Virus record (IMG/VR): IMGVR_UViG_3300020173_000030
Span: 1-33,371 of that record
Length of the DNA: 33,371 bases
From: a virus
Reading direction: 5' to 3' (one strand)
Below the pieces are notes generated by a model. The model saw only the letters and a list, made by a program, of their open reading frames with translations, did no database searches and was not told the DNA's origin. Below, one piece after another: positions 1-33,371 of the stretch. Both the position numbers and the translations under genes were made by a program. Each line of letters opens with the position of its first letter. Within the stretch, counting starts at the first letter, position 1.

Positions 1-432
1 GAATTAGAGACCCAATTACAGATGAGTGCGTATGCCCAGCTGATAAGCCCAACTTCAATGAAGTTACTGAACAGTGTGAGGGTGTAGGGAAAGGTGATTG
101 CACAGGCGGAAGAATTAGAGACCCAATTACAGATGAGTGCGTATGCCCAGCTGATAAGCCCAACTTCAATGAAGTTACTGAACAGTGTGAGGGTGTAGGG
201 AAAGGTGATTGCACAGGCGGAAGAATTAGAGACCCAATAACCCAAGATTGCGTTTGTACTGGCACTACTCCTAATTGGAACGAAGCTAAACAACAATGTG
301 AGGGTGTAGGTAGCGGTGGGCAAGGTAACTGTACGGGGGGAAAAACTAGAGACCCAATTACAGATGAGTGCGTATGCCCAGCTGATAAGCCCAACTTCAA
401 TGAAGTTACTCAACAATGCGTAGGCACAGGAA
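1..432 (+). repeat. Tandem coding repeat, 111-120 bp units
   Basis: Units begin at 1, 112, 223 and 343. Units 1 and 2 are identical over all 111 bases. Unit 3 is 120 bases and diverged (CTGTTPNW in place of CPADKPNF). Unit 4 returns to the sequence of units 1 and 2 before its end diverges. The array continues off the left edge, so the copy number is unknown. Perfect identity of neighbours points to recent duplication or gene conversion, or to a collapsed or duplicated assembly at the contig end. Confidence 0.95.
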
Positions 433-671
433 GCATTGAAGAAACTGTTGTTCCAGACTTATTTAATGTAGTAAGAACTAAACCCGGAGAAAAAGTAGGT
501 GCGCTTGATTTTTATGACATAGGCGGAACTAGCATTTTTCGATCCGGTGCTAAGACAGAAGAAGAGGAAGACCCCCTTGCATACCTATATTCTAACTACG
601 CAGATGGTGGTATAGTGCAGGACTATGATATTGAAGAACTTATTAGGTTCTTAGAGAGCCAACGAGGTTAA
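1..671 (+). CDS. Cysteine-rich tandem-repeat late protein (5' end missing)
   Basis: The reading frame (codons starting at base 3) is open from the window edge to a TAA at 669-671, so only the last 223 residues or so are seen. The first 145 residues are four repeats of 37-40 residues, each with a CVC-type pair followed by two more cysteines and ending in a CTGG-like turn. After the repeats come about 80 residues without cysteine, including an acidic run (KTEEEEDP) and the end DGGIVQDYDIEELIRFLESQ. The next gene starts one base after the stop. Regular four-cysteine repeats suggest small disulfide- or metal-stabilised modules on the virion surface, such as a fibre or tail decoration. This is inference; I do not recognise the family. 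Confidence 0.8.
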   Translation, partial: IRDPITDECVCPADKPNFNEVTEQCEGVGKGDCTGGRIRDPITDECVCPADKPNFNEVTEQCEGVGKGDCTGGRIRDPITQDCVCTGTTPNWNEAKQQCEGVGSGGQGNCTGGKTRDPITDECVCPADKPNFNEVTQQCVGTGSIEETVVPDLFNVVRTKPGEKVGALDFYDIGGTSIFRSGAKTEEEEDPLAYLYSNYADGGIVQDYDIEELIRFLESQRG

Positions 672-672
672 C

Positions 673-1791
673 ATGGCAGACGCCTATATCCCAAGATTCA
701 GAGCAATACGCGAGGCCGTAGGGGGTACTTATGACCCTAACCGCCGTCCGGGCAGTAGTGGGCAGCGTTATTTCAGTGATGTGGAGTACGCAAACCCTCA
801 TATGGCACCGAAGATCTTCGATCCAGAAGCAGAGGGTTATGAAACCCAAGCCGCTTACGATGCCCGCTTTGACACTGCTATGGACACTGCTACTGATGCT
901 GCGCGTGCTACGACAAGAGAGCAAGCTACTAGATTGCAGGCACTTAATCTGTCTAACTTAGCTAAACAACAGCGCCCTGCGGCTCAAACCCTTACTGACG
1001 AACAAGTTAGAGAAAAACTTAGTGGTATAACCGACCCTAGTGGAAATTTAGTTACTGAGCGGCAGCAAATAGGCGAAGCTATTGGCGCTATGAACCAATA
1101 CAACATAAACCCATACCGTGCCGCAGAGCTAATGAATGTACCCTTTAGCGACGTGCAAAAGATGATGGGGCCATATTACACAGCGTATGGTGAAGCTAAG
1201 CCAGAAGGGATTGCTAACCTTTTAAGTAAGCAGACGGAATTAGTGTCCGAAGCAAACCGCCGTTTGCCAGTAGGTATGACTCCTGCACAACGAGGAGTAA
1301 CAAGTGTTCTACAAAACGTGCCTGATGACATGGTGACTAGGTTAATAAACATGGGTATTTTTACTCCTGAAACCGCAGCGCAATTCTACCAAAGCAGGTA
1401 TCCGGGTTTTACGCCTGAGCAAGTACAAGAAGCATTAGGTCAATACGCTCCAACAGTAAGTACCGGACAAATGGGTCCGCAGCAGCAAACGCTAACTGTA
1501 AACGGTATGGCCCAAGGCGGTCTTGCTAGTGTTGCTCCAAAAGGCATGTACTTAGGCGGTCCTACTGACGGTATGGCGGATCAAATTCCTGCCACGATAG
1601 ACAACAGGCAGCCCGCAGCTTTAAGTGATGGAGAGTTCGTTATTCCCGCTGACGTAGTTAGTCATTTGGGTAACGGTAATTCAGATGCCGGTGCACAGCA
1701 ATTGTACGGTATGATGGACAAAATACGTAAAGCCCGCACGGGTTCTACAGAGCAGGGGAAACAAATAAACCCCCAAAAATTTCTAGTGTGA
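673..1791 (+). CDS. Late protein with C-terminal GG-x-TDGM/ATIDNRQPAALSDGEFVIPADVVSHLG domain segments
   Basis: The 372-residue protein starts at ATG 673 behind CGAGGTTAAC, one base after the previous stop. Residues 1-270 are polar, rich in Gln and Ala, and probably helical. Residues 279-357 form a distinct domain with MAQGGL, GGPTDGMADQIPATID, SDGEFVIPADVVSHLGNG and a final MMDKIRKARTG. I recall this C-terminal domain as frequent in uncultured marine phage proteins of unknown role that sit among virion genes. The operon position supports a structural or assembly role, but no enzyme motif is visible. The stop overlaps the ribosome binding site of the next gene (TGAGGAAAAG). Confidence 0.85.
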   Translation: MADAYIPRFRAIREAVGGTYDPNRRPGSSGQRYFSDVEYANPHMAPKIFDPEAEGYETQAAYDARFDTAMDTATDAARATTREQATRLQALNLSNLAKQQRPAAQTLTDEQVREKLSGITDPSGNLVTERQQIGEAIGAMNQYNINPYRAAELMNVPFSDVQKMMGPYYTAYGEAKPEGIANLLSKQTELVSEANRRLPVGMTPAQRGVTSVLQNVPDDMVTRLINMGIFTPETAAQFYQSRYPGFTPEQVQEALGQYAPTVSTGQMGPQQQTLTVNGMAQGGLASVAPKGMYLGGPTDGMADQIPATIDNRQPAALSDGEFVIPADVVSHLGNGNSDAGAQQLYGMMDKIRKARTGSTEQGKQINPQKFLV

Positions 1792-1801
1792 GGAAAAGAC
1801 T

Positions 1802-2599
1802 ATGGCTGATCCAGTAGGACAACCAGCGAGTACCACAGAATCCTTAGCCAGTTGGGCTGCACCTTATGTAACGGGGATGCTAGCTAAAGGCGAAGCACTT
1901 GCTAACCAACCTTATCAAGCATACGGAGGTCCTTTAACTGCGGGACAATCTGATCTTCAGACTAAAGCCTTCCAAGGGCTTGCGGGCGTTAACGTGCCAA
2001 CTGCGCAGATGGGAGGTTTTACCCCAACTAGCTTTACCTCGGGTACTACAGCGCAAGACTTTATGTCTCCTTATATAAGTGCTGCGCTAGAACCGCAAAT
2101 GGCCGAAGCCCAGCGCCAAGCTGAAATACAGCGAGTCCAAAATGCCTCTAGACTAGGTAAGGCGGGGGCTTATGGTGGGTCTCGTCAAGCCATTATGGAG
2201 TCTGAAGGTCAACGCAACCTACTTAGAAACCTTGCCGATATATACGGTACAGGCATGCAACAAGCCTACACTCAGGGCATGGGGCAGTTTAATGTTGAGC
2301 AAGATCGTGCACAACAAGCTCAAGACCTAACTAATCGGTTTGGTTTAAGTGCATTAGGTGCACAGCAAGTTGGTGGCGGACTACAGCGAGACATTGAACA
2401 GCAAGGCATTGCCGCAGACTATGCGCAGTTCCAAGAAGAGCGAGACTTCCCATACAAGCAAGTTCAATATCAACAGTCGTTACTCCAAGACCTGCCTATC
2501 AGTGCGGCGGAAACTGAGTATATAGAGCAAAGTGAACTTGCAAAGGCCTTGGGATACGCCGGTTCGATGGCAGAAATATACGACATATTATTTGGCTAA
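1802..2599 (+). CDS. Late structural-type protein, 265 aa, unknown function
   Basis: The ATG at 1802 follows GAGGAAAAGACT, a good ribosome binding site. The protein is rich in Gln, Ala and Gly. It has an early FQGLAGV segment and a central helical stretch (EPQMAEAQRQAEIQRVQNAS) followed by a glycine-rich turn (GKAGAYGGSRQA). A long Gln-rich helix continues to the acidic, hydrophobic C-terminus. There is no signal peptide or membrane span. The composition fits virion core or tail-associated proteins of marine phages. The neighbours on both sides are late-type proteins on the same strand with gaps of 10-18 bases, so it is probably co-transcribed and packaged with them. Confidence 0.8.
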   Translation: MADPVGQPASTTESLASWAAPYVTGMLAKGEALANQPYQAYGGPLTAGQSDLQTKAFQGLAGVNVPTAQMGGFTPTSFTSGTTAQDFMSPYISAALEPQMAEAQRQAEIQRVQNASRLGKAGAYGGSRQAIMESEGQRNLLRNLADIYGTGMQQAYTQGMGQFNVEQDRAQQAQDLTNRFGLSALGAQQVGGGLQRDIEQQGIAADYAQFQEERDFPYKQVQYQQSLLQDLPISAAETEYIEQSELAKALGYAGSMAEIYDILFG

Positions 2600-2617
2600 A
2601 ATTAAGAGATTAAGACC

Positions 2618-4678
2618 ATGATACCTACTGGCGGAATCGGACAACAGCTAGACCAACTAAAAGGCTTGAGTATTCAAGAGCTTATGCAACGACAGAGTGT
2701 AGACCCTCAGTTGGTGTACGCCCTTGCTCTGCAAGAAAAGCAGAAGATGGAAGCTGCGAAAGAGCGCCAAGCTGCGATGGGCATGGAAACGTCTCAAGGC
2801 ACTGAGATTGAAAAAATGGAAGCTGACTTAGCTTCGCGTAGAGCACCCGGAGTACAAATAGCGGCGCAGCGTAGTATGCCTCAGCCCCAGATGTCACAAG
2901 GGATAGCTGGCGTTCCTTCACCTAACATGGGTGCGATTGGTCGTGCGCAAGGTGGGATTATTGGGTATGCAAAAGGCGGTATGCCTGAAGTAGGTGCTAA
3001 GTCTAAAGGCCCTATTCCTCAGATGTCGCCAGAAGAAAATGCTATGGTTCTTAAGTATTTAGAAGGGCTTAAGAAGTTCGACTACTACGACAAGAACCCA
3101 GACAAAGTAAGCCCAGAAGGCAGACAAGCACTAGAGCAAGACCGTCGCACGTTTGAGGCGCAGTTCCCGAACTCGTTCAGACAAAAAGTAAACCAAATGA
3201 TGTACGGCCCAAGCAAAGGTATGGCTATGGGCGGTGAAGTTAAAAAGTTTCAAGCCGGTAAAGAAGTAACTCTTGATCTTGCTCCAAGACCTTTTATGGC
3301 AAACGGCAAGTTTTATAACGCCAACGGGCAGGAAATATCTGAGCAGGAATACAATAACGAAGTATCTTTGGCCGAGCAATACGACGAGTACGTACGTTCC
3401 CAAGCCGGTGTAACTCCCGCTGCCGGACAAAGCAGCGATGGGATGTCCAATGAGGCTCTATTATTTGAAGATTTAAAACGAGGGGTTGGTCGATTTGGTG
3501 AACCGTTTAGAAGGCAAATGCAAGATGTAGCAGCCGACCCTAGAAAAAGCAGTGTAGGTAGCCAGATTGGTGGCGCATTAGAGGTTGGCGCAGAAACGCT
3601 AACTAAAGCTGGAACAGACGTTTTTGGTGGTATAGGGGAATACCTTGCACGGACCGCCGGGGATATTGGTTATGGTTTTGGAACCACTGGTGCCGTCGGT
3701 GAAGCCGTAGAAACTACTTCTGAAGCCGCTAAACAACGAGCAATGGAAGTGCTAAACGCAGATTACGCAGCGAAAAGAAACGCTTTACGTGCTCAACTTG
3801 AAGCTAGTGGCGGAGATATTAGCACAGAAGCGAGAGCACGCATTGAGGCAGAGTTAGCGGCGCTCCAAAAATCATATGACGTAGAAGCTGCAAAGATACA
3901 AGCGCAAGAGGGTTTAACGTCTTTGAAAGGAAAAATAGGTGATTTTTACAAAACTAATATAGGTGGAGAAACTAAACCTAAAGGCGAAGAAGTTGAAGCT
4001 GTAGGTGTAGAAGAGCTTGTAGCAGTAGAACCTACTCCCCGTCAAAAACTTGGGTCTATGGTAGGCAAAGATGAAGCCGTGTTTCGGGAAAACAAGAAAG
4101 GCGAACCTAAAAAAGATACAAGCTATATAGACTATATAGACAAGCTTATGGGTATAGCGAGTGTATTAGGTCGTGGAGCTGGCGCATCTAAAGGGTTTGA
4201 AGCTTCTAAGATATTAGAAACTACCCGTGACTTACGAAGTGCAGAAGCAGACAGGGCTAATAGGCTGAAAGAGCAAGAAATGCTTATAAATGCTCGTAAA
4301 GAGATAGCAGCAGAAGAACTAGCCGCTCTTACAAATGCTACTCAACAAGAACAGTTAATAATGTTGCGGGATCAAATCCTAAGCGATATGGCTGATGGGT
4401 CAAGTCAGTTAGGCAGTTTAATTGAGGCCGAACGTGAAAGGTTAGAGAAAATTGCTAATCCCAACTTTATAGGCAGGATCGATCCTAATGAAAGAGCGAA
4501 TATAGAAAAGCAAATGGCCGATTTTAAAGCTAAGCTACTAAATACAGAGTTGCAAAAAGCGTTAATGCAACTCAACCAGTTACAAAAACAATTTAAAGGG
4601 GCTAACGAGTTACAAGGTATCGAAGGAACAACAGGTATCGAAGGAACAACAGGTATTGGTAGTTATTTAGACCTATAA
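2618..4678 (+). CDS. Late protein with GG motifs and coiled coils, 686 aa
   Basis: The start ATG at 2618 lies 19 bases after the previous stop, with only a weak purine-rich leader (AGAGATTAAG). Residues 105-125 carry GRAQGGIIGYAKGGMPEVG and residues 201-213 carry GMAMGGEVKKFQAG, both resembling GG segments in the two upstream late proteins. Residues 300-365 are Gly- and Ala-rich. Residues 370-430 and 530-660 are strongly helical and probably coiled coil. The C-terminus is an imperfect GIEGTTGIEGTTGIGSY repeat. No catalytic motif is seen. I infer a virion-associated or injected protein from its position just before the giant polyvalent protein. Confidence 0.8.
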   Translation: MIPTGGIGQQLDQLKGLSIQELMQRQSVDPQLVYALALQEKQKMEAAKERQAAMGMETSQGTEIEKMEADLASRRAPGVQIAAQRSMPQPQMSQGIAGVPSPNMGAIGRAQGGIIGYAKGGMPEVGAKSKGPIPQMSPEENAMVLKYLEGLKKFDYYDKNPDKVSPEGRQALEQDRRTFEAQFPNSFRQKVNQMMYGPSKGMAMGGEVKKFQAGKEVTLDLAPRPFMANGKFYNANGQEISEQEYNNEVSLAEQYDEYVRSQAGVTPAAGQSSDGMSNEALLFEDLKRGVGRFGEPFRRQMQDVAADPRKSSVGSQIGGALEVGAETLTKAGTDVFGGIGEYLARTAGDIGYGFGTTGAVGEAVETTSEAAKQRAMEVLNADYAAKRNALRAQLEASGGDISTEARARIEAELAALQKSYDVEAAKIQAQEGLTSLKGKIGDFYKTNIGGETKPKGEEVEAVGVEELVAVEPTPRQKLGSMVGKDEAVFRENKKGEPKKDTSYIDYIDKLMGIASVLGRGAGASKGFEASKILETTRDLRSAEADRANRLKEQEMLINARKEIAAEELAALTNATQQEQLIMLRDQILSDMADGSSQLGSLIEAERERLEKIANPNFIGRIDPNERANIEKQMADFKAKLLNTELQKALMQLNQLQKQFKGANELQGIEGTTGIEGTTGIGSYLDL
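4616..4651 (+). repeat. 18-bp direct repeat, two copies
   Basis: GGTATCGAAGGAACAACA occurs at 4616-4633 and again at 4634-4651, followed by a partial third copy (GGTATT). It encodes GIEGTT twice at the very C-terminus of the 686-residue protein and looks like recent slippage. Confidence 0.9.
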
Positions 4679-4718
4679 AAGCAAGCATGCACTTAATTTA
4701 TTTTGTGAGAATTACATA

Positions 4719-7700
4719 ATGCCTGTACTGCAAATGCCAGATGGTAAACTTATACGCTTTCCTGATGATATGCCTCGCGCTGAAATAAAAGCTAGGATTG
4801 CGGCTGCTTACCCCGGTGCGTATGCACCAGAGGTTGAGAAAAAACCCGGTCTCATGGACCTTTTTTCAGAGGGCTACGAGCGTGGAGATGTGGGTATTAG
4901 TGCGGCGTATAGAGATGTATTACCTGCTGTTGTTATGTCCGCTCTTGGGGACGAAGAGTACGCAAAAGAAAAGTTAGCTATTGCAGAAGCCAAACGCCAA
5001 GAAGAAGCTATGCGTAACCCTGCTGTGTACGGCGGTATGGAAGATATACAAGGTCCCGGTGACATCTTGCCTTTTATGGCAGAAAAAACAGGTGAGACTG
5101 CGCCAATAATCAGAAACATTGCGGCGGCTACTGTAGGTGGTAAGTTGCTTAGGGCAGGTCAACTTGGTAACCGTTTACTCCAAGGTGCGGCTGTAACGCC
5201 TGTTTTAACTAGTGAAGCGTTTGAAGGTATTTTTGCAGACACAGGAGAACTAGCCCCCGGTGTTGCTTACGGAGCGGGCATAGTTAATACCGCACTTGAA
5301 ACAATAGCGCCTCTTAGGTTTCTTAGGAGCTTTAGCCCCAGCCTACAAAAAGCCGTTGTTAGAGAGGGGCTTAAAAAAGCTGGTGTTCCGCCCACAGTTA
5401 TTGGTCGAGCTATAACAGGTGGTGTTCGCGGTGCTATAACAGAAGGTTTAACAGAAGGCGCGCAGCAATCAATTAACATTGCCGCAGAAAACTTCGTAGG
5501 AAAGAACCCTCAAATTTTTGACTCTGAAGACTGGAGACGCGTAGCTGAATCAGTCGTTGCTGGTGCTGCGGTAGGTACTCCCCTTGGTACTGTTGGCGGC
5601 GCAGCCAGAGGTTCAGCTGAAGGTAGCCGAATACGAAGAGAAAACGCAGAGTTAGAGATTCGACAACAGCTAGAAGCACAAGCACAAGAAGCGGCTGCTG
5701 ATAAAGCTGCGAAAGAAGTTGCCGACAAAGCAGCCGCAGACAAAATTATTGCTGACCAAGCTGCTGCACTGAAAATACCTTCCGACCCTGAAGGGTTAAA
5801 AAAATGGGGGTTAACTAATTTAGGTATTGCACCCGGTGCACTAATATTGCGTCCTGATGGACCTTTGGCTGGCAAAGACCTTACTGATCCAGCACAAGCT
5901 GCGGAAGTAAAGGTAGCATTGCAGGATTATTTAAAGACCGCTACCAACCCCGAAATAATTAAGAAAGTAAAAGCGGTAATAAGAAATTTAGAGCCGGAAG
6001 GTTTGGTTTCGGAACCAAAAGTAAAAGACAAAGTAGTGGTTGATGAGGTTAAGGCTGAGGCTGATGCTGATGCTGATGCTGATGCTGATGCTGATGCTGA
6101 TGCTAAGGTTGAGGCCGGGGTTGAGGTTGTTGCTGGTACTGGTGTGCCTACGGGTTTTGCTACGCAAGAAACAGAAGCTCGAGCAAGAGAAGAAGCCCGA
6201 GCAAAAGAAGAAGCTAAAAAGAAAGCTGCCGAAGATATTAGGGAAGACATCCCACAAGATAAGCCCGTATGGTCTAAAGAACTGCTTGGGTTCCTTACTA
6301 ATGAATATGATGTGACTGAGCAAGAACTTGCTGGGTTAAATAGCGAACAAATGTTAGACCTGCTTGCAGATGCTGAGTCTGACGGCGCAGTGTTTGATGG
6401 TCCTATGGTAGAGGACACAGAAGCAGGTATAAAAGAACCAACTATCATCACTGATGAAACTGTAGAACAAGTTGTTGCCGAACCTGCTGAGGGTGCTGAG
6501 ACTGCTGAGCCGGTAACAGAAGTTGTTGAACCTGTAGCAAAAACGCAAGAAGACGATGGCATTGGTCAGTTAAAAGACCCAGAAAAAGCTTTACTAGTAT
6601 ATCAAGAGCTTGGGGTTAACGAGCAAGAAGGCTTTGACTTAACCGACGAAGATTTTGATGCCTTAGTGCGCGAAGCAGAAAGACAACGTAGCTTTAGAAA
6701 ACCTGTAGTCGGCGAATCCACCGCACCTGAAGCACGTGAACTTTCTGATGAAGAACTAAATGAGTTACTAGCAAACGCGCCTGATAGAGAAACATCTAAG
6801 GCACTACTAGCTCTAGCTGAAAACAGAGCTGCTGCACCAGAGGAAAAACCTTCAGTTAAAAAAGCTGCCGCTAAAGCCGCTGAAAAACCTGCCGCTAAAA
6901 AACCTGCCGCTAAAAAACCTGCCGCTAAAAAAGCTGACGATAAAGCCGCTGAAAAGTCTTCGGATAAAAAAACTGACGATACCCCTGAAAGCAGTAAAAA
7001 CGCAGCTCGCTTGGAGACGATTAGAAAAGCTGCCGCTCCTCGAGAACAAAAAGATATAGTAAGTACGCTAGCTAATAAGAAAGTTAGCGACAACGTAGTA
7101 TTCGATATAGAACAGCTTAAGAGGAAAGCAGGCCCTAAAAAAGCAGTAGCGGGTAAAAAGCTTACTCCTAGACAGATAGCTGTTAACTACTTCCACAAGT
7201 TTGGACCAGCCGAAGCTCTTGCGGTTTTAGTAGCAGAGGCTAACCCAGAGTACACAGAGCCAGAAACTTTTGCCCAGACTGAAAAGCGGGTGAATAAAAA
7301 AGCGGAATTTAAAACAGACCCGCAAAGAGCACTTGAGTGGGTGCAAAAAAATATGTCCGTTGCGGTGAATAACGCCGTAGACAGGAACATAAAGTTTGTA
7401 GAGGAAACCCTAGAAAATTTACCGATTAACAAGAAAAACGCGGAAGGTAGAAAGACAAGAGAAGACTCAAAGAAAAGCGCTACTAGTTTAAAAGTAGACT
7501 TGGCTGACACTACTAGAAAAATGAACACCGGTAAGGGTGCAAAAATAGATGCTAAAGATAAAAAAGGTCTACCTGATAGAGTAAAGATAAAAGCAAAAAC
7601 TCCCGAAGAAAAGGAAGAAGCCAAAAAAGAAGCCAAGAAAAAAGCAGACAAAGAGCGAAGAGACGACGAAGCGGAATCACTTGCAGCGAAGGATAAAGAC

Positions 7701-10700
7701 GTTAAAGCGGCGGAGAAAGAAATTCCTGAAAGAAGCGAGTATTCTAAAGAACGCCAAGACTTTATTGACAACGCACCGGCAGAATATAGAGAGTTTTACA
7801 CTCGAAGGTTTGACGAAATAAAGTTAGAGAACCCTAAGTTTACGCCCAAGCAAATAAATAACGCAATAGTAGAGCAGCACGGCGACTTCTTTAACAAGAC
7901 TCCTGCTTATGTAGGGCCAGAACTAGACGAGAGCGCGAAGAAAAATATTGCTGAAGGCAGTATTCGTAGAGCTGTGCAAAGTGTTATCGCGGCTAGGAAT
8001 GCACGCGGGGCAGATAAAGACTTAACTGATCTTATCAAACGCCTAAACAATAAAGTGCAAATGAAGACCGCTATATACGTACAGGAACTTACGACTGGCG
8101 GAAATGGTTCTTACAATCCCTTAGCAAACGAAATTAGTTTAAGCCCCACCACGGGTTTGAACGAGCATACTTTACTCCATGAAACTACGCACGCCGTTGT
8201 AGCGCAGCCGCTAAATAACCCAGACTTAAAGATAACTAAAGAGTTTACTAAGTTCTTTGAAGAGATCAAGTTAGAACTGGGCGATGCTTACGGGGGTAGA
8301 AATCTGCAAGAATTTGCGGCTGAGTACGTGGGTAACGGAGAGTTCCAAGCGTTACTAAAACAAATCAAAGCCCCGAAAAGCGCGAACATGTTTGTCCGTA
8401 TCCTTGATGCTATCCTTAACTACCTTGGATACACTACAGGTTCTACAGCCTATAAAGAAGCAGGCAAGTTATTAAGCAAGGTTATAGACGTATCAAACAA
8501 AGTAAAGCCGTCGCTAACTGAAACTTTATACTTGGGTAGCGGAAATGTTGACTCAGTTATGCAAGCTGTTGAGGGTAACCTTGCGCGACGTACTAACGAG
8601 CAAGCACTTCGCACACTGTCTAAAGCCGGAGTAGGGCTTAAAACTAAAGCGTTTGGCGCTTCATCCTTGTACAACACAGCGACATTGCTTGGCGACAAGT
8701 TGCCTGTATCTCCGCTAATAACAGCGTTGGAAACAAAAAGAGGTTTTGTAGATAAAAGCATAGACCTTATAAGTAAAAACATACAAGAGATGGCTAAGAT
8801 AGAAAGAGCCTCTACTCGTGCAAAAAAGGAAGCGCTTAATGACTTCGCTATAGATGCCAGACTTGCTGGTATAGATATTTTTAAGCCTGAACCTACCGGC
8901 CAAGCAGGGAAAGAGGCGTACAAAAAATTAGTAGCGCGCTTTAACAACTTGGATAAAGGAAACGTAAACAACCCCCAAGGTTTGCAGTTGGTATACAAAA
9001 AAGTTAGGGAAGAATTAGACCGGTACTTACAAGAATATGTCGATGTTATTACCGAGCTGCTACCTGAAACTGCCGCTTCAAACCTAATGAAGCAATTTGC
9101 TACGTTAGAAGGTGTCACTGCTTACGTTCCGTTTACTAGAGACAAAGATTTCTGGCTAGTCTACAACGACATTACAGATTTAGACGCGGACGGTAACCCC
9201 GTGGAAGTTAGTATTTCTAGAGATTCTCCTAGAGAAATAGACCAAGAAATAAGCAGGTTAGAGGAGCAATTTAAGGCATCTAAATTCTCTGGCGATTTTA
9301 AAAACGTCGTAAACCCTAAGCGGCATAAAAATATAAACGACGTAAAAACACCTAAAGGTCTGCCGGAAGGACGATTCGTAACTCAACTTATTACTGAGAT
9401 GCGTAAGAACGGCGTAGACGAAGACACCATTGATGGTGTGTACCAGCAGTACATTTCTATGTTCCCTGCTAAGTCTATAATGCAGCAGTTTAAAAAGGCT
9501 AAAAATAAGCCGGGTATGGACCGGGATTTAATAACAGCTTACGCAAACACAGCGATTAAGTGGTCCAATAAACTTGCTACTACTCAGTACAACCCCAGAA
9601 TAGAAATGGCTATTAAGGCTATAGAAGATACAAACGCAAAAGGCGACAGCACGGTTGAAGCAGCAAAGGAATCTATAGTAGGGAAGAAAGAGTTTTTACT
9701 TAACCCTAATTTTAACCCTCTTGCAGCAGGCCTTACCTATGCGAGTTACATAGAATTTATATTAGGTAGTGTATCTTCGGCGGTGGTCAACCTTACTGGC
9801 TTAATATTTATGGTTACCCCTATGCTGGGTGCTAGGACTACGTACAACGATGCTACGCGTGCTTTAGTTGATGCTGGTAGGGTCGCTATGAATGGCGATA
9901 CATGGGGAACTGGCAAATACAAAAACTTGTACGAGCAATTAGATAATCGTGGTTTGTTAAAACATACAACAGCCAGAGAAGCTTTAGAACGTGGTAAGAC
10001 TAAAGGCAAAGATTTTTCTGGGTTGCAGTACAAAGTAGTAGATTTATTCTCTATACCTTTCTCCGCAAGTGAGCGCTATATGCGGGCTACAACGGCTATA
10101 GCTGCGTTTGATTTGGCTATGGAATTTGGCATACCTTCTGAGGGTGTACCAGCTAACAACGAGCGAGCCGCAATAGACTTCGCGGCTAAAATGACACGCG
10201 ACGCACACACTGGTGGTATGGCTGAGACTATGCCTAGGTGGATGCAGAACGATTTTGGGCGTGTAATTTGGACGTTCAAGAACATTGTGTTCCAACAAGC
10301 CTTTGTTGTTATCAACTCACTAGCAATGGCTATCGCAAACAAAAACCTAGCGGGGGGTCAAATATCTCCTGAAGCTAGACGCGTAGCTATACGCCAAGTA
10401 CTAGGCACCTACGGGTTAAGTTACGCATTGTTAGGTGCTAAGGGCATGCCGCTTGTCGGGGCTATGACCACACTTATGACTATGGCTGAGAAACTGTTAA
10501 GGGACGAAGATGACGACGAACCCTACAACGCCAGAGAACAGCTTAGAGAAGTGTTTGGGCAGACAATGTACGACGGCATGCTAGCTACTTTATTAAACAT
10601 AGATTTAAGCTCAAGGGCAGCGTTGGGTAACGACATCTTATGGAGAGATGATCCCAAGAGTATAGAAGACTTCGGGTACACCCGCACCGTGCTGTTTAGC

Positions 10701-11228
10701 TTAGCTGGTCCTATGGGTTCCTACTTCATAGGAGCTGAACGAGCAGTAGAAGACTTCCAAGAAGGTAGGTACGCACGGGGATTTGAAGGTGTTTTCCCGA
10801 CTGCTGCACGAAATTTAATAAAGACTTGGCGATTCTCTATGGAAGGGGCGCGTAACAGAGATGGAGACCCGATAGACACAGACTTTAGCAGTTGGAATTT
10901 ACTAACGCAGGCTATAGGTTTTATCCCTGCGGATTTGTCTAACACTTATCAACAAAGAGCAGCGGCTAAAGAGTACGAAAATGCAGTACTTAAGCGTAAA
11001 CAAGACATACTAAACGCATACAAACAGGCTAAGTATAGAAGAGACCCTGATGCTATAAGAGAAGCTCAGCGAGAGGCTGCTAACTTTAGAAGGCAGTTCC
11101 CTGCTCTTATGGATGAAAGAACTCTGGAACGTTCGTGGGCGGCAAGTAAAAAGAACAACGAACAAACCAGAGCTGGTATTACGTTTACTAAGAGCTTGCG
11201 CTATAAGACCGACGAATTCTTCGAGTAG
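4719..11228 (+). CDS. Giant polyvalent internal virion protein with metallopeptidase motif, 2169 aa
   Basis: The N-terminus (PDGKLIRFPDDMPRAEIKARI) matches a short domain typical of very large phage proteins thought to enter the cell with the DNA. Residues 300-350 are a helical Ala/Lys/Glu region. Seven Asp-Ala pairs follow near residue 450, then acidic linkers. An Ala-Lys-Pro tract near residue 725-740 resembles histone H1 tails. A zinc-protease motif, HETTH, lies at 1154-1158, with a likely third ligand in the NLQEFAAE segment about 50 residues later. A hydrophobic stretch occurs near 1675-1705 (EFILGSVSSAVVNLTGLIFM), and conserved-looking MPRWMQNDFGRVIWTF lies near 1835. The C-terminus is basic. 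Known relatives are multidomain effectors carried in virions; which domains are active here is unproven. The stop at 11226-11228 abuts the opposing gene. Confidence 0.85.
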   Translation: MPVLQMPDGKLIRFPDDMPRAEIKARIAAAYPGAYAPEVEKKPGLMDLFSEGYERGDVGISAAYRDVLPAVVMSALGDEEYAKEKLAIAEAKRQEEAMRNPAVYGGMEDIQGPGDILPFMAEKTGETAPIIRNIAAATVGGKLLRAGQLGNRLLQGAAVTPVLTSEAFEGIFADTGELAPGVAYGAGIVNTALETIAPLRFLRSFSPSLQKAVVREGLKKAGVPPTVIGRAITGGVRGAITEGLTEGAQQSINIAAENFVGKNPQIFDSEDWRRVAESVVAGAAVGTPLGTVGGAARGSAEGSRIRRENAELEIRQQLEAQAQEAAADKAAKEVADKAAADKIIADQAAALKIPSDPEGLKKWGLTNLGIAPGALILRPDGPLAGKDLTDPAQAAEVKVALQDYLKTATNPEIIKKVKAVIRNLEPEGLVSEPKVKDKVVVDEVKAEADADADADADADADAKVEAGVEVVAGTGVPTGFATQETEARAREEARAKEEAKKKAAEDIREDIPQDKPVWSKELLGFLTNEYDVTEQELAGLNSEQMLDLLADAESDGAVFDGPMVEDTEAGIKEPTIITDETVEQVVAEPAEGAETAEPVTEVVEPVAKTQEDDGIGQLKDPEKALLVYQELGVNEQEGFDLTDEDFDALVREAERQRSFRKPVVGESTAPEARELSDEELNELLANAPDRETSKALLALAENRAAAPEEKPSVKKAAAKAAEKPAAKKPAAKKPAAKKADDKAAEKSSDKKTDDTPESSKNAARLETIRKAAAPREQKDIVSTLANKKVSDNVVFDIEQLKRKAGPKKAVAGKKLTPRQIAVNYFHKFGPAEALAVLVAEANPEYTEPETFAQTEKRVNKKAEFKTDPQRALEWVQKNMSVAVNNAVDRNIKFVEETLENLPINKKNAEGRKTREDSKKSATSLKVDLADTTRKMNTGKGAKIDAKDKKGLPDRVKIKAKTPEEKEEAKKEAKKKADKERRDDEAESLAAKDKDVKAAEKEIPERSEYSKERQDFIDNAPAEYREFYTRRFDEIKLENPKFTPKQINNAIVEQHGDFFNKTPAYVGPELDESAKKNIAEGSIRRAVQSVIAARNARGADKDLTDLIKRLNNKVQMKTAIYVQELTTGGNGSYNPLANEISLSPTTGLNEHTLLHETTHAVVAQPLNNPDLKITKEFTKFFEEIKLELGDAYGGRNLQEFAAEYVGNGEFQALLKQIKAPKSANMFVRILDAILNYLGYTTGSTAYKEAGKLLSKVIDVSNKVKPSLTETLYLGSGNVDSVMQAVEGNLARRTNEQALRTLSKAGVGLKTKAFGASSLYNTATLLGDKLPVSPLITALETKRGFVDKSIDLISKNIQEMAKIERASTRAKKEALNDFAIDARLAGIDIFKPEPTGQAGKEAYKKLVARFNNLDKGNVNNPQGLQLVYKKVREELDRYLQEYVDVITELLPETAASNLMKQFATLEGVTAYVPFTRDKDFWLVYNDITDLDADGNPVEVSISRDSPREIDQEISRLEEQFKASKFSGDFKNVVNPKRHKNINDVKTPKGLPEGRFVTQLITEMRKNGVDEDTIDGVYQQYISMFPAKSIMQQFKKAKNKPGMDRDLITAYANTAIKWSNKLATTQYNPRIEMAIKAIEDTNAKGDSTVEAAKESIVGKKEFLLNPNFNPLAAGLTYASYIEFILGSVSSAVVNLTGLIFMVTPMLGARTTYNDATRALVDAGRVAMNGDTWGTGKYKNLYEQLDNRGLLKHTTAREALERGKTKGKDFSGLQYKVVDLFSIPFSASERYMRATTAIAAFDLAMEFGIPSEGVPANNERAAIDFAAKMTRDAHTGGMAETMPRWMQNDFGRVIWTFKNIVFQQAFVVINSLAMAIANKNLAGGQISPEARRVAIRQVLGTYGLSYALLGAKGMPLVGAMTTLMTMAEKLLRDEDDDEPYNAREQLREVFGQTMYDGMLATLLNIDLSSRAALGNDILWRDDPKSIEDFGYTRTVLFSLAGPMGSYFIGAERAVEDFQEGRYARGFEGVFPTAARNLIKTWRFSMEGARNRDGDPIDTDFSSWNLLTQAIGFIPADLSNTYQQRAAAKEYENAVLKRKQDILNAYKQAKYRRDPDAIREAQREAANFRRQFPALMDERTLERSWAASKKNNEQTRAGITFTKSLRYKTDEFFE
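6061..6102 (+). repeat. Hexanucleotide microsatellite (CTGATG)7
   Basis: Seven perfect copies of CTGATG encode alternating Asp-Ala inside the giant protein. Six-base units change the length of the acidic linker without breaking the frame, so the tract could vary between relatives. Confidence 0.97.
6888..6932 (+). repeat. 15-bp coding repeat, three copies (PAAKK)
   Basis: CCTGCCGCTAAAAAA is repeated three times without interruption at 6888, 6903 and 6918. It encodes PAAKK units like those of histone H1 or bacterial histone-like tails, suggesting nucleic-acid binding by this segment of the giant protein. Confidence 0.95.
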
Positions 11229-11423
11229 TTACACTCGCCAAACACGGATGCCTTGAACCCCGTCTTCTAAAACGATCTTGTGTACGAACTTGTACTTCAG
11301 ACGTTTTAGAGTCGGGGTTATTTCTTTTAGGGCATTCGGTGGATCAAGGCAGGGTATAAAGAAAGAATACCCCACCTTAAAATTTTTCCAGTTTATCTCG
11401 TACCTAACCTTCTCCACCTGCAT
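11229..11423 (-). CDS. Small conserved-looking protein, 64 aa, unknown function
   Basis: The ATG at 11423 overlaps the end of the primase-helicase gene by 20 bases, and the stop touches the stop of the opposing giant gene. The protein reads MQVEKVRYEINWKNFKVG, then a hydrophobic SFFIPCLD segment, a basic helix (LKRLKYKFVHK) and the end GVQGIRVWRV. I recall similar short phage proteins with the RVWRV end, but no function is known to me. An in-frame ATG further upstream would deepen the overlap to 80 bases and is less likely. Most of the coding sequence also forms a hairpin proposed above as the late terminator, so the DNA may serve both strands. Confidence 0.7.
   Translation of the reverse strand: MQVEKVRYEINWKNFKVGYSFFIPCLDPPNALKEITPTLKRLKYKFVHKIVLEDGVQGIRVWRV
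11256..11328 (+). terminator. Candidate long-hairpin terminator of the late operon
   Basis: The arm AACCCCG-TCT-TCTAAAACG (11256-11274) pairs with CGTTTTAGA-GT-CGGGGTT (11302-11319): 9 bp, a small internal loop, then 7 bp. The 27-base loop has its own small GTAC/GTAC stem. The plus-strand arm is followed by the T-rich ATTTCTTTT. It lies 28 bases past the late-operon stop and inside the opposing 64-residue gene. The pairing is directly visible; terminator function is inferred. Confidence 0.55.
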
Positions 11424-14271
11424 CTTCGTCACTCGTAGGTATAAGTGCATCCATGTCCAAGAAGTCTGGATGACTAGCGTCAAATATCAAACACCGTACT
11501 GCCGTGGACATTAAACTACTGCCCTTAGCTAAGCGCTTATTATCTATTTTTAATAGTACACCGTTTTTCTCTAACTGTTTTAAGGTGTCTTTGTAGTTAA
11601 TTTGCAGGTCTACACAGTCATCTTTAAACGTTTTAGCGGTTATAAATAGCCTCTTTGTGTCGGGTTCATACCGCATTAAGAGCGCACCTTTTGGTAGAAG
11701 CTCTGGGAACTTACCGATGTTAGTGCGTTGGTCCACGCCGTCTTCTACTACTAACATGTTGTTATTGTGTCGGTTAATGAAGTCACCTACCACGGTGCTA
11801 GGGTTGCTCACCGGAGCCGTTGTATCTTTGCGCATCTCAAGTACATGCTTTGATATTTCGCTATAGATTTTTCCAATGTTCCACCCTTCTAATAAACCTA
11901 ACCTTTTAGCTATGTAGCCCCCTGCAATGTTTACCGCTAGTACAGCAGACCAATTACGTTCCCTCTGACTAAGGCGAAGCTCTTTATCAATCTTGGCTTG
12001 CACCTTAAATATAAGGTCCTTTACTTCTTCTAGGTTGCTTATTACATACTGCATATAAACTTCCCCAGCTACTCCGTAGTTACTATTCAACATGTGATCT
12101 AGTATGTCCTTCCCTTCTTGAGTAGAGATAATAGGTTCTGCCGTGTAAGGAACTTTAAATTCTAGTAGACGCATCATCTCGCCATCAGGGTTATTTTTAA
12201 GTACGCCAAGCTTTTCGTAGAACGACGCATTAGAACTTGCTATGGAGATTGTCCTCCACGTTATGCTGTTCTCCCGAAGCTCGTTTGCACTAGCCTTTGC
12301 TTTATCTTTACCCCTACCTTGTGAGTAAGCATACAGCGTTCTCGATGCGTCAGCCGGACTCATGTTGGTTATCTCGTCCATGGTGTTAACTATGTTATTC
12401 AAGAAACCAATCTTCAATATCTTTCCGACATCGGTATCGTCAGGCGTGCCAAGCAGCATTTCAGGATCACCGAATATGCTATTAGCCATACGCAAGATTG
12501 TTGTCTTGCCCGTGCCTGAGTCGGAGTGGATAAAGTTTATTACCGCACCCTTTTGCCCAGTAAACTTTAGTAGTGGGGCGCCAAAACCAGACAATGCACC
12601 AAACGCCTGCACTTCGAGTCCTTCCCTACTATACAGCTCGAAAACTTCTTTCCACCTTTCCAATGAGCCTTTCGGCTGGAAGTAAGGAACCATATTAGCA
12701 ATGGCGCTAGCAGGGGGGCTATGGTAAGTATCCGTAGCTTTTATTTCCCTGTCGCCTACAATAAATACGCTGTCGTTATCAGCCCATCCAAATTGCGATC
12801 TCATAATCTGTGCCTTGTTCACATGTTGAAGCTCTCTAATAAAAGCCAACAAGTACTCCGTTATATACTTATGGCGCGTCTCGTTGCCGACTACGCCGTA
12901 CTTAGCTAGTTCTTTACGCAGCTCACCACGCTCGGTAAGCTTTGTGTTAGATACTACAAATTCCTTTACACCGTCTTTTGGTAAGTGGTGCTTGAGCACT
13001 GCGACGAACCCAACTATGGGGTCTTCCATGAGCTTAACTACGTACAAATCATTGTCGTATACGAGCTTAGGTTTAGAAGCTTCGTCTTCGTCGTCGCCGT
13101 TTTCTCCTTCTTTGTATATACCCCCGTTAGCACCTCGGAAGTAACCATCAGGGAGAGTAGGTATCTTGTGCTCTTCTACCAGTTCGCCTTCTACAGCAAC
13201 CGTGACCGTAGAGCTTTTGGCCCTAGCAATGACACGACCCAGAGATATAGGACTTTTAATCTTTTCTCTGTGCGGGCAACCCTCACACCCGCCGGGGTTA
13301 TTTATCTCAAACTCGACACAACTATGCGGGCCTTTTATGCCCAGTACTTTTTTCTCTACTAGCGCATAGTCGTAGTCTGGGTGCCCTTCAGACAGCTTGT
13401 GTATCGCTGTGTCTCGGTCAGAACAAAACTTAGCAACGGAGAGAGCATCGAACCAACGTGGTTCTGCGAGGGTAGCCCTGTCGGTGTAGCAGGCTGCGAG
13501 TTGATTGCACCCTTCTCCTTTACCAGTTAACTGCATGATCTTAGAGAACACGGAGTCGTTGTTTTGCATTAACGCTTTGCCCATGGCGGACATAGGTCGC
13601 CTAGGCTTTACTGTTTCCCCTTGTGATACCCCTACAATATCTCGGATAACACCGAAGGGAATGGGGTCTACTACGCTTATAAGCTTAACCGGCTTTGGCT
13701 CTACCCCGTCAGCGTCTCCTTTGAAGTTAAAAGAGTTGAGTGGACGTAACACCCTAGCAGACTCAAATACCTTAGTGTCTATATAGAACTCTTTATCTAT
13801 GCAGAGCTGCCTAAGTCTTTTAGCTACCAGTGTCCACTCATCCCTAGGCACGTCCTCAGCCAAAGGCCAATAAGCGTGCAGCCCGTTACCCGAGTTAACC
13901 AGCATTGGCTTCGGTAGTCCGACGTCTAAACAAAACTTACGTAGTGCTACTAGTCCGTCTTGTTGTGTTTCGTACCCACTTGGCCTGCCAGTTTTTTCGT
14001 CCGCAAAGGACTTGTTTGGTCCACAGTCTATGTCTACCCAATATGACTTGAGAGACTCGACGTTATCTTGTGTACGGCTCTTACCGTTTTCAAACTTTGC
14101 CAAAGCAAAGAATACGCACCATCTATCTGCTACATATTTTTCTATCTCGGCGTCTAGTTCCTCTCTGGTTTCCACCATAAACTGACGCGTTGTAGTCTTA
14201 TCTTTGACCGCAAGAAAACCGTACCACCCACCCGCAGGGCGTACTAGGTCTATGAGGTCTGCGTTTTCCAT
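11404..14271 (-). CDS. AEP-type primase fused to DUF927-like helicase
   Basis: Residues 50-200 have primase-polymerase features: WVDID (Asp80, Asp82), SGNGLHAYW with His132, and YID with Asp165, followed by an arginine-rich VLRPLNSFNFK. Cys318, Cys329, Cys332 and His334 make a probable zinc knuckle. The C-terminal half resembles DUF927 helicases, with RSQFGWADNDSVFIVG near 491-506, Walker A HSDSGTGKTT at 582-591, Walker B-like NTMDE at 629-633 and a polar SIASSN sensor near 676-681. Together these would make primers and unwind DNA at the phage fork. The start ATG at 14271 lies 4 bases after the regulator gene's stop, with GGAG 10 bases upstream. The assignment rests on motifs and is fairly secure for both halves. 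Confidence 0.87.
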   Translation of the reverse strand: MENADLIDLVRPAGGWYGFLAVKDKTTTRQFMVETREELDAEIEKYVADRWCVFFALAKFENGKSRTQDNVESLKSYWVDIDCGPNKSFADEKTGRPSGYETQQDGLVALRKFCLDVGLPKPMLVNSGNGLHAYWPLAEDVPRDEWTLVAKRLRQLCIDKEFYIDTKVFESARVLRPLNSFNFKGDADGVEPKPVKLISVVDPIPFGVIRDIVGVSQGETVKPRRPMSAMGKALMQNNDSVFSKIMQLTGKGEGCNQLAACYTDRATLAEPRWFDALSVAKFCSDRDTAIHKLSEGHPDYDYALVEKKVLGIKGPHSCVEFEINNPGGCEGCPHREKIKSPISLGRVIARAKSSTVTVAVEGELVEEHKIPTLPDGYFRGANGGIYKEGENGDDEDEASKPKLVYDNDLYVVKLMEDPIVGFVAVLKHHLPKDGVKEFVVSNTKLTERGELRKELAKYGVVGNETRHKYITEYLLAFIRELQHVNKAQIMRSQFGWADNDSVFIVGDREIKATDTYHSPPASAIANMVPYFQPKGSLERWKEVFELYSREGLEVQAFGALSGFGAPLLKFTGQKGAVINFIHSDSGTGKTTILRMANSIFGDPEMLLGTPDDTDVGKILKIGFLNNIVNTMDEITNMSPADASRTLYAYSQGRGKDKAKASANELRENSITWRTISIASSNASFYEKLGVLKNNPDGEMMRLLEFKVPYTAEPIISTQEGKDILDHMLNSNYGVAGEVYMQYVISNLEEVKDLIFKVQAKIDKELRLSQRERNWSAVLAVNIAGGYIAKRLGLLEGWNIGKIYSEISKHVLEMRKDTTAPVSNPSTVVGDFINRHNNNMLVVEDGVDQRTNIGKFPELLPKGALLMRYEPDTKRLFITAKTFKDDCVDLQINYKDTLKQLEKNGVLLKIDNKRLAKGSSLMSTAVRCLIFDASHPDFLDMDALIPTSDEDAGGEG

Positions 14272-14275
14272 TAGG

Positions 14276-14509
14276 CTATTGCTCCAACTTCGCTATGAAT
14301 TTTTCTATCTTCATTGCTACTGGGGCTTTAGGATTGGAAACTCCTGCAAACCAGTTATAGACGGCTTGACGGCTGACATCTAATTTCTTAGCCACTTCGG
14401 CAACGGGCACATCGTGTTTGATGCACACCGCGCCAAAGTAAACGCCAAGAAGCTTTTTGTCGGCAGCCTTATTTAACTCCATAAGTTTTAGGCTATATCC
14501 GTAACTCAT
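14276..14509 (-). CDS. Cro/CI-like helix-turn-helix regulator, 77 aa
   Basis: Residues 34-60 (VPVAEVAKKLDVSRQAVYNW) form a clear helix-turn-helix of the XRE/Cro type with the recognition helix SRQAVYNWF. The rest is a short helical frame, and the length is that of a single-domain regulator. Its start overlaps the upstream stop (TAATG), and it sits between the putative ssDNA-binding protein and the primase. It may repress one of the minus-strand promoters or bind the dispersed palindromes, but nothing in the window proves the target. A role as a replication accessory protein is an alternative. Confidence 0.82.
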   Translation of the reverse strand: MSYGYSLKLMELNKAADKKLLGVYFGAVCIKHDVPVAEVAKKLDVSRQAVYNWFAGVSNPKAPVAMKIEKFIAKLEQ

Positions 14510-15414
14510 TAGGCGTCTTCACTCCCCCACTCGTCAATAATAGATGCTAGCGGGTCTTCGCTTTCAGCCGCAGGAGTTTCTTCTTCCTTCTTCTTAGTGC
14601 GCTTTACTGGCTCCGCTACTTCTTCCTCTTCAGGTTCTTCGGAACGCGTGACTACAGGTGCAGGCTTATCAAGCTTTGGAGTTTTGCTTACTCCATCAGT
14701 CTGCGCAGCAGTGAGCTTAGTGTACATCTCGGTCTCAGGGCGTTCTTGTGCCGTTAAAACTAGCGCATACTCTGCATCGCTGACCTCGCGTACTGGAGAG
14801 AATACTAGCTCCATAGTTTCTGCGTTGCTGTCGAAGCTTATGTTAGTTACAACGAGGTCAGGTGACATGCCGTTATTTACGAGGAACTTAACGTAACTTT
14901 CAAAAGGGTGGATGTTGCCAGTGCCTTTACCGAACAGAGATTTTGCTGGGATGTTAAACTGGTACACTGTGCCAGACTCATCACCCTCAAGCATTAAAGA
15001 AACTCGGCGTTGGTAGCGACAAGCTTTACCGCCATTATCACTCGAGCCTTTTATGTTTCTAGGGCAGTCTGCGCAGTTACCATGCTGTGGGTCGGATGCA
15101 CCTGCTTCAGGCTTGTCGCCGTTGTTTGACCAGCAGTTAGGTAGCGTAGCTTCTTTGTTGGGGTCGAACTTTTCCTTGTAGTAGATGCGAGAGACATTAG
15201 TCAGCATGCCAACAACAATAGCATTGAACTCACCTCGGATAGCGTTACCAACTTGCTCTCCGTTAACCATCTTCTTAAACGTGCCGTTGATGTTAGCCTG
15301 AATGCGGCGGTTGCTTACTGTAGAAGTAGTGGCAAGCTTTTGTGCCAAGGCGCTTTGGCGGCGCTCTGTAGACACGCCGGTTTGTCCTGTAAAAATTGAA
15401 ACATTGTTACTCAT
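14509..15414 (-). CDS. Putative ssDNA-binding replication protein with zinc-type cysteines
   Basis: This 301-residue protein starts at ATG 15414 behind AGGAAATCTTATA. Residues 40-215 look like a beta-rich core with Cys94, Cys114, Cys117 and Cys132, a spacing compatible with one metal site. Residues 215-285 are charged and probably disordered (EEPEEEEVAEP, KRTKKKEEE). The protein ends in an acidic, hydrophobic tail (DPLASIIDEWGSEDA) like the partner-binding tails of SSB proteins. Its position beside the primase, helicase and nuclease genes supports a ssDNA-binding or replication-loading role. I see no diagnostic OB-fold motif, so the name is inferred from tail, cysteines and context. Confidence 0.6.
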   Translation of the reverse strand: MSNNVSIFTGQTGVSTERRQSALAQKLATTSTVSNRRIQANINGTFKKMVNGEQVGNAIRGEFNAIVVGMLTNVSRIYYKEKFDPNKEATLPNCWSNNGDKPEAGASDPQHGNCADCPRNIKGSSDNGGKACRYQRRVSLMLEGDESGTVYQFNIPAKSLFGKGTGNIHPFESYVKFLVNNGMSPDLVVTNISFDSNAETMELVFSPVREVSDAEYALVLTAQERPETEMYTKLTAAQTDGVSKTPKLDKPAPVVTRSEEPEEEEVAEPVKRTKKKEEETPAAESEDPLASIIDEWGSEDA

Positions 15415-15425
15415 TATAAGATTTC

Positions 15426-15815
15426 CTATTTCTTAGTTGGTTTACGTATAGAGACAGCATACTTACGGTCTGATTGCAGTCCGATAGGCAGTGCGTCGGG
15501 GTTTTCTTCGAGAAACTCTTTCATGTGGGCGTTATGAATTCGTTTCTCTAGTAGATGATAAGCATCGTTTTCTGCGATGAACTTATACATTTGGTCCCAA
15601 TCGCTAGTCCAGTAGGAGGAATAAACCCTGCGGGTCAGCGTACCAAAGGGAGTCTTTATGCTATCTATATCTTCTTTGGAACATAGGTCTAGCATGCTGG
15701 CACTAACGAGTGCCTGTTTTTCTTTTAGTGCTTTTATCTCGTCTTCTTTTGCTTGGATGGCTTCGCGTAGCTTTATGTACGCTGCCACCATCTTTCCTGC
15801 GGTTTTGTCTTCCAT
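15426..15815 (-). CDS. Coiled-coil phage protein, 129 aa, unknown function
   Basis: The ATG at 15815 is preceded by AAGGAAGGAGCA, and a promoter lies just upstream. Residues 8-50 form a charged coiled coil (KLREAIQAKEDEIKALKEKQ). This is followed by SIKTPFGTLTRRVYSSYW and a mixed C-terminal domain ending in a basic tail. Proteins with a coiled coil followed by a K-T-x-x-G-T motif are common beside phage helicase and exonuclease genes. The coiled coil gives a faint resemblance to Gam-like nuclease inhibitors, but I would not assign that function. As the first gene after the promoter it should be well expressed with the ssDNA-binding protein. Confidence 0.8.
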   Translation of the reverse strand: MEDKTAGKMVAAYIKLREAIQAKEDEIKALKEKQALVSASMLDLCSKEDIDSIKTPFGTLTRRVYSSYWTSDWDQMYKFIAENDAYHLLEKRIHNAHMKEFLEENPDALPIGLQSDRKYAVSIRKPTKK

Positions 15816-15845
15816 TGCTCCTTCCTTCCAATAAGGGGGATAGAG

Positions 15846-15873
15846 AGAATACCATTTGGATAGACAATGTCAA
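15846..15873 (-). promoter_or_regulatory. Sigma70-like promoter P3, TTGACA-N16-TATTCT
   Basis: On the minus strand a perfect -35 TTGACA (15873-15868) is followed after 16 bases by TATTCT (15851-15846). It lies directly downstream of the SNF2 helicase stop and would start RNA near 15839, about 24 bases before the ATG of the coiled-coil gene. The -35 continues as TTGACATTGTC, the same extension as in P1. Confidence 0.65.
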
Positions 15874-15876
15874 CAG

Positions 15877-17427
15877 TTATTCTATTTCTTTTCTATAAAG
15901 TTCTACAATCTTGTTGTGGTTAAGAACATTGTTTTTCAGCATCGCGTACAGCCTAGCCTCAACCTCACTACCTTGTATGTGCACGATGGTCATACTGTGC
16001 TTTTGCCCCGGCCTGTCTATACGGGCATTGGCTTGCAAGTAAGTTTCTACGCTAGTTACAGGGGCGTACCAAATTATAGTATCCGCCGCTGTCAGGGTAA
16101 GTCCGTGCGATGCAGCTTGTGGTTGTATGATAAGTACTTGCGGGTCAGCTTTGGTTTGGAAGTCTTTGAAAATTTTACTGCGGTTGTTTAACGTAACCTT
16201 ACCCGAGATGATTTCCGACGGTATTTTGTTCTTGTTTAGAAAGTCCTTTAGCAAATCTATCGTGTGCGTAAAAGGAACAAAAACCAATACTTTATGCGGA
16301 GCTTCGTTGATAACCTCAAGTACTACGTTAAGTCTATTCTTCACATCGAACTGCACAACTTCTCTATCGTCCGAGTAGACCGCACCTCCTGATATTTGCA
16401 GCAACTTATTCAAGTTAGTAGCGGCGTTTACAGAAGTTATCTGCTCACCTGCTGCCTGCATAGTCATTTGTTTTTTAAGGAGTTTATAATACTTTTCTTG
16501 CTGCGCAGTAAGCGGGGCTTCTCTTTCTACAGAAACAACAGACGGCAGGTCTAAGCATTGATCTTTCTCAAACCTAATTGCAGGCTGTAATACTTTATGC
16601 ACGATCTTGTCCGCATTAGGCTTAGGACGCCATATGTGCTGCGCCACCTTATACATGACTGCATCACGGTAGGGAGTGTAATACTTAGGTACTCGGTGTG
16701 GGCTTACTAACTTAGCTAAGCCGTAGGCATCTAGAGGAGATTGCGCTGCCGGTGTACCAGTTAGCATCCACAACCTGTCGATTCCTTTGCACAAATCCCG
16801 CATTACTTTCCATCTATTGGTTTGCGAGTTCTTGTATGCGTTAGCCTCGTCCACTACGATGAGATCGAAGTTGCCTCGCAAGATCGTGTCTTTCACCACG
16901 GCAACACCGTCGAAGTTTATTACGACAAACTCAGAACCGGCGTTAATTATCTTCTCTCTTGTAGTAGAGGAGCCGTGTGCAACTGAACAACTACGGTGCA
17001 TGGCGAACTTAAATAAGTCTTCTTGCCAAGCGGACTTCATAATAGAAAGCGGGCATACGACAAGCACGCGTTTCACCAAGCCCAGTTTCATTAGGTAATC
17101 TACCGCCCAGATAACCGATGCCGTCTTTCCCGTACCTGCCTCGTTAAAGCAGAACGCTTTCTTGTACAGGCTTAGGAATGATGCGGTTTCTTTCTGGTGG
17201 TCAAAAGGCGTTAGCTTGCCAGTCCATTCGTAGTCTCTAAGCATAGGAGACGGCACTTCTTTAGCGCCTAACTCAGCAAGAGCAGAAGCTTCTTCATACT
17301 GCCACTTAACCGCTAGCTCTACAAAACCGTCTTTTTCACCGACTCGTTTGCAGTTCTTTATTTTATCCGTGACTAACTCTGGGCGCCGAGTCTTGAGAAC
17401 TAGCGCCTTATCTTTAACTATTCTCAT
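15877..17427 (-). CDS. SNF2/DEAD-like ATP-dependent helicase
   Basis: The 516-residue protein carries the superfamily 2 motifs in order: FDHQKE at 75-80, Walker A EAGTGKT at 96-102, VVDEAN at 191-196, LTGTPA at 222-227, ASHGLTLT at 439-446 and QANARIDRPGQ at 465-475. The last is the motif VI arginine pair typical of SNF2 enzymes. The length matches compact phage SNF2 proteins without extra targeting domains. It probably remodels DNA or displaces proteins during replication or recombination. The start ATG overlaps the preceding stop (ATGA) and lacks a good ribosome binding site, so translation is probably coupled. It is grouped with PD-(D/E)XK and primase genes. Confidence 0.93.
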   Translation of the reverse strand: MRIVKDKALVLKTRRPELVTDKIKNCKRVGEKDGFVELAVKWQYEEASALAELGAKEVPSPMLRDYEWTGKLTPFDHQKETASFLSLYKKAFCFNEAGTGKTASVIWAVDYLMKLGLVKRVLVVCPLSIMKSAWQEDLFKFAMHRSCSVAHGSSTTREKIINAGSEFVVINFDGVAVVKDTILRGNFDLIVVDEANAYKNSQTNRWKVMRDLCKGIDRLWMLTGTPAAQSPLDAYGLAKLVSPHRVPKYYTPYRDAVMYKVAQHIWRPKPNADKIVHKVLQPAIRFEKDQCLDLPSVVSVEREAPLTAQQEKYYKLLKKQMTMQAAGEQITSVNAATNLNKLLQISGGAVYSDDREVVQFDVKNRLNVVLEVINEAPHKVLVFVPFTHTIDLLKDFLNKNKIPSEIISGKVTLNNRSKIFKDFQTKADPQVLIIQPQAASHGLTLTAADTIIWYAPVTSVETYLQANARIDRPGQKHSMTIVHIQGSEVEARLYAMLKNNVLNHNKIVELYRKEIE

Positions 17428-17723
17428 GCTTTAGACGTCTTCTTGCGCTCACGCTTACTGGTTTCAGATACAAGGTTGCCCTTGGAATCTCGCTTGAAGG
17501 AACGGTTGCGGCTTGCTGTCTCTACCTTAGTGCCGTCAGAGTTTTTACCGCCCTTGTCCATAGCTTTAGTATGCGCTACGTCCTTGCCGTCACCTTTACT
17601 TACTTTACCTTCTCGCTCGGCTTTGCGACGGGCGGCATTGCGTTGAGCGCGTTTCTTCTTTTGCTCTTCGGTGCCTTGGTAGTTTTCATACTCGGATTTG
17701 TAATTTCGTTTACTCTTAGTCAT
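17424..17723 (-). CDS. Small basic protein, HNH-like remnant, 99 aa
   Basis: I start this gene at ATG 17723, which follows AGGAAA at good spacing; an upstream alternative would overlap the previous gene. The protein is strongly basic: KRNYKSEYENYQGTEEQKKK, then RAQRNAARRKAEREGK, then KGDGKDVAHTKAMDKGGKNS and SRNRSF. The order of a histidine after D-V, a GG-x-N-S turn and an S-x-NRS end is like small phage HNH proteins, but the usual paired Asp-His is altered to Ala-His. It may bind DNA without cutting it. Its position between the RecB-like nuclease and SNF2 helicase supports a DNA-linked role. Confidence 0.75.
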   Translation of the reverse strand: MTKSKRNYKSEYENYQGTEEQKKKRAQRNAARRKAEREGKVSKGDGKDVAHTKAMDKGGKNSDGTKVETASRNRSFKRDSKGNLVSETSKRERKKTSKA

Positions 17724-17724
17724 A

Positions 17725-18390
17725 TCATCGTTTCCTGTTGTGTTCACACTTAGTTACCGGACACCATCCACACAGAGGACCGCTAATTGCATTCCATACG
17801 CCAGACTCCTGTGCTACTTCTAGCCGTTCTAGGTCCGGTTCAAATGCACCAAAGTACTCTTCCTTCTTTTCTACTACGTGTTCTTTCTGTATAAACTCTT
17901 TACTAACCACAAAGGCTAGAGCGGATTTAATTTTCTTAAGCTCTGGGAAGTGGGTGAACAGCCCGGCAGCTACAGCGTCTAGCTGCTTAGTATCCGCGTA
18001 CTTCGCATTCTTGCTTGTCTTGTAGTCTATAGAATGTGCGGTATCTCCGTTTATTATTACGAGGTCTGCTATACCACGCCACCACACATTATCGGCAAAG
18101 AAATCTACAGGCTCGTACCCGTCCTCAGTTTTAGCGACGCCCAACTTTAATTCGCAAAGCTTCTCGCCTTCTATTTTGTTTAATGCATCTAGTACGCCGT
18201 TTATAAATGCGTACTTTTTAGGTACCTGTACCCCGTCTCGTATAAACTCTTCCGCTACCTTATGCACTTCTTGACCATATACAGTAGCTGTGCTGCCTTG
18301 ATCTTTAACATCCTTGATGATTCGTAAATGGTAGTATTTCTTGGGGCATTGTTTGAACGTGTTTAAACTGCTGTAAGACCAAGCTGTCAT
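17725..18390 (-). CDS. PD-(D/E)XK exonuclease with Fe-S cysteines (Cas4/RecB-like)
   Basis: Of 221 residues, the nuclease core is seen as His43, Glu80, Asp109 (RGIADLVI), Asp122-x-Lys124 (SIDYKTS) and the following Gln136 in KQLDAVAAGL. Cys15 (FKQCPKKYY) at the N-terminus and Cys207, Cys210 and Cys215 at the C-terminus match the four-cysteine iron-sulfur arrangement of Cas4 and AddB-type nucleases. Such enzymes resect DNA ends during recombination or replication. The length is near that of stand-alone phage Cas4-like proteins, and there is no CRISPR array in the window. The start overlaps the SNase stop (ATGA). The family call is secure; substrate polarity cannot be told. Confidence 0.9.
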   Translation of the reverse strand: MTAWSYSSLNTFKQCPKKYYHLRIIKDVKDQGSTATVYGQEVHKVAEEFIRDGVQVPKKYAFINGVLDALNKIEGEKLCELKLGVAKTEDGYEPVDFFADNVWWRGIADLVIINGDTAHSIDYKTSKNAKYADTKQLDAVAAGLFTHFPELKKIKSALAFVVSKEFIQKEHVVEKKEEYFGAFEPDLERLEVAQESGVWNAISGPLCGWCPVTKCEHNRKR

Positions 18391-18794
18391 AAGAGACCCT
18401 TCTCTTTTAGAATTTCGTAGTTCGCTGCGTGGGCGTCTTCTATTTCTTGTTTATTTTGCCCATGGTACGGTACAGCTAAGTGTTCACTTACTAGTGCGGC
18501 ATTAACTGAAGTTTTGTCGCTCAACATTATAACACCTAAGTATCGTCCGAACTTTCCTTTTTCTTTTGTGGTGAGAGTGTAAGTCCCGCCATCGTGTAGC
18601 AATCCCTTGACAAATTCCTTTGCGGCAAGCCCTGCTGCTTTTTCTTTCGGGTCTCTGCTACGACACTCGGGGCAATCCACGCCAAAAAGACGGATAGACT
18701 CACCACAGCGCCAAGTACCAAAGCCCAAATCAATGTCAACCAAGATAGAGTCACCATCAATTATCCTCACAATCTTACAGTTATATTCGTACAT
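18387..18794 (-). CDS. Staphylococcal-nuclease-like thermonuclease (SNase), 135 aa
   Basis: The start is ATG 18794, eight bases after GGAGG; an earlier TTG overlaps that ribosome binding site and is rejected. Motifs match the SNase fold: IIDGDS with Asp13, RLFGVDCPE with Arg35, Asp40 and Glu43, and GRYLG with Arg84, which together supply the calcium and phosphate-contacting residues. The protein lacks a signal peptide, so it acts in the infected cell, perhaps degrading host DNA or processing phage DNA. Its stop overlaps the start of the Cas4-like nuclease, and its start overlaps the previous gene by one base (TAATG). Confidence 0.92.
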   Translation of the reverse strand: MYEYNCKIVRIIDGDSILVDIDLGFGTWRCGESIRLFGVDCPECRSRDPKEKAAGLAAKEFVKGLLHDGGTYTLTTKEKGKFGRYLGVIMLSDKTSVNAALVSEHLAVPYHGQNKQEIEDAHAANYEILKEKGLL

Positions 18795-19012
18795 TAAAAA
18801 ATCCTCCAAAGCATGTAAGTGCCATCTCTTTGCTTGCGCATTGTAGCTAGCATGTTGTGGCGACTGAATAGCATCTGTACTGCTTTGGCGTCGTTTAAGG
18901 TTTTTACAACAACAGATTGTCCCTTTTTCATCGTAAGCAAAGGGTCAAATTTAGATTCTGGTCCCGTCTTCCGCTCGGGGATAGGGACGTCGTTAAGTAT
19001 TTTAAACTTCAT
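18794..19012 (-). CDS. Small phage protein, 72 aa, unknown function
   Basis: ATG 19012 follows GGGAGAAAATAA. The protein has an N-terminal LNDVPIPERKTG segment, a beta-like KGQSVVVKTLNDAK centre and a C-terminal helix-to-strand part (SRHNMLATMRKQRDGTYMLWRIF). It resembles small phage proteins whose core reads like a 'K-x-G-x-S-hhh' strand followed by a helix, which may be nucleic-acid binding, but I cannot name the family with confidence. It overlaps the 63-residue gene before it by 11 bases and the SNase gene after it by one base, so it is translated in the same coupled run. Confidence 0.8.
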   Translation of the reverse strand: MKFKILNDVPIPERKTGPESKFDPLLTMKKGQSVVVKTLNDAKAVQMLFSRHNMLATMRKQRDGTYMLWRIF

Positions 19013-19193
19013 TTATTTTCTCCCTTTGCACGCGTTTAATTTTCCCCTCTACATCTAAGTCTGTGTAAACATTGCTAGGCAACTGAGTTATCTTCCCGCC
19101 TTTGGCTAAGTATTCTTTTATATGTTTTTCTATCTCTTTGCGCTGTTCTTCTTTTTGTTCTGGGGTTAAAACATTAATCCATGTCGTGGTCAC
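19002..19193 (-). CDS. Small charged protein with KGGKITQLPS motif, 63 aa
   Basis: The frame begins at GTG 19193, which shares a base with the stop of the lysin gene (TAGTG); no other start occurs in the frame. Residues 10-32 form a charged helix (PEQKEEQRKEIEKHIKEYLA) followed by KGGKITQLPSN and a short basic tail. The helix plus 'A-K-G-G-K-I-x-x-L-P' pattern recurs in many small phage proteins of unknown function, and I take it as real on that basis. It may be a DNA- or protein-binding adaptor. There is an AGG stretch about 10 bases upstream, and coupling to the lysin gene seems likely. Confidence 0.75.
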   Translation of the reverse strand: MTTTWINVLTPEQKEEQRKEIEKHIKEYLAKGGKITQLPSNVYTDLDVEGKIKRVQREKINEV

Positions 19194-19600
19194 TAGTTAA
19201 TACCTGTATAAAACACATGCCTGTGTATCTTGGTTGTAACTTCTCCAGTGTAAGCCCATTCAGGAAACACCTTTGTACTATGGTAATGGGTCGCGCCATC
19301 TGTAATATCAGGTACGAACCCACTCAAGTGCGCAATGTATAACGCGTTAAACCATGCCTGTTTATTCTTCGGGTCGTCCGATTTACCGTCACAATAAAAA
19401 CTAAACTGGCACTTGTTTCTTATGGGCACACCATTCCAGTAGTACCCTTGCTTAACCACGTCACACGCATTATCTGGGTAACGTGGGTCTTCAATTCTGT
19501 TTTTGATTACATGGGCTACAGCAATTTGTCCTGCTGTCGGCTCACCCCTTGCTTCAAAGTACACCGCCATAGCGACGCACATAAGAGCAGGGGTAATCAT
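19193..19600 (-). CDS. SleB/CwlJ-type cell wall hydrolase (lysin), 135 aa
   Basis: I start at ATG 19600, which overlaps the upstream stop as ATGA and has AAGG eight bases before it; an upstream GTG would add nine residues. The sequence fits the hydrolase-2 (SleB) family: YFEARGEP with catalytic Glu16, AVAHVIKNRI, a CQFSFYCDG segment, and GATHYHSTKVFPEWA near the end. These enzymes cut peptidoglycan. No signal peptide or anchor is present, so release would need a holin, or the enzyme could be virion-borne. It sits in the replication operon, not with late genes, which is unusual for a lysin. Confidence 0.92.
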   Translation of the reverse strand: MITPALMCVAMAVYFEARGEPTAGQIAVAHVIKNRIEDPRYPDNACDVVKQGYYWNGVPIRNKCQFSFYCDGKSDDPKNKQAWFNALYIAHLSGFVPDITDGATHYHSTKVFPEWAYTGEVTTKIHRHVFYTGIN

Positions 19601-19800
19601 CTGAAAAACCTTTTGGTTTTTAAACACCGTATAGTTTTAGCTGCTCGTACACGGGTTTCATGGTCGAAAGAATCCCATCTCGCCTCTAGCAATGCGATAC
19701 TAAATGCCCGCTTAGTTACATCGAATATTTTTGCTACTTTTTCTACGTCAGCAGGTTTAACATAATGCTGCTTAGGTATTTGCTGTATACTAACAAACAT
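19597..19800 (-). CDS. Small basic helical protein, 67 aa, unknown function
   Basis: ATG 19800 follows GGAGGAATAGCTT. The protein has an N-terminal VSIQQIPKQHYVKPADVEK segment, a helix (VAKIFDVTKRAFSIALLEAR) and a basic C-terminus (RAAKTIRCLKTKRFF). The central helices could form a small helix-turn-helix, but no family is recognisable. It overlaps the lysin gene by four bases, so the two are translationally coupled, and it follows a cysteine-rich mini-gene that ends 4 bases upstream. Confidence 0.72.
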   Translation of the reverse strand: MFVSIQQIPKQHYVKPADVEKVAKIFDVTKRAFSIALLEARWDSFDHETRVRAAKTIRCLKTKRFFR

Positions 19801-19803
19801 AAG

Positions 19804-19974
19804 CTATTCCTCCTCTTCGTCCCTATGGCAGGCTCTGTCATGAGAACAAATTAAACAGTTATCAAAAGCATCGTAATACGGTCTACGACATATCTTTGAA
19901 GGCGAAGCTTTGTTGCACTCGCATTTCTCTGGCATGGATAAGCTACCCTCAAGTGTTTCAGTGGAGTAAGACAT
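19804..19974 (-). CDS. Cysteine-rich mini-protein, 56 aa, probable zinc finger
   Basis: This gene is found by direct reading. ATG 19974 has GAGGT five bases upstream, the frame is open to TAG at 19804, and it overlaps the end of the GNAT-like gene by 17 bases. Residues 18-49 hold CEC, a single Cys, CLIC and a Cys-His pair (RACH), with acidic EEEE at the end. This spacing suggests one or two bound zinc ions. An in-frame ATG at 19935 gives a 43-residue form with all cysteines and is an alternative start. The function is unknown; adaptor or inhibitor roles are typical of such phage mini-proteins. Confidence 0.7.
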   Translation of the reverse strand: MSYSTETLEGSLSMPEKCECNKASPSKICRRPYYDAFDNCLICSHDRACHRDEEEE

Positions 19975-20473
19975 CTTCTACCTCATATTCATAGTTAACA
20001 CATTTAGTGTTGGTGGAAAATATTGCTGCTCCATTACGCATGTGAAACCGCAATGCTGTATCCGTATGGGGCGACATAGTTATTACTGCGTCTATCTCTG
20101 GGTGCATTACAGGTGCCGCTTCTAATAGGTTGTTGATTAGTTTCTTTCCGTGTCCTTTCTGGTATGACCATATTGAGTAGGGGCACAGCACCGTGCCAAG
20201 TGCCCCATGTAGTTCTTCACGTTCTTTAAGCTCTTCTTCAATCTGTTCGAGATTACCCATAGCAATAAGTTTTAACTGGTACTCATCTTGTGGCACAAAC
20301 TTACAGATGATTGTGCAAACAACTGCGGCTATCTCCCCCGTCTCGTCGTTTACTTCTGCGTACACATGGAACGGGTCTTCAAACCGCACACTGTTGTCCT
20401 CAAATAACTTCGCTCGCACAGGGTCGTCGTCAATCAAATACAGATGGTCTGCGGCGTTACACTTTATCAGCAT
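19958..20473 (-). CDS. GNAT-like N-acetyltransferase, 171 aa
   Basis: ATG 20473 follows GGAG. The fold signature is in the C-terminal half: SIWSYQKGHGKKLINNLL (residues 100-117), resembling the acetyl-CoA pyrophosphate loop and its helix, then AVITMSPHTDTALRFHMRNGA (split 129-139 and 140-149), which matches the beta5 and helix of GNAT enzymes. The N-terminal half is divergent and probably contains the first strands. The substrate cannot be told; phage GNATs acetylate host proteins, amines or the phage's own factors. It overlaps the 42-residue gene before it and the cysteine-rich gene after it. Confidence 0.75.
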   Translation of the reverse strand: MLIKCNAADHLYLIDDDPVRAKLFEDNSVRFEDPFHVYAEVNDETGEIAAVVCTIICKFVPQDEYQLKLIAMGNLEQIEEELKEREELHGALGTVLCPYSIWSYQKGHGKKLINNLLEAAPVMHPEIDAVITMSPHTDTALRFHMRNGAAIFSTNTKCVNYEYEVEDVLLH

Positions 20474-20585
20474 CTTCGAACTCCTGAAGTATGGCTTCTA
20501 GCTTTTCCACCGCTTCGCTTGCACGTTGTAGCATAGCCATAATCTCTTCGGCGTCAGTACCATCTACTTCTATTGTTATTTTCAT
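20457..20585 (-). CDS. Mini-protein, 42 aa, acidic helix
   Basis: ATG 20585 overlaps the DUF3310 stop as ATGA, and the frame runs to TAA at 20457 inside the GNAT-like gene. It reads MKITIEVDGTDAEEIMAMLQ, then a charged helix to LQEFEDADKV. No ribosome binding site of its own is obvious, so coupling to DUF3310 is assumed. A beta strand plus amphipathic helix is plausible. Evidence is the perfect overlap and the coding-like composition; no family is recognised. Confidence 0.6.
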   Translation of the reverse strand: MKITIEVDGTDAEEIMAMLQRASEAVEKLEAILQEFEDADKV

Positions 20586-20839
20586 TTGACGTTATGTATC
20601 TCGATTAGCAGGTCGATGCAATGTTTAGCTTTCTCTAAGTCCGCTAAGGGTTGCCCTTTCAACTTCCATCTAGTTATATACTTTACTACATTACCTTCTA
20701 GTAGTGACAAGCCGTTCTTCTCTGCATACTCAGCAGGTTGGATAGCCATGTTCTTATAATGCGTCCCGCCCGTCTGTTTCTGTAGGGCTGTCTCCTTCGG
20801 CAGTGGGTCGGTCGGCTTCGCCATTTGCGCATATATCAT
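20582..20839 (-). CDS. DUF3310 family protein, 85 aa
   Basis: The core GGTHYKNMAIQPAEYAEKNG, then LLEGNVVKYITRWKLKG and DLEKAKHCIDLLIE, is the DUF3310 signature, found in many phages and linked by annotation to nucleotide kinases without firm proof. I choose ATG 20839 because GGAG lies seven bases upstream; a longer frame continues into the previous gene. Its first 86 bases overlap the end of the 63-residue gene in another frame. The role in the cell is unknown; presence among replication genes suggests a nucleotide or replication accessory. Confidence 0.85.
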   Translation of the reverse strand: MIYAQMAKPTDPLPKETALQKQTGGTHYKNMAIQPAEYAEKNGLSLLEGNVVKYITRWKLKGQPLADLEKAKHCIDLLIEIHNVK

Positions 20840-20945
20840 TTTCTTTCTCCGTCTGTTTTGGTTTCTCAAAGATTTTTGCCCAGTTCTCCCCGAAGTCTTT
20901 GGCAGGGATAAGCAGGGGTCTACGTCTGCTACCTTTACCACTCAT
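20754..20945 (-). CDS. Small basic-acidic phage protein MSGKGSRRRPLLIP, 63 aa
   Basis: ATG 20945 is chosen because the N-terminus then reads MSGKGSRRRPLLIPAKDFGE followed by NWAKIF, a pattern I recall as a conserved small phage protein. The following 36 residues are polar and probably disordered. The 3' half overlaps the DUF3310 gene out of frame by 86 bases, which is long for this operon; the stop at 20754 is within DUF3310. The product's function is unknown. A basic head followed by an acidic, Thr- and Glu-rich tail hints at nucleic-acid or protein binding. Confidence 0.7.
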   Translation of the reverse strand: MSGKGSRRRPLLIPAKDFGENWAKIFEKPKQTEKENDICANGEADRPTAEGDSPTETDGRDAL

Positions 20946-21219
20946 GTGTTTCCCTTTTAGTTTCGTACTTGCCGATAATATCCCCCGCATCTAACCAAAT
21001 GCTCAGGGCTTTTAATAGGTTTTCTTTTCTGGTTCTTAGCCTTTTTACTTTTTCTTTGCGTTCTGCTTTTATCCTAATAGAGTTCTTTCGCCACGAGGAT
21101 ATTGTCTTGTGGGACAAAAAGAATTTTAACCGCTGCATAACCGTGGGGCGCTTCAACGTTTCGGCAAGGTCTAACTCAATCTTTTCTATAGTTTTTAATA
21201 CCTCTGCTCTAGTAGTCAT
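20935..21219 (-). CDS. Basic helical protein, 94 aa, unknown function
   Basis: ATG 21219 follows GAGGGAAACA and overlaps the previous stop as ATGA. The sequence is mostly charged helix: TIEKIELDLAETLKRP, then RLKFFLSHKTISSWRKNS and a very basic RIKAERKEKVKRLRTRKENL. It probably binds nucleic acid or makes a coiled coil. The central HKTISSWRKN could be the recognition part of a diverged helix-turn-helix, but this is speculative. It overlaps the following gene by 11 bases. Confidence 0.75.
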   Translation of the reverse strand: MTTRAEVLKTIEKIELDLAETLKRPTVMQRLKFFLSHKTISSWRKNSIRIKAERKEKVKRLRTRKENLLKALSIWLDAGDIIGKYETKRETHEW

Positions 21220-21926
21220 TTGTTTCCCTCTTTTAGCTTTCTAATTTCTCTCTGTAAAAGTATGTGCGCTCTTTTAACTTCTATAAGCTCTTGGGGTATT
21301 TCGCTAGTTTTTAACCTAGTCCCATACGCAGCTCGGAATTTGAAGTAATAGTCTGCATCCAACCTCTTCTTCTTCGTGTGTGCGTAGTAATATTGCCGCA
21401 CTTTCTCTTTGTATTCGGGGTCGGTGCGCCTCTGTAAGTTTTGTTTTTCTTGCGCACGTTTTAGTTTTTCTGGGTTTTGCTCACGCCACTTAACGGCGTA
21501 TGCGTTTTTCTTATCTTTATTTTTTACAGCGTACGCCCGCTGTAGTTCTTTCATGCGTTTAGCATAAGCAGGGGTAGCTCGTTTTTTAGCTGCCTGCTTG
21601 CGTTCGCAAACTATACAAGTTCTATAGAAAAAGACGTACCCTCCCTGCTTTTCAGATTTTGTTTTTTTAGTAAAGAACTCAGTGCTAAGCGGTTTGTACA
21701 CGGCACAATTTCTGCACTGTCGCCGCCCTGTTTTTTCTTCCTCTAAACGTATTTTAATTTTGGGAAGCATTTTTCTTTTTTCCGCGTAACGCTTTTTGTC
21801 ATCTGTGCGGTAACATGCCTTACACTTGTGTGTATAACCAACAACACCATGCCGGTTAGCGCTTTTAAAAAACTCTTTGGTAAGAGGGTGCGTTTTACCG
21901 CACCCGCAACACTTCCTTACCTCCAC
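21216..21926 (-). CDS. Tandem zinc-ribbon protein, 236 aa (HNH/homing-endonuclease-like)
   Basis: Start GTG 21926 has GAGGA nine bases upstream. Two similar modules are visible: Cys6-x2-Cys9 with Cys35-x2-Cys38, and Cys71-x2-Cys74 with Cys104-x2-Cys107, each containing an L-T/S-x-E-F-F segment. The remaining 120 residues are a long, highly charged Lys/Arg/Ala helix ending near EVKRAHILLQREIRKL. Phage proteins with this head and basic tail are often found near HNH or homing endonucleases, and some are the DNA-binding part of such enzymes; no HNH catalytic site is seen. It may be a DNA- or RNA-binding factor. Confidence 0.72.
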   Translation of the reverse strand: MEVRKCCGCGKTHPLTKEFFKSANRHGVVGYTHKCKACYRTDDKKRYAEKRKMLPKIKIRLEEEKTGRRQCRNCAVYKPLSTEFFTKKTKSEKQGGYVFFYRTCIVCERKQAAKKRATPAYAKRMKELQRAYAVKNKDKKNAYAVKWREQNPEKLKRAQEKQNLQRRTDPEYKEKVRQYYYAHTKKKRLDADYYFKFRAAYGTRLKTSEIPQELIEVKRAHILLQREIRKLKEGNK

Positions 21927-21928
21927 AA

Positions 21929-22159
21929 CTATTTATCCTCGGAGTGTAAGAAATCTATCTTAAAATCTTCGTCCTTACGAAGACTGTGGTAATCGAGCTG
22001 CACCTTAGCGGAGTTAATCATCTTCCCTGCCAAGTTAGAAATTTCTTTAGCTTCTTTATGCGCTATATCACCGTTACGTAACGCTTCAAAAACGTCAGAT
22101 AAATTGTTACGTAGATCGTTTACATTACTTATCTTTGCTTTTTTATTTCGGGTTGCCAT
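21929..22159 (-). CDS. Small conserved phage protein, 76 aa
   Basis: ATG 22159 lies behind AAGGAGATAAACTT. The protein is a single helical domain: NVNDLRNNLSDVFEALRNGD, then HKEAKEISNLAGKMINSAKV and LDYHSLRKDEDFKIDFLHSE. The order 'LR-x(2)-L ... L-R-x-G-x-I ... E-A ... N-S-A-K-V ... E/D-Y ... I-x-F-L' is a recurrent small phage family, which I recognise by pattern only. Function is unknown. The spacing to the previous gene is 12 bases, and the next gene follows after two bases. Confidence 0.82.
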   Translation of the reverse strand: MATRNKKAKISNVNDLRNNLSDVFEALRNGDIAHKEAKEISNLAGKMINSAKVQLDYHSLRKDEDFKIDFLHSEDK

Positions 22160-22171
22160 AAGTTTATCTCC

Positions 22172-22363
22172 TTAAAAGTCACATTCTATATATTGGTCTA
22201 TCATTTCGCACCACTGCTTGTAGGTGCATCGGGTTAAACAATCGATAAGTATCTCGCCCTCGCCTTCTGTGAAGTAGAAATACCCATCTCCTTTAGCAAG
22301 CAATGTATCCGTGCTTGAGTTCTTTGCCTGTATGTAGGCGTTTAAAGAATCAATAGTCGTCAT
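22172..22363 (-). CDS. Small phage protein with GYFYF motif, 63 aa
   Basis: The ATG at 22363 overlaps the 47-residue gene by 14 bases and has no clear ribosome binding site, so coupling is likely. The protein contains AKGDGYFYFTEGEGEILI, then a helix with CTYKQWCEMIDQYIE and an acidic end. The 'G-Y-F-Y-F ... W ... M-I' pattern recurs in short phage proteins. Function unknown; two close cysteines (CLTRC) could be a metal or disulfide pair. Confidence 0.78.
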   Translation of the reverse strand: MTTIDSLNAYIQAKNSSTDTLLAKGDGYFYFTEGEGEILIDCLTRCTYKQWCEMIDQYIECDF

Positions 22364-22493
22364 CTATCGAGTCTTCTTGGTCTGCTAGGTACTCTTGACG
22401 CGCTCGCTCTCTGTCGTACGGGTCTTCGTAATCTTCTTCTAGCGTAGTCAGGTACCTATCTAAGTCCACGATCACTGGGTCTTTATCGTTCAT
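22350..22493 (-). CDS. Acidic mini-protein, 47 aa
   Basis: Found by direct reading. ATG 22493 has a strong GGAG eight bases upstream, and the frame runs to TGA at 22350. It reads MNDKDPVIVDLDRYLTTLEE, then DYEDPYDRERARQEYLADQE and DSIDDDY. The strongly acidic content suggests a DNA-mimic or adaptor role, but this is only a composition-based guess. It is the first gene after the 166-base non-coding gap. Confidence 0.75.
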   Translation of the reverse strand: MNDKDPVIVDLDRYLTTLEEDYEDPYDRERARQEYLADQEDSIDDDY

Positions 22494-22659
22494 AATTATC
22501 TCCTTAGTAGAAGCCCGTAGCGTGGGCTAGCCGGTGTACACACAAGCTGGAGGGCCTTCCTTCCGTGCGAAAAGAGGGCTAATGTGCTTGTTATACACTG
22601 CGGGTGTTTTCTGGCTATGAACAAACCTACCCACCGCCCGCTGGGGTAACAACACTCCA
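22494..22659 (-). other. Structured non-coding gap between polymerase and mini-gene
   Basis: This stretch is the longest gap in the left half of the minus block. It contains a hairpin AGCCC-N7-GGGCT (22512-22528), an 8-bp palindrome GTGTACAC and a purine/pyrimidine-biased GGAAGGAAGG run on the minus strand. I see no terminator with a U tract and no convincing -35/-10 pair. It could be an mRNA leader, a processing site or a small regulatory RNA. Confidence 0.4.
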
Positions 22660-24498
22660 CTAACATTCTCCGTATGAAGCTCCGAACCCGCCTTCACAGT
22701 CCAAGGGTAAGCCCTCTGCCCATTCTGGCGTCTGCTTCATGCAGTGGTATATATAGTCCATAGCTTCTTCAGCTTCTTGTTCGGGGGCTATACAGCCTAC
22801 CGCATCGTGCACGGTCATGACCACCTTGAGTTTCTTGTTTATCAACAACAAGTGATGCCCGATTATGAGTCTGGCAAGGGCTTGGCATAGGTTCTCCACC
22901 ACCTTCCCACCATAGATACGGTTGGGTATAACTGCCCTACCCCTCTTGGTATCGTAGACTAGCTCCTTCCTACCAGTCTCCTCGTCTACACGTTGGCGCA
23001 GGTTGGGGTACTGTATATATAGACCATTGGGCAGTCTTATACCCCGTTTGCCTTCCACCTTGAGCAAGCCCCCTCTACCTAGTGTTACGGTTTGATCTCT
23101 TACCATAGCGGTAAGTGCGTCGTTGCAGGTTTGCCACAACCGTGTGATAGCAGGGTTAGCCCCTCTGTATATGCGTATAATCCTTTCACACTCGTCTTGG
23201 GCAAGCTCTACCCCCATAGACTTCAGTTGGGCTTGGAACTTCGCAGCTCCCATGCCATAGCCACACCCCAAGATCGTGGTCTTACCTATGAACCGCTCGT
23301 CCTTATTGATCTCGTCCTCTGGCTTACCGTATATAGAGGAAGCCATAACCTTATACACATCTTCACCTCGGGCAAACGTACCCACCAGATTATCTTGTTC
23401 TGCGAGCCATGCCAAGGTTCTTGCTTCAATTTGTGAGGAGTCGCAATCTAAAAACACATAGCCGTGTGGGGCTAGCATAGCGTTCTTGAGTATCGAGCCT
23501 CGGGGTAGGTTCTGCATGTTTATCTTGTCGTCGCCTCCCCACCTGCCTGTGTGAGCAGCGTAGTAACGTAAAGGTATCGGGAGCGTGCCTCGATTACCGA
23601 TGTTGATAAACCGTTCTGTCCGAGTTTCCTCAATTGTGGATTTTACCCCCAAACGTGCACTAACAAGTATCTGAACTATGGGGTTTTCGTGCTCTTTAAG
23701 TGCTTGGAACGCCTCGTCTGTCTTGGCAAAAGCTAGCGTCTCCTTACCTGTGGTAAGACTGACCTTAGTGGGGGGAACCACACCTTGCTCTTTGAGTAGC
23801 TCGGCGAACTGCGGGTTACTCATTATCTGTTCGCGTGTTACCTCAGCCTTACCTAACCACTCTGCCTTCTTCTCCTTGAGTTCTTCTAGATGACTTTCTA
23901 ATAAGAAGGAGCCTACTTCTAGCACTGGCTCAGTAAACATTCTTAGGGTCAGGTCAATAAGCTTGAGTTCCTCTACGGGAAACCCTTCAGCCATCAGGCA
24001 CTTAAACAACTTATAAGTAATAGCCGTATCGTTCTTACAGTACCCTGCGTACGCATCCAGCTCTTCTTCCGTAAAATCCACACGGCGTTTGCCCAAAGCA
24101 TTGAGAACTTCTGTGCCTTTCTTACCGATGCCGTAATACTCAGTGAGTGCCTTCAAGCTACCGCCTACTTGAGTGCCATGTATTGCCCGAGCCATCGACA
24201 GCGTGTCTGCAATCCGAGCAGGCTTTATGCCAAAACGCCAACTCAGAATAGCCATATCAAACATAGCGTTGTGCGCAACAGTTAAAGAGTTTTCCCAATC
24301 AAACTGTTCTAAAAACTCCCGCGTTTCTTTTTCATTCCCTGAGAACCATGTGTTTCTACTGCAACTACTATCATCTTCTTGGACGGAAACTCCGATGACT
24401 TCGAATTGTTCGTCCCGTATGTATTCTTCAGTAGTAAGTTTAGACAAGCTGTAAGCTCGGTCGTAATAAGTCTCAAAGTCTAGAGTTATTATTTTCAT
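22660..24498 (-). CDS. polA: Family A DNA polymerase with 3'-5' exonuclease
   Basis: The exonuclease part has LDFETYYD (Asp7, Glu9), HNAMFD with Asp81, and YCKND (Tyr153, Asp157). The polymerase part has HTGRWGG near 316-322, motif A DCDSSQIEAR with Asp353, motif B RFIGKTTILGCGYG with Arg402, Lys406 and Tyr414, and motif C VHDAV with His564 and Asp565. The length (612) is that of compact phage polymerases without a 5' nuclease domain. The residue aligned to E. coli Phe762 is Leu410. It replicates the phage genome with the primase-helicase. The ATG overlaps the VRR-NUC gene by 26 bases. Confidence 0.96.
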   Translation of the reverse strand: MKIITLDFETYYDRAYSLSKLTTEEYIRDEQFEVIGVSVQEDDSSCSRNTWFSGNEKETREFLEQFDWENSLTVAHNAMFDMAILSWRFGIKPARIADTLSMARAIHGTQVGGSLKALTEYYGIGKKGTEVLNALGKRRVDFTEEELDAYAGYCKNDTAITYKLFKCLMAEGFPVEELKLIDLTLRMFTEPVLEVGSFLLESHLEELKEKKAEWLGKAEVTREQIMSNPQFAELLKEQGVVPPTKVSLTTGKETLAFAKTDEAFQALKEHENPIVQILVSARLGVKSTIEETRTERFINIGNRGTLPIPLRYYAAHTGRWGGDDKINMQNLPRGSILKNAMLAPHGYVFLDCDSSQIEARTLAWLAEQDNLVGTFARGEDVYKVMASSIYGKPEDEINKDERFIGKTTILGCGYGMGAAKFQAQLKSMGVELAQDECERIIRIYRGANPAITRLWQTCNDALTAMVRDQTVTLGRGGLLKVEGKRGIRLPNGLYIQYPNLRQRVDEETGRKELVYDTKRGRAVIPNRIYGGKVVENLCQALARLIIGHHLLLINKKLKVVMTVHDAVGCIAPEQEAEEAMDYIYHCMKQTPEWAEGLPLDCEGGFGASYGEC

Positions 24499-24778
24499 TT
24501 ATGTGAGCCTCAAGCTCGTGTAGATTGTTTTCGTTTATAACAAAGGCAGTGCCTCCCGCTTTGCGGATAGCAGCTATCTCCATCTCTTGTAGTGCAGTGG
24601 TCTTGCCTTTGCCTGCCTTGCATTCGACAGCGAGAAAGCTACCGTTAAAGCAACAAATAATATCTGGTACGCCGCTGCGTCCCATGCCAAACGTAGTGGG
24701 GAAAAAATAATAGATGCCGTAAGACTTAAGAATCTTCACGACTTTATCTTTGACTTTCTTTTCTGGGGTATTTGCCAT
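24473..24778 (-). CDS. VRR-NUC domain nuclease, 101 aa
   Basis: Residues 32-54 hold the PD-(D/E)XK signature in compact form: MGRSGVPDIICCF with Asp39, then FLAVECKAGKGK with Glu52 and Lys54, and a following Gln64. This is the stand-alone VRR-NUC type found in phages and linked to branched-DNA or junction cleavage. It has no other domain. The only start is ATG 24778, which lies at about the +1 position of promoter P2, with no ribosome binding site; the mRNA would be leaderless. The gene overlaps DNA polymerase, so the two are co-expressed. Confidence 0.9.
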   Translation of the reverse strand: MANTPEKKVKDKVVKILKSYGIYYFFPTTFGMGRSGVPDIICCFNGSFLAVECKAGKGKTTALQEMEIAAIRKAGGTAFVINENNLHELEAHINENNNSRL

Positions 24779-24784
24779 AAGGCT

Positions 24785-24813
24785 ATTATGCGGGAGGGGG
24801 TTTACAGTGTCAA
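24785..24813 (-). promoter_or_regulatory. Sigma70-like promoter P2, TTGACA-N17-CATAAT
   Basis: On the minus strand a perfect -35 TTGACA (24813-24808) is followed after 17 bases by CATAAT (24790-24785), five of six to consensus. The expected RNA start is at or within a base or two of the ATG at 24778, so the first gene would be translated from a leaderless message. The promoter lies just after terminator T1. Confidence 0.8.
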
Positions 24814-24826
24814 TCTTTTTTAAGAC

Positions 24827-24851
24827 AAAAAAAACCCCGCACTAGGCGGGG
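24827..24851 (-). terminator. Rho-independent terminator T1
   Basis: On the minus strand CCCCGC-loop-GCGGGG (24851-24846 with 24840-24835) is followed by eight U (24834-24827). It ends the transcript of the 273-residue gene 34 bases after its stop and insulates it from P2, which begins 14 bases further on. Confidence 0.88.
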
Positions 24852-24870
24852 CTTGGGGAGGGGGGAAAGG

Positions 24871-24891
24871 ATGTTAGGTAACACCTAACAT
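24871..24891. repeat. Dispersed palindrome, copy 1
   Basis: ATGTTAGGT-AAC-ACCTAACAT: two perfect 9-bp arms around AAC. It covers the stop codon of the 273-residue gene and lies 20 bases from terminator T1 and 68 bases (centre) from the -35 of P2. The arms are shared by copies 2-4, but the centre differs by one base. Confidence 0.95.
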
Positions 24892-25706
24892 GTGGTGTTT
24901 CGGTTTACGCACAAGTAGCTCTCTACGGTTTCAGGCGAGCTAGCTAACTTAATCCCTACGTTGGGTATGAACTCTCTGTGTGAAGCTAACTTCAGCAGTC
25001 CTATCTGTGCTCTATACTCAGGGGGAACTTCTTCGACCCGTTCAACTTTAGCGGAGTCAAAATCTTTTGCAACGGAACGCGTAACCAAATACCCTGTTGG
25101 GGTTTTCAATATCACAGCGCATCCAAACGTGAGTAAATCAGAAGTTAGTTCAAAATATTCTACTGCTCTATCTTCAATGTCGTTTAGTTGCTCTTCTGAT
25201 AAAGCGAGCAGGGAGTAAAGTTCATATCGCTTCTCCCTGGCACTTGTTTGAAAGAATCTGTATAGATGTTCTTCCATAACGCAGCGCAAACTTTGTTCCG
25301 AACGGTCTTTAAGTCCTCTGAACACTCTATCCAATCTGCTAGAGTAAGTCTCCATTAACTCTTCGTCTGTGTTTGACTTAAAGTATTTTGCAAACATCTT
25401 TACTGCTTTGTTTAAGTCAGCGGTCTTAGCTCTCGCGTTGCGTTTGTCTACCATACGAGGAGACCATAGCTCCAAAACCATGCGGTTATATTGACCTATA
25501 AAATCTATCTCTACTCTGCCGACTTGATGCCCGTACACGTCAGTTACATCTACTCTCCTAGCACCCCACACTTCAAAGGTTAGCTTGGGGAAAGCGTGCG
25601 CTACACGATCTATAAAATTATAAAGTAGCTCGTGTGTCAGTTTGTCTGCGGCTGCAACGCCAAAGATTTTGTTTCTGTGCTCGTTGTAAGTAAATACGTT
25701 TTGCAT
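24885..25706 (-). CDS. Unknown protein, 273 aa, downstream partner of DUF3150
   Basis: ATG 25706 is behind AGGAGGCAGAC, which also overlaps the stop of the DUF3150-like gene. The N-terminal 90 residues look alpha-beta (WGARRVDVTDVYGHQVGRVE, then IDFIGQYNRMVLELWSPRM). The middle is helical and charged (residues 105-180), and the C-terminal part again alpha-beta (GYLVTRSVAKDFDSAKVE). No catalytic motif is seen. It probably acts with the DUF3150-like protein, since both lie between palindrome copies 1 and 2 and before a strong terminator. Confidence 0.82.
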   Translation of the reverse strand: MQNVFTYNEHRNKIFGVAAADKLTHELLYNFIDRVAHAFPKLTFEVWGARRVDVTDVYGHQVGRVEIDFIGQYNRMVLELWSPRMVDKRNARAKTADLNKAVKMFAKYFKSNTDEELMETYSSRLDRVFRGLKDRSEQSLRCVMEEHLYRFFQTSAREKRYELYSLLALSEEQLNDIEDRAVEYFELTSDLLTFGCAVILKTPTGYLVTRSVAKDFDSAKVERVEEVPPEYRAQIGLLKLASHREFIPNVGIKLASSPETVESYLCVNRNTTC

Positions 25707-25715
25707 GTCTGCCTC

Positions 25716-26567
25716 CTACCAATCGAATTGTTTAAGAATGGAATCAACCTTAGTCTTCATATCCTCACGAATAGCGGGTGATTCTTTTATCACATCAATG
25801 TCTGCGCCTGTTATTGTACGTTCTAACATAACCCTAGCTCGTTCCAATTCTGGATCGTTGGTTATGTTAAGATGTGTAAGAATGTCACACAGGTCTTTCG
25901 GGTTACTGACGAAGCTGTCGTAAAATCTCTTCTTCTTATCGTCGTCTGTCTCGGTCAGCTTCTCACTCATACCCAGTAACATCTTGTGCATTCTGTGCCA
26001 CGCAGCGTCCATCGCATGCTTAGTCTTCTCTTGGTTCTCTACTTCTAACGAAGCCCGCAGTTCTTCCATGTCCTCAGCAGGCAGGTCTAGGTACAAGTGT
26101 CCGCTGTCAGGTACAGTTTTTATGGTTAACTTCCAGTCATACTTACTGTAAATCTCGTCAACCGAGGGGTACTCGTCTGGGTTGTACATGGCTCCCAAAT
26201 AGTTAGCCGCCGTTTCCTTCAGCTCTTCGTAGTGGTCACAGATATAATCGCGGCGCCGACAAAACTCGTCACGCTTACCATTGAAGTCTGACTTGAACGG
26301 TAGCAACAGACTGGTAGTTAGAAGTCTATCCCCCATGTCGTCCCAAGGTAACGTGCGCTCGGCGTACTCGTTGCGAGCCTTGTTGGCGAACTTGTTTAAT
26401 TTGCTTACATGGGTAGAGCCAATCATAGTGTCCTTGATGTACTTGCCTGCTTTCTTGTCTGCACCAGTGGCAACGGAAACATTCTCGCTCTGGTGTTTGT
26501 CTACTTTCTTAGCTGTCCAAGTGGAAATACTAAGGCGTACTAATACTGCGTTTGATGAAATGCTCAT
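25716..26567 (-). CDS. DUF3150-like protein, 283 aa
   Basis: ATG 26567 follows AGGAGAAAAAGT. The start MSISSNAVLVRLSISTWTAKKV resembles the beginning of DUF3150 proteins (an L-x-I-S-x-W-x-A/G-x-K segment), and the following Lys-Asn-rich helical region fits. DUF3150 genes are known beside MoxR-type ATPases and CobT/VWA-like genes, as here. The protein is mostly helical, with a LPWDDMGDRLLTTSLLLPF region, and has no visible active site. I infer a structural or adaptor role in the MoxR-VWA module. The call depends on motif memory plus context. Confidence 0.72.
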   Translation of the reverse strand: MSISSNAVLVRLSISTWTAKKVDKHQSENVSVATGADKKAGKYIKDTMIGSTHVSKLNKFANKARNEYAERTLPWDDMGDRLLTTSLLLPFKSDFNGKRDEFCRRRDYICDHYEELKETAANYLGAMYNPDEYPSVDEIYSKYDWKLTIKTVPDSGHLYLDLPAEDMEELRASLEVENQEKTKHAMDAAWHRMHKMLLGMSEKLTETDDDKKKRFYDSFVSNPKDLCDILTHLNITNDPELERARVMLERTITGADIDVIKESPAIREDMKTKVDSILKQFDW

Positions 26568-26590
26568 ACTTTTTCTCCTAGTTTTGATGG

Positions 26591-26617
26591 AGGATGTTAG
26601 GTGACACCTAACATCCT
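26591..26617. repeat. Dispersed palindrome, copy 2 (27 bp, perfect)
   Basis: Two perfect 13-bp arms (AGGATGTTAGGTG and CACCTAACATCCT) flank a single central A. It fills the gap between the 81-residue gene and the DUF3150-like gene, so it lies in the mRNA leader of the latter, upstream of its ribosome binding site. There is no U run after it, which argues against a terminator. Confidence 0.97.
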
Positions 26618-26627
26618 TGGTTTGTTG

Positions 26628-26873
26628 TTACTTCTTGCGTCCTGCTAGCTTAGCTACCGCGAGTGTCGCATCGGATATAACCTGTACCGACTGCATGCTA
26701 GACTCAACGTCTTGCTCAAAAGCATGGTAGGTGTAGAACGAATCACCTCCGTTCTCACCCCTGTTGTACTCTTTACTGAACATCAGACACTCAGAAAGCA
26801 ATTCGGTTATGCTCTTGAGCGTGGGTGCATCTACTACATACTTGTTGTCGTTCACGTCTATTATGAAGTTCAT
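26628..26873 (-). CDS. Small protein between VWA and DUF3150 genes, 81 aa
   Basis: ATG 26873 overlaps the VWA gene's stop as ATGA and has GGAG upstream; a longer frame that reads into the VWA gene is rejected. It starts MNFIIDVNDNKYVVDAPTLK, has a helical ITELLSECLMFSKEY, a glycine-rich turn NRGENGGDSFYTYH and a helix ending LAKLAGRKK-like. I do not recognise the family. Its place inside the MoxR-VWA-DUF3150 operon suggests it is a subunit or regulator of that module. Confidence 0.78.
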   Translation of the reverse strand: MNFIIDVNDNKYVVDAPTLKSITELLSECLMFSKEYNRGENGGDSFYTYHAFEQDVESSMQSVQVISDATLAVAKLAGRKK

Positions 26874-28090
26874 AGTCTTCGCTCCAGTTTGATTGTTTTT
26901 CCCACAGGGGCAACGATGTCGTTGTGATTGTTGTGTATAGCCCACAGCACAGGGCAGTCCCATCTGCCCCATCCCATTACCTCACCGTCAGTCAGCACAA
27001 CGGCTGCATCAGGCTTGATCTTATTCTCGCGTAGATAGTCAGCTACACAGGTCGGGTCTGTACCGCCTCCACCATGAGGTCTAGTCAGAGTGCGCCAGTT
27101 CTTGAAGGTGCTGCTTGTATACTCCTCGTGCGCACATACGGAACCGTCCCAGTAGATCAGGTGTATCTTCGCCACATCTAGCTGTTGGGCTAGTCCCTCG
27201 ATCTCAGACATACATATCTCGAAAGAGTTATCGAAGAACATCGAGCCAGATACATCAGGCGCAACCACTAGCTCCTTAACACAGTTGCCGCGCAAGATAG
27301 GTAACACAGTTCTAGAAGTTATCCATGCCCTACGGTCTATGCGAGCGAAGCTAGCCTTGATAGGTTTAGTACACGCTGCTCGGATAAAGTGTTTCATCTG
27401 CTCAACCCAATCTACTTGCGGTGCAAGCAACGAGCCTAGATCGAACGCACCACCAGACGTACCCTTACCTACTTTCTTCGCAGCCATGAGACCTTGGCGT
27501 ATTGCGCTACCAACATCAGCTTTGAGTTCTTCCTTCTCCTCGGCTGTCATACCCTTAGCGCCTTCCCAGTCGTGGTCATCTAAGTTACCACCGTCACCCT
27601 CACCACCTTCACCGTCATCATCCTGCGACTTCTCGGCGTACAAGATTTCAAATATCTTCTTGATCGGCATGTCAGTGAACCGTTTGTCGTAGCAACCTAT
27701 CGGGTTACCCTGCTCGTCACGAGGCATAGCTACAATCTCCTCCTGTGGGTCAGCCGCTACTATGTTGAGGTTTATCCAGTGGTCCATAGCCTCGTTCGCT
27801 GTGCGTGGGCATAGCCTTCTCAGTGGCTCGTATATCTCAAGATGCCTACCCGCCTTGTGGTAGTTCTCATGCAAGGTGATGAACCCTGCACCCTTGTCAC
27901 CCCACTGGAAGATAAAGTCAGGGTTGTACTTCTCGTCCCTGCCATTGGTGCATGCAGTGGGTACATCTCGGGTGAACTCCCGCGTGCCTGTCATCATGAG
28001 CGGACCAAGCTCGACAAACTTCTCACTGCGCATGATCTCGATGCGCTTGCGCTTGAAGGCTCGTTCCCTCTGGTCATCTGTCGTGTACAT
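26870..28090 (-). CDS. DUF2201-like protein: HExxH metallopeptidase plus VWA domain
   Basis: ATG 28090 follows AGGAGAAAGATT; a longer frame would enter the MoxR gene. The N-terminal domain has HENYHKAGRH at residues 74-83 (HExxHxxxxH), a zinc-peptidase motif. A Gly/Asp-rich linker covers residues 155-185. The C-terminal VWA domain has a complete metal-ion-dependent adhesion site: APDVSGSM with Asp279, Ser281 and Ser283, GGGTDP with Thr345 and LTDGE with Asp368. Both domains together match DUF2201-type proteins, which pair with MoxR ATPases that remodel or activate metal sites. It probably works with the MoxR protein next to it. Confidence 0.92.
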   Translation of the reverse strand: MYTTDDQRERAFKRKRIEIMRSEKFVELGPLMMTGTREFTRDVPTACTNGRDEKYNPDFIFQWGDKGAGFITLHENYHKAGRHLEIYEPLRRLCPRTANEAMDHWINLNIVAADPQEEIVAMPRDEQGNPIGCYDKRFTDMPIKKIFEILYAEKSQDDDGEGGEGDGGNLDDHDWEGAKGMTAEEKEELKADVGSAIRQGLMAAKKVGKGTSGGAFDLGSLLAPQVDWVEQMKHFIRAACTKPIKASFARIDRRAWITSRTVLPILRGNCVKELVVAPDVSGSMFFDNSFEICMSEIEGLAQQLDVAKIHLIYWDGSVCAHEEYTSSTFKNWRTLTRPHGGGGTDPTCVADYLRENKIKPDAAVVLTDGEVMGWGRWDCPVLWAIHNNHNDIVAPVGKTIKLERRL

Positions 28091-28103
28091 AATCTTTCTC
28101 CTG

Positions 28104-29204
28104 TTACAGTAAGTCTTGGTTGCGGTCAGCCCACTCGGCGAACGCACGTGAGGTAAAGGCAAGCCTACGCTTGGCATCGGTAGAGTTCGGACCTGCTAGG
28201 CTCACACCGAATATCACTTGGAACTCGTCAGTGTCATACCCTGCGTCCTTCCTGCTTATGTAGATCATGAACGCATCGAGGTCTTCCTTGTCTTTGATGT
28301 GCTCCACTGCACTGAACACCAGTACCGCACACGCACCCACATTCGGAGGTAGTGGCGCTGTTCTAGGGTGAGCTTTGATCTCACTCCAAGGGGTCATGCT
28401 CTCGTGGTGTTTTATGAAGTGCATCAGTGAATCAGCCGCAGCCGCACCTATCGTACCCTTCAACGCAACAAGCAACGCATTGCGACTGTACAAGTGGCGA
28501 ACCTTCACTAAGTTACTAGCCAGCTCTAGCGTTCTTGGCGTTACCACAGAACCTTGTCCCACAATGGACGGATTAAAAATGTATGGGTTGTTCTGCTGTC
28601 CTTTATCCAAGTAAGAAGCGAGGCAGTCGGGTGTGCGATTCACCCACGCCATAACAATAGGGTCGATGCCGTTAGCCGCTGCCCAGAGCAACCACTCCTC
28701 ATAGTCAGGCTTGCATATCTCTATCGTAGTAATGCGCATCTTGCTGTGTGCTTTGAGGCTGTCACCTACACCATCAGACTCAAGGTTGCCTGTCATGAAC
28801 ACGATGCTACCTTCAGGCAGCGGTGTGTCACCGAGGCGTGGGTCTTTCACTTCGAGCAGTGGGTGCAGTGTGTTCTTCGCCTCGTCCGAACCCTTGGTGA
28901 ATTCGTCAAGGCAGATAATGACAGGCTTGCCCTTGTGCAGTTGGAAACGAGCGTTGGGATAATACTTAAGCGTCTGCGTCTCCATGTCGGGTATCGGGAT
29001 AGCGCCGTCACCAATGCCCATGTTGGGTACATCAATGATCGCATAGGGATAACCTGTGATACGCGATAGCGCCGTCACGATGCTAGTCTTGCCTACCCCT
29101 GGCTCTCCTACCAGACGGAACTTATTCTTGGCTGCCGCTGAGATCAGGGCGGGTGCTTCTGTTAGAGTTACTGTTGAGCGTTCTTGCATAATAGTTGTGT
29201 TCAT
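28104..29204 (-). CDS. MoxR-type AAA+ ATPase, 366 aa
   Basis: Walker A GEPGVGKTS at 33-41, Walker B VIICLDE at 95-101, a sensor 1-like FMTGN (Asn140) and the segment SIVGQGSVVTPRTLE typical of MoxR/CobS proteins are present. ATG 29204 follows AGGAAGATAATT. MoxR proteins act with VWA partners as metal-dependent chaperones or chelatases; CobS-like homologues are known in phages. The next gene encodes the VWA partner after 13 bases. It probably assembles as a hexamer and remodels a host or phage protein or a metal cofactor. The exact target is unknown. Confidence 0.94.
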   Translation of the reverse strand: MNTTIMQERSTVTLTEAPALISAAAKNKFRLVGEPGVGKTSIVTALSRITGYPYAIIDVPNMGIGDGAIPIPDMETQTLKYYPNARFQLHKGKPVIICLDEFTKGSDEAKNTLHPLLEVKDPRLGDTPLPEGSIVFMTGNLESDGVGDSLKAHSKMRITTIEICKPDYEEWLLWAAANGIDPIVMAWVNRTPDCLASYLDKGQQNNPYIFNPSIVGQGSVVTPRTLELASNLVKVRHLYSRNALLVALKGTIGAAAADSLMHFIKHHESMTPWSEIKAHPRTAPLPPNVGACAVLVFSAVEHIKDKEDLDAFMIYISRKDAGYDTDEFQVIFGVSLAGPNSTDAKRRLAFTSRAFAEWADRNQDLL

Positions 29205-29237
29205 AATTATCTTCCTGTTGGTTGTTATAAAACTAAA

Positions 29238-29615
29238 TTAAGAAATTGATACATAAGCTCTGCGTTCAATGTTGAGGATGTGGTCACAATAACTACTGCA
29301 ATCGTAAACAATGTCCTCAGTATCCTCGCCAAACCGCACGAACTCGTAGTGGAACAGCGGCTCTCCTTCTGGGTCTGCCTCGTCTCTGAACATGGTCTCC
29401 CACTCAGAAAAGGCGCAGGTATACACATCAACATCCTCATACCCCTGATACCATTTGACGCTGTCCATCTCACACACCAGATACTTCAACCCTGTGTCCG
29501 CTTCACACACCTCGAACTGGTCGGGCAGGTTCTCGTCCACATACAGCTTGAGCAGAGCGAAGTCCTTATCGTTCTTCGGGTACATCACAACTGTTACATC
29601 ACTTCTATATCCCAT
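29238..29615 (-). CDS. MGYRSDV-family small protein, 125 aa
   Basis: ATG 29615 follows AGGTGAGTT, and the previous stop is within that sequence. The protein begins MGYRSDVTVVMYPKNDKDFA, a start shared with a small family of bacterial and phage proteins whose function I do not know. The remainder is acidic, with FGEDTEDIVYDCSSYCDHIL and a basic end. The beta-rich pattern suggests a compact fold. It lies immediately upstream of the MoxR gene and may belong to the same transcript. Confidence 0.82.
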   Translation of the reverse strand: MGYRSDVTVVMYPKNDKDFALLKLYVDENLPDQFEVCEADTGLKYLVCEMDSVKWYQGYEDVDVYTCAFSEWETMFRDEADPEGEPLFHYEFVRFGEDTEDIVYDCSSYCDHILNIERRAYVSIS

Positions 29616-29618
29616 AAC

Positions 29619-30536
29619 TCACCTCACATACTTAGCGTTTGGATTTGGTTTGTACTCACCTCGCGGTAACTCCACCTCGTAGAACACAGCATCGGCATAG
29701 CCGTACTTGAGTACCTCATCTACTAGCTTTATTATCCGCTGCGGCATGTAGTAGTAGGCATGCTGCCACCTACCAGAGGACGACCCGTCCCACCTTGAGT
29801 CCATAGTCATCAGGGCGAACACCTCTAGCGCATCTGCCCAATCCTCGATGTTGTCCTCGCGCATGATGCTACACAGCGTGTCTGCATTTCTGGAGTTAGG
29901 AAAGTTCCCTCGTTCAACAGCACCCAAGCCTTTCAGGCGCTCGCACCGCTCCCTGAAGTCAACCACGCTCATCTGCGCATCTTGCGGGTAAGCTACCTTC
30001 ACCATAGACTGAACGTACTTCCTGAATGGCGCATTGAGTTTGCGCACCTCGTTCATAGCCTTGCGGTTAACCCTGTGAACCACACATAGACCATCGTTCA
30101 GCGGTATGCTGTCTGGGTCGAGGTACAGAGAGCCTCCCCACACATACTTCTTGCCGTTTTTGTTATACAGCATATTGCCTTCACTCTGAGGCGCGTTTGT
30201 TACCCATGCGCCGTAGTCAATCAGCGCATCTATGAACATGATCGTGCTCTGGGTAGCCCACCCACCAGTAGCTAACTTACTACTACCGTCTTCATAGAAG
30301 GTCACACAGTCCGTATCATACAACTTGCACATTATCGCCATGCCCACGTTACCCAGTGGACTAGTGACGTTGCGTTCCCTGCGTATCGTCATGTGAGTGA
30401 GGGCGCGTTTGCCGATTGGTTTAATGCCTGCGTTCCTACCGTTACCCCTGATCGGCTCAATACGCCGCTCGTGAATGTCGGCTCGCTCGTAACTCGTAAG
30501 GCGTGGCATGCTATCTGTACTTATATGGAATCCCAT
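29619..30536 (-). CDS. Unknown protein, 305 aa
   Basis: ATG 30536 follows AGAGGTGCAAG. The N-terminal 60 residues are basic (RRIEPIRGNGRNAG), the centre has DTDCVTFYEDGSSKLATGGW, SEGNMLYNKNGKKYVWGGSL and VNRKAMNEVRKLN, and the C-terminal third is helical with SRWDGSSSGRWQHAYYY. Four cysteines are scattered. A YEDG-turn and a WGGS segment hint at a beta-rich domain. The family is not recognised. The next ATG at residue 10 would be an alternative start. It overlaps the 78-residue gene by 16 bases. Confidence 0.8.
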   Translation of the reverse strand: MGFHISTDSMPRLTSYERADIHERRIEPIRGNGRNAGIKPIGKRALTHMTIRRERNVTSPLGNVGMAIMCKLYDTDCVTFYEDGSSKLATGGWATQSTIMFIDALIDYGAWVTNAPQSEGNMLYNKNGKKYVWGGSLYLDPDSIPLNDGLCVVHRVNRKAMNEVRKLNAPFRKYVQSMVKVAYPQDAQMSVVDFRERCERLKGLGAVERGNFPNSRNADTLCSIMREDNIEDWADALEVFALMTMDSRWDGSSSGRWQHAYYYMPQRIIKLVDEVLKYGYADAVFYEVELPRGEYKPNPNAKYVR

Positions 30537-30757
30537 CTTGCACCTCTCTCGTTTTCTCGGTTTGTTTCGTTTCGACGGTTCGCAGTAACCGCCTTGATCT
30601 CACGCAGTGTTCGCTCTGACTCCTCAAGGTTTGCCACTGCCTGCGCTATGTTCCTGCGGCGAGACAACAGACGGTCATCGAAATAGGGCGCTTGGTCTTG
30701 CAGTTGTGCGTCCATGTAGTTCAGCATTTCTCTGAGTTCATACAATGTGTATTCCAT
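30521..30757 (-). CDS. Small coiled-coil-like protein, 78 aa
   Basis: ATG 30757 overlaps the previous stop as TAATG and has AGGAG upstream. It starts MEYTLYELREMLNYMDAQLQ and continues as a charged helix with RRRNIAQAVANLEESERTLR and an Arg/Asn-rich end (ANRRNETNRENERGA). It probably forms a helical hairpin or dimer. No family recognised. Tight packing with both neighbours supports a real gene. Confidence 0.78.
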   Translation of the reverse strand: MEYTLYELREMLNYMDAQLQDQAPYFDDRLLSRRRNIAQAVANLEESERTLREIKAVTANRRNETNRENERGARWDSI

Positions 30758-30903
30758 TAGTCTTTCTCCTCGGGTAAAAACCCCATAAGTTTTTCTTTAG
30801 GTACAAAAGTCAGCAACCCCTCGATAACAGACCAATCGTTGTCGGCTATCTGAAGCTTCATCTCTTCGATCACTTCATCTATTAGCTCTTGGTTCTCGTT
30901 CAT
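30757..30903 (-). CDS. Mini-protein, 48 aa
   Basis: Found by direct reading. ATG 30903 has AGGAGG seven bases upstream, the start overlaps the previous stop (ATGA) and its TAA at 30757-30759 shares a base with the next ATG. It reads MNENQELIDEVIEEMKLQIA, DNDWSVIEGLLTFVPKEKL and the end MGFLPEEKD. The pattern 'D-W-x-x-I/L-E-x-L-L-x-F-V-P' is one I associate with small phage proteins of unknown function. Confidence 0.85.
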   Translation of the reverse strand: MNENQELIDEVIEEMKLQIADNDWSVIEGLLTFVPKEKLMGFLPEEKD

Positions 30904-31079
30904 ACTTCGTCCTCCTCTCGTACGTTTTCTGTGTAGTAATCAACATCGAGCGTGTGGTCAGCCACCACGCCCTCCTCGAACAAATCAACAATCTTCGCCC
31001 GCGCCTCATCGTAGGACTCAGCCTCTACAACGTATTGGTGCGAGGTTATTACCGTCATGGAACCTGTCCATCTACTCAT
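30900..31079 (-). CDS. Mini-protein, 59 aa
   Basis: Found by direct reading. ATG 31079 has AAGGGG eight bases upstream and the stop overlaps the next start as ATGA. It reads MSRWTGSMTVITSHQYVVEA, then ESYDEARAKIVDLFEEGVVA and an acidic end with YYTENVREEDE. A beta-strand then a helix typical of small phage regulators is likely. Function unknown. Confidence 0.84.
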   Translation of the reverse strand: MSRWTGSMTVITSHQYVVEAESYDEARAKIVDLFEEGVVADHTLDVDYYTENVREEDEV

Positions 31080-31091
31080 AAAAATTACCCC

Positions 31092-31349
31092 TTAAAATAA
31101 GAATGTGAGTAAAGTGAGCATATAAATACCCACAAAGAATCCAAGTGTGCCTAGCACACGCCCTGCCCACACCCAACCAGACACAGGCTCTTCCCACTTA
31201 TACATCTCGTGTGGGTCGTGTATGTTGGGTTTGTACACCTCGCCTACTGCATGGTTCGGCTTGATGTTGTTGGTCTGCGCCATACGCTCGGCAAGTCGCT
31301 CGTATACCTTGTCCTTACCTTCAGCCATCTTTCGCATTTCTTCGTTCAT
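31092..31349 (-). CDS. Single-span membrane protein, 85 aa
   Basis: ATG 31349 overlaps the preceding stop as ATGA and follows AGGAG. The N-terminal 58 residues are charged and soluble (EEMRKMAEGKDKVYERLAER). Residues 60-85 are a hydrophobic span, WVWAGRVLGTLGFFVGIYML and TLLTFLF, reaching the very C-terminus, as in tail-anchored proteins. It could be a holin-like, spanin-like or membrane-localised phage protein. The lysin in this window has no signal peptide, so a partner of this type is attractive, but there is no direct evidence. Confidence 0.8.
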   Translation of the reverse strand: MNEEMRKMAEGKDKVYERLAERMAQTNNIKPNHAVGEVYKPNIHDPHEMYKWEEPVSGWVWAGRVLGTLGFFVGIYMLTLLTFLF

Positions 31350-31549
31350 TGCTGTTCTCCTTGTAGCTGTTCATCTATGAGGTTCTTACACGTTGCAATA
31401 GTCATAGCGACTATAAGGTTTGCATTGCCCCCGCCATGCAGGGACGCATCTACAAATTCAAGCAGCCTATCCATGCTGTCGTAGCCCGCGATAAACGAGC
31501 CGTTGCCTAAGCCTTTCGCAATTAGGTCGATCTGATTTTCTGTTTTCAT
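31346..31549 (-). CDS. Small protein, 67 aa, unknown function
   Basis: ATG 31549 follows AGAGGACAAT and overlaps the previous stop as ATGA. It reads MKTENQIDLIAKGLGNGSFI, AGYDSMDRLLEFVDASLHGG and ends NLIDEQLQGEQQ, with a GGGNAN turn. It appears to be a compact helical protein. No family recognised; both ends overlap with neighbours. Confidence 0.78.
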   Translation of the reverse strand: MKTENQIDLIAKGLGNGSFIAGYDSMDRLLEFVDASLHGGGNANLIVAMTIATCKNLIDEQLQGEQQ

Positions 31550-31752
31550 ATTGTCCTCTTTGGGTTAGTTGTCTTCAGGGTTTCAGGGTTAGTGATTAGC
31601 TGGTAGTTACCTTTGCTGTACTCTTGGGCAACGCACCAACCTAGTCTTGCTTGCTTTGCTGCTGAGTCCCCACACGATAAGCAAGTTGTATATCCAAGCT
31701 CGGCTCGCGCAACGGGGAATGTTATAAAACATTTTCTACATGTGTTATCCAT
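31546..31752 (-). CDS. Small zinc-ribbon protein, 68 aa
   Basis: ATG 31752 has GGAG 10 bases upstream. CRKC (residues 5-8) and CLSC (24-27) are spaced as in a zinc ribbon, with FPVARAELGY between them. The C-terminal part (WCVAQEYSKGNYQLITNPET) is beta-rich and ends in the basic TTNPKR. I recall small marine-phage proteins with this Cys pattern and A-E-L-G-Y segment. It is the first gene read out of the origin-like region, so it may be an early DNA- or RNA-binding factor. Confidence 0.82.
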   Translation of the reverse strand: MDNTCRKCFITFPVARAELGYTTCLSCGDSAAKQARLGWCVAQEYSKGNYQLITNPETLKTTNPKRTI

Positions 31753-32226
31753 TGACGTTTTACTCCAACAAGTTTTGTAACATTACATTGTTATAAAAGA
31801 AAGGCTTTGTTACGTTTTAAAATGGTTTTGTAACAATAAATGTAACAATGCAAAGTCGCGTATTTACTGGGCTGCGTTACGTTTTTTCCTATTATTGTTA
31901 TATTGTTATAAAAAATAATATATATATATAGACCCCTGCGTTTTCTGTAACAGTGCAGAGGGGTTTGTTTTGTTACGGGGTAAGAGGGATTCTCTCCCTT
32001 GCATACTACTTTTAAAACGTAACAATATAACAATAGAAGGAAACACAGTGTTATCAAATACTTACATTGTTTAACTAATGTTACATATTAGCTTTAGGCT
32101 TAAAAAAATGTAACATTACACTTTTGTGGGCTGTGTAGTAGTACTGCTACTACTATCATCTTTCCAAGATGATGAAGTTTTTGTAACAAAGCGCCGCGTG
32201 GCGAGCGCGATACAAAAACGAGAGCC
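31753..32226. other. AT-rich repeat-dense region, candidate replication origin
   Basis: No credible gene lies here. GTAACA or its complement TGTTAC occurs ten times (31777, 31808, 31830, 31842, 31947, 31971, 32019, 32079, 32110, 32183), plus a related GCGTTACG near 31874. Two 16-bp perfect inverted repeats are present: TTGTTACGTTTTAAAA (31807-31822 with 32010-32025) and TATTGTTATATTGTTA (31893-31908 with 32020-32035). Between them lies an A/T-only run near 31911-31930. Two more palindromes sit at 32135-32153 and 32155-32173. Iteron-like words plus an easily melted tract fit a replication origin or a multi-site operator; neither is proven. Confidence 0.6.
32135..32173. repeat. Two adjacent palindromes
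   Basis: GTAGTAG-TACTG-CTACTAC (32135-32153) is followed by ATCATCTT-TCC-AAGATGAT (32155-32173). Arms of 7 and 8 bp are perfect. They lie between the AT-rich repeat zone and terminator T3 and may be protein-binding sites or RNA hairpins. Confidence 0.85.
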
Positions 32227-32250
32227 AAAAAAAGCCGCCGTTAGGCGGTT
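32227..32250 (-). terminator. Terminator T3
   Basis: On the minus strand CCGCC-loop-GGCGG is followed by seven U (32233-32227). It lies behind T2 and palindrome copy 3 and would catch read-through from the 249-residue gene before the origin-like region. Confidence 0.75.
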
Positions 32251-32265
32251 GGGTAGGGCGGGGAA

Positions 32266-32282
32266 GTTAGGTGTCACCTAAC
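32266..32282. repeat. Dispersed palindrome, copy 3
   Basis: GTTAGGTGTCACCTAAC is a perfect 17-bp palindrome. With flanking bases, 32262-32285 is a perfect 24-bp inverted match to 33183-33206 (copy 4). It is placed between terminators T2 and T3, so it is unlikely to be in any abundant mRNA. Confidence 0.97.
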
Positions 32283-32290
32283 ATCGAAAC

Positions 32291-32315
32291 AAAAAAATCC
32301 CCGCCGAGGCGGGGA
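32291..32315 (-). terminator. Terminator T2
   Basis: On the minus strand the stem UCCCCGCC/GGCGGGGA (32315-32308 with 32305-32298) is followed by seven U (32297-32291). It begins 20 bases after the stop of the 249-residue gene. Confidence 0.9.
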
Positions 32316-32334
32316 CAATATTTTCAGGGGTTTT

Positions 32335-33084
32335 TTAGTCTACTTTGTTGCCATCTTCGTCTACCCAAGAGGTAGTGCATGGCATTGCGGCATTCAAGTG
32401 TTTGAGAATCCCGTTCACAGTCATGGCGCCTACGGTAGACTCGTGTACTTTAAGGAACTTCGCCATAGCCTTACGGAAATCCGTTACCTTCTTGATCTGC
32501 GCGGGCAGATTCTTTTCTAACATCATCCCATCGATTTTCTCTTTTAGCGCGTCCGTTTTAGCCTTCACTTCTTTTTTCGTTTCCTCGGCTTTCTCAAGTT
32601 GCGCCATGCGCTCGGCGGGCAGTTCCTTGCCTTGGGACTCGAGCACAGTTTTCTCGGCTTTGATTAGCGCGACCTCCTCGGCGAGAACCTTGCTCGCGTC
32701 TAGCAATTGCTTGCGAGATGCTTTCTGCTCGGCGATTGCAATTTCCTCGGCGGTTTTTGGTGCAGGCTCGGGATTCTCGGGCTTGAAGTAAGCGCGTTGG
32801 AAATCTTGCCACACGTTCACCCGATCTTTATTAATCTCCGCAATCATTGCAGCTAACTCTTCTGCCATAGCGAGAGACAAGCCCACCGCGTCCGCTGCTT
32901 TCTTTTTAGTTTCAGGTTTCGCGCTCGCTTGCATCGCTCGCAAACTCAACCCTGTCTTAGGTCTGAGAGCCTCGATTCCGAAATACTCCGCAGCCTTTTC
33001 GAATAGTTCCTTCCTGCCCTCGGCTGTCTTCTCATCCCATTTTCTAACATCTTCTGCATACTCTGTTGTATTGAATGTAGCCAT
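32335..33084 (-). CDS. Ala/Glu/Lys-rich coiled-coil protein, 249 aa, in its own cassette
   Basis: ATG 33084 has AGGAAATAGTACA before it and a strong promoter 50 bases upstream. Residues 1-100 are alpha-helical (WDEKTAEGRKELFEKAAEYF, then GLSLRAMQASAKPETKKKAA). Residues 105-205 form a long charged coiled coil. The C-terminal 45 residues (KFLKVHESTVGAMTVNGILK, then HLNAAMPCTTSWVDEDG) look like a small globular domain with one cysteine. No family recognised. Its own promoter, operator-like site and terminator, flanked by inverted palindromes, suggest an early or independently controlled gene, for example a nucleoid- or host-takeover protein. Confidence 0.85.
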   Translation of the reverse strand: MATFNTTEYAEDVRKWDEKTAEGRKELFEKAAEYFGIEALRPKTGLSLRAMQASAKPETKKKAADAVGLSLAMAEELAAMIAEINKDRVNVWQDFQRAYFKPENPEPAPKTAEEIAIAEQKASRKQLLDASKVLAEEVALIKAEKTVLESQGKELPAERMAQLEKAEETKKEVKAKTDALKEKIDGMMLEKNLPAQIKKVTDFRKAMAKFLKVHESTVGAMTVNGILKHLNAAMPCTTSWVDEDGNKVD

Positions 33085-33131
33085 TGTACTATTTCCTATT
33101 GATATTGAAGTTTAAGATTCGTCTTACACTT

Positions 33132-33152
33132 CCAGTATATCATACTTACTGG
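33132..33152. promoter_or_regulatory. Operator-like inverted repeat over P1
   Basis: CCAGTA-N9-TACTGG overlaps the -10 and the -10/-35 spacer of P1. The nested AGTAT-N3-ATACT adds symmetry. The position is where a repressor would block RNA polymerase; the 77-residue Cro-like protein is a candidate. Confidence 0.6.
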
Positions 33153-33162
33153 ACAATGTCAA
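33134..33162 (-). promoter_or_regulatory. Sigma70-like promoter P1, TTGACA-N17-TATACT
   Basis: On the minus strand a perfect -35 TTGACA (33162-33157) and -10 TATACT (33139-33134) are separated by exactly 17 bases. It is the best promoter in the window and drives the 249-residue gene. The -35 extends as TTGACATTGTC, as in P3. Confidence 0.88.
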
Positions 33163-33181
33163 ATCATAACCTAGCCTAAAT

Positions 33182-33206
33182 GGATGTTAGGTGACACCTA
33201 ACTTCC
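33182..33206. repeat. Dispersed palindrome, copy 4
   Basis: The core GTTAGGTGACACCTAAC (33186-33202) is perfect; the extended 25-bp symmetry has one mismatch. It lies 20 bases upstream of the -35 of P1, where an activator or repressor could sit. Confidence 0.97.
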
Positions 33207-33222
33207 TAAATCGCCTTGTATA

Positions 33223-33279
33223 CCCCGCTTTTCCCCTCTCCCCCGCCCCCCATTACCCCCACCTACCCCCCACCACCCA
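33223..33279 (-). other. G-rich tract, potential G-quadruplex on the minus strand
   Basis: The plus strand carries six or more runs of four to six C separated by one to seven bases, so the minus strand has G runs that satisfy a G-quadruplex pattern. The rest of the gap from 33163 to the window end shows a CAGTACTG palindrome near 33300 but no supported gene. Confidence 0.7.
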
Positions 33280-33371
33280 CTTCACACAGCAAGTACCAGT
33301 ACTGCTGTACGCATAATAACCCGCACAAACGATACTTCGCCCTGAGAACACCCCACCCCCTTCTTTAATAA

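Follow-up and report, generated by a model that had tools for sequence, protein, structure and literature searches.

A gene for a 249-aa protein (32335-33084, minus strand) lies between two copies of a short palindrome in the window, by which we mean the whole 33,371-nt stretch of phage DNA analyzed here, and between phages that are otherwise near-identical the protein and its palindromes switch class together. The finding comprises a four-copy palindrome family in the window, its co-occurrence with the protein family in other phages, the joint switching of protein and site class, and a conserved placement of the sites. On this evidence we consider it likely that the 249-aa protein is an autoregulated DNA-binding regulator with dispersed, "stoperator"-like operators and a specificity that changes in step with them, and the palindromes are most likely read by the product of the gene that they enclose.

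As a mechanism, we infer binding, dimerization, repression and roadblocking by the 249-aa protein: it would be a sequence-specific DNA binder, probably a dimer, that contacts the dispersed palindromes via its N-terminal domain. The two sites flanking its own gene suggest autoregulation and insulation from downstream genes, and at the remaining sites, in early-gene gaps and at operon ends, the bound protein may repress or roadblock transcription in the manner of a stoperator. Regulator and operators would be exchanged, or re-evolve, together. How a DNA-binding regulator can alter the sequence that it recognizes, given that numerous sites have to follow, is a long-standing question on which such a system bears: the genomes here are natural cases from before and after a change, their backbones are almost identical, and one relative retains traces of the old operators beside the new ones. 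Phage repeats of the dispersed palindromic type, reported elsewhere without a known partner, would also gain a candidate protein.

The proposed regulator locus and its dispersed palindromes

Two 24-nt arms (32262-32285 and 33183-33206), 897 nt apart and 100% complementary, enclose the regulator gene together with an upstream sigma70-like promoter (TTGACA-N17-TATACT, 33134-33162, minus strand) and a downstream intrinsic terminator (32291-32315, minus strand) predicted from a G+C-rich stem and the run of T residues behind it on that strand. A second intrinsic terminator, likewise predicted from sequence, lies beyond the palindrome at 32262 (32227-32249, minus strand). Each arm is itself palindromic (GATGTTAGGT-N3-ACCTAACATC), and the same repeat occurs twice more, 5.6 and 7.4 kb from the nearer arm, so that the apparent pair represents two members of a dispersed four-copy family, hereafter class B. 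All four copies fall in the minus-strand early block, three of them in intergenic gaps. One, operator-like, is upstream of the regulator promoter (33182-33207); another lies between the two terminators (32262-32287), a position after the regulator terminator that is also occupied in L006, L007, L015 and L032, four of the relatives described below. The third is upstream of a 283-aa gene (palindrome 26592-26617; gene 25716-26567, minus strand), and the fourth covers the stop codon of a 273-aa gene and precedes its terminator (24869-24894). In 200 dinucleotide shuffles of the window, the best family of palindromes with 7-nt arms never exceeded one copy, which rules out a chance origin. No tRNA or known RNA family was matched.

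The sequence-only reading had recognized the perfect repeats, the promoter, the gene and the terminator, all of which we confirm, and had interpreted them as a small mobile cassette or "moron", possibly invertible, bounded by terminal inverted repeats. A perfect inverted repeat around a single gene fits that idea, as does the replacement of the surrounding block (32128-33309) relative to L006, and to this extent the segment does act as a discrete unit. Mobility and delimitation by the repeats did not hold up, since the repeats are found far from the gene as well as at its ends. Neither presence/absence nor inversion was seen: the homologous gene keeps its place and orientation in all relatives covering the locus, even where it is flanked by a different palindrome. 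Pfam integrase and serine recombinase families (PF00589, PF00239) were not found in five metagenomic, possibly incomplete records. Taken together, the extra repeat copies, the co-located gene and the lack of a Pfam integrase or resolvase match in those records speak strongly against a mobile or invertible cassette, a reading to which we give practically no credence.

The 249-aa protein is predicted to combine an alpha-helical N-domain (residues ~1-104) with a long coiled-coil hairpin (~114-224, numbered on the model of the L015 homologue); AlphaFold models reached a pLDDT of 86 for that homologue and of 82.7 for the N-domain of the window protein. The family is unnamed in Pfam, PHROGs and NCBIfam, where the protein has no meaningful match, and none was found among PDB sequences. 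A tblastn search of 50,697 phage records returned no homologue in named phages, and neither regulator nor ATPase homologues were found in bacterial genomes. Fold searches gave coiled-coil look-alikes only for the full-length model and, for the N-domain, homeodomains as the top matches at Z scores of 3.6 and 3.3, below significance, with nothing higher. This lack of a confident structural match for the N-domain counts against the regulator model.

Several other features of the window and its relatives were noted. Beside the regulator, an AT-rich segment (31776-32120) with many GTAACA/TGTTAC repeats and a ATATATATAT run is kept in relatives and looks like a replication-origin candidate. Small ORFs lie between the regulator and the downstream palindrome in L006 (3106-3321, 71 aa) and L007 (1174-1482, 102 aa) and are absent in L015; a PHROG search of both gave no match. 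Four 111-nt tandem units at the start of the window (1-453), of which units one and two are identical, code for a cysteine-rich repeat (GKGDCTGGRIRDPITDECVCPADKPNFNEVTEQCEGV) of a probable structural protein, and because the record begins inside this array the contig may be cut at the repeat. A 2169-aa virion-like protein carries acidic (AEAD-type) and lysine/alanine-rich (AAKKP-type, histone H1-like) repeats at 6041-6136 and 6805-6981.

Two matched classes of putative regulator and site

Homologues of the regulator occupy the same genome place in five IMG/VR phages (L032, L006, L007, L015 and G004), giving a family of six with the window, all from metagenomic and possibly incomplete records. 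These fall into two classes. In class B, comprising the window and L032, the palindrome reads TGTTAGGT-N3-ACCTAACA; in class A, comprising L006, L007, G004 and, as a fourth homologue, L015, it reads AGTTTAGT-N4-ACTAAACT. The sites, nearly all intergenic, number four each in the window and L032, eight each in L006 and L007, and six in G004. L007 and the mutually identical 13,095-bp loci L005 and L006 were reached via the ATPase gene. The other routes support the regulator model, because the pairing of protein and site was recovered from either direction: G004 (54,869 bp) was found by the class A palindrome alone and a homologue was then seen 12 bp from one site, and L032 was found by protein profile alone and then proved to carry four class B palindromes. 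All IMG/VR contigs with at least two sites encode the homologue save L018, which belongs to the same lineage but is a fragment that stops short of the regulator locus. Palindrome-only scans of IMG/VR also gave many single-site matches, which are probably due to chance, the fetched single-site stretches having no homologue. We took the single match in L004, an unrelated phage contig, as chance too; in this contig, two similar stretches (640-670 and 940-956) contain inverted repeats of the GTTAGGTG type in corresponding positions, of which one has a long loop and the other is a near-perfect palindrome. The co-occurrence of site and protein partly owes to shared ancestry.

Window and L006 are nearly the same phage in their primase (99.6% identical), SNF2 helicase (99.6%), DNA polymerase (98.9%) and ATPase (96.7%), yet their regulators share 28% identity and every palindrome is of the opposite class, even within near-identical flanks. 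L007 repeats the pattern, with an ATPase and a DNA polymerase 90-92% identical to those of the window, the regulators of L006 and L007 being just 26-28% identical to the window regulator. L032, conversely, is more distant in its ATPase (77%) and VWA protein (74%), has a regulator 60-61% identical to that of the window, and shares its site class. Site class thus tracks the regulator and not the backbone. Phages can exploit host regulators, and the palindromes might on that ground be bound by a different regulator, of host or phage origin, as its operators, with the 249-aa protein incidental; near-identical backbones with differing site classes, a class that follows the 249-aa gene, and the recovery of protein-site pairs in both search directions make this very improbable.

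The switch can be located at individual positions. L006 and L007 carry a class A site at the position of the 26592 copy (L006:8592); there the window and L006 have nearly the same 5' flank, the palindrome differs, and identity returns in the next gene. At the regulator locus, the block 32128-33309, which contains the regulator and two palindromes, is without nucleotide match in L006 and is bordered by sequence 100% (33310-33371, 62 bp) and 92% (31808-32119) identical. Replaced as a unit, it behaves as an exchangeable allele module made up of a regulator with its own operators. Since regulator and operators have changed together, near-identical phages should ignore each other's regulator. Traces of an earlier state are seen in L032: at the end of the 273-aa gene, where the site in L006, L007 and L018 is of class A, it carries a class B site directly adjoined by ACTTTAGTTTAAACTTATCC, a decayed class A site (16/20 bases), and at another class A position it has a symmetric variant with an N4 spacer, AGTTTAGG-TTTT-CCTAAACT. 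Such decayed remnants suggest that the ancestors of L032 were class A. Before the ATPase gene, where L006, L007 and L032 have a palindrome, the window has a 126-aa gene (29238-29615) and lacks that site.

Within the protein, nine alignment columns are fixed within and differ between the classes. Three of these (49, 51 and 52; N/R, F/M and R/Q) cluster within four N-domain residues immediately ahead of helix 57-66, in a segment (49-53) that reads NAFRE/K in one class and RAMQA in the other, and are candidate specificity residues, only a lead given that four class A sequences are compared with two of class B.

Placement of the sites and the probable level of recognition

In all six phages the regulator gene is closely preceded by a site, which in L007 is a variant with a spacer one base longer, and in five of the six another site comes directly past the regulator-gene terminator. 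Class A phages carry the preceding site in the leader, ~40-45 bp past the -10 box, and class B phages carry it upstream of the promoter. Other sites precede the 78-aa gene, the ATPase gene, the VWA gene or the 283-aa gene, or the terminator of the 273-aa gene, and every site falls inside an early-gene region of ~8-9 kb. A second strong promoter (TTGACATTGT...) is present in class A phages and is likewise followed by a site ~40-45 bp past its -10 box; no match to this promoter was found in the window or in L032, and that site is also absent there. Unlike those of classical repressors, the sites do not overlap -35/-10 boxes, a further point against the regulator model.

Phage N15 has dispersed centromere sites bound by SopB. 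By analogy, the 249-aa protein might bind the palindromes as centromere-like, packaging or genome-organizing sites, and its predicted coiled coil with a separate N-domain would suit such a role. The sites nevertheless keep to the early block, where they go with promoters, terminators and gaps between genes, and no ParA-type ATPase (PF13614, AAA_31) was found in the five possibly incomplete records, making this alternative highly improbable.

The palindromes could instead act in the transcript, as leader or intercistronic hairpins that control how stable the RNA is or how it is processed or translated; the 249-aa protein would then be an RNA-binding partner or an unrelated neighbour. All sites tested are predicted to form RNA hairpins (-7.6 to -16.6 kcal/mol), and most sites are upstream of ribosome-binding sites. 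The best fit to RNA-level control is the class A regulator leader, whose order GGAG-palindrome-ATG, with GGAG before the palindrome and not between palindrome and ATG, could suit it; there is also precedent in the ESAS inverted repeats of cluster K mycobacteriophages, which are linked to start sites (PMC3203893). The spacers point the other way. In L006 they read TTTG, CAAA, TTTG, CAAA, CAAA, TTTG, TTTG and TTAA, seven of eight being CAAA or its reverse complement, and in the window GTC, GAC, GTC and GTT, three of four being GTC or GAC. Spacers conserved only up to reverse complement make a site alike from both strands, as double-stranded DNA recognition expects, and an RNA reader would face loops in both orientations (CAAA and UUUG). 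The sense strand of the class A regulator leaders of L007 and L015 moreover contains a C-A mismatch. Two placements join spacer orientation in favouring recognition as double-stranded DNA, namely the conserved site past the terminator of the regulator gene and, in class B, the site that precedes the promoter of this gene, and we regard RNA hairpins as a rather unlikely explanation. Separately from the palindromes, class A leaders (L006 2300-2330 and the equivalents in L007, L015 and G004) start with a conserved small hairpin, GCGG-GACTT-CCGC, which in G004 is GTGG-GACTT-CCAC, a compensatory change.

Wider occurrence and relation to known systems

The Planktothrix/Synechococcus phage MinM2 (L069) has the same MoxR-DUF3150-VWA module as the window lineage, and its region 12196-48573 contains 14 exact copies of GGTTCAG-N-CTGAACC as well as near copies, many of them ~22 nt upstream of start codons, with palindromes on both sides of the first early gene. 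Rhizobium phage RHph_TM3_14A (L070) carries ~39 copies of GTTACCT-N4-AGGTAAC (at most two mismatches) between 843 and 49441, in early and late regions and about half of them intragenic, with a palindrome on each side of an early gene similar in size to the regulator gene. An hhalign comparison of the first early genes of both phages with the 249-aa regulator detected no remote homology, and the link is thus anatomical only. No repeated palindrome family was found in the terminase-related phages HTVC027P and HTVC023P (Pelagibacter phages), 023Pt_psg01 and DSL-LC04 (~50 kb each).

A broader picture can be put forward tentatively, as possible and not as our expectation. Through dispersed palindromic operators, an undescribed regulator family may govern early genes across a broad group of phages that seemingly lack lysogeny genes. 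Its specificity would turn over wholesale, protein and every site together, between phages up to 99% identical otherwise, possibly as a means by which phages exclude one another or evade the regulator of a rival, and the modules of MinM2 and RHph_TM3_14A would be two further specificities.

Elements of the proposed regulator-operator system recall several known ones. Lambdoid CI repressors, such as those of lambda and 434, are homologous regulators with different operator specificities in otherwise similar circuits, and their operators cluster at two promoters. Homologous regulators with differing predicted specificity are found here too, unlike CI in that the sites spread over ~8 kb and the protein has no CI-family match. 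Cluster K mycobacteriophages have dispersed ESAS inverted repeats of variable spacer near gene starts, with a consensus that differs between subclusters as the same genes keep a site; the repeats are tied to a start-associated sequence and their binding protein has not been identified (PMC3203893). Our sites are dispersed inverted repeats as well and, unlike ESAS, are paired with a specific gene of matching class. In the T1-like phages Stevie and TLS, described as lytic, the passages that concern dispersed intergenic repeats liken them to stoperators, give their role as unknown and propose no partner protein; those repeats are direct, asymmetric and oriented (22 bp in Stevie) (PMC4319613; PMC11447400), whereas the sites here are palindromic and come with a candidate partner.

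By analogy, the system would work most like the repressor and stoperators of the cluster A mycobacteriophages L5 and Bxb1. Repressor sites in these phages are dispersed in short intergenic gaps, one of them by the repressor's own gene, and among heteroimmune phages of this type the site consensus differs along with the repressor; L5 stoperators are 13-bp, asymmetric, monomer-bound sites in 20-30 copies, oriented with transcription (PMC6550527; PMC9283540). One short site in many dispersed intergenic copies is common to both, at four to eight per phage here against the 20-30 of L5. No relationship of the 249-aa protein to the L5/TipsytheTRex repressor was seen: it matches no PDB chain in sequence, and its fold comparison gave weak results. 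The integrase, resolvase and ParA-type families searched in the five possibly incomplete records likewise yielded no lysogeny gene. Because L5 sites are asymmetric and oriented and those described here are symmetric, with spacers in either orientation, the system would be a variant of dispersed-operator systems and not a member of the L5 type.
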